Assembly: GCF_021134715.1 (NCBI RefSeq)
Contig: NC_060019.1
Span: 186,001 to 250,000 of the forward strand
Source: Daphnia pulex
Taxonomy: Eukaryota; Arthropoda; Branchiopoda; Diplostraca; Daphniidae
Reading direction: 5' to 3'
Length of the DNA stretch: 64,000 nt
Notes under the pieces: generated by a model
The model's database searches: none
The model's input: only the letters and a program-made list of their open reading frames with translations
What the model was told of the DNA's origin: nothing
Translations under genes and position numbers: made by a program
Shown: piece by piece, positions 1-64,000 of the stretch
Layout of the letters: every line of letters begins with the position of its first letter
Position numbering within the stretch: position 1 is the first letter of the stretch

Positions 1-1616
1 CACCAGGTAGGACCCCAAATCAAAATACATTTATTATTGCGGACCATAAGCTGTACCATGTCGAGGTGAATTAAGTTTACTATCTCGTCTAATTCTTTCG
101 AGAGTGTCATGAAAAGATGATTAAATTCGATAAGAGTGTAATAGAGAAGTGTATTTCAATTGTGGCATTAGAAGATATGTTCGATGCTCCCATTTTTTAG
201 TCGATTTGCATGTATAAAGAGTGCAATGAAATCAAAACTCGCAAGTCAAATCTCTCCATTTATTTGCTTGGGCTTTTCCCATGATCAGTGCGAGATGGCG
301 TTGGCTGTCTACCTGGCCATTTTTCATACGAGTCGGTTTTGCTATTTCCTATAGATTTTAGCCGATTTTGGCTTGCTCTTGGGCAATACTTTGTCGGATA
401 CCCACTACTTGTTAATGTTCGAGTCACCATAGTTTTGTCGATTGAAGATGAAGGGGAAAATATTTCTTTGTAACAGATTTTTGCATACATCTGACCGACG
501 TAACTATACTGGGCTTTTAGTTTTGTATTTGATTTTAGGGGTTCATGTTTTGTTGACGAGATTCGCTATGGCTCACGGGGAGACTATTGAGATGGAGGAT
601 TCCACCTTTATTTCGTCCAAGGTTTTCACTCCGACAAAGTGAAGTGAACTCCTTAAACCTTACTTTTCTTCTTGATTCCGCTTAACACTTATATTCGCTA
701 CTATATTTTTTTTCTAGTTGCGATTATTATTTTTGGTCGTCGTTTTCTTGTTGACGTAATTCTCTTGATCTCGTCGGGCATTTCCCCTCTCTCCTCGGTG
801 CAGTGTAGTGTCCCGCCAGACATCGTGAAACACGCAACGTACACACCTGAATGACGACGCTATTTCTCTGTGTTTACGCCGTGACTGAGACATGCAATCG
901 GCTGTATATATTTTTTTGTTGGCAGCAGCAGCGCTAGGACCAGTCTATATCATTCGTTTGTCTGTCGGCTCTTGAAACTGTGCACCCATTTCGGCAGCTT
1001 TTCTAAACAATTTCCGATTTTCTTTAGCAGATAGGGGCTACCGAATTAAGTCAAATTAACAGCTCGCGCGTATGTTTGGTTTGCGCTTTATTCTGAAATG
1101 TCAATCTCTTGCATCTCATTATTTCTTTGGATTAATTAATGAAACAATTAAAACGGTATTTGCGATAGTGCTAGCCTGAATTGATTTCGCCGATCATGAA
1201 ATTCTCGTAGTAAACATCGATATGATTTCAAGTGCGGCACCGAGCCGAAAAAGTCTTGGAATTGAGTTTATAGTGTATGTCTGTATAGTTTTTGTTTGAC
1301 AACAAAAGTAGGCCTATAGTCTGAATTAATAACTGTTTTTATAGTTATGCGAAAACAAAGTAACCAATTAAAGGTGCGGAAAAGGTGTTTGAAAAAGTCC
1401 TTGAATGCATTTTGTTGGGCAGTGAGACGAATCTCGTTAGGATTTCAGCTAGGAGGTCTTCGTGGTGTTTTTTTTTTTGTTGCCATATTTAGGGCAACGC
1501 CTCGATTTCAAGATTTTTTAGAAACCAACCAGTTGATTCTGGTTTCCTTTCTGTCCTTTCTCGGCTCCATTTGAAATGAAGTACTGTATAGCGGGGGGAG
1601 GAGAAAGTTGTTCATG
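1..1616. other. Intergenic, left copy of a duplicated block
   Basis: No gene is recognised. From about 400 onward this stretch resembles, in the same order and strand, the segment starting near 7440. Short open stretches at 442-642 and 7504-7690 both end in similar Glu-Asp-Ser-Thr-Phe ... Val-Phe-Thr-Pro text, and 1180-1600 matches 8520-8910 (shared tract around 'atttcaagtgcggcaccga'). The small ORFs look like parts of the duplicated block rather than independent genes. The part next to 1616 is the 3' flank of the kinase gene. Confidence 0.5.
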
Positions 1617-2730
1617 CTATTGTCGTTCATCAACAATGTTGGTGATTTCTGTCACGACATCGGCTGATGAAATCCTCATTTCAGGATCCTTCTCCAACAT
1701 TCTCATGATAATCGCGTGCATGGGATGGTCCCTTTTTCCTGCAAGGATGAACATGAAATTCAATTTGCTATTCAAATGATGTTCTTAAAATGGGTAGGCC
1801 TACATATACCTTTCAGATTTTCTGGTTTTGAATCGAGAATGTATTGCATTATGTTTTCTTCTGGATAAGGATGACGTCCTCCTAAAATGTAATAACCAAA
1901 GACGAGTCCTTGGGAAAAGACGTCGCTTTTGACGGTTCCTGGTGCTGTCTCATTTCCGTCTTTTTGTATCTGCACTAATTCGGGGGCGTTCCAGTCAGGG
2001 GTCCCTACCTCTGATACGTCAATGATGGTGTAACATCCGTTTTCGTCGACTGGTACGCATTGTTCGAAATCGGCCCATTTCATTAAGACTTTTTCTCCAG
2101 TGGAATCCACCCAGATGAGGACGTTTTCCGGTTTGAGATCTCGATGAATCAATCCCTTTTCGTGAATATATGCCAATCCCTTGGCCAACTGGAGGCAAAC
2201 TTTTTCTTCTGGGGGCATTTTCTCGCGATAGTTTTTCTGGGCCTCTTCGCCGTGATGGAATAATTGATCCATCGATGTGTGGCAAAATTCCAGCGCATAA
2301 TGCCTAATTTAGCAACAATATGAAAATATGATGTCTTTATTTACACTTCATTGAATATTACAAACATTTACTTGAAAACACTGTCGCAGTAAACGTGAAA
2401 GAGTTTAACGACGTTTGGATGGTTAAGTTTTTTCAGAGCCACTTCTTCGTTGTTGTTTTTAATGTTACATAATTGAATCCGCTTGACAGCAACTGTCCAA
2501 GTGGCTGTGAAAACGTTTCCGCTGTTCCCTCCTCCTAATTTTTGGTTTGTGTCTAGTACCGGTAGGATTGATATCGGCGGCGGAGGAGCACTTTGGTGTT
2601 AAAAAAATTGTTTTTTAATTGATTTTTACATCGTTCAAATTGATGTAAAGATATTTGGCTTTTGCCTTCGTGCTTCATTTAAGTTGAGCTGCTGAACGGC
2701 ATCTGATATCGTTTCTTCTTGTGACGCCAT
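1617..2730 (-). CDS. IRE1-like protein kinase, single domain, altered DFG
   Basis: Predicted 299-aa Ser/Thr kinase-like protein. Four exons on the minus strand: 2730-2666, 2590-2372, 2303-1810, 1738-1617 (900 nt, closes in frame). The first intron needs a GC donor (AAG|GCAAAAG); with it the N-terminus MASQEETISDAV joins the ATP lobe in frame. Visible motifs: a glycine loop (LGGGNSGNVF), VAVK lysine, HRDLKPENVLI catalytic loop, an APE-like NAPEL, and the C-terminal ISSADV tail seen in all local kinases. The segment SDVFSQGLVFGYY resembles the IRE1/RNase L kinase group. No signal peptide, membrane segment or KEN ribonuclease domain is present, so it is a cytosolic stand-alone kinase fold. The metal-binding DFG reads DFE, so activity is uncertain although the HRD Asp and VAVK Lys remain. 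Same three-exon kinase cassette as the arrays at 31-49 kb. Confidence 0.85.
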
Positions 2731-5007
2731 GATGTTTTAGATTGAAGACAGAGGATTTAATGGGAACAAGTTCCTACGTGTGAATCTTTCTGTTACATTT
2801 GTTGAATCATTTCTTTTACGTGTAGGATTACCTGCCTTACTTGAGACGTTGTTCTCGAAGCTTTGCAAATGAGTCGCAGTCGAAATTTCAGAATTGGAGC
2901 GTTTAGTTTTTGCAATCAAATTTGGTTTTCCCTGTTGGATTACCTTTTCTTTACTTGTCTAGGCTATTCTTGAATGACTTTTTCAATTTGTACTTTACCT
3001 TTAAAGGGTCGACATCTTTCGGCAATTAACGTGGTTTCCGTGAACGCTGAGAGAGCAAAGCTGACGCTATTGTTGTCACGAAGATGTTGTTCGCCAACTG
3101 AATGTTGAAAGGGGACGTATTGCAGCTCGTCTTTCTTTCTGCAAATGTCCAGCAGCACGTCCCCTTAAAGAAAGCACTCGTCCCACTCCCGAAATAACCA
3201 AGTGGAAAGTTTTACGATTTTTTGCGGTTATATGCGGCAGGAGATGGAAGTCTGGGAGCGACGAAAGCGAGTTTATAGCGTCTGACCGAATAAGGCAACT
3301 TTCGGAGCTATACCAACACACAGGGAAATAAATGCAAAGAAACTGTGCCCGATATCCTATTCACCGACATTTCCTTTAGGGCAGTCCTCAAATGCAATAC
3401 GTTTGGCAGAAATGCGAGTGTCTTTTAAGGGTTTCCAGTTGAAGCCCTCCAGGTTTATCCTCTCCGTATATTGTAATAAACCAGGGACATTGGCAAAAGG
3501 GCAGGTGCAACAGTCGGGACTGAACTTGGGATTCACGCTCACAGCTGTCTAGACTAAACTGCTCGACTCGCCAACTGATGGAGTGGCTGAAACTAAAAAT
3601 AAATGAAATAATAAAAACGGGATCGACCGAATGAAGCAAGCGGATGATGGCGGTTGACCATCCGGCTGCGTTAACTCCCCTTCTGTTTCCGCCATGCAAG
3701 AGCGATTGTCTCCAAGCCCTGCTCTACATCCTGAATATTCATTTTGATCTTGGATCTTTGCTATTTCATAGCAATTCTAGTGCAGCAGTTTACCACAATA
3801 TAAAAGCCTTCAACATTTTGTTTGAGAGTCTCAAGTGTTTTCAATAGGGGACTCTTGAGCAAGCGCAGATGAAGATAGATTTCTTGACGTGTACGGAAAA
3901 TGTGAGAGCAACGAAACGGAGTAGCTCGCAATTTGAAATTACGTAAGTTGATGCTATTTTTATTCATTCATTATAGTTGGTGAAATAACCAGGGTGTATT
4001 GGGATGAGCTAACGGGAATTTTGTAAATCGTCTCCACTTTTGTCCCCGAGCTTATATTCAAAACGGCAACATGAGAAAAAGTGTTGGCACGTCTAGACAA
4101 AATCCGCTGTATCGTGGCCATAAACGTGTTCCCATTTTACGTCGTCACCAAAAGAAAAAAAAACCATTCTTACTCGTCAAGCTTCTTTCCACTTTGTTAA
4201 AGAGGCTTTCCTTTTTACGACCCTTTTTTAAGTTGACTAGATTTTATTTCTGAAATGGAGGCCTCGGGATGCCTCCGACTGTTGATGAGTTTCATTGTAA
4301 TTTATTGATGCTTGTCTTAAGTATTTTTTAATGAAAATTTAAATTAACTCACATTACAAGTTAAGAATCGAAACGAATTAAAATCAACGCAAACATTCCA
4401 TCTCTGTGGTGTTTGAATCTAGCTTCTGTACGAACTGTGAAATTATAACAATCAACGAGACGACGAATTATCTAATTTGATTTGAGGTTTTCTCCCGCTC
4501 AGAAGAGTTTGAATTTTCTACCGCTAGGTGGCGTTGGTTACCATCTCTTACCATGAAAAATCGTCTGCTGCTGAGAGCACGTAATTTGGTCCATCAGGAT
4601 CGAGTAGTCCAGGCCGTGGGAATCAGCAACGAGAAACCAACCACTATCTCATTAAGGTAGAATGCCTTAATGAGGAAGGAATGAGGAGAAAGAAGGAAGG
4701 AATTCAATAATTTTTATTTGCGCTTTCATCGAGGTTGTGTGTGCTCCTGTCAAACGTGCCCTGCTCGTGACTGTATGAATTTATCGTTAGGTGGATAGGA
4801 AGTCGACTCGTACTTTATATATGTTTCAATGGTTCAGAAATGTCTCGTTTTCTCCGCGCTTTGGGAATTATTTTCTCGTCAACCAGTTATTAAATCAGAT
4901 GAAATAGCTGTAGTCATTTTTATCCCCCAAGTTGTATTTCATCCAGAAACGTATATCGTACACCGTACACCAGAACCAAAATTCAATGTAAGAAAATGTC
5001 AGTTCAA
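2731..5007. other. Intergenic, kinase 5' flank and C1q 3' flank
   Basis: No convincing gene. Several short ORFs on both strands lack splice context or recognisable domains. The segment about 4440-4660 (Ala/Arg-free text, marked by 'cagaagagtttga' and 'ctaccgctaggtgg') recurs at about 9120-9240. Its right part ('gtccaggccgtg...atcagca') recurs at about 13465-13550 beside a C1q relic, so this is one edge of a mobile or duplicated block. The rest is AT-rich with nothing I can name. Confidence 0.5.
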
Positions 5008-6437
5008 CTACGGTGAAAGATCTTCCTGCAGCAACCAACCAGAGAAGTGGGTAAATTGACCATCATTGAGGTCTTGCAGATAAGCACCATTCGAGAATAA
5101 GATCTGCAACCAAACTGAATCTCCCGCTTTGAGTTCGATCGTCGACTGGAGTGTAAGAGTTTCCCATTCCTTGCCTGCAGAGGAATCACAGTGGGCTCTC
5201 CCGATTTGAACACCATTCACCATCAAACCCACAGATACATTACTGGGTGCAGTATTTATCGCGCTAACTCCATTGAAGGCAAAGAAATAGACTCCTTTGC
5301 GTGGTGCTGTGAATTTCCCTGTTTGTATATTCATGGCTCCACCGATGTTGAGTCTCTCGATTTCAAATGGAATCGGAGCTCCAACGGTCGAGAATGGAGC
5401 GTTTTTTTGAACGTAGAAATAGGTAGGCAGGGATTTCACGTCCGCGTATCCGATCCATTTTTGCAAAGCTGCTTTGTTGCGGGAAAGGAAAAAAAACATT
5501 CATAAGAAATTATTGAATGCTCTTAAGTTTTCTTGTTTTGTAATGAAATGCACCTGAATCGTTTGATGGTTTAGTGAAATCGCAATAGACGTTTACGATT
5601 TTGTTGCTTTCCATGATGGAAAACAATCCGCTTTTTTTATGACCAATTTGCTGGAGATCTCCGCATGAGCCGGGCATTTTGCCGATGGATGAAGCGGCCG
5701 TACTCTCTGCAAAATAACTTTCATGCTTAGTTAAAGGCAAAAATCTTTTAAATGGGATAGGCTTACTTGTCAATTCCGTTGTTAAATCGTCGATTTTGGA
5801 CTTTGAACTTTGCACATCTTGTTTAACGACTATAAACAAATGGTTAATTAAAATGGGTTTTCAAAATATAAGGCGTCGTTCGTAAATTTTACCGTTCAGA
5901 TCATTTTTTAAAGTTTCAATTACGCTAGTCGATGTATCTTTTATTTCCTCCAAAAGTTTTGACGTTTGTGCCAATTTTTGGTTCGAATCTGAAATTTACG
6001 TACCGTAGTTGCTTAAATATTGGATATTTTCAATATTTGTAAATTGAAATTTACCTTTCAAATCCTTCATGCATGTTGATAGGAATACAACGTGGGATTC
6101 TAACAGCGTCGATGTAGGGTAATCGTAATAAGTCATTTCGTGTTTAGAAGTGTGGGAGTTGAGGGTCGGGAGCGTTGCAGGATTGTAAAAATAAAAAGGG
6201 GAGGACGGAAGGAAGCCATTGGTGCTGGATGGCAGCTGGACCGAGGCGGAAGAGGCCATCAGACCAGACAGGACCAAAATACACTAAAGAATCCAACACA
6301 TTCAGTACACAAAATTTAATAAAGGTTCAAGTTATTACACACACACACACAATAAACCGGTGTATTAATACGCAGTGGCTTTATTAACACCAGTGCAAAC
6401 AATTTAAAGAATACTTTACCTTTATTAAGTTGGTCAT
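5008..6437 (-). CDS. Secreted C1q-domain protein with fibrinogen-like Cys module
   Basis: Six minus-strand exons: 6437-6420, 6283-6055, 5988-5893, 5829-5767, 5706-5554, 5468-5008 (about 1020 nt, 339 aa; an alternative acceptor 3 nt upstream at the last exon adds one residue). The tiny first exon plus exon 2 give a clean signal peptide (MTNLIKCILVLSGLMASSAS). Residues about 83-135 are a heptad-like, coiled-coil-prone stretch. Residues about 145-182 carry CGDLQQIGHKKSG ... VYCDF, like the start of fibrinogen-related domains. The last exon is a complete C1q/TNF jelly roll (QKWIGYADV, GVYFFAFNG, FTHFSGWLL). This arrangement is familiar in Daphnia. Expected to be secreted, coiled-coil trimerised and lectin-like, possibly in immunity; ligand unknown. 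Confidence 0.85.
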
Positions 6438-6531
6438 AGTTGCGATCGAGATTTTATTTGGACTATCGAACTTCTTACTTACTGAACTGTCGTCGTAGTC
6501 GAGTGTGTGGAAATTCAGGAGTCTGTCCCGT

Positions 6532-6539
6532 CTTTTATA
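6532..6539 (-). promoter_or_regulatory. TATA box of the C1q gene
   Basis: TATAAAAG on the minus strand, 95 bp upstream of the C1q start codon, which leaves room for a normal short 5' leader. A TTCAGT initiator-like site lies about 50 bp downstream, somewhat farther than usual, so the exact start is uncertain. Confidence 0.6.
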
Positions 6540-6940
6540 GGTCCGAATCTTCTTTGACTTCTTTGACGAAGAATAAAAACATGTAGTTTTGGTTTTTAAT
6601 AATTCATTTTTGGACATCAGTGTACAAATACAAATAAGGTGGCAGTAGCTTTTAGCAGGGCGTGGCAGATACTGGAACAATGCAGGAGTAATTTCACTGC
6701 ATTACCCCTCCAATTTTTAGATACGTGATTGAAATATGCAAATAAAACGAATCAAGGACGAAATGTCACTCGATGTCGTATGTTAAAACAAGCAGTATAG
6801 ATGACAAACCAGCTTTGAAAATTCCGAAAAAAAATTAAAAAATGAATTAAATAAATTCTAATTTATTTAACAGTTTCCAGTCAGCAGAAGGATGTTCTGT
6901 TACAAACTCATTAGTACCCATCCGACTTTCTTTCATTCAC

Positions 6941-7415
6941 CTTTTACTGGAAAATATGTTTCCAATTTAGTATTTTAATTCAATTGTATGAACTGTTCTT
7001 CATTCTTTAATCAATCAAAATTTACTTAATGCCTTACTTATACTATCTTTTCAATGGTTTTTCTCTCCCATCAGAATTTTTCCCATTGCCTATGCTGCGA
7101 TGCTGCCAACCTTGCTGCAATTCACAAGTGGTAAGCTGCAGGTATAAACACTATCGGACATCAAAGATGATGGGCAACCTACCAGCTAAATAATTACATC
7201 GCTTAATTTAGTTTCCTTTTTCATTTCAGTTGTTTCCAGTTTTTTTGTGTCCTCAGTTTGTCACTGCCAACCAGCTGCGTCAGTTTCCACAGTAAGAAAA
7301 CTTGTCAAGTGTAACATGGAAAACCTTCTCGATTGAACTCCCCACCACTTGGACATTGGAATAACTCCTGCTGTAGCATGTAGCAAATTTTTAAAGGACG
7401 GACGACGGAACCGGT
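6941..7415 (+). repeat. Dispersed repeat family, copy 1
   Basis: Closely matches 12525-13005 in the same orientation, sharing long tracts such as 'ccttgctgcaattcacaag' and 'aaaggacggacgacgg'. A third, more diverged copy lies at 17490-17725. No long ORF, terminal repeats or poly(A) tail are seen, so the family could be a segmental duplicate of gene flank rather than a transposon. Confidence 0.65.
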
Positions 7416-7439
7416 CATAGAATTTTGGACATGAAAACT

Positions 7440-8261
7440 TCTATTGTCCTACCAAAAAAGACGCTGGAAGGTTATTAGAGCTGTAGTTTGTATTCTTATA
7501 GCTATGTCAGTTTATAAACCAGTTGCTTTTGCCACGAGAAGGTCATCGGCCGATTCAATGCCCAGTGGAAAAATGCTCAACGTTCGTCCGGAGTCCTCCG
7601 AAGGCATCGATGCTGAGGATTCCACTTTTGTTACCTGTTTTCTTTTCATTCGTTTTTATTTTTTGGTTTTCACTCCGAAACAGTGTGATGGTTATTTTTT
7701 ATTCTTTATAAGCTGAGATGGAGATGAAGCGATATCGAACGAGCCGACAGAAAGCGAATTGAGACATTTCTTATCAGAATGTTCCTATTTCGCCTCCAGT
7801 CAATCCGGTGAAAAAGATTGCATCGTAACCGGAAACTTTTCGTGATTATTACATGAAAATTGGTTTGTGCATCAAACGCTGCCAGCTGCCTATATCGTAA
7901 CTTTTTAAAAATTCGATCCTGATTTTCTTTTTTTTTTTCTGTTTGATTTTTTAAGATTTGGACTTTGGTGAAGTGATGCAGAATTTGAATCGAGGATCAT
8001 CGTCATCGAGTCATTCGTTTGCCCGAAAGAACTCGGCTCCATATCTCGGCGCAACAACTCACACATTTCGCCTAGGAGCAACTTGCCAACTTACTATTTC
8101 ACGCCCGCCTTTTGAAGATCGAGTGAAGTCTAAACCTTCACACAACGGGGAGGATTTCAATTTGGATTCGTCGCAGGGGTCGCCAATCTACCGATAATGC
8201 ATTGGAAACGAAGATAAATTTTATGTTTTTTTGTTTAATCATGGTAGCAACTGAGTTCGTA
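7440..8261. repeat. Second copy of the 400-1600 block, left part
   Basis: 7504-7700 aligns with 520-642 (same order, both ending 'ggttttcactccga'). The open stretch at about 7504-7716 starts with a hydrophobic run after an internal Met, but has no splice partners I can support. A further open stretch at 7958-8197 (Ser-rich, then ATCQLTISRPPF) looks coding-like but is not recognised; it could be an upstream exon of the CUB gene at 9344, separated from it by the tRNA. Confidence 0.4.
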
Positions 8262-8343
8262 GACGTGGTGGCCGAGTGGTTAAGGCGACAGACTGCTAAT
8301 CTGTTGTGCTCTGCACGCATGAGTTCGAATCTCATCCACGTCG
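8262..8343 (+). tRNA. trnS-GCU: tRNA-Ser(GCU)
   Basis: An 82-nt gene with a 7-bp acceptor stem (GACGTGG/CCACGTC), A box TGGCCGAGTGG, anticodon arm ACAGA-CTGCTAA-TCTGT reading codons AGC/AGU, a long type-II variable arm as expected for serine, T arm ATGAG-TTCGAAT-CTCAT and discriminator G. A short T run follows at about 8363 as pol III terminator. No intron. Confidence 0.96.
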
Positions 8344-8519
8344 AAGCGGTAAAACATTAAATATTTTAACTATTTGGCGAGTGGTGTTACGTATAGAATT
8401 GTTTTTGGTATCCTTCTGCCCATCGTGACGAAATTGAATTAATTAATGGAGTAATAAATCACTATAGTACTTTTGATAGTGTAAGCCTGAATTATCTCGA
8501 GATAAAAAAAAAAACTGAA

Positions 8520-9240
8520 AAGAATTTCTCCGACCATGAAATTCGTATCCAACATCCATTTGATTTCAAGTGCGGCACCGACACAAGTCTGGAAAGTCAG
8601 TTAAGTGTTTACGTTTGTAGTTTTTTATCACAAAAGAAAAGTCTGATTCAACAATTCATTTTGTGGCTTTCAAAAAACAAAGTTTAACCATTTAAAGATG
8701 CGGAAGTCTTATTGAAATACTCTACTGCTTTTATTTTGATTTAGTCCTTAAATGCATTGTGTTTTACAGTGAGATGAATCTCGTTAGGATTTCAGATTCA
8801 TTTTTTACCATGTTTAGGGCCACGCCTCGATTTCAAGATTTTTTAGAATCCAACCAGTTGATTCTGGTTTTCTATTCTGTCCTTATACTTGATAGTGAAA
8901 TAAATCAGTGTATAGCGGGGGGAGGGGAAGATTGTTGTTGCCAAAATTTGCAATTTAATGTCAGTGAATATTATAACGACATCAGCTCATGAAATCCTCC
9001 CATCAGGATTGTTCTTAAAGTCCTGTTATTATGCCTCTTTAATTAAGGTAGGGTACTTATTTTTTATTTTGTAACTTTATATGATAACTTTGAGTCTTTG
9101 ATTTTTGAAACTGAATCAACGCGACAACGAATCTAGTTCGACATGACAGCATTCCCGCGTTCAGAAGAGTTTGAGGTTTCTACCGCTAGGTGGAACGGCT
9201 ATTGTCGCTGTCTCGCGATGAAAAATCGTCTGCTGCTTTC
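8520..9240. repeat. Second copy of kinase-1 3' flank and upstream block, internally deleted
   Basis: 8520-8960 matches 1180-1620 (shared 'cctcgatttcaagattttttagaa' region and the 'tagcggggggagg' tract) and 9120-9240 matches 4440-4550. The approximately 2.7 kb containing most of the kinase gene is missing between the two, so this is a deleted duplicate of the 1180-4660 locus. Confidence 0.6.
8930..9020 (-). pseudogene. Relic of the kinase C-terminal exon
   Basis: On the minus strand this reads NPDGRIS-stop-ADVV, matching the DPEMRISSADVV tail encoded at about 1650-1710. It lies in the same place relative to the duplicated flank. It is broken by a stop codon and nothing of the kinase core remains. 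Confidence 0.55.
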
Positions 9241-9343
9241 CCTCTCAACTCAAGTCTCAATTCTCTTCGATGTTCCTGTTGGATTTTCCTGAACAGGAAA
9301 TTTGTTTCGAAATTTGTTTCTTTACGCTATGATTATTTGTAAG

Positions 9344-10549
9344 GATGCGGAGGCCACACTTACGGAAAACGTGTCGTTTCATCGCCAACTAGTCTTTCTG
9401 ACAACAACAACGTAACTAAATGTGCCTGGTTTGTGGAAGCTGGAAAAAGCGGTTCAGCAATACTTTTAAAAAGAAATCGCAGCTCCAATATGACAACTAA
9501 TGATGAACAAGAACAACTCACCATGACAGTGAGTATTCCCTTTTAATTTTTTGATCAATTTGAAGCTACATTTTCACATCTCTCATTTTTGCGCAGAAAG
9601 ATGTACAACAGTTGGAACTGGACAAGTTGACAGGGCTAGTGCTGTACGACGGAGAAGTTTCATCTAGCCAGCCGACAAGTGATATCTTGTATTCGATTGA
9701 TCACCAAATGATGATCATGTTTTCTCGGCCAACAGTAGCATCAAACAGTAGGCCTATAGCCCAGTGGAATGTCATCACTGTAAGAAAGATTCAGAAGTCT
9801 CGAAATTATTTGTTACATTTTACATATTCTAATCTTGGTATAACTACTTTGTCCCTGATTGGCTGGATGTATAGATAACGCCGATCACAGAGATTATTGA
9901 GGGATCGTCAAGAACAATTAAAAGTCCCAACTATCCAACATCGTATCCAAATTTGTTCGATTACCGCTGGAATATCGTAACTGAACCGGGCACGAAAATT
10001 CGACTTTTATTCGCCATCTTTGAAACCCAAGAGATGTTCGACTTTGTCTTGGTGCGTGAGCTTTTGTTAAAATAGCTATTTTTTTCTATAACTTTAACCC
10101 ATAGCTAATCCTTTAATAGTCACCATACAAACAAGTTTTACTACTTGTCGTTTATTTAGGTGTACGACGGGTCTTCAGTGAATTCCCAGCTGCATCTTGA
10201 AAAATCCGGATTGGCCAAAACACCTTTCACCATCACCTCAATGTGGGTAGGCTTACTTAGGCTATTTCATGTGGCCGATGAAGTGGGTGTTGTGAGAGGG
10301 TCCGCAACTCAAATTTGCTTACACTTAAACATAATTTTTAAATAATGTTTTTTGTCTCTCTTCCTTATTGCTTTTTTTTGTTCTTTCCTTTCCGTTTCTC
10401 AAAAGTTTTATGAGATAAATCGATAAAAATAGATTCATTAGCTTCAGCATGGTTTGTCGTCCCGTATTATTATCGAAGGATTTGCGGGATGGTACGGAAT
10501 TCGCGATTTTCTTTCTAAGGGTGACGGCGCTGTATTAATGTTTATTTAA
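9344..10549 (+). CDS. CUB-domain protein, 3' part (two CUB domains)
   Basis: Five consecutive exons: 9344-9528, 9597-9779, 9875-10051, 10160-10246, 10448-10549. Internal borders are all phase 0 and the frame ends in TAA. The first CUB domain begins CGGHTYG and has CAWFVEA and LVLYDG. The second has IKSPNYPTSYPN, an aromatic DYRWNI and VYDGSS, and ends EGFAGWYGIRDF. These are classic CUB signatures of extracellular adhesion or protease-regulatory proteins. The second domain lacks the usual first-Cys context. No signal peptide or start codon can be assigned: the 5' exons are either upstream of 9344 and unrecognised, or lost in the duplicated block. It may therefore be a truncated gene. Roughly 243 residues are visible. 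Confidence 0.7.
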
Positions 10550-11216
10550 TGCGAACAGTTGTGAAAATTTTCTTATTGGGTTAAATTCATGTAGCGATCG
10601 TCGGGGTATTATCACGTGGAGGAAACCAATTTTATTAAAACAATATTTGAAGGGTAGTCTAGCACAGATATTGATTGTGGACTTAATTTTTTAAAGTTAT
10701 TATTATGCGTCGTATAGTTGTTATTATTTCTAGCCGTGGCTCGAAGCTCATTTTTCGCTCACGTTCCCCCTTTGTTCCCTTGGAACTGGTGACTGGTGAG
10801 CGGGAAAAGCGCAGGAAAAGCGTGACTGCGTGAGCACGCCAGAGCTGAGAGCACGCTCTCGAATTGATGAGCTACTCCCAACTCTGTTACAACCACAAAA
10901 AGGCTACTTGACAGATCACATCGATGATAATAAATAACAACCAACAACAAGTCAATAAGACAAAGACAATAACCGATTAACAAAAAGCGTAAAAAAGTAA
11001 GTAGAAAATGGCAAGTTGGCAACGTTGTTTTCCGTTTATTTTATTGAAATCAGATTTCAGAAATCTGGCAAGTCAATGTCCAATTGTCAATTGTCCACAG
11101 TGAGAAACAAGAAAGTGAACTGAACTGAAAACGTGTTTGTCTCCAACATAAGAAAGTTGAGTTGAAACAATTCGTTTTTCTCATTATTTTTGTAGCCTTG
11201 ACAATTTCTCATCAAA
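10550..11216. other. Intergenic, promoter side of the nucleoplasmin-like gene
   Basis: No coding signal. 10745-10870 is relatively GC-rich ('gcgggaaaagcgcaggaaaagcgtg'), unlike the AT-rich surroundings, and is a plausible CpG-type promoter for the gene starting at 11217. No TATA box at the expected spacing. Confidence 0.4.
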
Positions 11217-11653
11217 ATGACCAATAATAGTCTTAAAAAAAAGTCATTCTGGAGTAAGTTATTTAAACACCAAAACATTTACAACTACGCAAATACTTAT
11301 TTTTTTAATTCTTCTACCAAGGTATGATTGTCCAACCGGGCAAAATATATTCGATCATTGTTGCAAGAGATATTCACATCTCTAAAGCTGTTATTGATTT
11401 CTCAGTGCCACCATCCACTTCCATTGAATATGCAACAAGTCTTATTGTGGAATGCCAGGGTAAAAAGATTATCTTGTGCCATCTAAAAGATGGTGATATG
11501 CATTCAAAAATGATGCAGCCTCAAGCTGATCTTGACATACATTTTTCTGAAGGACAGAAACTAGCACTTTATACTGCAGTCCCTCAAGGTCGTGGTGGTC
11601 GTAGTACACCACAGGCACACACAATCCATCTGTCAGGATATGAATTTGTGTAG
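11217..11653 (+). CDS. Nucleoplasmin-like domain protein, 122 aa
   Basis: Two exons, 11217-11253 and 11322-11653 (369 nt). Joining them gives KKKSFWSMIVQPGKIYS, matching the FWG-x-x-(L/V)-x-PGK-x-Y start of nucleoplasmin/NPM and insect FKBP39 N-terminal domains. Further family features are HISKAVID, ADLDIHFSEGQKLALYTA and the closing HLSGYEFV. These proteins are pentameric histone-binding beta barrels. Unlike typical nucleoplasmins, the protein ends right after the core fold with no long acidic tract or nuclear signal, and unlike FKBP39 it has no FKBP domain. It may be a minimal core protein or a truncated member; the open frame and clean splice sites argue for a working gene. Confidence 0.8.
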
Positions 11654-12524
11654 CAAACATGTGGCACGCTGTAATGGGAGTATTTTAATAGACATAAATA
11701 GCCCACGTTTTATATAGAAATATCAAAGTTTAAAACCCAAATGTATTTTATTTATTTCATATTCTAAGGTGCCGAAATCCAGTTTCCAGTTTGACGAATA
11801 TTTCAGGCATGTTTCAGGTTAGCCGCGAAATGCAGCAAAATTCTCCCATCGCTTGGTCAAAAATCGTGTTTCATATAATGATGATTTCCAGCAGAAACCT
11901 AAAGTGTGACGTCAAAAACATTGTTAAAAAAAAAACTAGAAAGTGAAAAGAGCTGAAAACGTGTTGGAGCTTGGATCAGATCGGTAGGGTTTGTGACTTT
12001 GTGTTCTAATTTTTGCTACATTCTTAGTGTATAAAATTTCTTCTTCGAATTTTCAACAACTCTGCGTTAAAACTTGTTATTGTTATCTGGATAATTTTTT
12101 TTTATTTGTGAATAGGCCTACCAAATTGCAAAAGGTAAATTGTGATAGAATCAATTGTTGCTGGATTCATTGGCTGTCCTAGCTCAACGTGATGGCATGA
12201 TGATGGACAAAAATGTCTTATTTCAGTAAGTGTTAAGTGAGATAATATTCCCTCCTTTCTAGCCATTACTGCCATTACTTAACTGATTGCTTATTCCATT
12301 TTATTGCATCATAGACTAGATGGAGTAATAATTTGGGGATCACACTTGGAACAACAGGAAATAAAAGATGGACGATTTCCACTTTCAGCTTTCCAATTTT
12401 GTTGAAAAGCATTATCCTGTTTGCCGCTAGTTAATCAACTGTTATCCAGTGTTCCACATTTGACTTCTCAGGTGTGTGATTCAAACTTAAGTTTATGCAA
12501 CCATAAAGACCCACTAATGTCAAG

Positions 12525-13005
12525 TATTTTTTACTGGAAAACATGTATAGGCAGTTTCCCCTTTAATGTCGTACTTATTCATGGTATTTGTTTAAATCAA
12601 TCAAAATTTACTTACTACCTTACTTACTATATTTCTAATGGTTTTTCTCTCCCATCAGAATGTTTTCCATTACGCTGTGATGCTGCCAACCTTGCTGCAA
12701 TTCACAAGTGGTAAGCTGCATGTATAAACACTATCTGAAATCAAAGATGATGGGCCACTTACAACTTAATTATTATTTCGCTTAATTAAATTTTCCTTTT
12801 CATTTCAGTTGTTTCCAGTTTTTTATCTCCTCAGTTTGGTTTTGTCACTGCCAACCAACTGATGTGTCAGTTTCCGCAGTAAGAAGACATGTCTGGTGTG
12901 AAACATGGAAAGCCTTTGCGAATGAACTCCCCACCACTTGGATATTGGAATGCTGACCACCTCCTGCTGTAGCATCTAGCAAATTGTTAAAGGACGGACG
13001 ACGGC
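12525..13005 (+). repeat. Dispersed repeat family, copy 2
   Basis: Collinear with 6941-7415, about 85-90 percent identical by eye, with small indels (for example an added 'gttttg' near 12838). Same relative end at 'aaaggacggacgacgg'. Confidence 0.65.
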
Positions 13006-13653
13006 ACGGGTCGAGTGTGAGTGTGAGTGTCAATAAATGAACAATGACGTTCGCTCGTTAATAATTTTTAATTCTCTTTCAGGGAAGTCAACACTACTTG
13101 GTGGCCAAGAGGGATATTCTGTTGAAGTTTCACGAGAAGAGTGGGCAGTTTGTCGCAGCCGCCCAAAGCCCAGCCATTAGTTTTCCGTTGAGGATCGTGT
13201 ACCTTGTATATCTTTCACCAGCCGTTGTCTGGGCTAAAGCTGCCGAGGCGAGTTCATTCGACAACGCCTCCCAGTGGCTCTTCCTTTACCAGATGCAAGA
13301 GAAAATAGACTTTGCTAATCTTTTGTCTCTAGTCCTGAGGGCTGTTTCCGGATAGCGCAGTCGTGGTGCGGATGTGATGAGCAGGTACCATTCTGACTTG
13401 CTATCATAAAATATGGTTCATCACTCTAAGATTTTTCTTTTTTTTCTCCATTCGGTCATCGAGTCAAGGTCCAGGCCGTGAATGTCAGCATACACAAAGT
13501 GATTTACTTTGTTGGCGAGATCCAGACGAGTCATTTGTCTCTTAAGGTAAGATACCTCAAGGATTTTTTTTTGGTTGCTTTCAACTGTCGCCGTTATTAT
13601 GTGCGTACTCGAACTTTCCTACAGCATTCACAGGACTTAATGTTAAGTCAGAA

Positions 13654-13720
13654 CGATGCAACATGGAGCTCCCAAGGTCGAGAATGGGCTGGTTTTTTAA
13701 ACGTAGAAATAGGTGGGGTC
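13654..13720 (-). pseudogene. C1q exon fragment
   Basis: The minus strand reads PTYFYV-stop-KTSPFSTLGAP, the counterpart of PTYFYVQKNAPFSTVGAP in the intact C1q gene at 5008-6437. It is interrupted by a stop codon and there is no homology on either side to the rest of the domain. Confidence 0.7.
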
Positions 13721-14487
13721 AATGGTAAATATCATAGGTAAATCAAGGGTATAATAAATTAGGGTGGGGCGATTAATTTGGGTTTAATTATGAAATTAAC
13801 TTCTAGGATGGTTAAGCTAGTTCTCCCCTCTCTCAGTGAACTCTTTCTTACCGGCGAATTTCTTTTGTTTAAATCTACTCAGTTTTAGTCAAAGATTAAA
13901 TTTAATTAGTTTATTCTTAATGGGATATTGTGTTTAATGTATTCCGACACCAAAGTACGGTATTTCACAAATAATAATGAAGACCATTTATTCCAGGAAA
14001 TATTCTTCCGGCTTCCCGACTTCAACTCCGGATTCCGCCCTCTGTATTTCCCAACATCTTGAAGACAACGATTTTTGTGATTGATCCTTCTACACTCTAC
14101 CACCGCCGTTGTTCAGGTGAAAACACTTTCTTTACTTCTGGTGCATATTATCCCTAGTTGTTTGATAGCACAGACATTTTCGATGACTTTATAGACATTT
14201 GTGTTTATTGATTGACAGAACTAAGAAAATGCAAACATTGATACAGAGAGAATAGCAAAACTCTACAATAGTTTCAACGTACATAGTTCAGTCGCCTCGT
14301 TATAAACTTTCGCTAAGATACCCAAGCCCTAATGTTTATTACCGTAGGTTTAAATGCTTAATACCCCTGTTATCTAAATCTCTTGTTAAGACATGACACT
14401 ATTCAGAAAATAGGTAGACAGCTGTTTTCTCAGACGGGTGATCACCTCATTCGCCTCTCTTGGATAGAAACGTGTGATGAAGAAGAA

Positions 14488-16995
14488 TTAGTAAGAGTTA
14501 ACACGACATACATTGGTAGGATAGAAATTATGTTCTTGCTTGTCGCAGTAACCAATGCCCACCGCTTCCCTTTTCATGAATAGCTCTATAAAGTTCATTG
14601 TTTCTGCATTTCTCGTTGCCTTGTCGAGAGGGGTGACTCCATTCTTATCGGCAACGTTGGGATCGGCTCCCAGTTGAATGAGATGAGGAACATTTATCGT
14701 AGGATTGAGTCCCAGTATTGCGTGGTGAAGAGGTGTCAGTCCATCGTTGTCCACTCCGTTGATGTCAAACTCTCCCGTTTCCAGAATGACGTCGATTATA
14801 TCCGTCGTCTTTGCATAACGCGATGCCAAATGAAGTACATTCTTGTCAGCGCTAATATTTAATCCATTTTTGATTAGCGCACGAATCATTTCCAAGTCAG
14901 AATTTTTAATGGCGCGATCTAGAGCCTCTGCTGCATCCGGTTTGTTATCTATTTCCACGTCGGCTTTCCCTTTCAACAGATTGGCGATTCTTTCGCCCAG
15001 CCCGTGCTTGTTGTCCATGGCGTATTCTAGCGCAGTTCGCCCGTCATCGTCCATCAAGTTGACATCCACGTCTGGATTATTCAGGAATAACTCGACGACC
15101 TGCACGTCTTTTGCGTAAGTAGCCGCCTTGTGAAGTGGAGTGACTCCATTCTTATTACCAGCGTTGGGATCGGCCCCCTTTAGAATGAGATGAGGAATGA
15201 TTATCGCAGGATTCATCCCCTCTATCGCATAGTGGAGTGGTGTATTTCCGTCTTTGTCGACTCCGTTAATGTCGAATTCTCCCTTTTCCAGAACTTCGTC
15301 GATGAGATCCGTCGTCTTTGCATAAATTGATGCCAAATGAAGTGCATTCATTTCGATTTCATTATATGTTTCAGTGGTGATATGGACTCTATTTCTGATC
15401 GTTATTCGAAACATTTCTGCGTCAACATCGGCACTTTGGGATTCTTCAATGCTGGCAATGCCTTTTTCCACCAACCGAGCAACAATTTGATCAGCTAGCA
15501 GCTCGTTTTTATTCATCTTGGCGCAAGCGACAATTGCTGTTGCGTCGTTTTTGAAAATAGCTTCATCTTCAATATTCTTTAGTAAGACATCGATGATTTT
15601 CATGTCCTTTGCTTGACTTGCAGCCACGTGAAGTGGAGTATGGCCTTCAATGTCTAGACGGTTGACATCAGCGCCCTTTTGGATCAAATGCTCGGCCGTG
15701 ATTTCATTGGATTTGAAGGCGGCGTAATGAAGTGCAGTCACTCCTTGTTCGTTTTGATCGTTGACATCGCCCAGTCCTTTGACTTTTTTAAATTCCAGAA
15801 GTAGATCGATGATGGCATTACCGTGTACTCTCTCCCATGTTGCCACATGAAGAGGAGACATCCCGTTGTTGTCGATTATGTTGGGATTGGCTCCTTTGTT
15901 TATCAAATATTTGACGGCGATGGCGTTGCATGCAAAAACGGCAGTGTGAAGCGCAGTTTGTCCGGATTCGTCTACATCGTCGATATTGACTTTGTAGTGT
16001 GCTAGTAGCAAATCAAAAATCTCCGTCTTCGTTGCGTACATGGCCGCTGTTTCAAGTTTGTTCATCCCGTTTGATGCGTCGCCTATTGTGGGATCGGCAC
16101 TATACGGAGGTTTTAGAAAATGTTCAACCATTTTGGTTTTCGAAAGTGTAATCGCATTATTTAGCAAACTTCCTGCCCTAAGGAAGAAATCAATGTCCAA
16201 CTGTTCACTCTCCGTCAATGCATCAACAAGCTCGGTCTTTTCTAAATAAATGAAAGTGAATAAAGGGTGCCATTCGTTCACATTTGATAGCCTGTTAATG
16301 GAATCCAGTGAAATGGTTTTTCGTTCACTTTCATGAGGAGAAGAGCATTTGAAATAACCCTCGTTTTCATATCCAGTCATTCGTTTGATGACCAAAGTGA
16401 CAAAGGTCTGGCAGTTGGAGTCGTCGGCATCCAAGTTTTCTGCAACGATTTGATGGGCCCAAAGTAATGCTAATAGATCTTTAATCGTACCTTTTCCTTT
16501 CAAATTTTCTTTAATAGGTTTCACTTTGATTCGCTCTGCGCCATCCAATTTGCGCTTGACGTCATTCTTGTTGCCGGATCTCTGCAAGATGATGCATTCC
16601 AGGTTCTTTTCCAACGACCACCAATCGTCTCCGTCTATTTGACTGGCCGTTTTGAAGACGACGAAAGTGTGGATGGCTCCTCCTGCATCAGCTTTGCCCG
16701 TGCTGCTCTGGTGGATTTCGAATTCCTTGATTTTCGACTCTTTGTCGATGTCTTTTAATACGTCCGGCGTGTCAGGTAGTTCAGCTCCAGTGTATTCCAA
16801 AATTTCCAAAGTTTCTTCGTCTAGTAAAAATCGAAAAAGCCCAGGTTCCGATATTTCGTGCTCCACGTCAGGTTCGTTATCGGCATCGGGCACGAAGAGC
16901 AATTTTTGCTCGTCGTTGCGATCATACCAACAACTGCCACTACCAACAGCAGCCAACCACCAAACGAAATAGAATTGAACGCGTGAGCACTTCAT
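14488..16995 (-). CDS. Secretory ankyrin-repeat protein, 835 aa, single exon
   Basis: One uninterrupted frame. The N-terminus MKCSRVQFYFVWWLAAVGSG is a likely signal peptide. Residues about 100-215 form a separate domain with GGAIHTFVVF (His109), WWSLEKN and NCQTFV (Cys195). This His...Cys spacing and text recall papain-like LRAT/PPPDE-type folds, but that is inference. From about residue 310 to the end there are roughly 13 ankyrin repeats (G-x-TPLHxA, GADPN, etc.). Repeats around residues 555-665 and 715-825 are near-duplicates (both AKTTD-I-D-V, EFDINGVD, NGVTPL), showing recent internal doubling. Ankyrin repeats are normally cytosolic, so the secretory leader is notable. The C-terminal tail YCDKQEHNFYPTN is not ankyrin-like. 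Function unknown. Confidence 0.85.
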   Translation of the reverse strand: MKCSRVQFYFVWWLAAVGSGSCWYDRNDEQKLLFVPDADNEPDVEHEISEPGLFRFLLDEETLEILEYTGAELPDTPDVLKDIDKESKIKEFEIHQSSTGKADAGGAIHTFVVFKTASQIDGDDWWSLEKNLECIILQRSGNKNDVKRKLDGAERIKVKPIKENLKGKGTIKDLLALLWAHQIVAENLDADDSNCQTFVTLVIKRMTGYENEGYFKCSSPHESERKTISLDSINRLSNVNEWHPLFTFIYLEKTELVDALTESEQLDIDFFLRAGSLLNNAITLSKTKMVEHFLKPPYSADPTIGDASNGMNKLETAAMYATKTEIFDLLLAHYKVNIDDVDESGQTALHTAVFACNAIAVKYLINKGANPNIIDNNGMSPLHVATWERVHGNAIIDLLLEFKKVKGLGDVNDQNEQGVTALHYAAFKSNEITAEHLIQKGADVNRLDIEGHTPLHVAASQAKDMKIIDVLLKNIEDEAIFKNDATAIVACAKMNKNELLADQIVARLVEKGIASIEESQSADVDAEMFRITIRNRVHITTETYNEIEMNALHLASIYAKTTDLIDEVLEKGEFDINGVDKDGNTPLHYAIEGMNPAIIIPHLILKGADPNAGNKNGVTPLHKAATYAKDVQVVELFLNNPDVDVNLMDDDGRTALEYAMDNKHGLGERIANLLKGKADVEIDNKPDAAEALDRAIKNSDLEMIRALIKNGLNISADKNVLHLASRYAKTTDIIDVILETGEFDINGVDNDGLTPLHHAILGLNPTINVPHLIQLGADPNVADKNGVTPLDKATRNAETMNFIELFMKREAVGIGYCDKQEHNFYPTNVCRVNSY

Positions 16996-17856
16996 GGTAT
17001 GTTCATTTGATACTCTGATGTTTTTACAACAATTATAAACCTTGCTTTTTCGTTGTTTGTGACTGTGCCTACACTCTGCATGTACGTTGGAGTTGGTTTC
17101 AGCACTTTGACTGAATGGATGCCAATAGATTTTCTATTTTTGTGGCGGAGAAATGATAAGAAATGAGCCTCCCTTATTGAACCAGCACCCGAGATCTCAT
17201 TTTTCATATTGTGTCCGTCAGCGACTGTTGGACTTGGCGTCTGATTACGAGTGTGTGATATCATGGGATTAGTCGCTAAAATTAGTTTTTGTGTGTGTGT
17301 GTGTGTAAACAATGAAGTTATCACCGTTACACTGTTTAACCTGATTATTTGCCTTATAAATGTCTTAGGTGAGCGTGGTTATTAGTTAACTTTAAAAACA
17401 TTGTGTGGCTAATAGAGTGGACAGATGAATTTTATTCACATGTTTACTCGATGTCTCGAAGCAACTTTTTCAAAATTAAAGTTTACTTAGCTTGGCATTT
17501 CTTCAAATGTCAACCACAATTACAAGAGAATCGACAAGTATTACGTCACTTAATTCACAAATTTATTGTCTTTTCTTTTCAGTTGTTGCTGCCGGTTGGT
17601 GACATCATTCACCGACTATTTAAGTTTTCCTGTTCATCACCACCAGACAGCTGCCTCAGTTTCAACAATGAGAAACCGCCAGATGAAATGTGAAAAACTT
17701 TTTGAACGAAACTCCCATCACTTCTTCACTTCATGATCACATCACTCCCATCACGTGGTAATACTTCGCTATACTGATCACGGACTCCATTGGTGAAACT
17801 GAAAACCGACGTTGAGAGAATGCTGTAATCCAAGACTGATTAATTGTGTTGTTAGA
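16996..17856. other. Intergenic, ankyrin promoter side, GT microsatellite, repeat copy 3
   Basis: A GT run lies at about 17290-17307. The diverged third repeat copy lies at 17490-17725. The stretch 17750-17855 resembles 21120-21220 inside the adjacent palindrome arm ('gagagaatgctg...ttcaagactga'). No gene is supported. Confidence 0.45.
17490..17725 (+). repeat. Dispersed repeat family, copy 3 (diverged)
   Basis: Matches copies 1 and 2 patchily: 'ttcttttcagttgtt', 'cagctgcctcagtttc', 'aactcccatcac'. It directly precedes the left palindrome arm. Confidence 0.45.
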
Positions 17857-18161
17857 TTGTCCGAAGAATTCCTCAACCTGTCGAAATGCTGATGGACAAC
17901 TTAATGGCCCTCAAGAAAAATCATTAGGTGAAGGACTTTTTTCCTCCCCATTCAGTGAGATTGACTATGGTCATCGGCAGCTTACATCTTCTGAGAATGG
18001 GTAAGACAAAAGAAACCATCAGAATATCAACTATCCGCCTATTTTGTTGTGTTTTGAGTGAAAACTTGTATATATATTTCGAGGGTCTCAATCTCAATTT
18101 TGTGGGTTGTTACGCAATGGTTTAATTTGTTATACCTTCGCCTTTCTTGCTGACCAATTAG

Positions 18162-18352
18162 GCGCAATCATCACAATCAAACCGCCGGTACGACTGCAAT
18201 TGGTGTTGCACTACGACGCCAAATGGTTGGACGTTGCCGTGCGATTGGTGGAAATAACGGACCACTTTGTCTTTTTCCGAGAGTCGGCCGTCGGTCCTGC
18301 ATTGGCTGCCAATTTTTTAGCTGTCGTTCTAGAGGAATTCAACTGTATTCAG
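18162..18352 (+). pseudogene. Semaphorin-exon-like fragment (left arm)
   Basis: Bounded by splice-like AG and GT. The frame contains AKWLDVAVRLVEI ... DHFVFFRESAVG, which resembles [13 protein letters not shown] ... [14 protein letters not shown] in exon 5 of the Sema-collagen gene (42503-41976). Nucleotides match too: 'tttgtctttttc' followed by 'cgagag.tggccgtcg'. No other Sema exon is recognisable nearby. A downstream exon-like stretch at about 18480-18590 has a one-base frameshift relative to the right arm. Confidence 0.55.
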
Positions 18353-18713
18353 GTATATAAGTGAAACTAGTTGGTCTCTACGTATTTTTTTGTTTTTCTT
18401 GTCTCTTTTTTATTTTTAAATTTTATGTTAAGTCGGTGAAAAGACGATTCTAAACTTGCGCTTTTTTCATTTTGTGTAGTGACGAGATTCCGAAATGGAA
18501 AGATAACGGGTCGTGTCAAACGCATTTCTGACCAACGTTCTGCCACATGTTTTGCCGATCGCATTTCTTTGAGTTATCACAAGGTATAATTATTATATTA
18601 CAGTGAGGACTGACGCAATTGTTATTAATATCAAATCCTTTGTTTATAAACTGGCTTCCAAATTTGTTTCTTTACCAAAGGATACTTTGCATGAATTTGG
18701 AAATATCTCAAAT

Positions 18714-18984
18714 GACGTCCAGCGACGCCAAGACGCTCGGAGTGGCCGCCTCTCTCATCGCCTCTTCTCCGGCCCATCAACAGCAGCAGCAGCAGACGGG
18801 CGGCGGTGGCGGTGGCAAATTGTTGGCCCAGGACAAATTCTCCTGTCAGAACCGATTCGTCGTCCTGTGCATCGAAGCCACCAGCCAAGGGGTGGCCACC
18901 GGTGGCAGTGGGCGGGTGAAGCGGACGGCCGAGCACATCATCTCGGAGGATCACTACCAAGCCCACCTTCAGTCGCTCTTTTAA
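18714..18984 (+). pseudogene. Endostatin C-terminal exon fragment (left arm)
   Basis: Matches the last exon of the collagen gene from 'acgtccagcgacgcc' onward: [18 protein letters not shown], a poly-Gln/poly-Gly run, [20 protein letters not shown], then a different C-terminus ending LQSLF-stop. It lacks the upstream half of endostatin. The same fragment, with in-frame length differences, sits in the other arm. It could be the last exon of a second, unrecognised gene, but no complete gene is visible. Confidence 0.7.
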
Positions 18985-19859
18985 AATGTTCATTTGTCGT
19001 GTTCCAGAAATCTCTCCCAGGCAAATTTTCGATTTCATTTTGAAAATGATTTGCAAAAAAAATGACCAACGAGTCGGCCAAAGACCCGAAGGCACTTCTT
19101 CGTCTCTGCATTTCCTTTTTTTTTTAAAAATGTTTTTCTAAACTTGGGCAGCTTTTTGGGGGGGAATAAAAAACAATCCGACGACAATCGACCCAAAATG
19201 TCGTCGTTGGCAATTTATATATTTTTGAACTTTAACCCCTTCCTTGTCTTTCTCTCGCCCCCCGAGGAATGATGAGATTGTCGGTGTGTGTGTTGCATCA
19301 GTCACAAAATGTGTGCTGCGTCCAAAGTCTTTGATATAACACGTATATAGCAACTACCAATTACCCTTGTTAGATGTCGCTGGCATCGCTTTGTTTTCTT
19401 GTCACGTCAGAAGTTCTTGCTGCTTTTCATGCTGCTTTCTTCGTGATTTTCTTTATGTTTTGGGAATAAATTCAACGCCATTTAAAATGTAAGTTTCTCT
19501 CATTCTGATTCTTTTACTGTATAGTTTATTTTGGTTGCTTTGTCTTGTCTTGTTTTCTATTTACAATTCTATTTTATTACCCAACGACAATTGACTTATT
19601 TTCTTAAAATATCTACTAATAATACTTGCTTTAAACTCTGTTCTGTGTCTGCGTAATAATTCCTTAATCAGGCCCTTCTGGCGAGTCGCAAACGAGGTGT
19701 CAAAATAGATATAACTTAAAAGTTTCCTTCTTCGTTAGTTTTGATCATTTTCAGCTGTCAAAATAGTCAGTTTCAGTTAATTTGCAGCATGGTTTGTACA
19801 TCCCTGTAAACATTTTTCGGCAGTTTATGTGTGATAACTGACGATAACTATTCCACCAA

Positions 19860-20243
19860 CAAAGCTCACTTGTTAGATTTTTAATTATGTGTTTTTATTT
19901 TCTACTTCCGGTTTTCTCATTTCTGTCAGTAGTTCAGTAAATATTCATCTGAGGCAAAAAAGAACCACATATTCGTGATCTTCGTCAAATTTGTGGTAAA
20001 GTTCATGTTTTCTTTTGTACGTACGCGTACTTCCGGTTTTGAGAATTTTCCTGAACTATAGTTCAGGAAAATTCTCGATTTTGGCCAAATTTTGGATTTC
20101 GTTTAAATCACACCTAATCGACCCCAAATTTCACGTAGATCACGAATATTTAGTTTATTTTGATGACAGCTCAATGGTTAAGGCGCTATCGCTTACTTCC
20201 GGTATACTTCCGGGAAATTTGCATAAAACTAGCAAGTGAGCTT
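19860..20243. mobile_element. Foldback/MITE-like element (left arm)
   Basis: Starts 'acaaagctcacttgttag' and ends 'ctagcaagtgagctttgt', inverted repeats of about 18 bp. The centre is a perfect 36-nt palindrome at 20041-20076 ('gagaattttcctgaac' TATA and its complement). Intermediate segments also pair ('aaatttgacgaagatcacgaat' with its near-complement). No protein and no clear target-site duplication. Confidence 0.6.
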
Positions 20244-20539
20244 TGTTCTCTGTACTTATCTCAAGATTGAATGCTAGGTTGTAGCAAACAAAAATGCAAT
20301 TTTCAAGTTTTGCGAGCATCTTAAGTCCAGTCCTTAATAATGAGTTTTTAGGCGTGTCTAATAGATGGCGTGTTAATTGTTTGTGTCAGTTTTGGGCTTA
20401 TGGCGGTTTGCTGTCAACAGTTAAGCTATCTTTTCTTCGAAAATTACCAATGGAATTACAGGTAAATTCGAGTGATTTCATCTGTAAATTCATTAAATTG
20501 TCGGTGATGTGTTCTATTCCGTGACTTAATGTATCTCAT

Positions 20540-22290
20540 CAACTTACAGGAGAAAACGTGTTGAAAGGGTCGTGCAGCTTACTGCTGTGTGTTCAAAATC
20601 ATTGTATTCTACTGAAGGTGCCATCAAAATGAAACAGGTAACAACCATTACTAGCTTTATCAATACAGTATTGCTGAAACATAAATTCTTCTCATCTTTT
20701 ATTAGGATTCATCATAATTGTCTGCTGTTTGTATTGGACTTGCTAGATCGCCAATCCCAGCCATGCCCCAATTTTGAGTGTACACTACTAACTGTTTATT
20801 ATTTCTAGATCATAGACGCCAAGCACATTGATGACAAAAACTATAAACAAGGTGACTAATTGTTTATTTTATTTACAGGTTCTTCATTACAGGTTTCTAA
20901 CACATTGGCATGGCAGATTTGATGAGAAGTCATATTTAGAAGGAAAAGGACAAGGACCATACAGTCAACAAGGTTCCTTGTTTGCTAACCCGTTGGCTGC
21001 TACCCTTCAATCTCCCTGTTTACTTCCTTACACAGGTCCTATTGATTTGAGGTATTACTTTCTGTCGCTACAACCTTGTTTGAATTTTATTGTCATCAAA
21101 TTAAATGTTCATTCTGCTTTTACAGGGTAACTCTTTCGCTACTGATGACATCAACTGTTATAAACTGACGAGAGAATGCTGCAATTCAAGACTGATGCAT
21201 TGTGTAGTTGTTAGATAAATGGCAAGTGCATATCTGGGCTCCCTTCTTTTCTGTGGCCCCGTTTCCCTAACTAACCACTAACCAACGCCCGCCGGTGGTC
21301 ACTCACCCGCTGTGAAACCAGGAGGAGGGGAGGGCTCTGGTCGAACGGGGACTTGGAAGGCGCATGATCCGATGAAAACTTTTGGAGGGTCATGAGTCTA
21401 ACCCGGAAGCCTAGTATGACTACATCTCCCCAGTAAAACTTGCCTCGTACTTCTCTCTTCTTCTCGGTCCAGATAAATATCTCTGGGGGCCGTAGACATT
21501 TCCTATAACAGCATGTGCGAGTTAAAACAATGCATCCACTACCCAATGAAACAAATAGCCATGGTTTATTTTTTGTGGAAATCTCCGTCAGTCAAGTTAC
21601 AAAGACGATGTAGATTTCCGCAAAACTTAACCACCGCTTTTTGTCTCATTGCCGCAGCGGTGGTGGCGGGTTGCGTTTAAACTCGTGCAGTAGTAAACCG
21701 TCTTGAACCGGACGCTCTGTTTATTGAAATTTTTGTACATTTTTAAAGGATAATAAAACTGTTTCATGTAATGTATTTTTTTTTATTTATTACAGATATT
21801 ACATGGTTAAGGTTTAACATTGGTTTATAGGGTTAAGGGTATAGATTTAAGGGTTGGTAGGTGTATATTTACAGGGTTTGAAGGATTGGAAGGTATATAT
21901 TTTTGGGGTTTGGAGATTAATTGGTAGGGATACATTTGTAGGGTTATAAATTAACTGAATTTCTATCCATACTTGAAATATCCCCCTCCAACATCCACCA
22001 CTTTACTTTCCCAACCCCAAAAACATGTTTATATTTGACATGAACATCCCATTTTTTTTTTTGTTGCTTCTGAACTTATATACGGTAAACTGCAATAGTA
22101 ACGATGACCATAATTTAACATAATATGATACAACTTCGGTAAAAAATCAGCACCAAGGAACGGCCAATTGAACTTGATGTAGAAATAAGATCTTTCACCA
22201 GCATAGGCTTCAACAACGTAGACAGCAACTACGCGAACATACACGATGAACCTGTAACCAAAATTAATTGAATTAATCTTCACCATCAAT
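20540..22290. other. Unrecognised exon-like frames (left arm)
   Basis: Several splice-bounded open stretches: about 20551-20637 (+, RKRVERVVQLTAVCSK...), 20878-21060 (+, HWHGRFDEKSYLEGKGQGPY) and 22029-22289 (-, YAGERSYFYIKFNWPFLGADF). They are exactly repeated in the right arm. I do not recognise a family and cannot assemble a continuous gene. 21240-21730 is GC-richer than its surroundings and may be a promoter or exon. Confidence 0.35.
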
Positions 22291-24714
22291 GGAAATGCTG
22301 TCTGACAGACAAATTAATGACGCTCTGTGCGGTTTTAGATAAACCAAATATTCTGAAAACAATATCTGATAGCTTTTGTTGAAACAAAAACTAAATGTGT
22401 GATTCAAGCTACAACAAAGAAGGAAGAGAAGCTAAGACTTTAACTGCAAGTTAATCCTGCTTAAAAAAAATCAGTTACTATCTAGCAGTAAATTCTCATG
22501 CAATAATAACAAAAATGACACAAGTATAGCTAAACTATGAAACCTCTCAGTGACAGTAAGCAAGCTTTTGAATCAGCCCGACAATTAGAAAGTTGATTGA
22601 AATAATTACTTCAGTTGTTCATGTTTCTTCATTTGATGAAACACACAAGAGTACAGGTAGCAAGAGGAACACCCTTTACCAGCTGGCTGCATCAAATCCA
22701 TGTGTACATTGGGCAGCAACGACGAAGCTCAAACTTTACCAGACTGTCTATCACAAAAAAAAACACAATTACTATCAAGGACACAGCGTCTCAAATGACA
22801 AAAAGTGACAGAAGTTAAAGTTAACTACCCGAATCCTTTGGAATATATGTTGCAAAGGATCCTACAGCAAGCTTTTCCAAGGTAGACAACTAAAGTTCTA
22901 CAACAGGAAAGTTAAGACATAGTCAAAGTCTCAGAGTTAGAAAGTTGAACATATATACCTGATTTGTTCTGAAGTGTTTCTTACAAAACGTACAGCCGGT
23001 ACGTACAGGAAAAAGAGACGACATCTTGGCAAAATGTAGGCCACATGATCAGCTGAAATTTCCAAGTAAAAATTAATAGGCTAGGTTACCACACAAATAA
23101 CTAAATTCACACACAAATAATTAAGATTCACTCACATCTAACAATCCAAAAAGGAAATAACATTTTTATGAAGAAAACTGTAAGGAAGAAAAATACGCCG
23201 TACGGATTATCTGACGATACCTTTCAATCAACAATCACAATCAGAATCACTGAATCAGTGCTAAAAAAAAATGGCGGCGGTCTTACATAACGAAGACTTA
23301 TTGTTGTTCCACATCAGTAGTTGTAAATGTGAATCATAGATGGCGATGAAACTTGTCTATTAGTCTGCTAAAAAAGAGTCAAATAAAATGTCTGCAATTG
23401 TCAACCTACGTGTTTTCCGTAATTTTCAGCAGTTTGTGTCAATTAGACCCATTTCTAATTATCCCACATTTCGCAAAAAAAAAAGGAATTCAGAAAGTGG
23501 ATGGTAACTTTCAGATTTTCCAACTGGCGCTTAGTATCATTAGATTATTTACACGTGAATGGCATGTGCTGAAAGGCTGTAACTGGCTTTCTGTTAAAAT
23601 TTATTAGGTAGGAGATGAGCAGATGACGAATTCCGTTCGCTGGATCTGAGTCCCAACAAGTCGTTGAATATGAGATCATACCGACGCAAAGTACACAAGA
23701 GACCTTTCAGTTCCAACAAAATGCCAAGACTGACCCTTGGTTTGGCCAGTTGCCAGATCTTTCCATCCAGCCATCCAGCTAGTGTCCCGCTGCCCTTGCA
23801 TCAGGGCTGGGTAGTTCCGTGACCCACACCACCCGGTAAATTTGCAAATGCAGAGTTGATGAAGATCCCCAACTTTCTTCACTTGACACCACCCACTATT
23901 GAGAGACAATGCCAAGCATTGAAAAGTGAGGACCCTGCATTATAATAGATATATTCATAAAGCTTTACACATTATTTGTTTTTAGAGTTCTGCACATAGT
24001 GGCCGAAAGAGTTGGATACCAACAAAAAGATTGAAAATCATTTACCCATCACAATCACAACAAGTAATTACCTCAATTCTTTCCCCTCATTGAGTGATGC
24101 CCGAGCCAGAATTGTAACACTCCAGGTCTGAAAAGAAGTAATAAAAATCACATTTGATTACCTGTTATAAGTAACTCTTTTCTTCCCTCATGTAAGTGAA
24201 ATTGAGCTCTTTGAAATTGGACAGCCATGCCAAGGATAAATTCCTCTTTTTCCTGTACCGGCTGTACATTTTGTAAGGAACACTTCAGAACTATTCAGGT
24301 AAATATGTTCAACTTTCTAACTGTGAGACTACAGACTTAGTTAGTCGGTGACTATCTCTTAACTTATTTGTTGTAGAATTTTCAGTTGTCTACCTTGTAA
24401 GTGCTTGCTAGCAGTAGGTTCTTTTGCAACTTTTATTCTGAAGGATTGTGTTTGCATAGTTTACTTTAACTTCTGTCATTTTTGTTTAAGTAATTTATTA
24501 AGACATTGTTTCCTTGATAGTTGATAGTAATTGAGTTTTTTTTTTTTATCAATAGGATTATCAGTGTCTCGTAAAAGTATTACCTTTTTTGTTGCTGCCC
24601 AACTTACTCTTGGATTTGATGCAGCCAGCTAAGGGCTTTAACTATTGTAAATAACATGAAGTGAAATTTATTCATCAAGATTAATTCATTTCATTTTGGT
24701 TATAGGTTTAGTGT
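22251..24714. other. Centre of the inverted duplication
   Basis: The flanks of this centre still pair in inverted orientation but are clearly diverged and shifted by about 300 bp. For example 22882-22891 'gtagacaact' pairs with 24384-24393, and 'gttcaactttctaact' near 22940 pairs with 24310. About 23060-24230 has no detectable partner. It holds only short ORFs (for example 23676-23915, -) without recognisable domains. Confidence 0.6.
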
Positions 24715-26722
24715 TTTATGTTCGCGTAGTTGCTGTCCGCTGTGGAGCGTTGTTGAAGCCTATGCTGGTGAAAGATCTTATTTCTACATCAAGTTCAATT
24801 GGCCGTTCCTTGGTGCTGATTTTTTACCGAAGTTGTATCATATTATGTTAAATTATGGTCATCGTTACTATTGCAGTTTACCGTATATAAGTTCAGAAGC
24901 AACAAAAAAAAAAATGGGATGTTCATGTCAAATATAAACATGTTTTTGGGGTTGGGAAAGTAAAGTGGTGGATGTTGGAGGGGGATATTTCAAGTATGGA
25001 TAGAAATTCAGTTAATTTATAACCCTACAAATGTATCCCTACCAATTAATCTCCAAACCCCAAAAATATATACCTTCCAATCCTTCAAACCCTGTAAATA
25101 TACACCTACCAACCCTTAAATCTATACCCTTAACCCTATAAACCAATGTTAAACCTTAACCATGTAATATCTGTAATAAATAAAAAAAAATACATTACAT
25201 GAAACAGTTTTATTATCCTTTAAAAATGTACAAAAATTTCAATAAACAGAGCGTCCGGTTCAAGACGGTTTACTACTGCACGAGTTTAAACGCAACCCGC
25301 CACCACCGCTGCGGCAATGAGACAAAAAGCGGTGGTTAAGTTTTGCGGAAATCTACATCGTCTTTGTAACTTGACTGACGGAGATTTCCACAAAAAATAA
25401 ACCATGGCTATTTGTTTCATTGGGTAGTGGATGCATTGTTTTAACTCGCACATGCTGTTATAGGAAATGTCTACGGCCCCCAGAGATATTTATCTGGACC
25501 GAGAAGAAGAGAGAAGTACGAGGCAAGTTTTACTGGGGAGATGTAGTCATACTAGGCTTCCGGGTTAGACTCATGACCCTCCAAAAGTTTTCATCGGATC
25601 ATGCGCCTTCCAAGTCCCCGTTCGACCAGAGCCCTCCCCTCCTCCTGGTTTCACAGCGGGTGAGTGACCACCGGCGGGCGTTGGTTAGTGGTTAGTTAGG
25701 GAAACGGGGCCACAGAAAAGAAGGGAGCCCAGATATGCACTTGCCATTTATCTAACAACTACACAATGCATCAGTCTTGAATTGCAGCATTCTCTCGTCA
25801 GTTTATAACAGTTGATGTCATCAGTAGCGAAAGAGTTACCCTGTAAAAGCAGAATGAACATTTAATTTGATGACAATAAAATTCAAACAAGGTTGTAGCG
25901 ACAGAAAGTAATACCTCAAATCAATAGGACCTGTGTAAGGAAGTAAACAGGGAGATTGAAGGGTAGCAGCCAACGGGTTAGCAAACAAGGAACCTTGTTG
26001 ACTGTATGGTCCTTGTCCTTTTCCTTCTAAATATGACTTCTCATCAAATCTGCCATGCCAATGTGTTAGAAACCTGTAATGAAGAACCTGTAAATAAAAT
26101 AAACAATTAGTCACCTTGTTTATAGTTTTTGTCATCAATGTGCTTGGCGTCTATGATCTAGAAATAATAAACAGTTAGTAGTGTACACTCAAAATTGGGG
26201 CATGGCTGGGATTGGCGATCTAGCAAGTCCAATACAAACAGCAGACAATTATGATGAATCCTAATAAAAGATGAGAAGAATTTATGTTTCAGCAATACTG
26301 TATTGATAAAGCTAGTAATGGTTGTTACCTGTTTCATTTTGATGGCACCTTCAGTAGAATACAATGATTTTGAACACACAGCAGTAAGCTGCACGACCCT
26401 TTCAACACGTTTTCTCCTGTAAGTTGATGAGATACATTAAGTCACGGAATAGAACACATCACCGACAATTTAATGAATTTACAGATGAAATCACTCGAAT
26501 TTACCTGTAATTCCATTGGTAATTTTCGAAGAAAAGATAGCTTAACTGTTGACAGCAAACCGCCATAAGCCCAAAACTGACACAAACAATTAACACGCCA
26601 TCTATTAGACACGCCTAAAAACTCATTATTAAGGACTGGACTTAAGATGCTCGCAAAACTTGAAAATTGCATTTTTGTTTGCTACAACCTAGCATTCAAT
26701 CTTGAGATAAGTACAGAGAACA

Positions 26723-27106
26723 AAGCTCACTTGCTAGTTTTATGCAAATTTCCCGGAAGTATACCGGAAGTAAGCGATAGCGCCTTAACCATTGAGCTGT
26801 CATCAAAATAAACTAAATATTCGTGATCTACGTGAAATTTGGGGTCGATTAGGTGTGATTTAAACGAAATCCAAAATTTGGCCAAAATCGAGAATTTTCC
26901 TGAACTATAGTTCAGGAAAATTCTCAAAACCGGAAGTACGCGTACGTACAAAAGAAAACATGAACTTTACCACAAATTTGACGAAGATCACGAATATGTG
27001 GTTCTTTTTTGCCTCAGATGAATATTTACTGAACTACTGACAGAAATGAGAAAACCGGAAGTAGAAAATAAAAACACATAATTAAAAATCTAACAAGTGA
27101 GCTTTG
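26723..27106. mobile_element. Foldback/MITE-like element (right arm)
   Basis: Mirror copy of the element at 19860-20243, with the same terminal repeats and the same 36-nt central palindrome at about 26890-26925. Confidence 0.6.
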
Positions 27107-27983
27107 TTGGTGGAATAGTTATCGTCAGTTATCACACATAAACTGCCGAAAAATGTTTACAGGGATGTACAAACCATGCTGCAAATTAACTGAAACTGAC
27201 TATTTTGACAGCTGAAAATGATCAAAACTAACGAAGAAGGAAACTTTTAAGTTATATCTATTTTGACACCTCGTTTGCGACTCGCCAGAAGGGCCTGATT
27301 AAGGAATTATTACGCAGACACAGAACAGAGTTTAAAGCAAGTATTATTTGTAGACAATTTAAGAAAATAAGTCAATTGTCGTCGGGTATAAAATAGAATT
27401 GCAAATAGAAAACAAGACAAGACAAAGCAATAAAAACTATACAGTAAAAGAATCAGAATCAGAATCAGAGAAACTTACATTTTAAACGGCGTTGAATTTA
27501 TTCCAAAAACATAAAGAAAATCACGAAGAAAGCAGCATGAAAGCAGCAAGAACTTCTGAGTTCTGACGTGACAAGAAAACAAAGCGATGCCAGCGACATC
27601 TAACAAGGGTAATTGGTAGTTGCTATATACGTGTTATATCAAAGACTTTGGACGCAGCACACATTTTGTGACTGATGCAACACACACACCGACAATCTCA
27701 TCATTCCTCGGGGGGCGAGAGAAAAACAAGGAAGGGGTATAAATTCAAAAATATATAAATTGCCAACGACGACATTTTGGGTCGATTGTCGTCGGATTGT
27801 TTTTTATTCCCCCCAAAAAGCTGCCCAAGTTTAGAAAAACATTTAAAAAAAAAAGGAAATGCAGAGACGAAGAAGTGCCTTCGGGTCTTTGGCCGACTCG
27901 TGGGTCATTTTTTGCAAATCATTTTCAGAATGAAATCGAAAATTTGCCTGGGAGAGATTTCTGGAACACGACAAATGAACAAG

Positions 27984-28255
27984 TTAAAAGAGCGACTGAA
28001 GGTGGGCTTGGTAGTGATCCTCCGAGATGATGTGCTCGGCCGTCCGCTTCACCCGCCCACTGCCACCGGTGGCCACCCCTTGGCTGGTGGCTTCGATGCA
28101 CAGGACGACGAATCGGTTCTGACAGGAGGAGAATTTGTCCTGGGCCAACAATTTGCCACCGCCACCGCCGCCCGTCTGCAGCTGCTGTTGGTGGGAAGGA
28201 GAAGAGTTGGCCACTCCGAGCGTCTTGACGTCGCTGGACGTCATTTGAGATATTT
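27984..28255 (-). pseudogene. Endostatin C-terminal exon fragment (right arm)
   Basis: Same fragment as 18714-18984 but with codon-multiple indels: the Ala-Ser-Leu-Ile run is shortened, the Gln run reads QQQLQ, and an extra Ser precedes the CQNRF motif. The frame stays open to the same stop. Confidence 0.7.
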
Positions 28256-28600
28256 CCAAATTCATGCGAAGTATCCTTTGGTAAAGAAACAAATTTGGAA
28301 GCCAGTTTCTAAACAAAGGATTTGATATTAATAACAATTGCGTCAGTCCTCACTGTAATATTATAATTATACCTTGTCATGACTCAAAGAAATGCGATCG
28401 GCAAAACATGTGGCAGAACGTTGGTCAGTAATGCATTGACACGACCCGTTATCTTTCCATTTAGGACTCGTCGCTACACAAACTGACAAAAGAGCAATTT
28501 AGAATCGTCTTTTCACCGACTTAACATAAAATTTAAAAATAAAAAAGAGACAAGAAAAACAAAAAAATACGTAGAGACCAACTAGTTTCATTTATATACC

Positions 28601-28787
28601 TGAATACAGTTGAATTCCTCTAGAATGACAGCTACAAAATAGTCAGCCAATGCAGGACTGACGGCCGACTCTCGAAAGACAAAGTGGTCCGTTATTTCCA
28701 CCAATCGCACGGCAACGTCCAACCATTTGGCGTCGTAGTGCAACGCCAATTGCAGTCGTACTGGCGGTTTGATTGTGATGATTGCGC
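28601..28787 (-). pseudogene. Semaphorin-exon-like fragment (right arm)
   Basis: Counterpart of 18162-18352, with KWLDVAVRLVEI and FRESAV. One codon is lost in the Phe run. An adjacent exon-like stretch at about 28378-28475 (-) reads SPKWKDNGSCQCITDQ and is intact here but frameshifted in the left arm. Confidence 0.55.
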
Positions 28788-29100
28788 CTAATTGGTCAGC
28801 AAGAGAGGCGAAGGTATAACAAATTAAACCATTGCGTAACAACCCACAAAATTGAGATTGAGACCCTCGAAATATACAAGTTTTCACTCAAAACACAACA
28901 AAATAGGCGGATGTTAATATTCTGATGGTTTCTTTTGTCTTACCCATTCTCAGAAGACGTAGATGTAAGCTGCCGATGACCATAGTCAATCTCACTGAAT
29001 GGGGAGGAAAAAAGTCCTTCACGTAATGATTTTTCTTGCGGGCCATATAAAGTTGTCCACCAGCATTTCGACGGGTTGAGGAATTTTTCGGACAATTCCA

Positions 29101-30525
29101 TTCGCCCCAACGGCCAACACCTTCAGCATGGAGCAATGTCACAACAAAAAGTCCCAACATCATGAGCTACAGGAATAAACAGAAAAAAGTATATAAAAAT
29201 TGACTATAGCAATACAGTAAAGGTGGAATAGGAATCAACCATTTCCATTCATGAAATAAAACTATAAATTTCGATTGGTATCCTACCTTACACATATGAC
29301 GACAATTAAACTGAATGGTCTGGCCCCGAAAAATGCTAATCGCTTTTGGCGTAGAGTAACATTCACGTCCTGGACAATTGTGGCTCTACAACACCAAGTT
29401 GATAGATGACCGTGTTAGTTGTTTTGGGATGTTCGGCAGTTTCACCAAAACTCCAGCATCAGTCCTACCTGAAAATAAAAACAGGAACAAATTAGATGGG
29501 CCAATAAAAGGTGGACAGCGCCAGACAGCGATATTCAAATGGAAGAATGGAAGGAAAACACAGCAGTTGGCAATACCAACAAACTAATCAACCGACGTCT
29601 TTCACCTGTAGTTGAATATTCTTATGTCAGAGGGAAGTGAACTAATAGCAGCTGTCGTCCCATCGCGATGCAGACACCAATCTTCTAAAACCAATTGGGG
29701 AAAACTATTTGCATAAACACAGACCTGCATTTTAAAAACTAATTCACTTGGAATCACAGAAAATGTTCAAGGTAATTGCTTAGCAGGAAATGTCAGAGCG
29801 TGTTCAAAAGTGACCAGACACCAGCCAGAGTAGCAACAACAACATAATGAACGAGACAGACAAAATCAGGCCACGAAGTTTCATTTCCTTACTCTGCCCT
29901 CAGTATTTCTCTATACCCTATTACATAACACGTTTGAAAAACGCCCTTTTATTTAAAATATACGTCAATTTATAAAAAAAAGTCATTTTATCACGTTGAC
30001 ACTGCCCACGGCACTGCCAAAATGACAAAAAAAAAGACGAATGGTTTCGTTTTTTGTTAATGACACGTTTTTATTGTTATTTTATATCTGATTGTAAATT
30101 ATTTTCATCAGTTGGATTCCATAAAAAGAGTTTCCGAACGAACATAACATTTAGTTTCTTATTATTGCAAAACTGCAGATAAACTCGATAAACTATGCAA
30201 AGGGCAAAGGATAGTCACTTTCAAGCAGATATTATTGAAATGGTAAATTTGTTTCATTCTGAAAATTAGGAGACGTCTTATCTTCCTTATTTTATTTCCC
30301 CTATATCTGCATTGGTAGTTGTACAGAAAAAAACTCAAAAAAGACATTTCTGTGACGGTCGTTTATCGTTTTCCGTTTCAGTACAGGGTCTTGACATATT
30401 CCTTAAAAGGCAATAGCTGGCGAGCTACGAGACGGAGCACGTGATGTGCACGCATCTGATAAAGCGTCAGGGAAACGAGTAAACCGCGACCTTCAGTCTG
30501 TACCCTAAAGGCAGAGCGGCAGAGC
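29101..30525. other. Intergenic between palindrome and kinase array
   Basis: Short ORFs only; AT-rich with no repeats I can place apart from the outermost edge of the right arm gene fragment (to about 29163). 30420-30530 is GC-richer and holds the upstream promoter of the kinase gene, including a CACGTG at about 30438. Confidence 0.45.
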
Positions 30526-30533
30526 CACGTCAG
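30526..30533 (-). promoter_or_regulatory. UPRE-like motif upstream of kinase array A
   Basis: CCACGTCA (TGACGTGG on the minus strand), the consensus bound by XBP1/ATF6-type bZIP factors in other animals, 12 bp upstream of a TATA-like site. An 8-mer is expected about twice in 64 kb by chance, so function is only suggested. Confidence 0.3.
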
Positions 30534-30544
30534 CATCGATCGTG

Positions 30545-30552
30545 CATAAAAA
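30545..30552 (+). promoter_or_regulatory. TATA-like box of kinase array A
   Basis: CATAAAAA about 310 bp upstream of the first ATG. The intervening leader may contain an intron. Confidence 0.4.
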
Positions 30553-30861
30553 CGCAGTCTGTGTGTTCCATTTCTTGAAGATTAACGTTTTGTTCTTCGC
30601 ATCGTACACCGCATCTACGTGAATCAAATTCCCGAGTGATTTCCTTTTCTTTACAATTAAAGTGTTTCCTCGTCCATCAGGCGAACAGAAAGTCAGTTTT
30701 GATTTTTAAAATATGTTTTAGGAGATTATTACTATATAACTTTACTGTTTTTTGTATTAAAGAACTATAGAAGATTATCTCGTTGACCGATAACACCCCC
30801 ACCTCACAAGTTAAAGTGAATTTTCCTACAACCAAAAGACAATTCAGCGAAATCACTCGAC

Positions 30862-33800
30862 ATGTTTGGAAAATCCACATTGACGTTCGACCGTAGCAAG
30901 TTGTTGGGAAAAGGAGGATATGGCACCGTATTTGAAGGGCAATGGCGTGGGATTCCAGTGGCCGTCAAACGAGTTATGAAAAATTCAACAAACGAACGGG
31001 AAGAATCAACTTTGCTGAAACTCAATCATCGAAATGTCATCAAGTTATTTCACATAGACAGTGATCAAGATTTCAAGTAACATTAACATAATAAGAGCAA
31101 TGTTCCTAAAATGATATCGCTTTCAATTTCAGGCATTACGTTCTTGAATTATGCGAAGCCTCACTCGACAGATTATTTTTGGAAGATGACGACACGCGAA
31201 AATATCGTGGCCAGATGCCACAGGATTTTGAAGTCCTTCATCAATTGGCCATTGGACTCGAGTACATCCACCAAATGAAAGTAATCCATCGAAATATTAC
31301 ACCTCATAACGTCCTCATCTGGGTGAATCCAGTAAACAAGGAAGTCGTGATGAAATGGTCGGGATTTGGATTGAGTAAAGAAGCCAACGAAAGGGGAACT
31401 TGTTCCATGAGTGGAATCAGAGGAACCCACAACTGGTTCGCTCCGGAACTATTGCTGCAATTTCTCGAAGAAGCGGCCAATGAAACAGAATTCCAACAAA
31501 GAGTGACAGTCAAATCGGATGTTTTTGCCGAAGGGCTCGTCTTTGGATATTTCCTGTTGAAGGGTCTTCATCTTTTTGGCTCCCGAATGCAGATTGAGAC
31601 AAATACCATTGAGAACAACCCCGTTAATCTGTTAAGTAAGTTGAGTTCTTTTACACGATGAGCTAATTAACGAATTAAAAACAATTCTAATCGATGTCAA
31701 TAGGAATCCAGGAGAAAAATATGCTTGAACTTATCAAGAAAATGCTAACAGCGAACCCAGTGAAACGAATTAGTTCATCAGATGTCGTCCAACAGCTCAT
31801 ACAAATCATGGTATAACTATAATCGGGAAGTTTTATTACAAATAGTGTTAAAGAAAAATAAAATGAATATTCATCACTTTTCCAGATTCAGGAAGAAATA
31901 AAAAATCCCGACTTTAATTTAGAGGCACAAATTGGCGTAATTCTTCCAAATCAGATTATTAAAAAATTTGACATAGAGACAATATTAGGAAGAGGAGATT
32001 ACGGAAAAGTTTTTCTAGGTGAGTTTCATAACGAAAAGGTAGCAGTCAAGCGAATCAAACTATCCAAAGTCAAACGACATACACGAAGAGAAGAACTGCA
32101 GAGATTAAACCACCGGAATGTCGTTCAACTGTTATACGTCGAGGATGACCCAACATACAGGCAAATCAAGACAAGAAATGGCTAACAAAGAATCAAACTG
32201 AAAAACGAACAAATTCCCCTTGTTAAATAAATATTTACAGGTATTACGCAATGGAATTGTGTGCCGCCTCGCTGGACCAATTATTCTTGAAAAATGATGA
32301 CCATTCAAAATATCTCGAGTCGATGCCCCCAGCGGAAGATGTTCTCTATCAATTGGCAATTGGACTCTACTACATTCACGAAACGGGATTGATCCATCGG
32401 GACATTAAACCTCAAAACGTCCTCTTCTGGACGAATACAACAACCAATGAAGTCCTGATGAAATGGGGCGGATTACGACTTAGTAAAGGAGACAGCAAAA
32501 TAAAAAAAAATTATTCGACAAATGACTGGTTAGCGCCAGAATTACTAAAGTTACTGGACAACGGAGATGGCGATATACTAATTCCAACCGTCAAGAGCAA
32601 CGTCTTTGCTCAAGGACTTGTGTTTGGATATTATCTGTTGAGAGGCCAACATCTTTTCGGATCTCCCACTGAAATAGTCTATAACATAAGGGAAAACAAA
32701 CCAGTCAACCTACCAAGTAACTCACGATTTTCTACAAAAACTAATGCATTTAAAATCAGCTAAAATAAATACGTTTCCGAATAGGAATCCATGACCTGGC
32801 GATACAAGATCTAATCAAGAAAATATTGGAGCCCAATCCTGAAAAAAGAATGACGTCGTCGGATGTCGCCGAAGTCTTAGAACAAATCAGGGTATAATCA
32901 AAGTATTATTAAAATTATTATACAAATAAAATTGAAAAAAATATTTTTAAAGGTTAAGGACAACCAAATCAATATTCCAATGGCGGATGATACCTCAAGT
33001 TTGAAACAAATCAAAGTTGATTTCAAAAAGGAATTGGGAAGGGGAGGTTATGGCACAGTTTTCCAAGGCGAGTGGAATAACATTCAAGTGGCTGTCAAAA
33101 TAATTCCTTTATCCGATATCAAACAAGAGGAAGAAGCGCTGCAAAAACTTAAACATCATCCGAATGTTATCAGACTTTTCCACGTGGAAAGCGACTTGAA
33201 GAATAGGTAAACTTTTAATTTATATAAATGAATTACATTATTTGCTCAATGGCTATATTTAGATATTACGCCATCGAATTGTGCGTAGCTTCCCTGGACA
33301 AATTATTTTTAAGTGAGACGGATCCAAAAAAGTATCGAGGACCAATGCCCTCACGAAAAGACGTTCTTCTTCAGTTAGCTACTGGATTAGAATACATACA
33401 CAAAGAAAACGTAATCCATTTGGATATTACTCCCAAAAACATCGTCATCTGGGTGAATCCGGAACACGAAAATGTTTTGTTGAAATGGACCGATTTTGGG
33501 CTGAGTAAACAACTAAAAGAAACTGGAAGCTACACCGTGACTAAAATTAGAGGGGCAGAAGGATGGTTTGCACCGGAAATACTGAAAATACTCGACAAAC
33601 AGCAACAGACTAGTCGAACTGAAGCCAAACAAAGAGGAACAGTTAAAAGCGACGTCTTTAACGAAGGGCTCGTCTTTGGCTACTATCTTTTAAAAGGACG
33701 TCATCTGTTCGCTGGCCTTGTTGAGTCAAACATATACCATAACAAACCGGTCAACCTAGAGAGTAAGTCACGCTGTATATCTGAAATATCTATTTTTAAA

Positions 33801-34005
33801 TATGTATCTCTAATTTTCGGTTTTACCTTTAAGAGAATGAAATTTTATTACTTTCTAAATCTTACATTTTAATGTTTATACAGAAATAGAATGGCAAAGC
33901 GCTCGCGACCTGATCAAGAAAATGATCCATCCCGACCCAGAGAAAAGAATTTCTTCATCCGATGTCGCAAAAGAAGTCAGCCAGATCAAATCCGACTTGG
34001 GTTAA
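30862..34005 (+). CDS. Triple IRE1-like kinase A (pseudokinase-pseudokinase-kinase)
   Basis: Nine exons: 30862-31076, 31133-31635, 31704-31810, 31886-32160, 32241-32716, 32785-32891, 32953-33206, 33263-33762, 33884-34005 (2559 nt, 852 aa, in frame throughout). Three kinase domains at about residues 9-275, 276-561 and 562-852. All keep a glycine loop and VAVK Lys. Domain 1 reads HRNITPHN and GFG in place of HRD-K and DFG, so it lacks both catalytic and metal-binding Asp. Domain 2 keeps HRDIKPQN but has GLR for DFG. Domain 3 has HLDITPKN and an intact DFG. SDVFAxGLVFGYY and LIKKM-PEKR-SSSDV tails place them near IRE1/RNase L kinases, but no luminal, membrane or KEN domain exists. The fourth intron uses a GC donor. 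Domain 2 has no start codon of its own in its first exon and the linking introns are only 61-75 bp, which supports one protein. A JAK-like regulatory layout is inferred. Confidence 0.85.
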
Positions 34006-34998
34006 CTTGCCTAACATAATTAAATGCGAAGATTTAAATGCTTCATCTATTATCTAGATTATCATCAACTACGGCCTAGTGGAAAACCCCTTTTAGTTAA
34101 TTAAAAAATTTTTATTGCACATCCCAGTGCAATATCCAGTAACCTGTAACCAGTGACTTTAATTAAAAACTTGAGTTGGCATTCGGTCGTTGTCACGAAA
34201 AGAAAGGCAAAAGAGCTAAGCTTTGACTAAATTTGAATATCCCACCATTTTACAGTCGAGTAAACAATGAAATAAAATAGAAACTGACCTTTAGAATTCG
34301 GTCCTTTTCACGAATATTCGTCGACAAGAAAAACAAGTCGGGAATTGCGAATTCAACTGAACTGACTATACTAACCATTTTTTAAATATTTGTAATGCTT
34401 GTGATGTTTGGAACAACATGCGCTCGCTGACTCGATACATTGTGGGAATCTACCGATAAAAAGGTAGGCCCTACCGATAAAAAATATTCAATTGATTGAA
34501 TTCAATTCAAAAGGATGGGATGTTAATAGCGCGGTCAACAACCAATCATTGCCAATGACACGAGAAAGCGAAATCCAATTGAGAAACCTGAAGAAACCCA
34601 AACGAGTATTTTCATATTATCATCATCATGAGCGCCCTGTTCGGTAAAATAACCCCAATGAATTCTCACAGGCAGAAGGGGTTGACGAAAAATGTCGAAA
34701 TTGAAATACAAACGTGGAGGTTAATATCCAGTAACGGTTTACCTCTCAAGACAACACGAAAAGTTTTCTGTAGCTTTGATAAAATTGCCTAGATAATATC
34801 TTTTGCTCCGGTTGTAAAACGATAAGGAAACGAATGACATGTGTGCGCTTATCAATTGAGACCCCCCACCTCCCGTACATTAGTCAGACGCACCAACGAG
34901 AGAAACAAACAAGCTACAGAGTCATTACTCATTAGTCTAATCGACACCATTTCAGTTCAGTGAAATGACAAAAAAGTCCCTTCGTTGGATCACCCATC
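34006..34998. other. Intergenic between kinase genes
   Basis: 3' flank of array A followed by the promoter of the next kinase. 34001-34160 resembles the 3' flank of array B at 49221-49360 ('ctattattatcaattacggcct' type text). A 'cagttcagtgaaatg' initiator-like site lies at about 34954. No gene. Confidence 0.5.
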
Positions 34999-36014
34999 AT
35001 GTCGAACGTGAAAGAATTCGACAATGAAAAGAAATTGGGCGAAGGAGGATTCGGCGTAGTTTTTCAAGACGTTTGGCGTGGGATTCCGGTGGCTGTCAAA
35101 CGAATCAAATTAGGTGACATTGAGAGCAACGGACGAGAAGAAGACGCGTTAGATAAACTTGATCATCCCAATGTCGTCAAGTTGTTTCACGTTGAAAGTG
35201 ATTCGGTATTCAAGTAAAAAAAAAAGCTTATGACGTCAAAAATAAATCAAAATAATCTTTTGACAACTATTTTCCTATTTTAGATATTTCTATCTCGAAT
35301 TGTGCAACGCTTCAGTGGACAAATTATTCCTGGAAGATGATGACCCGAAAAAATACCATGGCCCAGCAATGCCACCGGCAATTGAAGTCCTCCAACAATT
35401 GGCCGGAGGACTCGAGTACATTCACCAAATGAATTTTATCCATCGGGATATAAAACCAGGAAACGTCCTCATCTGGGTTGATCCAGCAACCCAAAACGTT
35501 TTAATGAAATGGGCAGATTTCGGGTTCAGCAAACGGGTCAACGAAAGAGGAAGTCACTCTATCAGTGGATCAACCAGAGGTACCGATAATTGGTATGCCC
35601 CTGAAATATTGAAAATCAAAATTCAAGAAGAAGAAAGTGGAAAAGATGAAACAGCACATCAAAGAGGAACAGTCAAGAGCGACGTATTTGCTCAAGGCTT
35701 AGTCTTCGGCTACTACCTTTTGAATGGTCAACATCTTTTCGGCTCTCGAGTTGTAGCATCCGCTAATATACTTTCAAATAATCCCGTTCATCTAGACAGT
35801 AAGTCCCGTTGTATCTAACCTAATCGAAATCAAAATGAAACCTAAAGTTTAATCACACATTTTCCCTAATTACGCAGAAATTCAGCCGCAATCCGTTCGC
35901 GACCTCATCCAAAAAATGTTGGAACCCGGCCACGAAGTTCGAATTTCATCGTCAGACGTTTTTCAACTTCTTCAACGTCATCCGCAGCTCGAGATGAAAA
36001 ACGACAAGTCTTGA
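34999..36014 (+). CDS. IRE1-like protein kinase, single domain, intact active site
   Basis: Three exons, 34999-35213, 35284-35798 and 35878-36014 (867 nt, 288 aa), the same cassette and phases as every unit of the flanking arrays. GEGGFGVVF loop, VAVK Lys, HRDIKPGN, DFGFSK and APEI are all present, so this is the only local kinase with completely canonical catalytic motifs. The ATP-lobe text WRGIPVAVKRI is closest to domain 1 of arrays A and B. It has its own start, stop and poly(A) signal. Probably cytosolic. It may represent the ancestral single unit from which the triple genes were built, or a later copy. Confidence 0.9.
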
Positions 36015-36132
36015 AATGTTTTTAGAAAGATGCTGCCAAGGCAACGATTGCCTTTTTGCTAAATGACATCCATTCTAATTATTCCATTTAATTATTATTG
36101 TCCTTTGTAATGAGTTTTCAGTTGGATACCCT

Positions 36133-36138
36133 AATAAA
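36133..36138 (+). terminator. Poly(A) signal of the single kinase
   Basis: AATAAA 119 bp past the stop codon, within an AT-rich 3' flank. Confidence 0.6.
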
Positions 36139-36519
36139 CTTTGCTGAATACCGTTTGATACCTTCATTTCAACAGTCATTTCAGAGAGATAGTTGGGTAC
36201 TCACTGTTTAAATCATTCAAAAGGAAAGTCAATTGATACGTGATGAAATCAGAATGAGAAAAAAAAAACTCCCAATTGCAAACGCCAATTCTCACGCTAC
36301 ACAAGTATAAAAAGGGGGGGGAGTTATGATATGTAGCTTTTGCGCTTTTGGGAACTCAAGACGCCGATAAAAATTCCGGAATAACATTTCATTTCAAAAG
36401 AAAGAGAAATCTAATTGAGAAACCCAAAATTGAGACGAGCGAGGGTGAAAATGAATCACCAGACAAAAAAATGTTTAAGTTTTAGTTGATCATCCAAGAA
36501 TTCAAAGGAAAGTTTGGAT

Positions 36520-36850
36520 TCTTTATGAGAAACAACAGGGAAAACAACCAGAAAAATAAAGAATCGCTCAAGGTACTTTTGACGTAAGAAATCGTTCAGC
36601 GAAGACGTAACAAATTGAACTATTCATTGTGACTCTTCATCTCTTCAATACCCCCTGAATCTCCATTAAGTAAAAATATGGCACAAATTGAACAGCTACC
36701 AGATAAGAAAAAAAGGTTGTTGAGTCCTACCTTAATCGAGTTGTTTTAACTGGATGAATAAAGTCCAGCAGACTTGATGAGGGAAAAGGAATGAATCATG
36801 TCCTCGTGAATACATCCACACTCACATGGATGTACACAAGGAACAGATGC
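36520..36850. repeat. Duplicated kinase-array flank, copy 1
   Basis: Aligns with 49690-50330. A third partial copy of its left part is at 49990-50130. It resembles a duplicated promoter/leader region; no coding frame. Confidence 0.5.
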
Positions 36851-37505
36851 ATCATGGAAGAGGACAAGATGTAAATCACTCTTGTTAGCGAGTGAAGGCC
36901 AGAAGAACATCTGTAGTGTTTCCAGGTTCCCAACATCAACAGCGAAGAAAAATCCTGTAATTTAAGTCAATAATATAGAAAGGAAGATTTTAAATCCAGT
37001 AATTTCACATGGGCTTACTAACACATTATAACAAGACAAATAGGATTCTTCTTTTGGTTGGTGCCACATTGTTATACAGTCATACTCGTTTAAGCATTGA
37101 ATGTTACCTTTCTGCCGCGAAAATGATGGGTGAATGTTATGTTGGTTAATGTTTACCTGAATCCGTGAATGTTAATTCTCAACAGCGTTGTCACTTTTCA
37201 AAACTGAGAATCTTTTTAAATAACAAAAATGGCGCGAAATCTGGTGTTTATGTCAAGCCAACGCCATCTATCAAATGAACGAAATGCCAAAAGTAACCAA
37301 TACCAAACCAAAACAAAAACGAGAAATATCAAAGTTGACTTTACAAGACAAGAAAAAGGAAATTAATAATATTACTATTTAAAATAGAAACCTGAGTTGA
37401 ATCAGGGTGAAGTTTTTACTTAAATTGGGACTAGTTTGTAAATTCTTTTATTTGTTTTACCTTATTACAGATTATACTTATTTTTTCGACAACAAGTCGT
37501 TGTAT

Positions 37506-40500
37506 TCAGATAGTTTTCTGTTCGAAATGCTCGACCACCCGCTTCACCCACCCACTGGCGACCACTTGGCTAGTGGCTTCGATGCACAGGACGACGAATC
37601 GGTTCTGACAGGAGAATTTGTCCTGGGCCAACAACTTGCCACCGCCACCGCCGCCCGTCTGCTGCTGCTGTTGGTGAGAGGGCGGAGAAGAGGCGATGAG
37701 AGAGGCGGCCACTCCGAGCGTCTTGGCGTCGCTGGACGTCCAGGCGTCGCAGTACGAGTCGAGTTGGCGTTCGCCACTGGGCCCGGCTCCGTGCCAGACC
37801 ACCTTCTGCGGCCAGACAATGTCGTCGAAGATGTTGCGGTTGTTGAAACTGTAAATGTCGTGTCGCAGCTGACGGGCAGGGGATAATTCACTGGCGCTCC
37901 CGCCGTGGAACAGATCGTTCCACGTCCGGAATAGCATCTCACCCTAGTCGAAAAGGAATAACAATGTTAAAGTAAAAAAGAAGAAGATGAAAAGATATTT
38001 ATTCTTAATGATATTATTGCTCATACCCTGAGATTGATGACTGGATACCCACGGTAGGGTGGACAGACAATTTTGTCAAGTTTCTGGACACCCGAAGCTA
38101 AAAAGGCTCGAAAAGTTCCCTGGAAATGGTCAGACAAAATTGGATTTTGTGTTTAGATTTTCAAATCAGACAGTCGAAGAACAAGAGAAAAAGAAAAAAA
38201 GGTGTTGCTTGGTTGTTTGACGACTTACTCTGAGTCCGGCTTGACGGGCCTGTCTGTAACAGGCCAAGTCCACGCGCTGGATGCCGCCCATGTTTCCAGT
38301 AAAGGGTTCGTTCAACGCCACCAACCGCAACTGCATTTGGAATTCAATGAATGGAGAAGACTCAATTGAATTAAACGAGATGCAATTGTGTAACAGCGAA
38401 AACGATACAAGTGCACACGCTTAACAAAATAACGATGGCTGTAAAGGTTCGTTTTTCCCTCAAAAAAATTAACAAAATCCCAATTTTTTTTCTTTTTTTT
38501 TAAACTTACACTGGGAACTCTGGGGATTTTCGGGATAATGTTCTCCGCAGCGCTGGGCGCCGACTTTTTCAATGTGGTTGGCGGCGGAATTGTCGTCGTC
38601 GTCGTCGGGGTCGGCAACGGCACAAATTTCCCCATCTGTTTCATTATGGCGCAATCAATCGTCCAAAAAGGAGAAAAATTATTTTGATTGTCATTTTATT
38701 CTTACAAAAATAAAATTTCGCGCTAAGAAACACCAAAATGAGAGAAACAACTCACCGAAATGTACTGCCAGCCTTTGCGGACGCGGAGTAAAAGGCTCTC
38801 CTCGTCCGAGAGATAGGCGATGGTTCCAACGGGGCTGACATCTGAAATCTAAATACAAACGGTTATGGTTATTGCCTTTCGCTTCATTAGGACAAACAGG
38901 CAGACGGGCGAAAAAAAAAAGGAAAAGAGCCAGGTGGACAATGGTCATCAATGATTGCTTCGCTCCTGGTAATGGTGGTGCTGGTTTGATGATCCTGGCA
39001 ATTCTTCTCACCCTTCTCACACACGAAATGGGCTTCTTATTGGGAGGGTTGGGAGTTTGAACAAAATGGGATACGTTATAGTTTGTAATATTGGGTGCTG
39101 TTTGGCTTCACCTTGAAAAGAGCTTCCATGTTTTTAACTGTGACTATTCCCGGCGCCACACCTTTTGGGCTCCCCTCACCACCTTGTGACGACGAAGACG
39201 ATCCTACAAAAGTTGCCAAAAGAAATCGGTTACAAAGTGTCCAACCATCAAACGAAACAAAAATCCCATTGCGAAATATTCGGGACTTTGGCAAAACAGC
39301 AACATTTTTTTTAAGGAGAAAAAGATAGAAAATTGCAAGAAAGACTTTTGGATTTTGACTGTACCTGGTTGGAATTTCTAGCCTGGGTTTTATTATTATG
39401 ACGATTGAAATGGTTAGATGATTAGGTTAGGACTGTTGAGATTTAAGGCAGGTCAAGAGGAAAAGAGTGTTAATATTATTTGTTTAGTTTGTTAAGTTTT
39501 GTTTCGGTTAATTTGCCTGATTTGGACGGTTCGCTTGGAGGTCCAGGAGGTCCAGGAGGACCTGGCTTGCCCCGTTTGCCTCGATCTCCTTGATTTCCTT
39601 TGGCTCCTTCGACACTGGAAATAACCGAAGGACCGACTGGACACGCAGGGCCAATTTCGCCTTTCGTTCCTGGCAATCCCGGCTCGCCAGTGTCGCCTGT
39701 AGGACCCATTTCCCCGTCGGTTCCTCGATCTCCTTTGGTACCTGGTAGCCCAGGTTTACCTAGATCACCAGGCGGTCCATCTCGACCGGGCTCGCCTTTG
39801 GGTCCAGAAGGCCCTTCTTTGCCAACCGGCCCGGAATCGCCGCGTTCTCCTTTCTCTCCAGCTGGGCCTTCAGGTCCAGTCGGTCCCGTCTGACCTTGAG
39901 CTCCCTAGAGAGGCGAAAGCAAAAATTAAAAAGATGATTAAACATTTGTTTGTTTTTATAAGAAAAATGTCATTCCGTCTTGAATAATATTAATGTTAAT
40001 CAAATGGACAAGTGATGATGAATGAATGACACACTGAGTGAGAGAAAAAGGAAAGGAGAGAATAACTCACTTCGAGGACCAGTGGTCCGCTGGACACACC
40101 CGGTGGTCCAGGCTGTCCAGGTTTTCCTAGATCACCGCGTGATCCATCACGACTGGGCTCACCTTTCGGCCCAAAAGGACCTTCTTTGCCAACTGGGCCG
40201 ACATCTCCGCGTTCTCCTTTCTCTCCAGCTGGGCCTTCAGGTCCAGTCGGTCCCATCTGACCTTGAGCTCCCTACACAGGTGACACCAAAAAACAAAAAG
40301 ATGATCAAATTTAAAAAAAAAATGTCATTCCGTCTGTAATAATACCGGAATGCCCGTCGTGCCAGGTTTGCCGTCAACGCCCGGCGGACCCGGCGCTCCC
40401 TGTTTGACTTGCTCGGCCAGTTTGGCGATGATGGAACTCTCGTTGCAGCCACAAACGCCTCCACCCTTTAAAAATAAGAAAAAATGGTTACCACAAAATA

Positions 40501-43500
40501 TGCCGAATTATCTCAAAGTGGTGCAAAGTCAGAGGTCCCATCATTGAATTATTAATCGAACATCTCATCCCCTCCGACAAGAAAAGCTGGCCCGTTCATT
40601 TCACCGTCAAGAGAGGATAACAATGAGCGGAAGAGAATAAGTTGGGCCAATCAACGTCACAATCCGTCGTCGAGTGAGGTCAAACAGAAATAAACTACTT
40701 GAGATGTTCTGACAAAAGTCTAACAAAAGACAACTTACTCCGACAATCGTAGAAGATTCGCCGTTGACGCCTTTTTCTTCTGTTAAAAAACCAAAAACAA
40801 AATCAGAATTTAATCCGTCACAAATGAAAAAAAGTGATCAAATGAGCGAAACCAAACAGATTTCCAATGAAATAATAATGCAACCGATTCGCGAAATCTC
40901 CACAGTGACAGCACAAAATAAACGAATCATCCGCTTTCACATATACCGGATGGATCGACGTTTTATTTTCGTTGTTCTTTTGTTTTTCTGCTCATCAGAC
41001 GAATTCAAGCGGTGGCTAAATATTTACCAATGTACATCACCAAGATGGGCAGACGCACTGCTAAGAAGATGAAACAATTACAGAAACAAAGTTAATTATT
41101 CACCTGGAGAGATGGATGTGGGGCAGGTGGTGAGGGTTTGCTGCTCCCAACAGGAGGCGTGTGGATTATTGTCGGGTGGAGGCGAACACTCGCCCAGTTG
41201 CGACTGCCATCCGCAGTAAGGATCCACGAAATCGAGACACTGCGTCCTGTTGGCGAATCGCTTGCATCGTTGACTGGCCAGTCGGATCACCTCGTTTTCC
41301 GTTCCAATGTACAGCGCGTTCTGTCCAGTACAACGTGAGAAACAATAAAAGGAGCAAAAAGGATGAGTAACCTAATCGGAACGTTAATTTCACAAGGGCG
41401 ACACATACCTGCACTTTAAGGAATTGCATCGTTTTGATCTGGCGGTCAGCCGGTTGATGGCTCAACCGGGCAAAAGGATCGACAATTTCGACCAGACAGC
41501 GTTCCTGAGTCCCGGGAAAGACGGAATATTTGCGAACGAAACCGTCTCGAGATGCCACGTAGAGGACGTGAATGGACGAATGATTTTTAGTGGCGACCAC
41601 GTCGACGGCGATGTGGTTGAATCGTACCGAATCGAGCTGGATCAGCGGTCCACGTCCGTATTTTCTGGGTCGAGATTGGACAGCTCGATCCATCAGCTGA
41701 TACTTTCCAGCTTCCACCAAGGATCTGCTAGAACTGCTGGAACTGCTCGTGTCATCAGAATTGCAATGCGAGTGGACGTGAGTCGAGTTGACACTCTCCC
41801 AGGTCGAATTGGGACTCGACTGGATTTTGAACGGACCGGCGAACGATTCTTGTATCGCATCCAGGGTGAAGGAGCAAACGGCCGATCCAGCAATTGAATT
41901 TCTACATTAGAGCGGGAAATTTGAAAAACAAGATTAAGTCAAATTTAATAGAAAAAGTGACGTGTGATTATTAACTCGGCTGTTGTGAAGGCGGCGTAAA
42001 AGAGCCGCTCCTCTTCCACGTAGGCGACACTCTGAATGTGATCGTAGTAGAACGGATAATCAGCCGGCACTGAGCAATTGAGCCGGGCTTTGACAAAGGT
42101 CGTCCACGTACTGTCTTTGAGCCTCTGCTGCTGGCCACCGCCCATGTCGTTCTTGCAGACCCGGGCCACACGGGAGTAAACGGCCTTGCCGCAGTTGCTG
42201 ACCTCGACGGCCACCTCTCGGAAAAAGAAAAAGACAAACTGGTCCACTTCTACCGACGCCACAAATTCGGCAGCGTCCAGCCAGTTGACCTTGCTTGGCA
42301 ACGTCCTCAAATGCCCGAGCTGCGGGCCGGCAATGAAACTGTCAGCCGATGTGCTGGAAACGGACGAATTCAAAGGCAGCCGGAAGATGGCCACCTCCTG
42401 GCTGGACAAGTCTGTCGGCGAACCGATAAACAAATCAGCAGTGCCATCAGCCGGTCTGCTCGACAGGAAACTGCTCATGTGACTGTGAGGGCTATGCGGA
42501 CATCTATCACGTCCATCAAATAAAGAGGAAAAATGAATTGATTTAATTGAGAGTGGCCAGAAATGCTGATGGATTTCTTACCTGGCAAGGCACGGAAAAC
42601 ATTCCGAGATGTTGCTGATGGCCTTGAGCGGACGCCAGGAGCAGCGAGGAGTGAAGGCGTTGGTCCCGCACGCCAGAAGTCGATCACCTGAATGAATAGA
42701 CGCAAAATGAAAAACAAAATTTGTTGCGGTTATTTAATTATTTCGGTCGGAGAGTTTGGAATTTCATTAAACGAGAGAAATCATAGAATCCGGAAAGAAT
42801 GTGAATACCGTGGACGTGCAGAACGCGGATGAAGTTGTGACAGTCGTCTTCCCGTTGGTCGTTTTTTTGGCAGTCGTCGACCGCTTTGTCATCGGCTGGC
42901 CAGCGTGATTCTTCCAAGAGAGCCAATCCGTCCAAGCTCAAGCGAAATAGATAGTCCCTGATGTCGGTTGTGATTGAAAATAAAAGTTACCGATGTTTAA
43001 AAACAAAAAACAGGCCAAAATTTTTCTTCTTGTGGAATAATCAAGTCGAATTTTTCAAAATAAAATCAATCCATCAAACCTATTATAGACTGAGCAAATG
43101 AGAAATGAGTCAGTTATCCCAGAGTCATCTCCTCCAGATTTTGTTTGCCACATTTGCCATCGATTCACTTTGATGGTCCTTCAAGTTTGGAAAGGATCGA
43201 TCGAAACGTCAAATGAAACGACAAACTCGACACCAGTCGATAGCCTTTTCCCTTTAATTCCTATTTCGCCCACTTGTCCTGCTCACGTTCTTTTTTGTTG
43301 GTCTCCCATTCCGTCGAGCCCTTTGTATCGTCGCCCAACCCGACACTACCAGTCGACTATGATCCCTCCATGGTTTCCTGTTTTGCCTAACGAACGAAAC
43401 ATGTTTCGCAAGTTACAAATTATATGGTGGGGAATCGAATAGCAGAATGCGAATAATAACCCAATCCATCGTCCATAAAAATTATAAAGAATTGGCGATC

Positions 43501-43903
43501 TAGACTAAAACAGAAATGGATACCCTTAGGAAAATTGTGTTTTACCTTGCGGCCACGATAAGTTGCCCTCGCGTCACGTCAAACACCAGCGAAGAAAAAT
43601 TGCGGGCGACGTTGTGGTTGAACCTGACCATCGACTCTTCCAAAACTGGATAGGCAATGTGCAAAAATTAAAAAATCAGTCAACATCTTAACGTACACAG
43701 CCAAGTCGAAATGGGCAGAACGATGACTATCAAATTGAATTCTTGCACCGACACATTTTCGATAGAATTTTCAACTTACCGCTATCGTTGGGTTGCCGGA
43801 AATCGGGTAAATCGGGACTAGGTCCGTGGTGTTGGGAAGCAAATGAAGAGACGCCGAGGATGGCCGCCACAGCCAGCAAGGCCGCCGCTTTGAAATTTCC
43901 CAT
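37506..43903 (-). CDS. Sema-PSI-collagen-endostatin fusion protein (multiplexin-like), 1147 aa
   Basis: Eighteen minus-strand exons: 43903-43780, 43645-43546, 42957-42809, 42687-42582, 42503-41976, 41901-41409, 41320-41104, 41060-41028, 40779-40739, 40465-40346, 40271-40071, 39904-39517, 39203-39112, 38848-38756, 38635-38510, 38330-38229, 38119-38027, 37943-37506; 3444 nt, every junction phase-consistent. Residues 1-23 are a signal peptide. About 40-500 form a Sema domain ([23 protein letters not shown]). About 505-560 are PSI ([11 protein letters not shown]). About 612-833 carry Gly-X-Y repeats split by small interruptions. About 845-895 is the trimerisation region ([34 protein letters not shown]). 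About 935-1147 is endostatin ([46 protein letters not shown]) with a Gln/Gly-rich insert. Exon 12 uses a GC donor. Known collagen XV/XVIII start with a laminin-G-like domain, so the Sema head is unusual. Confidence 0.85.
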
Positions 43904-44863
43904 CGTCCGTCACTGATTATCCAGTTGAGCCGTTGGGGACACCTGCAAATAAAGGTTTTCTTATTTAGTCAGTCAATGGACTAATCAAATTCAATTTATG
44001 ATAAAAATTAGCAATGAAAATAAGCAAAGTGAAATTCAATTTTCAAACAATTAAAAATAAAAAGCCAAAATAAATCTTATCAGATTAACATCCTGCATCT
44101 AACCTAATTCGACATAACAACACGGTTATGAGATCACATTACAGAAAATTCAAAATTTTACCAAATCAAAAAGACAAAGAAAAACAAAAGGCAAACGGAA
44201 ACGTTTCCAGAAACCAACCGCTTTTGGAAGATTAAAATTGACGTGGTTCGCCAGACTCGATTGATTTCAAACAAGTAGGAAAAAGGCGCAAGTTCGGATG
44301 GTTGCGGTTGATAATCGGGGGTTGTTGTTTCACCGTTGCACTTGACAAACGACTAGCCAGAAAGACTCAGAACTGCAGGGCGATCGATTTGAAGTTGAAC
44401 TGGCATCAGTAACAGTCCTGAACGAGCACAAAGTGGCGAGTGGTGTAGAGAGGCGAATGTGACACCTATACAGTTTTCTGTGCTAATACAATTTATCCTT
44501 TGATTGGGCTGACTTCCTTTAACTCGATATTTAAGAGCCGAGCTATTCTCTCGAGTGTCTCAACGTCGCAACGTGTGTCGTGTGTCAAAGATTAAAATTC
44601 CATCGCATCCACAAGTGGAAAGAGAAAGACGATGCCCGAGAATACAATATAGAAGACGATCAGACAGCATCGGATGAACCATTAGGTGATTCACACTCGC
44701 CAGTTGTTTAAATTCTCTTGATTAACAATTAACGGAGGGAATTGTTTTGCCTATTTTTGAAAAGCAGCTTGTTAAATAACAAAGAAAAAGTAGAATAAAA
44801 TTTTACCGAAATCACCAGCCAATAGTGAAGGATTAAAAAAGTCAGAAAATCACTCAACTCCTC
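43904..44863. other. Shared 5' region of the collagen and kinase-B genes
   Basis: The two genes diverge from this 960-bp stretch. On the minus strand an acceptor at about 43944 suggests a 5'-UTR intron in the collagen gene. A TGACGTGG motif lies at 44239-44246. 'gatatttaagagc' near 44530 is a weak TATA-like site for the kinase gene. No ORF of note. Confidence 0.45.
44239..44246 (+). promoter_or_regulatory. UPRE-like motif between the divergent genes
   Basis: TGACGTGG, the same 8-mer found (inverted) upstream of array A. It could serve either the kinase or the collagen gene; chance occurrence is possible. Confidence 0.25.
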
Positions 44864-47800
44864 ATGTTGAAATTACGCGACAAATTTCGGCAGTTGAAAC
44901 TGACCGTTCGATCGTTGGACCGTACCAAGATTTTGGCACACGGAGGAGCATATGGCACCGTATTTGAAGGGCAATGGCGTGGGATTCCAGTGGCCGTCAA
45001 GCGAGTTCCTAACAATTTAACAAAGGAACGGAAGAAATCAACTTTACTGAAACTCAATCATCGAAATGTCATCAAATTATTTCACATAGACAGCGACGAA
45101 CATTTCAAGTAATTTTTACATAATAAGAGCTATACTTTTTAAAATGATAACTAACAAGTGTTCCATTTCAGGCATTACGTTCTCGAATTATGTGAAGCCT
45201 CACTCGACAGATTATTTTTGAAAGAGTGCGACCCGCGAAAATATCGTGGCCCAATGCCACCAGAGTATGAAATCATCAAACAATTAGCCGAAGGACTCGA
45301 GTACATCCACCAAATGAAACTAATCCATCGGGATATTAAACCAGAAAACGTCCTCATCTGGGTGAACCCACAAACTGATCAAGTTTTGATGAAATGGTCC
45401 GGGCTTGAAACGAGCAAACTAGTCAACGAAAGGGGAACGTGTTCCATGAGTGGAATCAAAGGAACGTACAACTGGCTGGCACCGGAAACAATCAAATTAC
45501 TTAAAGAGGAAGACGCTAATTTTGTCCAGCAAACATGGACAATCCAATCGGATGTTTTTGCGGAAGGACTGGTCTTTGGCTATTATTTATTGGGCGGGAG
45601 GCATCTATACGGATCCCGTTATCAAATTCAATACAACATCATCAAGAATGCTCCCGTGAATCTGCCTAGTAAGTCGGGTTCTAAATACATGAGCTCAATT
45701 AATAAACTTAATTGATGTCAAAAGAAATCCAGGTGAAACCTGCTTTACGTGCCCTGATTGAGAAAATGTTGACAGCGAACCCAGAAGATCGAATTACTTC
45801 GTCAGATGTCGTTCAGCAACTCGAAAATATCGGACGTGGACCGTTCAAGGTAATGGCCAGTTTGAATCTTGGTGTAACTAGTCCATTTATGTTTGATCAC
45901 TATAATAACAATAAGAAAAGAACAAGAGAAAATTAATTTAAACAACCCACACAAATTTTCAGGACGACGAAGTGGTTGGTATAATTCGGTGTAGTTTATT
46001 CGATGACAGACCACCACCCGAAAAATCGAATGAAATCAAATTGGACAAAGAGACCATTTTAGGAAACGGAGATTACGGCGACGTTTTTCTAGGCGAATGG
46101 AATAGCAAACGGGTGGCTGTCAAGCAAATCAAATTATCGGAAATGAAAACACAAAAACAAGAAGACGAACTGACATTACTGAGACTTGACCATCCGAATG
46201 TCGTCAAACTTTTGCACGTCGAGGATGACTCAACATATAGGCAAATATAAAGTCGACAGACTTACATGGCCAGCAAAATAAGAATTAACTCTTAAAGCAG
46301 TGCTGCCACTATGTCGGATTTGTCAGTTTTTGTAGGATTTTCGAAGTGCTTGCATGACATTTGCAGGACGTAAGATTTTGCAGGATTTTCCAATTTTTTG
46401 TCGGATATCTGGTAATTTTTGGGGATTTTTTGAATATCTGGTGATAATTGTATTAATCAATTGAAATTTGCAGTAGTCAACAACTGAGACCACTGTGGCG
46501 CTGTTGTCTGGTGCTCTGAGCCTAAGCCGCTCTGAGCCTTACTCTGAGTTTCTGATCTGTGGACGTCTAGTCCTCTCGTTTGACTGTTTGAATTTGAGAG
46601 TTTTATTGAAAAAAAGTTCTGACATTGTTGAGGTTTGAACCATTAATCACTGGAGTTTCCATTCCAGCTTGCTATCCATTCAGCTATAGAGACCTTATCA
46701 ACAGTTACAAGTTGTATGTATTAATTACATTAATGGTTAATGAAATGACTCTTGTCATTTTTTCGTTGCAGCAGAGAAAACATTGGGTAGTACGTTTATA
46801 AATAAAGTAAATACGTTAAGTTTATGATAATTGTGTTGCTTAAAGGACTTGTTCTTTTTTATTTAACATACTTAAGAAGCATTAACATACTTTTTAAAAC
46901 TTTAAGTACGTTAAATCTATTATAAGTGTGTTGCTAAAAGTACTTGTTCTGTAAACATACTTAATTTCATTTTATAAACATACTTATTTTTTTGTAAGCA
47001 TATTACACTTCGAAGAAGCATGAAATTTTGCTTTTCAGTTTGTTTATAATTCTTACCAAAAAGCGTAACGTGTTAAAGTAATCTTAAAGTGCTGAAATAG
47101 GGCTAAAATAAGCATCCTACCGAGCTGCTGTGTAGCTTTTAACTGTCGGTCAACAGTATCAAAATAATGTTTTACCTGTCTGACAAGAAAAGACTTCAAA
47201 TATACTAGGATAACTAGGAAATTATGTTGGATCGTGTCGGATTTATGCGGGTTTTTTTTTTTTTGCAAGATTTTTGCGGGATTTTGAAGAAAATCGTGCA
47301 AGATAAAGTGCAGGATTTTTCAAAAAAAAAAAACGGATTTTCGGGACTTTTTAGGCAACCCTGCACGACTTTGCTATTTCATAAGTGGCAGCACTGTCTT
47401 AAAGATATCATTTGTTAATTATAATTTCTAGGAATTATGCAATGGAACTGTGTGCCGCCTCGTTGGACCAATTATTCTTGAAAGATGATGACCATTCAAA
47501 ATATCTCGAGTCGATGCCCCCAGCGGAAGATGTCCTCTATCAATTGGCTATTGGACTCTACTACATTCACGAAAAGGGATTGATCCATCGGGACATTAAA
47601 CCTCAAAACGTCCTCATCTGGATGAATCCAACAACCAATCAAGTCGTGATGAAATGGGGCGGATTACGACTTAGTAAAGGGAACGACGATATTAAAAACA
47701 GGAATTTGACATTTGGATGGTTAGCGCCAGAATTACTGAAGACACTGGACAAAGGAGATTTCGATACGTTTCCAACAGTCAAGAGTGACGTCTTTGCCCA

Positions 47801-49220
47801 AGGACTTTTGTTCGGATATTACCTGTTGAGAGGTGAACATCTTTTCGGGTGTCCTGTTAAAGCTGCCTCTAACATAATGACAAACGAACCAGTCAACCTC
47901 CAAGGTAACTCGGATTTTACAAAACAAAATTTAATGCATTTCATAATCAGCTCATGTAAATACGTTTTCGCAAAGGATTCGAGAACCAGGCCACTCAAGA
48001 CTTAATAAAGAAAATGTTGGAGCCCAATCCTGAAAAAAGAATGACGTCGTCGGATGTCGCCGAAGTCTTAGAACAAATCAGGGTATTATCAAAGTGCTGT
48101 TACTGAGAATCTCTATAGAAATAAAATTGAAATAATCTTCCAAAGGCTAAGGAGATGGTCACCACAATGGCAGATGATAATACTCCAAGTTTGAAACAAA
48201 TAAAAATTAATGTTAACAAGATTTTGGGAAGTGGAGGTTATGGAATAGTTTTCCAAGGCGAGTGGAATAACAATCAAGTGGCGGTCAAACAAATTCCTTT
48301 ATCTAAAGTCGAAAGTAACAAACGAGAGGAAGAAGCGTTGCAAATGCTCAATCATCCGAACGTTATCAAACTTTTCCACACAGAAAGCGACTTGGAGAAT
48401 AGGTATTAATAAAATGAGAAAATGTACATTTTTAAAATATAAACAAGTGACACTTGTTAACGGCTATTTCTAGGTATTACGTGATTGAATTGTGCGCTGC
48501 TTCACTGGACGAATTATTTGCGAATGAGAAGGAACCCAAAAAATACCAAGGACCAATGCCACCAGACTCTAAAGTTCTCCTTCAATTGGCCGAAGGACTC
48601 CAATACATTCACGAAAAAGGTCTGATCCATCGCGACATTAAACCCCAAAATGTTCTGATTCACGTCGATTCAACTGGGGAAAATATTTTGATGAAATGGG
48701 CCGACTTCGGTTTGAGCAAAATAGTCAACGAAAATGGAAGTTATTCTCTATCGAAGAATGTCAAGGGGTCGGATAAATGGTTCCCACCGGAAATATTGAA
48801 ATTAATGGACGACGAAGAAGCTAATTTGACTGAATGTCAAGCAAAGCAAAGAGGAACCATCAAAAGCGACGTCTTTAACCAAGGACTCGTCTTCGGCTAT
48901 TATCTTTTAAAAGGGCGTCATCTGTTTGGTAATCTTACCGAGTCAAACATATACAGAGACAAACCGGTTAACCTAGACAGTAAGTCGCTGCATAGTTGAA
49001 CTATCGATTTTAAATGTTTAATGTAAAATTTTCAGTTTTCCCCTTAATGGAATGAAATAATATTACTTTCTGAATCGCACATTTTAATATCTTTACAGAA
49101 ATACAATGGGAAATCGGTCGCGAACTGATCAAGAAGATGATCCGTGCGGACCCAAAGGAAAGAATTTCTTCATCGGATGTCGCAAAAGATCTAAGAGATA
49201 TCAAATCCGACTTAGGTTAA
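44864..49220 (+). CDS. Triple IRE1-like kinase B (pseudokinase-pseudokinase-kinase)
   Basis: Nine exons: 44864-45108, 45172-45668, 45725-45849, 45963-46240, 47432-47904, 47976-48082, 48146-48402, 48474-48979, 49099-49220 (2610 nt, 869 aa, in frame). Domains at about residues 15-289, 290-575 and 576-869 are each closest to the same-numbered domain of array A, so the two genes come from duplication of a finished triple gene. Domain 1 keeps HRDIKPEN but has GLE for DFG. Domain 2 keeps HRDIKPQN with GLR for DFG. Domain 3 keeps HRDIKPQN and DFGLSK, with PPEI for APE. Lysine of VAVK is present in all. The fourth intron (GC donor, 1191 bp) is swollen by a hAT-like insertion; all other introns are 56-119 bp. 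Product probably cytosolic; role in stress or antiviral-type signalling is speculative. Confidence 0.83.
46290..47404. mobile_element. Non-autonomous hAT-like element with 8-bp target duplication
   Basis: Element 46298-47396 (1099 bp) has terminal inverted repeats CAGTGCTGCCACT / AGTGGCAGCACTG and is flanked by perfect TCTTAAAG repeats (46290-46297, 47397-47404). An 8-bp duplication and CAG-starting ends are hallmarks of the hAT superfamily. No transposase frame is present, so it is non-autonomous. Subterminal regions are full of 'gcaggatttt'/'tcggattt' repeats. It lies wholly inside intron 4 of kinase gene B. Confidence 0.85.
46622..46694 (-). repeat. tRNA-like sequence inside the hAT element
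   Basis: On the minus strand it has a perfect A box (TAGCTGAATGG) and B box (GGTTCAAACC) at tRNA spacing, but the anticodon arm does not fold with a 7-nt loop and the acceptor stem does not close. Probably a tRNA-derived or pol III promoter remnant captured by the element. Confidence 0.5.
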
Positions 49221-52200
49221 CTCGCCCAACATAAATTTTAAGATTGAAATGTTTCATCTATTATTATCAATTACGGCCTGGGGGGAATAAACAGCTTTTT
49301 ATTAAATTTAAAAATGCCATTGCATATTCCAGTGGAGCAACCAGTAACCAATAAAATAAAATAGAAACTTGAATTTGCATTCGGTCCTTGACACAAAAAT
49401 AAAGAGAAGAAAAATAACCTAGCCACAATAAAACCACACAGAGGTTATTTATGACAGAGCTGATGACTAACCGTTCTTCCTAACTAGTTTAGTGCTTGCC
49501 CTTTACCCTAAGCCGGTTTCTTTTTTTGATTTGTAATGGGTAAGATGTGGGGAACAACAAGGAGGAGATAATCTGCCTCCTTACATGTGGGAAATTACGG
49601 AAAGCAAAACGACGATAAAAGACCCAAAATGCAATTCGAAAAGATGAGATGGGCTGAAGTTGAAGACACGTTATCAACAAATGAGTAATAATAGCCATGA
49701 ACCAAATTGATTCTTTGTGACAAAAGAGAAACCAAACCGATAAAATTAAGGATCGCTTCCTTCTGACGTAACAAGTCGTTCAACGAAAGTGAAAGAAAAT
49801 GAACTCTGATTCGCCTGGTTCATTGTGATTCCTCGTCTTAAATACTCCCCTATTTTCCATAGAGTAACCAGCATTTTTGTTGTTGTTGTTGTACAAAATG
49901 ACTGGGCGAAACTGAGCTAAAACACTTAATTAACTAGAAGACATTTCTTGAAAAAAAAAATTTACCTCGCAAGGTCCTACTCCGACCAGCGTTAATTGAA
50001 GGTAGGGACGGTCATTCTCTCTATGTTCTTTCAACCGAGCGAGGTGACACAAAATGAACTCTGATTCAGTGTGACTCTTTATCGTGAATACCCCCTCCCA
50101 ATTTCTGATGAAGTAATCAGCATTTGTTTTCTGCACTAACTGAGAACATTGAGCAACTAACTAAAGCAAGAGAAAAGATCATCGAGTCCTACCTTGAATG
50201 ATTGGGTGTTAAAACTGGATGACTAAAGTTGAAAATTAGAGGGAAGAAGTGGCAGGAACGAATCACGTCCTCGTGAATTCCCCAAACTCGTGAAACCCAT
50301 TCACACTCAGACGGATGTACACGAGGACAAATCAGAGAGGTTCAAAGTGATGAAGGCAGATCTAGACGATTCTCGTTTGCGTGTGAAGAATAGAAGACGA
50401 ACCTTTGCCAGATTCGATTGTGAGAAAATCTTGTAACTTACAGTTACAAGTCAAATAGAAAACAAAAAATTATGCCATTGGTTATAAAACTCGGCCCGTT
50501 GTTGATTCAGAAGGTTGGTGAAGGTTATTCGCACAGAGGTCACCTGCTTTTTATTCCAGTACGTACTCGAAACCAAACCGTGCCAAAATAAGCAAGTCCC
50601 TGGTAATAGCCATCATTCGCCACCACCACCAATGGGCACATTCATTCCCCTCCTCCGATCGAAAGCCGGTTACATCTACCCTTGGTCCACCCCGACGATT
50701 TAGCAGATACAATCACGGAATCTTTCGGTCTACTATCACTTAATCGATATTTAAATAGATATTTTTTTAAATTAGAAGACACTCATGATTTCACAAGGAA
50801 CGAATTTTTTAAACCATAGATTCTTGCCCCCCTTCTCTAATTACTGCTTGAATATTGTGGTTTATTGATACAACAAAAATCTAAAATCTGCTTTACCTTG
50901 TTCTTGTTGGCTTGTAAACTTCTTAGATGGACCTTGGTCTACACCAAAATCAAAATGTGTTGTGATGAAGAGATTAACCTAAATGATGAAGGGTATTAGA
51001 AAAGATGGACGAAAAGATATTAAAGCGACTGTTTACTTAATTTCAATTATGATAAATTGACTTCAGTGTAGAGGAAAATATGGTTGGGTTGCCTATTGTC
51101 CACATACTACATAGTGAGATGGACAGTGGCGTTGACATGAATGGACTGCATCAGGTTACCTGTAAAGAAATAGATCATACAATTTATGTATCAGGAAACA
51201 TCCATGAACTGCTAGAAAATATTAAAATACAAATCAAATCGAGGAAACATTTTGCTTTAGCTACTAATGTTGTGCAGGAATGGGCAAGATTTTTCATGGC
51301 ACAGACGCTAGACAATCTAACTAGAACCCACAAAAGGTGTTGAAGACTTCCACCATAACCCTGCACTGCCTGCAACAATTCATTTACAAGAAAAAGCTTT
51401 TAGTCCCCTAAGTACTGCTCTATTCTCAAGATCTTTTTGTTTAACCATGGTTTAACCATGTAATTTTACCTTTCTGCCATTTCTGCCTCTCTTTGATAAC
51501 CAATCACACATAGTGTGGCCTGCACTGTCGAAGTTCAACCAGCACAATTCAGATTACAGCGTTCCAAATGGTTAATTATTTGGCGTTAATTACACTTAAC
51601 TTAACGCACTTAACTGACGAGTTACAAGTATGGTCTCTTCAAAGCGAGACCACATTGAAGAGAGACGAAAAACCGCGAAAAAAGTGAATGAAATGAAAAC
51701 ATCTCAAAATCTCAACGAACAGCATTGTCAAAACTCATCTGAGATCAACGAAAAAATAAAATATTTAAATTGTTGTGTTGTTCGATTTTACTTGATTTTT
51801 TGTATTTAATGTGTCTTTAAAACAGCACAATAAATTCTTAAATTTCGAAAAATAATTAATTGTTTGAGTTATTTAAAAATCAGTTGCAACTTGCAACAAA
51901 TAATTAAACATTGGAATTGTCTTTTCCACAAAGACCGCAATTACCCAATAGTAGTTAACAACCTAAACTATCAAAAAAGCAAAACTATTGTTCGTGTGAA
52001 CGATGAAGCTGTCTCTACTCTTTAGCATTTTCATTTTGTATTCGATTCGAGAAACGAAGAAATTGGCGCCAAGACTGGTGTTTACACGAAGTCAACGCCA
52101 TCTAGTTTTTCGTTTGGCGAGAATTATCTTTTCGTTTATCGAGTCTATTAAATCTTTTTCCTAGGCTTATTGGAACTAAATAACCTAATAATAAATTGTG

Positions 52201-52473
52201 TTTCTTACATTTTTACATATCATCATTATTGCATATTGAGAAAATAGAACAACAGCTCTGGAACAACTTTTACAAATTAATTTTTCTCAAGACGAATTAA
52301 ACTGGCAACCCGGAACCAAATACGTCAACATAGGCACATTAGAGCGGTCTACAAAACAGCGGTCGAACTCGAAAAATCTATTTTAGGTTTTCGTTATCTT
52401 TGAGCTAAATTGGCTGACACTAATTTGATATTCTATAATCTATACAGTGTGCATATAATTTCCTTCCAGAAAA
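49221..52473. other. Intergenic, duplicated flank copy 2
   Basis: AATAAA at 49286-49291 is the likely poly(A) signal of kinase B. 49690-50330 duplicates 36520-36850, and 52040-52110 duplicates about 37230-37270. An 87-codon open stretch at 51080-51343 (+) is unrecognised and lacks splice partners. 51437-51470 has a double 'tttaaccatgg' palindrome. The remainder is AT-rich and empty as far as I can see. Confidence 0.5.
49690..50330. repeat. Duplicated kinase-array flank, copy 2
   Basis: Aligns with 36520-36850. On the minus strand each copy has a TATT-A-AAG-like box followed by 'aatcacaatgaa', suggesting that an old core promoter was duplicated. Confidence 0.5.
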
Positions 52474-53563
52474 ATGTCCTCTAAAACTCTTGGTGGTGAT
52501 AAATTTATTGTAGACTACTTGCATCCTTTATTTGGAGCTAAAAATGACTCGGAAATGTTTTCTCAAATGGTCTGGATCTCATTCCTCTATACTCTAAGTG
52601 TTATTTTCACTATGTATATATTACCAGCCCCATATGGTAATTGCATTGAATAACTAGAAATGTTGAGATGATCAGAAATTATAAACACATTTTCCAAAGG
52701 ACGCTATAGCAGCTCAAAATTTGGATTTCTCATCCCTGGAAAATTTGCCTGGATGACCCAGGAATGCCCAGCTCTTATAGTACCTGTAATTTTACTATTG
52801 ACTACATCTGCAACCTGTTGGCATTCCACTGCAAATAAGATTCTCTTGTTAGGTTTTATCATTCATTACGTTCAAAGGTAATCCAGGTTTTCTTGGCATG
52901 ATATATTAACAGTTCTTGTGTTTCATGCAATTTACTTTTACTTTATAGGGCTTTCATCTTTCCACTGAGCATGAGTAATCCCATGAAAAGTTCACCCTTT
53001 CTTGTTTACATTTCAGCATTGTCCTTCTGCTTATTCAATGGCTTCATGCAAGGACATTACCTTTTAAATTATCATCAGTATGATGATAAATGGACTGCTT
53101 CTCCTCAATTCATAATAGGTGGTTATTGAAGTATTATCATCTTGAAAGAATTCAATTCAAAGATATTTTATGTTTTAGGGATAATCATCTTTTATGCTGG
53201 TATGGCCATCAATGTCCACTCAGGTACAGATATGGGATTAAAAATGTTTAGGAACAAGTTTTATATTTCAAAACTAAATAACCAACAGATCAGCTACTGA
53301 TTCATTTGCGCAAACCGGGAGAAACCGGATACAAAATTCCAACTGTTGGATTGTTCGACTACATCACCGGTGCCAATTTCTTCGGAGAAATTGTCGAGTG
53401 GACTGGATTTGCAATTGCTTCCTGCAGTCCTCCAGCAACCATCTTCGCTGTTTTCTCTGCAGCCTATCTCGGCATGAGAGCATGGCATCATCACAATTAT
53501 TACCTATCTAAGTTTGAAGATTATCCAAGAACAAGAAAAATAATCATTCCATTTGTATTCTAA
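52474..53563 (+). CDS. SRD5A: Steroid 5-alpha-reductase family protein, 276 aa
   Basis: Five exons: 52474-52636, 52700-52877, 52949-53118, 53179-53223, 53289-53563 (831 nt). A hydrophobic multi-pass membrane protein of the usual family length. Family marks: GRYSSSKFGF, the loop FNGFMQGHYLLNY, GMAINVHSD followed by LRKPGE, and the NADPH-binding C-terminal block YKIPTVGLFDYITGANFFGE, ending in YPRTRKIIIPFVF as in SRD5A1/2. These ER/nuclear-envelope enzymes reduce the delta-4 double bond of 3-oxo-steroids with NADPH; the physiological substrate in crustaceans is not shown by sequence. Tail-to-tail with the peptidase gene, the stop codons 68 bp apart. Confidence 0.9.
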
Positions 53564-53631
53564 CCGCCAAAGAGGATAACATAGTGATATTATAGAATAG
53601 GAAAAATAGAAATTGTAAATCGGTTAATCTG

Positions 53632-56420
53632 TTACAAACTTTGTTGAAACCACATAACTGTGTTGATAAGCGCATCTGTATCGACGGGGACTTGACTTAG
53701 TGGATGGCAGTCTTCATACATAATCATCCTAATTTTTTTAAATCCAAAGATTAAGATTAATAAATTGAATAGATTAATTTTCCTTGTTTTACCTGGTTTT
53801 GATTCCGTGCAGTTGCAGGGCACGATAGTATTCGATCGACTGAGTTGGAGGCACGCGACGGTCAATTTTGCCCACAAGCAGCAAAGTAGGAGCTTTCACC
53901 TGTTTGACGTATCTGATGGGAGAAAGCTCCCACATTTTAGACAAAGTTTTCGGTTCGAGCAGCTTTTCCAGTTCGCTGCCATCCCCAAGGTTTGATTCGA
54001 CAATGGTCCAGTCGGCAATATCCGTAATGGGAAACATGGTGGCCATATCGATCACGGGATTGCGAGTGGAGACGGCCCGATAGAAATCGGGGTACTGACC
54101 ACTCAAGTGTGTGACAAGGAATCCTCCGTGGGACCCACCAAACAGAAACACCAATTCCTTGTCCAGAAATTCAGAGTGCTTCTCGATCATCTGAACGGTA
54201 GCGTTGTGCACTTCCTGGACGTCTTGCTCTCCGACTTTTCCCAGTAGAGAGTAAAGCGATTTTTCACCGAATCCGGTCGACCCGCGGAAGTTGACCAACA
54301 ACACGGCGTAACCTTGTGTTTGACAAAAGAAGCTATAATTTACCAAGGGACAAACGCAACACTTGTAGACTCGATTACCTAACTGGGAGAAAAAGTAAAC
54401 TTCCGCTTTAAACTGATCAGTTGAGACAGAGTGAGGGCCACCATGAGGAGCTACGACTAATGGAGTCTTTTTCGATGGATTCTTCGGGTAGATTAAGCTA
54501 GCCTGGATAATGAATGAAACTAAAGTTATAAACAATGACAACAGTGAATTTTTTAAACTTAAATACTTCATATTCCATATCACCAGGAAGCTTAACCGAA
54601 AGCAAATCAGAAGCGAGCGATTGGGTCGGTGGTAATTCGTTTTTGCCAGTTAGGCATTTCCACTCTATCGGCTCCTCGTTTATCTTGTCAGAATTGAATC
54701 GGCCAATGAAAAGCTGATCAGGTCTGATCAAAGAGACGCCACAGACGAGTATCACGTCTTGGAAAACATCAAGTACGACACTCCCAGTGCAACCTTCGGG
54801 GAGAGAGAGCTTGCAAATGTTGGAAGAATCTGCAGAGAAAATGAACGGTAAAAGTTTACTTGTAGATAACTAGAGATAACAATTATGTTGATAATTACCC
54901 AGATTTAACGCGTAAGACTGGACGCTGCTTTTGCACGGTGTTGTAAAAAAGACCAATTTCCCATCAGGTGACCAGCACCGCTCTGGGAACGATTGATTGT
55001 ACATTCCCTGGTATGATTCGCTCGTTCCAGTTTCCACCTGACGAACCGTTCCGTCAGAGCTAATAGACGAAATCTTTTGTTCCTTGTGATGAGGTCCGTA
55101 AGCTAAGCTCGATAAATAGAGAATTGTGTCCGATTCCGAATGGTGGCGCGGTGAAGCGGCCGTGTTGGTCTTTAGGCCAAACCAATCTATTTAAAAAAAG
55201 GTTTTTAAATAGAAGTCTAACTGCAATAAAGCATAATTCTCTTGAGACATCAGTTACCGTATTTGCCAGAGGAAATGTCGACCTTGAAAATTTGGCTAGG
55301 ACGATTAGAACAATAAATAATTCCCAATCTACGAGGTTGGTGGAACCAAGCAACACCAGCCAGTTGATTGTTTGAACACCAGATTAGCTAAAAGCCCAAC
55401 AAAACGATTATTAAACAATTGTACTAGAATTTGAAGAACGGCATCTCATCTCACTTGTCCCGGGCTCCATTCCTCGCTGGCCTCCAAAATTCGGACACAA
55501 TCTTCAGACTGGAAAGGTTCCCAGTCAACTTTAAATATGCAAATGACTGGTTGGGATTTACCGACGAGCTGTTCACCCCAGTCCTCAACAAAATCGTACT
55601 CGACGCCCTTTCAACACACGAGATATTTTTCATTTGAATGAGAAAACTTGACTCGAGAAAAACTTTTAATAGTTACCACTTTTGAGCCTTCAGCTGTAGC
55701 TGCCATTCCAAACTGAAGAAAAGATTGCTTTTTAGGTTCTTTCTTCTCAGCCAAATATACCAAATGCTTTTCATCAGGGGAGAACTCCAGACAACCAAAA
55801 GTACCTTATAAAGCAGAAAATTATTATTAATTGGTTGGTAAAGCAACGATAAGGCAAAGATAAGTCGATTACCATCAGTATAGACTTTCCCATGTTTATC
55901 AAACACTTGAAGGTCCACGCTGCTGTGTAGGTAGTTATCTTTCCAAATTTCCAATAGCTGTCTGTTTTTCTTTTCAGCCGATTTGGAATCAGGGATTTCT
56001 CTGATGATGGCTGTCACATTGGATGTCCTTCCAAATGCTTTAAGTTTCCTACCAAATAGACCAAATTTGATTGAGCATGAAGAAATAAGATAATTAAGTA
56101 AAACAATCAAATCACTTACTCAGTAGATACATCAGATGAGGGGGTTTGTGAAAGCAAATTAAAATTATTTTTCTGAGCAATGTAGTGGGTCTGAAATTTA
56201 ATGCTTTCTTCCTTGGCCAAATTGCGTTGACTGGTTGACAACAGAGAAAATAAAACTCAGACTGTAACCAAACCAAATGAAATAACATTGCATACCTTGC
56301 CGTGACAGCAACATCGATGACATCGTTTTGAATGTCTAATCGACCAGCATTGTAAAAAACAATCTGCGATGTTCGTCTCCAAGCACTCACAGCTTCTTCA
56401 AGAGTGTATTTGAGTGCCAT
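53632..56420 (-). CDS. APEH: Acylaminoacyl-peptidase (prolyl oligopeptidase family S9C), 704 aa
   Basis: Eleven minus-strand exons: 56420-56296, 56230-56120, 56048-55873, 55804-55677, 55607-55455, 55387-55258, 55186-54899, 54829-54567, 54502-54379, 54312-53793, 53728-53632 (2115 nt). The N-terminal two thirds are a beta-propeller (EVWKDN-like, FSPDEKHLVYLAEKK, WSPGQ...WSPDGKLVFF). The C-terminal alpha/beta hydrolase has PHGGPHS, NFRGSTGFG, nucleophile Ser560 in GGSHGG, Asp650 in KIDRRVP and His681 in EDCHPLS, the complete catalytic triad at family spacing. Removes N-acetylated residues from blocked peptides in the cytosol. Slightly shorter than the 732-aa human protein. An in-frame ATG 32 codons upstream (56516) exists; the one chosen matches the usual short N-terminus better. 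Confidence 0.92.
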
Positions 56421-57382
56421 TCTTAATCTATTAAATGGTTGTTTGAACGACCGACTGTTTTCGTGGCACAGGCGGTTGTGGATTGTGAATATTGTTCGTC
56501 TGCTATGAAATGGCATTTGTAATTTCGTATGTTATCTTTCGCGTTGCCATTTTAGATATCAAAATCAAAGTATATTTGTTGATCAGATAAATATTGTCGC
56601 AACCATTACCTAAGATAAAGACCACTCGTGAGTCAATCATCGTCATCTTTTATCTATGTCGCAACATTCAAATTGAAAAAATTAGGAATACAAGGACACA
56701 ATTTAATACTGCGACTACTTTATTCGATTCTTCAAACAGCCAAGTCAGCAGCTGATAACTCCCTCTAGAAGTTCACACAGATTTCTTTTTTCAATCTTGT
56801 CTTTCTGGAGTAATACGAGAGAATAGGATGGAAACAAAACTCAACAAATCATCTTTTCAATCGAATGCTGGTTATGAATAATATAAGACAAAGACTGTAT
56901 ACGTTATTTGTTTGTGTGAATAACACGAACACTCAATCGAAATATGGTGCCGGCAATTAACGAGGTATTTCTTTGAGAACAAGAAAAGAAAAGAAAAATT
57001 GACAAAAATTGACACTATAGAGCGGCGGGGGGACACAATATTATCCTTCGTTCAGAATCCAGGAAAAAAAACAAAAGTCCAAAAAAAAAAACACAATAAT
57101 CATCGTCACATTCCCGCGCAGTCATTCAAATTACATGTTAATAACAATTTTCTTACAAGTCACACACACAAGGCTATATCATTCCAACTCAAGACAAAAT
57201 AAATGTGGTTACAGGTGGATTCAATATTCTTAGTCTTCATTCTATCCAGCCCAAACACGAATTGTTTGAAATAACTTAAGTTCACATCATAATGAAGAAG
57301 GGGGGAGGAAGAGAAAACAAAAAAAAGAAAGAAAAGGCTTATTTAGTTGCCACGACTCAAGTTTGATTTAAAGAACACACAA
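56421..57382. other. Intergenic between APEH 5' end and KDM4 3' end
   Basis: AT-rich. It must contain the APEH promoter (56421-56560) and the KDM4 3'-UTR (down from 57382, A/T tracts near 57310). No ORF, repeat or RNA gene recognised. Confidence 0.5.
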
Positions 57383-60300
57383 TTAAGGTTGAATGGCTGG
57401 ACAGGCATGCTGGAGTCGTTGCATTTGCGCTGCTGCTGCCTTTTGCTTGTCCAGTTGAATTCTAAGATCTTTGGGTAGATCCTCGTCAGGATGATAAAAA
57501 TCAGGTCTCTCTGCGGTGATGACGGTGTTGGTTCCGTCGCGGAAGGATAAACTGTAGAGTTTACGCTTCGTGAAGCCTCGATAGTGGCCGCCGTAGCTCT
57601 TGCCGTCCGTCCACAAGACTTCGACGGCGGCTCCCGCAAGGGGTGGGCCATCCTCTTTGCAATTGTAATTCTTGATGTCTTCCGGATAAGTATCTTGGCT
57701 GTTAGTCCCATCGTTGAAATCGACAGAATAGTACGTGACCGTCTGAGTATTGTCCGTCACATCAGCCTGTCAAATGAACCAACCAGTCGTGTTAAAGAGC
57801 TAAGCTTGCCAATAATAAAAAATAAAAACGGATAAACTCACCAGATGATATTCACCCGATTCGGGATGTTTGGCGTACACTTGCTGGCCGACAGACACAT
57901 GAACAGGAGCCTTCTTTCTGAAGGCGGATGTGGTCGATCGAGGAGTGTGGCTGGTATTGCAGCAGTTGGCGGACAACTGGTTGCCATCCTGACTAATCGT
58001 GAACCGTACACCGTTGACTAGGCCGCACAGGGGATGGAATGCCCGTCCACATTGTTTGACACAAGGAAGGCAGTTGCCAAAATGCCAGGTGACACTGTTG
58101 GGGCCGATATCGGACCGGTTGTTCCAGCAGTAGCTACAACTGAGGGACATGGACTCCCTCCAGCCCAGTGAATTGAAAACGATGGGCTCGCGATTGTACG
58201 GATCAACGAAGGAAACACCCGGGAAGCAAATTGTACACACAACGTGAGCCCAGCGGCCGTCAGTCGTCCCTTTGAGGAGTCCACCTCGCTTCTGGCAGAG
58301 GCAGCATTTGATCAATTGTCGGTCCGTCGGGGTGCGTTCGCAGCGCCGGCAGACCCATTTGTCGGTCACCGTCGACTCTGCCAGTCCGCAACACTTGGCG
58401 TGGACGCAGATGCAACACGACGAGCAGCGCAAGAGGATCGACGAGGTGATTTCATGCCGATCCGAGCCAAACAGCGCTTCCGGCAACACAACGGCAGACC
58501 ATTTCGGTGGTTGATCCGGTGATTGTAGAGGTTTCTGTGGCGTCCAGGGTCTAAGGACACTGCAGACGCAACAGTACGGCTCCTGCTGGCTGTTCAACAC
58601 GTTGAATTCACATTCATTCGTCCAGGTCCAATCCTTTTGCTTCTCCCACATGATTGTCCTGACAGATCAATAATAATCAAATGAATTGTATAAAACGAAT
58701 CAAAATTAAGTCAAATTTCTTTACAGGTTAGTGGAAACGTCTCTGGAATCGAGGCCTTTGCGCGGACTCTTTTGTTTTCTCGACCGACGTTCATCACCAC
58801 CACCCGAACTGGATGGCGGTGGCGATTGATTGTTGGTCGAGGTGATGCAGGTAAACTGTTGTCGATGGAGATCATCCGTCGTATTGCTGGCCGGATTGGC
58901 GTTTGTTCCGGGACCCGGCGGAGCACAACTCGTCACAGAAGATGACGAACTGACGCCAAACTGAGTGCCAGGAACGAGGCAGGATTTGATGTGAGAGTTG
59001 GGCGACGGTTTCTGTATTCTCGTTTTACTGAACACATCCTGAGATGCTGAAGAAGACTCTTCCATCTTGGCGGCTGGATAACAAGAAAAGGATGGACTGC
59101 ACTGGCCGACATCGTCGCCCCAGCCACTGCAATCCGCGTTCACTGGAATGCCACCACGACTGTCGTGCGACTGGTTTTTCTTGGGGATGCGGAAGCCCGG
59201 GAACAAGGCTTTCGACTTTAACGGCGAACATTTAACAACTGGAGCAGTCGAGGCTTCCACAACGCGGACGACTTGAGATCGCGGAGAAACGGGCCGTGGG
59301 GCCGACTCGGATTTGGTGCGACGCTGTTTCACGCTGGCGGAATTCGCATCCGCACTCGTCTTTGATTTGTTTCTCTTGACCGATTTCTTGGCGACAGGTT
59401 TCGGTTTGTTGTCTAATCCACCGGTTTCAGGGTCCCATTCTTCCACTTCTTCCTGCTCACTCTTCAAGTCTTCCATTCCGTCGCTTTCCATCTCGCCGGC
59501 CTTGTAATAAATCTCCTTCATCACTTCAAAGTGCTCGTCGTCGTTGAGGTCTTCCTCCACATCGACTGGACCTCCGACATTCTCTGCTTTCACTGAAATT
59601 TCTTCTGATTTGATCTCCTGATCCAGCTGTAGCTTTTGCTCAGCCAGCTGTTGTTCCTGTTCCAGTTTCTGGTGAATCAAGTGGCGTTTAGACTTTTTGT
59701 TGGTCGGCTCCACAAAACTTTCCGGCAAATCCGTGTAGTCCTTGTTCCAGAGGAGATCATCTTTCGATGGATGGGGAGCAGCTGAATGACGGCCGGGAAT
59801 TTCCGGATGCGACCCGATATCTTTACCTGTCAGTTCAAATTGAGAAAATCAATCAAATAATTCCGATTTGACAAAAATGGATGAATTTATACCTTGAACC
59901 CAGAGGTCGTATCTGTCCGGTTGGAATCGTTTGACAAATGTCTCCATGCTGATTTTGACCATGTCTGGTCGGCAGGCGCAGTGAGTGGTTCGTTTGCCGT
60001 ACTCGACCCAGCGAGGTGAGGCGAAATTCGTCGACTCGGCGCAATTGAATCCGTGGTTGAAGCCGGCGTGGTAGCCGTACGGAAAGGTGACCATAAATTC
60101 ACCGGCTTCCTGGACGATCTTGTTGAAAGGGATCGAATGGTTCTTCAACACCATCGGAGAAATGACCGACATTTTGTGCCTATCGACAGAGAATATTGGA
60201 TTTATACTTGGAACACTGGGTTAATGTGGTAAGAATAACAATTACCTCAGGTATGCTGGGCATTCCTTGTAATTGGCAGTGAAGAAATTGTTCGCTAGCC

Positions 60301-61093
60301 TTTCCAGCCTGGCTCCGTGCTCAGGAGGAACACTAGAAATCAAAAGTCTTTGAGTAAACTATTCAAAGCAACAAGAAAATCAGATGAAACTTACCAATAC
60401 CAACTCTTTGGCTCTCCAAAGTGAAGGTAGTTTATGCTGTAAAGATCCATGTCTTCCGTGTGCCAAGCAAAACAGCTCTTCCACATTCCAAAGTACAGGT
60501 ATGCAGTGTTGACTCCGTCAATGCTGATCCCATAATCTTCATTGACATAGTCCAAAATGGATCCAAGTTTATTGATATTCCTGCAATAAGAGTTGGTCAT
60601 CAAACGATTGGTGAGATAACAGAAGCAAAAGTTCTTACCACTCTTTAACGGTAGGATCTGTAAGGCTGCCTGAGACATCTGCCCCGTAAATGGGTGGGCA
60701 GTAAGCAATGTTGCGCCAATATTTACGATCAAGATCTTTGTAGTCAAAATGAGGTGGCGTGGCGTGTTTGGCACTGTTGGCCAGACGTTTAAAGTCTTTC
60801 ACTTTCATAGAGTTTTTCTGAATGTTGAAAACTTGATAGACTCCCTGCTTGCCTTGAACAACCTGGGAGATGGGCGCAGGGATGTCAATTTCACCGATAA
60901 TGTTCATATCGTAGCCATCAGCCCTGGGTTTCCACTCTGGTGGGGGGATGATTTTGGCCAGACCTGCTTTGTGCGCCCCTCTTTTCTCTATTTCAATGAT
61001 GTAACTGTTGAAATCTTTGAATTCTTCCCACGTGGGACGAAAGACTTGGATCTTGGGCCCGCCTGAACTAGTGTTGTTGGGATCGTAGTCCAT
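57383..61093 (-). CDS. Kdm4: KDM4-type lysine demethylase, JmjN-JmjC-PHD-Tudor, 1105 aa
   Basis: Seven exons: 61093-60639, 60580-60395, 60332-60246, 60179-59893, 59826-58725, 58658-57842, 57766-57383 (3318 nt). JmjN at about residues 12-55 ([18 protein letters not shown]). JmjC has iron ligands His192 and Glu194 (WHTEDMD) and His280 ([13 protein letters not shown]), with SWYCVPPEHG. A long charged linker (about 345-700) is rich in Lys/Ser and Gln/Glu. Residues about 725-960 have many Cys/His pairs of PHD and extended PHD fingers ([34 protein letters not shown]). The last exon and the end of exon 6 form a double Tudor ([31 protein letters not shown]). The predicted activity is 2-oxoglutarate- and Fe(II)-dependent removal of methyl groups from H3K9/H3K36 in the nucleus. 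This is the vertebrate KDM4A-C layout. Confidence 0.93.
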
Positions 61094-62250
61094 GGTGACT
61101 TTGTGTGTGTTGTGTTATTGTTATTGGGGTCAAATAACGAAGGCTGGCTGGGGGGAACAGCTGTCAAAACTTTTCAGTCTCTAATAAGTAACGCAATTTT
61201 AAAGAGCTTTCAAGAACCGCTGGTCTCGACATTACAAACGACAAGAGTACAACACATCGTTGCGTGTATGGTCTACGTGACCGTCAAAAGAATACGAGAG
61301 CTACTACGGAGGGTGCAGCACGCAAAATCACGAGAGACGCCATTAAGAGACTATGTAGAGGCTAGCCTGTGAAGAAGAAGCTTCATCAATTGTTCGCTAG
61401 ATGGCGTCGTTATGAATTATTTTGAAAACGTTTGAAAATATCGACCAAAATTACGTCATCCAAGTTCCAGTAACCTTACACATTTCCTGGAATTGTAATA
61501 ACTAATGTAAAGTTTTGTACTACCCTAACCTTGAAGGGAAAAGATCAGCGAAATTAAATGAAACGTTGAAAACAAGTAAAGTAGCAGACAACACTGAAGT
61601 AATAAACTGACAGATTTCGCACTTTTAAAATTGTATGGCACGTCCTTGCCACAATCAAGTTTGAAATCGAGAGATGCAATTCACAGACAGGTGTTTCCCT
61701 GTGAAACAGTTGTGGACTTGTGTGATAACTCGCACGTGGAACACGCCACGTCAACAACGAAACAACTGGGGGGGACAATGAGCCATCAATCATCTGGTGC
61801 AGCAGCAGCTTATTATAATCTTTTCATTGACTATATCTATTCTTTCTTTATACCTGTGTGTTTGTATGGGAGGTACTTATTTCCTCATCAAGGTGATACG
61901 GAAAACGTCCTTGGCCTCAAGCATTACCTGGGGGCGTTGAGTTGAACTTGAAAATAATAATCGATTTTTAACGATTTTGAAATATTTTGGCGCCAACTTT
62001 CAAATGACGATTTCTAATATCGATTTATTATTTATGATTTTTTGTGTAATAGGTATAATAATATGGAACAAACATCAGATAATTATTTAATATTAAAAAT
62101 CAGGTCTTGGACATGTAAACAATCAACATGAAAGACTGGCCATGCACAAACAAATTTTTTCCTTTTTTTTGTAAATAATTCGGCCATTTTGTAATAGGGT
62201 GAGGTAAACAACAAATGAAAAACAAATTTTGATGAGATCAAGTTTGATTT
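61094..62250. other. Intergenic between KDM4 and Dscam-like gene
   Basis: 61094-61200 is the KDM4 promoter side. Open stretches at 61103-61372 and 61631-61945 (+) have no recognisable domain or splice pattern. 61960-62250 is the AT-rich 3' flank of the Dscam-like gene. Confidence 0.5.
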
Positions 62251-64000
62251 TTAGAGACGTTGGCTGAGCGCCAAAGTTTCTTGATTGTTCCAGTCGCCGT
62301 GGTAATGCGGAGACGACGAATGGCCGCCGTGACGAGTTGGCCCGTAGTGCTGCTGCTGCTGGTTCCACGTACTCCGCGCCGGAATGATGGGAACGAATAC
62401 CGATTGCGGATTACTCGTCAATTGCTTGTTGCTCCTTCCGGCGGCGGCGGATGTTGCGCAAGGGGCGATGTAATCGTAAGTCGGCTCTTCTTCCGGCTGC
62501 TGTTGCTGCATCCGCCGGATCATGGAAGGAGGGGGTGGAGCGTAATTACTCATCTCGACCGGAAGCGAATCTTTGGATCCGTCGACGACAAACGTCTTCA
62601 TCCGGCGGCTGGAAGAGAATTGACTGGAAGAATTTTTTCCGCCGGATGACATCAAACTGGGGAAAACGGCGTAGGGGGAAACTTGATCCGCTCCGCCGTA
62701 GTCGCTCAATCCGCACGAATCCATCGGCAGCGGCGGACGCTTCTGGCAGCCGGATAAGGTGCTATTGTTGCTGTCTTCCGGCGTCTCGCCTCCATCGGCG
62801 TAGGTGCGAACGTTCATGTTGCCGGTCGGCGGCCGGGAATCCGGGCGGATGTAATCGCCACCGGATCGGTAGCGATAGCGGAGTAAAAGCGTCACGACCG
62901 TCAACAGGATGGCCAGCGACGAGACGGCCATGGGGACGGCCACCCGAGGATCGGAGAACAAGGGACCCAAACTGTCGCTGCCGGATGCCACCGATCTGCT
63001 GTGCGAATCCATCAGCGGAGGCGTCCGGATGGTGTAGTCCCTCTGGGCCGATCCGGCCGCGTTGATGGCCGTGACGCGGACGGCGTAATCGCGAGCCGGA
63101 ATCAATCCGCCGAGGAGGAACGTCTGCTGGGGTGGCGATTCCGCACCGGCGATGATCCATTCGCTGACGGAATCGGTGGCCAGCCGGAAGCGGAAGACGA
63201 ATTGCTGGATGGGACATCCGCGATCCTGCCAGTGGATCAGATCCACCGTGCAAGAAGTCGGAGTCAAAATCAAATCCGATTCGTCGTCGACGGGCAAATA
63301 TTCCGGCGGAGATCCTTTGGTTTTGGCCGCCACCAAATTGCTGGATGAACTGTTGCCCACCCGGCTGGATGAGATGAGGAGGAATTCGTATTCCGTTCCA
63401 CAATTGAGATCGCCGATGGGGACGGATCTCCAAACGGCCGGAAGAATTTTTTCCGTCCATCCGGAATCTCTGGGCCGATATTTGACGATGAAATTCTTGG
63501 GCGTCGACACTCTGGTCCGGTTGTTGATTTTATCCGCCGGATTGTTATTGCTGGACCACTGTAAAGTGATGGATGACCAGTTGGATGCGGCGAAACGGAG
63601 TTGAGGGGCCGGCGGAGGAGTGACGACAGTCAGGAGATAATCCACCTGATCCTGGCCGTGTCTGTTGCGGGCCTGGCAGGTGTAATTGCCTCCGGCAGTG
63701 TCGCTCAGCCGGCCGACCGACAGGGATCCGTTGGTGAGGACTTGAATCAATCCAGCGGCCGTTTCGTCAGATTCCGGTGGCTGATGCGGCGGAGGTGGTT
63801 GGATCCAGGGCTGCTGGATCTGCTCGCCCAGTTTCAACGGATTCAAATTGAGCCAGTCGCTGAGTTGGCGTCCGTCCTGGAACCAACTGATTTGCAAGGG
63901 CGTGTCGCCCAGGGCCGTGCACGGAAGGATCAGCCGGGAGCCGCGGGCCGCCAAGTAATCGGATCCGATGGATACGACGGAAGAGACGATTTTGTTGGTC
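62251..64000 (-). CDS. Dscam-like cell adhesion receptor, C-terminal part (partial)
   Basis: A single open exon running off the right edge, ending at TAA 62251-62253. From the N-side: the last immunoglobulin domain (LILPCTALGD, ISWFQDGRQL, GNYTCQARN), two fibronectin III domains (NFIVKYRPRDSGW; WQDRGCPIQQFVFRFR, GLIPARDYAVRVTAINAAG), a transmembrane helix (VAVPMAVSSLAILLTVVTLLL) followed by basic RYRYR, then a roughly 210-residue cytoplasmic tail with DYIRP, poly-Pro APPPPSM, YDYIAP and Gln/His-rich text. Ig-FN3-FN3-TM is the membrane-proximal order of Dscam/Dscam-L proteins, which act in neural self-avoidance and, in arthropods, haemocytes. Tyr motifs could bind SH2 adaptors (inferred). Coding is markedly more GC-rich than neighbours. 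No alternative-exon clusters are visible in the part included. Confidence 0.85.
   Translation of the reverse strand, partial: TNKIVSSVVSIGSDYLAARGSRLILPCTALGDTPLQISWFQDGRQLSDWLNLNPLKLGEQIQQPWIQPPPPHQPPESDETAAGLIQVLTNGSLSVGRLSDTAGGNYTCQARNRHGQDQVDYLLTVVTPPPAPQLRFAASNWSSITLQWSSNNNPADKINNRTRVSTPKNFIVKYRPRDSGWTEKILPAVWRSVPIGDLNCGTEYEFLLISSSRVGNSSSSNLVAAKTKGSPPEYLPVDDESDLILTPTSCTVDLIHWQDRGCPIQQFVFRFRLATDSVSEWIIAGAESPPQQTFLLGGLIPARDYAVRVTAINAAGSAQRDYTIRTPPLMDSHSRSVASGSDSLGPLFSDPRVAVPMAVSSLAILLTVVTLLLRYRYRSGGDYIRPDSRPPTGNMNVRTYADGGETPEDSNNSTLSGCQKRPPLPMDSCGLSDYGGADQVSPYAVFPSLMSSGGKNSSSQFSSSRRMKTFVVDGSKDSLPVEMSNYAPPPPSMIRRMQQQQPEEEPTYDYIAPCATSAAAGRSNKQLTSNPQSVFVPIIPARSTWNQQQQHYGPTRHGGHSSSPHYHGDWNNQETLALSQRL

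Follow-up and report, generated by a model that had tools for sequence, protein, structure and literature searches.

A semaphorin 5 head joined in frame to a collagen XV/XVIII tail in the genome of Daphnia pulex

Does a single gene of Daphnia pulex carry a semaphorin head on the tail of a collagen XV/XVIII-type multiplexin, and if so, from which genes was it assembled, and is it a working gene or a relic? The question is raised by a locus within a 64,000-nucleotide stretch of DNA (hereafter the window; RefSeq contig NC_060019.1, positions 186,001 to 250,000), for which a sequence-only reading had proposed one frame with a multiplexin tail, in which a semaphorin takes the place of the thrombospondin-like head usual in that family. 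The window DNA does contain the fusion, at positions 43903 to 37506 of the minus strand. Splicing of this strand gave 17 exons and one open frame of 1136 amino acids, in place of the 18 exons and 1147 amino acids counted earlier; the start ATG at 43903 and the TGA stop ending at 37506 lie where that reading had put them, and its claim of a frame free of phase conflicts holds in the 17-exon splice, with no internal stop across 1136 codons. All introns are GT-AG with the exception of intron 11 (GC-AG), and a junction matching this intron is used by P0122, the NCBI model of a paralogue described below. The earlier numbering of exons 7 to 10 (41320 to 40346) would fit one more exon of 33 nt in that interval, but the same model has none. 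A possible polyadenylation signal, AATAAA (37447-37452, minus strand), lies about 50 nt past the stop.

The encoded protein consists, in order, of a signal peptide, a class-5 Sema domain, a PSI domain, a 14-aa linker, 62 Gly-X-Y triplets, a collagen XV/XVIII trimerisation domain and endostatin. Exon 1 (43780-43903) holds the start codon and the signal peptide, which was judged by hydropathy alone (mean of 1.93 over residues 4-22, the highest in the protein and the only stretch above 1.6). Pfam matches were obtained for Sema (E 4e-28), Collagen (E 2e-25), Collagen_trimer (PF20010; E 3e-14, 53.3 bits) and Endostatin (PF06482; E 8e-48, 162.7 bits), while the PSI domain gave a weak full-length match (E 6e-4; 20.5 bits versus the Pfam cut-off of 23.1), the PSI of the paralogue scoring above that cut-off at 26.7 bits. 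Compared by sequence with the PDB, residues 64-547 match the Drosophila Sema2A structure 6qp7 (E 2e-69), the trimerisation domain matches the collagen XV chain 3n3f over 54 residues (E 7e-5) and endostatin matches 1dy0 (E 1e-39), and at the level of sequence these matches to solved structures settle the folds. The triplets fall in interrupted runs of 19, 6, 29 and 8, a run of three in the Gly-rich GGGGVCGCN stretch being excluded from the count. Neither TSP_1 repeats nor a thrombospondin-like N-terminal head was found in the protein by Pfam, the Sema domain standing where the head would be, and after residue 573 no transmembrane-like segment was seen on hydropathy alone (top 19-residue mean 1.25). 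The single frame, together with the Pfam and PDB sequence matches, supports the replacement of the multiplexin head by a semaphorin, and the gene is predicted to encode an unusually built guidance signal, secreted and bound to the matrix.

Both halves have a parent gene in the same genome. Exons 2-7 match, exon by exon and with identical splice boundaries, a gene on another contig (C1) at 79.5-86% DNA identity: Sema exons 2 (43546-43645; 86%), 3 (42809-42957; 83%), 4 (42582-42687; 82%), 5 (41976-42503; 81%) and 6 (41409-41901; 79.5%), and exon 7 (41104-41320; 82%), which holds the end of the Sema domain and the PSI domain. Beyond these exons the C1 gene encodes thrombospondin repeats and then the membrane tail of a semaphorin 5, similar to that of D. 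magna semaphorin-5A (P0002), to which the window Sema and PSI are 67% identical. In a phylogenetic tree the window Sema was placed with C1 and D. magna Sema5 with a support of 100/100, within which C1, D. magna and the fusion clade form an open fork, and the best-scoring matches of a full-length protein search were semaphorin 5 proteins. Exons 9 to 17 match a multiplexin gene on the contig that holds the window (C3:322.4-304.4k, minus strand), about 75 kb from the window gene, the thrombospondin-like head of which was located by tblastn at 322.4-321.6k and 320.5k. Splice boundaries are identical to those of the multiplexin in exons 9, 10 and 12-16, and exons 11 and 17 were aligned only in part. 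The first Gly-X-Y triplets appear in exon 9 (40346-40465; 96% to C3:309.5k), followed by collagen in exon 10 (40071-40271; 90.5% to the multiplexin exon) and in exon 11 (39517-39904), which begins with a copy of exon 10, carries the GC donor and aligned over 168 of its 388 nt. The start of NC1 lies in exon 12 (39112-39203; 86%), the trimerisation domain in exon 13 (38756-38848), the hinge in exon 14 (38510-38635), and endostatin in exon 15 (38229-38330), the divergent exon 16 (38027-38119) and exon 17 (37506-37943), which also holds the stop. Judged from these alignments, each family still has a conventionally built member, to which the window gene adds a chimeric one. A horizontal or viral origin was rejected, as host genes match both halves.

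Cysteines were compared across both halves. All 16 that are common to C1 and D. magna in Sema-PSI exons 2-7 are kept in the window protein, as are the four of endostatin. Four additional cysteines, three of them in Sema-PSI and one in endostatin (Cys979, exon 16), count against the explanation that we prefer, as does the PSI score below the Pfam cut-off. Sequence alignment with 6qp7 identifies Cys264 (exon 5) as the equivalent of Drosophila Sema2a Cys279, since this cysteine and an Asn-Cys-Ser site (N314 in PMC6695400) share the same 23-residue offset. The Cys279-equivalent forms the disulphide between chains in Sema1a, Sema2a and Sema2b, and it is conserved in class 5 (PMC6695400, in excerpt).

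The two parents are incompatible in phase at the point of joining, the PSI exon ending in phase 1 and collagen exon 9 starting in phase 0. Between them lies exon 8 (40739-40779), and because its length of 41 nt is 3n+2, phase 1 is joined to phase 0. No source for this exon was found by plain blastn. A sensitive alignment placed it on the 3' portion of a multiplexin exon, the one that immediately precedes the exon 9 counterpart (about 311.3k on C3), where the peptide counterpart is EKGDKGSSIDG; the GTAAG donor is identical in the two exons, and the 18-nt word TGTGACGTTGATTGGCC(C) is collinear in the introns that follow them. Exon 8 with its following intron scored 52, versus maxima of 44 in 2000 dinucleotide shuffles and 42 in 300 plain shuffles, and exon 8 with the donor alone scored 34 versus a maximum of 30 in 2000 shuffles. 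When the whole multiplexin gene was scanned, the exon 8 stretch scored best at the same place, at about 311.3k, while its best score against the C1 gene was 32. A newly born intronic exon was rejected on the strength of the sensitive alignment. Because exon 8 aligns to the multiplexin exon with scores above those of the shuffles, we infer that the breakpoint lies at or near its 5' end, inside a multiplexin exon, of which exon 8 would be a 5'-truncated remnant.

A second fusion copy with the same junction was found at C3:487.8-492.2k on the plus strand. At the DNA level it is 88.9% identical to the window over 40117-44257 and 89.6% over 39141-39992, with 82-83% identity in the junction stretch when gaps are included. 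GT donors (9/9) and AG acceptors (8/8) are all present across its exons 1-9, and its exon 8, at 47 nt, is again 3n+2. That each half aligns exonwise to its own parent and that the junction recurs in a second copy argue for more than chance. The second copy is damaged: exon 2 is interrupted by a stop (CGA to TGA), and a deletion matching window positions 39141-36852 has taken out the last part of exon 12 together with the trimerisation domain and endostatin, after which the copy ends in GVAPGIVMHLFLCTSM. Of the fusion copies found, only that of the window is complete. The NCBI protein 'semaphorin-5A-like isoform X3 [Daphnia pulex]' (P0122, 607 aa) maps to the second copy, and its first 451 residues are exactly those of the splice inferred for exons 5 to 9 of that copy, exon 8 included; the model starts inside Sema, downstream of the exon 2 stop. 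The isoform number suggests that RNA reads stand behind the model. NCBI annotates this copy on a contig of equal length, probably in the same assembly, in which case the annotation provides no independent check of that assembly. P0122 shares with the window protein the Sema domain, PSI, linker exon and collagen, and differs in that the model has no signal peptide, trimerisation domain or endostatin.

These observations are, on balance, probably best explained by a genuine chimeric gene that arose by duplication and exon shuffling, with a product predicted to be secreted. A less favoured and rather unlikely explanation is a decaying chimeric duplicate, once translated and now a family of pseudogenes shedding pieces, of which the window copy would be the last without a stop. 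The stop and tail loss of the 487.8k copy fit such decay, as do the partial collagen copies at C3:496.7k (exon 8 and collagen, without a Sema match) and C3:505.7k (a short copy of exon 9), several endostatin fragments on C3, and the absence of the full-length window-copy protein among the matches listed, though the database holds P0122 of the same contig. The rapid evolution of the Sema domain points the same way: over 518 compared columns, 77 replacements fall in the shared fusion lineage versus eight in the C1 lineage, and the branch length of the fusion Sema is 0.31 versus 0.025. Against decay, the window copy is intact over its 1136 codons with all splice sites present, and exonic length changes between the two copies mostly keep the frame. 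In exons 1-9, eight of eight net exonic changes are multiples of three, compared with 10 of 32 intronic ones (Fisher p 0.0006), when adjacent 16- and 2-nt gaps in one Ser repeat are taken as a single change of 18; counted apart, they give 7/9 (p 0.02).

Also against decay, dN/dS (Nei-Gojobori, own script) is below 1 in every computable segment. Values were 0.54, which is high, for Sema exons 2-7 versus the sister copy (dN 0.053, dS 0.099; Fisher p 0.004), 0.31 for Sema versus the C1 parent (dS 0.47) and 0.32 for exons 12-17 versus the multiplexin (dS 0.24). Exon 1 shows two replacement and no silent differences from the sister copy, which yields no ratio and counts against the chimeric-gene explanation. 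With exonic length changes mostly keeping the frame and dN/dS below 1, the fusion has probably been read as one protein for some time. The constraint is nevertheless loose, because intron identity between the copies (81-99% in introns 1-9) is near exon identity (89-98%) and because of the excess of replacements in the fusion lineage. Taken at the sequence level, the window thus contains a complete copy under some constraint, of unusual domain architecture, with a decayed sister.

A second alternative would divide the locus into two transcription units, a secreted Sema-PSI protein stopping in intron 7 and a separate collagen-endostatin transcript. Read-through of the exon 7 donor gives SPGE followed by an in-frame stop, and intron 7 contains an AATAAA at 40967. 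However, the open frames that hold exons 8 and 9 have no ATG ahead of these exons, exon 8 has the 3n+2 length that joining requires in both copies, and the NCBI paralogue model splices through. We consider this arrangement very improbable, although a short Sema-PSI isoform may exist alongside the full-length one. The same lack of an upstream ATG and the same splicing of the paralogue model leave unsupported an independently started collagen transcript, with a signal peptide, in the interval 41100-40350, the case against fusion that had been raised from the sequence. An assembly error joining two unlinked genes would suit a region rich in duplications, but is extremely improbable given that two diverged copies, whose introns 1-9 differ as described above, share the junction.

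Under the chimeric-gene explanation, a copy of semaphorin 5 would have lost everything past the PSI exon, and the remnant would have been joined to a multiplexin copy broken at the edge of a collagen exon or a little way into it. With a splice acceptor there, a 41-nt exon would remain, the 3n+2 length of which lets otherwise incompatible phases be read through. If the window copy is expressed, the C-terminal trimerisation domain would nucleate a collagen triple helix, as the NC1 trimerisation domain is critical for starting in-register triple helix assembly (PMC7852327, in excerpt), so that three Sema domains could be displayed together and held in the matrix. The conserved dimerising cysteine of class 5 may also pair Sema domains, and trimers combined with dimers would give clustered plexin ligands or networks, not simple dimers. 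In such a molecule the membrane anchor of semaphorin 5 would have been swapped for a matrix tail, and endostatin could be cut free through the hinge. Sema5c is reported to bind PlexA (PMC6695400, in excerpt).

More tentatively, the locus could be a young functional gene fusing two signals that act in the same Drosophila settings into one matrix-held, lattice-forming plexin ligand. These settings are presynaptic homeostasis, for Sema2b-PlexB and endostatin, and motor axon guidance, for Sema1a and Multiplexin; Sema2b and Sema1a are not of class 5. Read from the fusion, a functional link between semaphorin and endostatin would be suggestive only. Presynaptic homeostasis in Drosophila needs both Multiplexin/endostatin and Sema2b-PlexB (PMC5773188, in excerpt), and Multiplexin acts in Drosophila axon guidance (PMC4978897, in excerpt). 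Both parents and a degraded sister are preserved in one genome, which allows the origin of a chimeric extracellular protein to be traced stepwise. The gene is also a clear case of fusion between incompatible genes, in which the break fell within an exon and the shortened exon makes up for the phase mismatch. If the gene is expressed, the conversion of a membrane-bound into a matrix-bound cue by a swap of tails becomes testable, as does the functional link of semaphorin and endostatin signals.

Measured against known class 5 semaphorins (Sema5A/5B/5c), the window protein has the equivalent of the dimerising cysteine and differs by having collagen, a trimerisation domain and endostatin where these proteins have thrombospondin repeats and a transmembrane-like segment. 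All members of the Sema5 clade carry thrombospondin type 1 repeats (PMC6374515, in excerpt). With multiplexins (collagen XV/XVIII, Drosophila Mp) it shares the GGGVCGCN exon, an interrupted collagen region, the trimerisation domain, the hinge and endostatin, and differs in its Sema-PSI head and in the added endostatin cysteine. Its collagen region is about half as long as that of the C3 multiplexin (62 triplets in runs of at least five versus about 115, counted in the latter without splicing).

How widely such a gene occurs was assessed by protein searches that used length limits and 90% clustering, leaving room for missed cases. Among the best 120 of 3015 matches to the full-length protein (7989 scored candidates), none combined Sema with collagen or endostatin by Pfam, and the only D. 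magna protein among the matches listed was an ordinary semaphorin 5. A search with the junction found Sema with collagen in one of the best 120 of 909 matches, namely P0122. None of the 30 matches to the endostatin half carried Sema, which proves little because none bore the name Daphnia and even the ordinary D. pulex multiplexin was missing there. The sequence-only reading had called for a search for Sema and endostatin in one protein: among the matches listed none was seen outside the window gene, but a protein with Sema and collagen and without endostatin is already present at NCBI (P0122). From these comparisons, restriction of the gene to the D. pulex lineage is likely. Among the titles and abstract openings of the top matches in the open-access literature, we found neither a semaphorin joined to collagen or endostatin nor, for semaphorins, a description of a lattice-forming plexin ligand combining a three-fold collagen stalk with covalently paired Sema domains. 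Beyond what had been read from the window earlier, the comparisons assign the Sema domain to class 5, trace the linker to a truncated multiplexin exon and add the degraded sister copy.

The silent distance of the fusion to its semaphorin parent exceeds that to its multiplexin parent, which points either to a greater age of the Sema duplicate or to homogenisation of the tail with the multiplexin. Exchange between copies is possible, because a fragment at C3:2165k is closer to exon 16 than the multiplexin is (dS 0.18 versus 0.67, over about 25 silent sites). The listed protein closest to the window copy is a partial Sema from another D. pulex assembly (P0123; 86% in the junction search), which runs on through intron 6 and is uninformative on the tail. 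In the tree it groups with the window Sema with a support of 98/96, at 93% identity over 377 columns.

In the fusion gene, one collagen exon is present as near-identical copies within window 39736-40345: one copy makes up exon 10 and the other opens exon 11, and the sequence upstream of both copies is also alike. The sister copy at C3:487.8-492.2k (C3 being the contig that holds the window; coordinates in kb) contains just one of the two in its NCBI model. Intron 11 of the fusion gene (window 39516, minus strand) is of the GC-AG type, and its exon junction is also used in the NCBI model of the sister copy.

Protein-kinase-like exons (window 44837-45715, plus strand) adjoin the fusion gene in divergent orientation, including a PF00069 match (E 3e-18) at 45155-45715. 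Neighbouring blocks (window 30.9-36.9k and 45.0-49.9k) have many matches at C3:484-504k, with 65-96% identity, a pattern resembling a locally amplified family.

None of the 30 matches in a length-limited endostatin protein search was Daphnia-named, despite the presence of a multiplexin of ordinary build in the D. pulex genome; its annotated protein may be absent or may fall outside the range of lengths that this search covered. A separate collagen and trimerisation-domain fragment (L031) is located on the same contig, 4.3 Mb from the fusion gene (C3:4578.7k-4581.2k), with no endostatin there among the matches listed in the genome search.

Fragments of the last endostatin exon are dispersed over C3 with identities of 82-90%. 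Sequence matches place two in the window (18714-18935, plus strand; 28033-28242, minus strand) and others at C3:279.3k, 289.2k, 513.6k, 1281.0k and 2165.2k. All except that at 2165.2k share a common end base, as though a repeated segment had brought them along.
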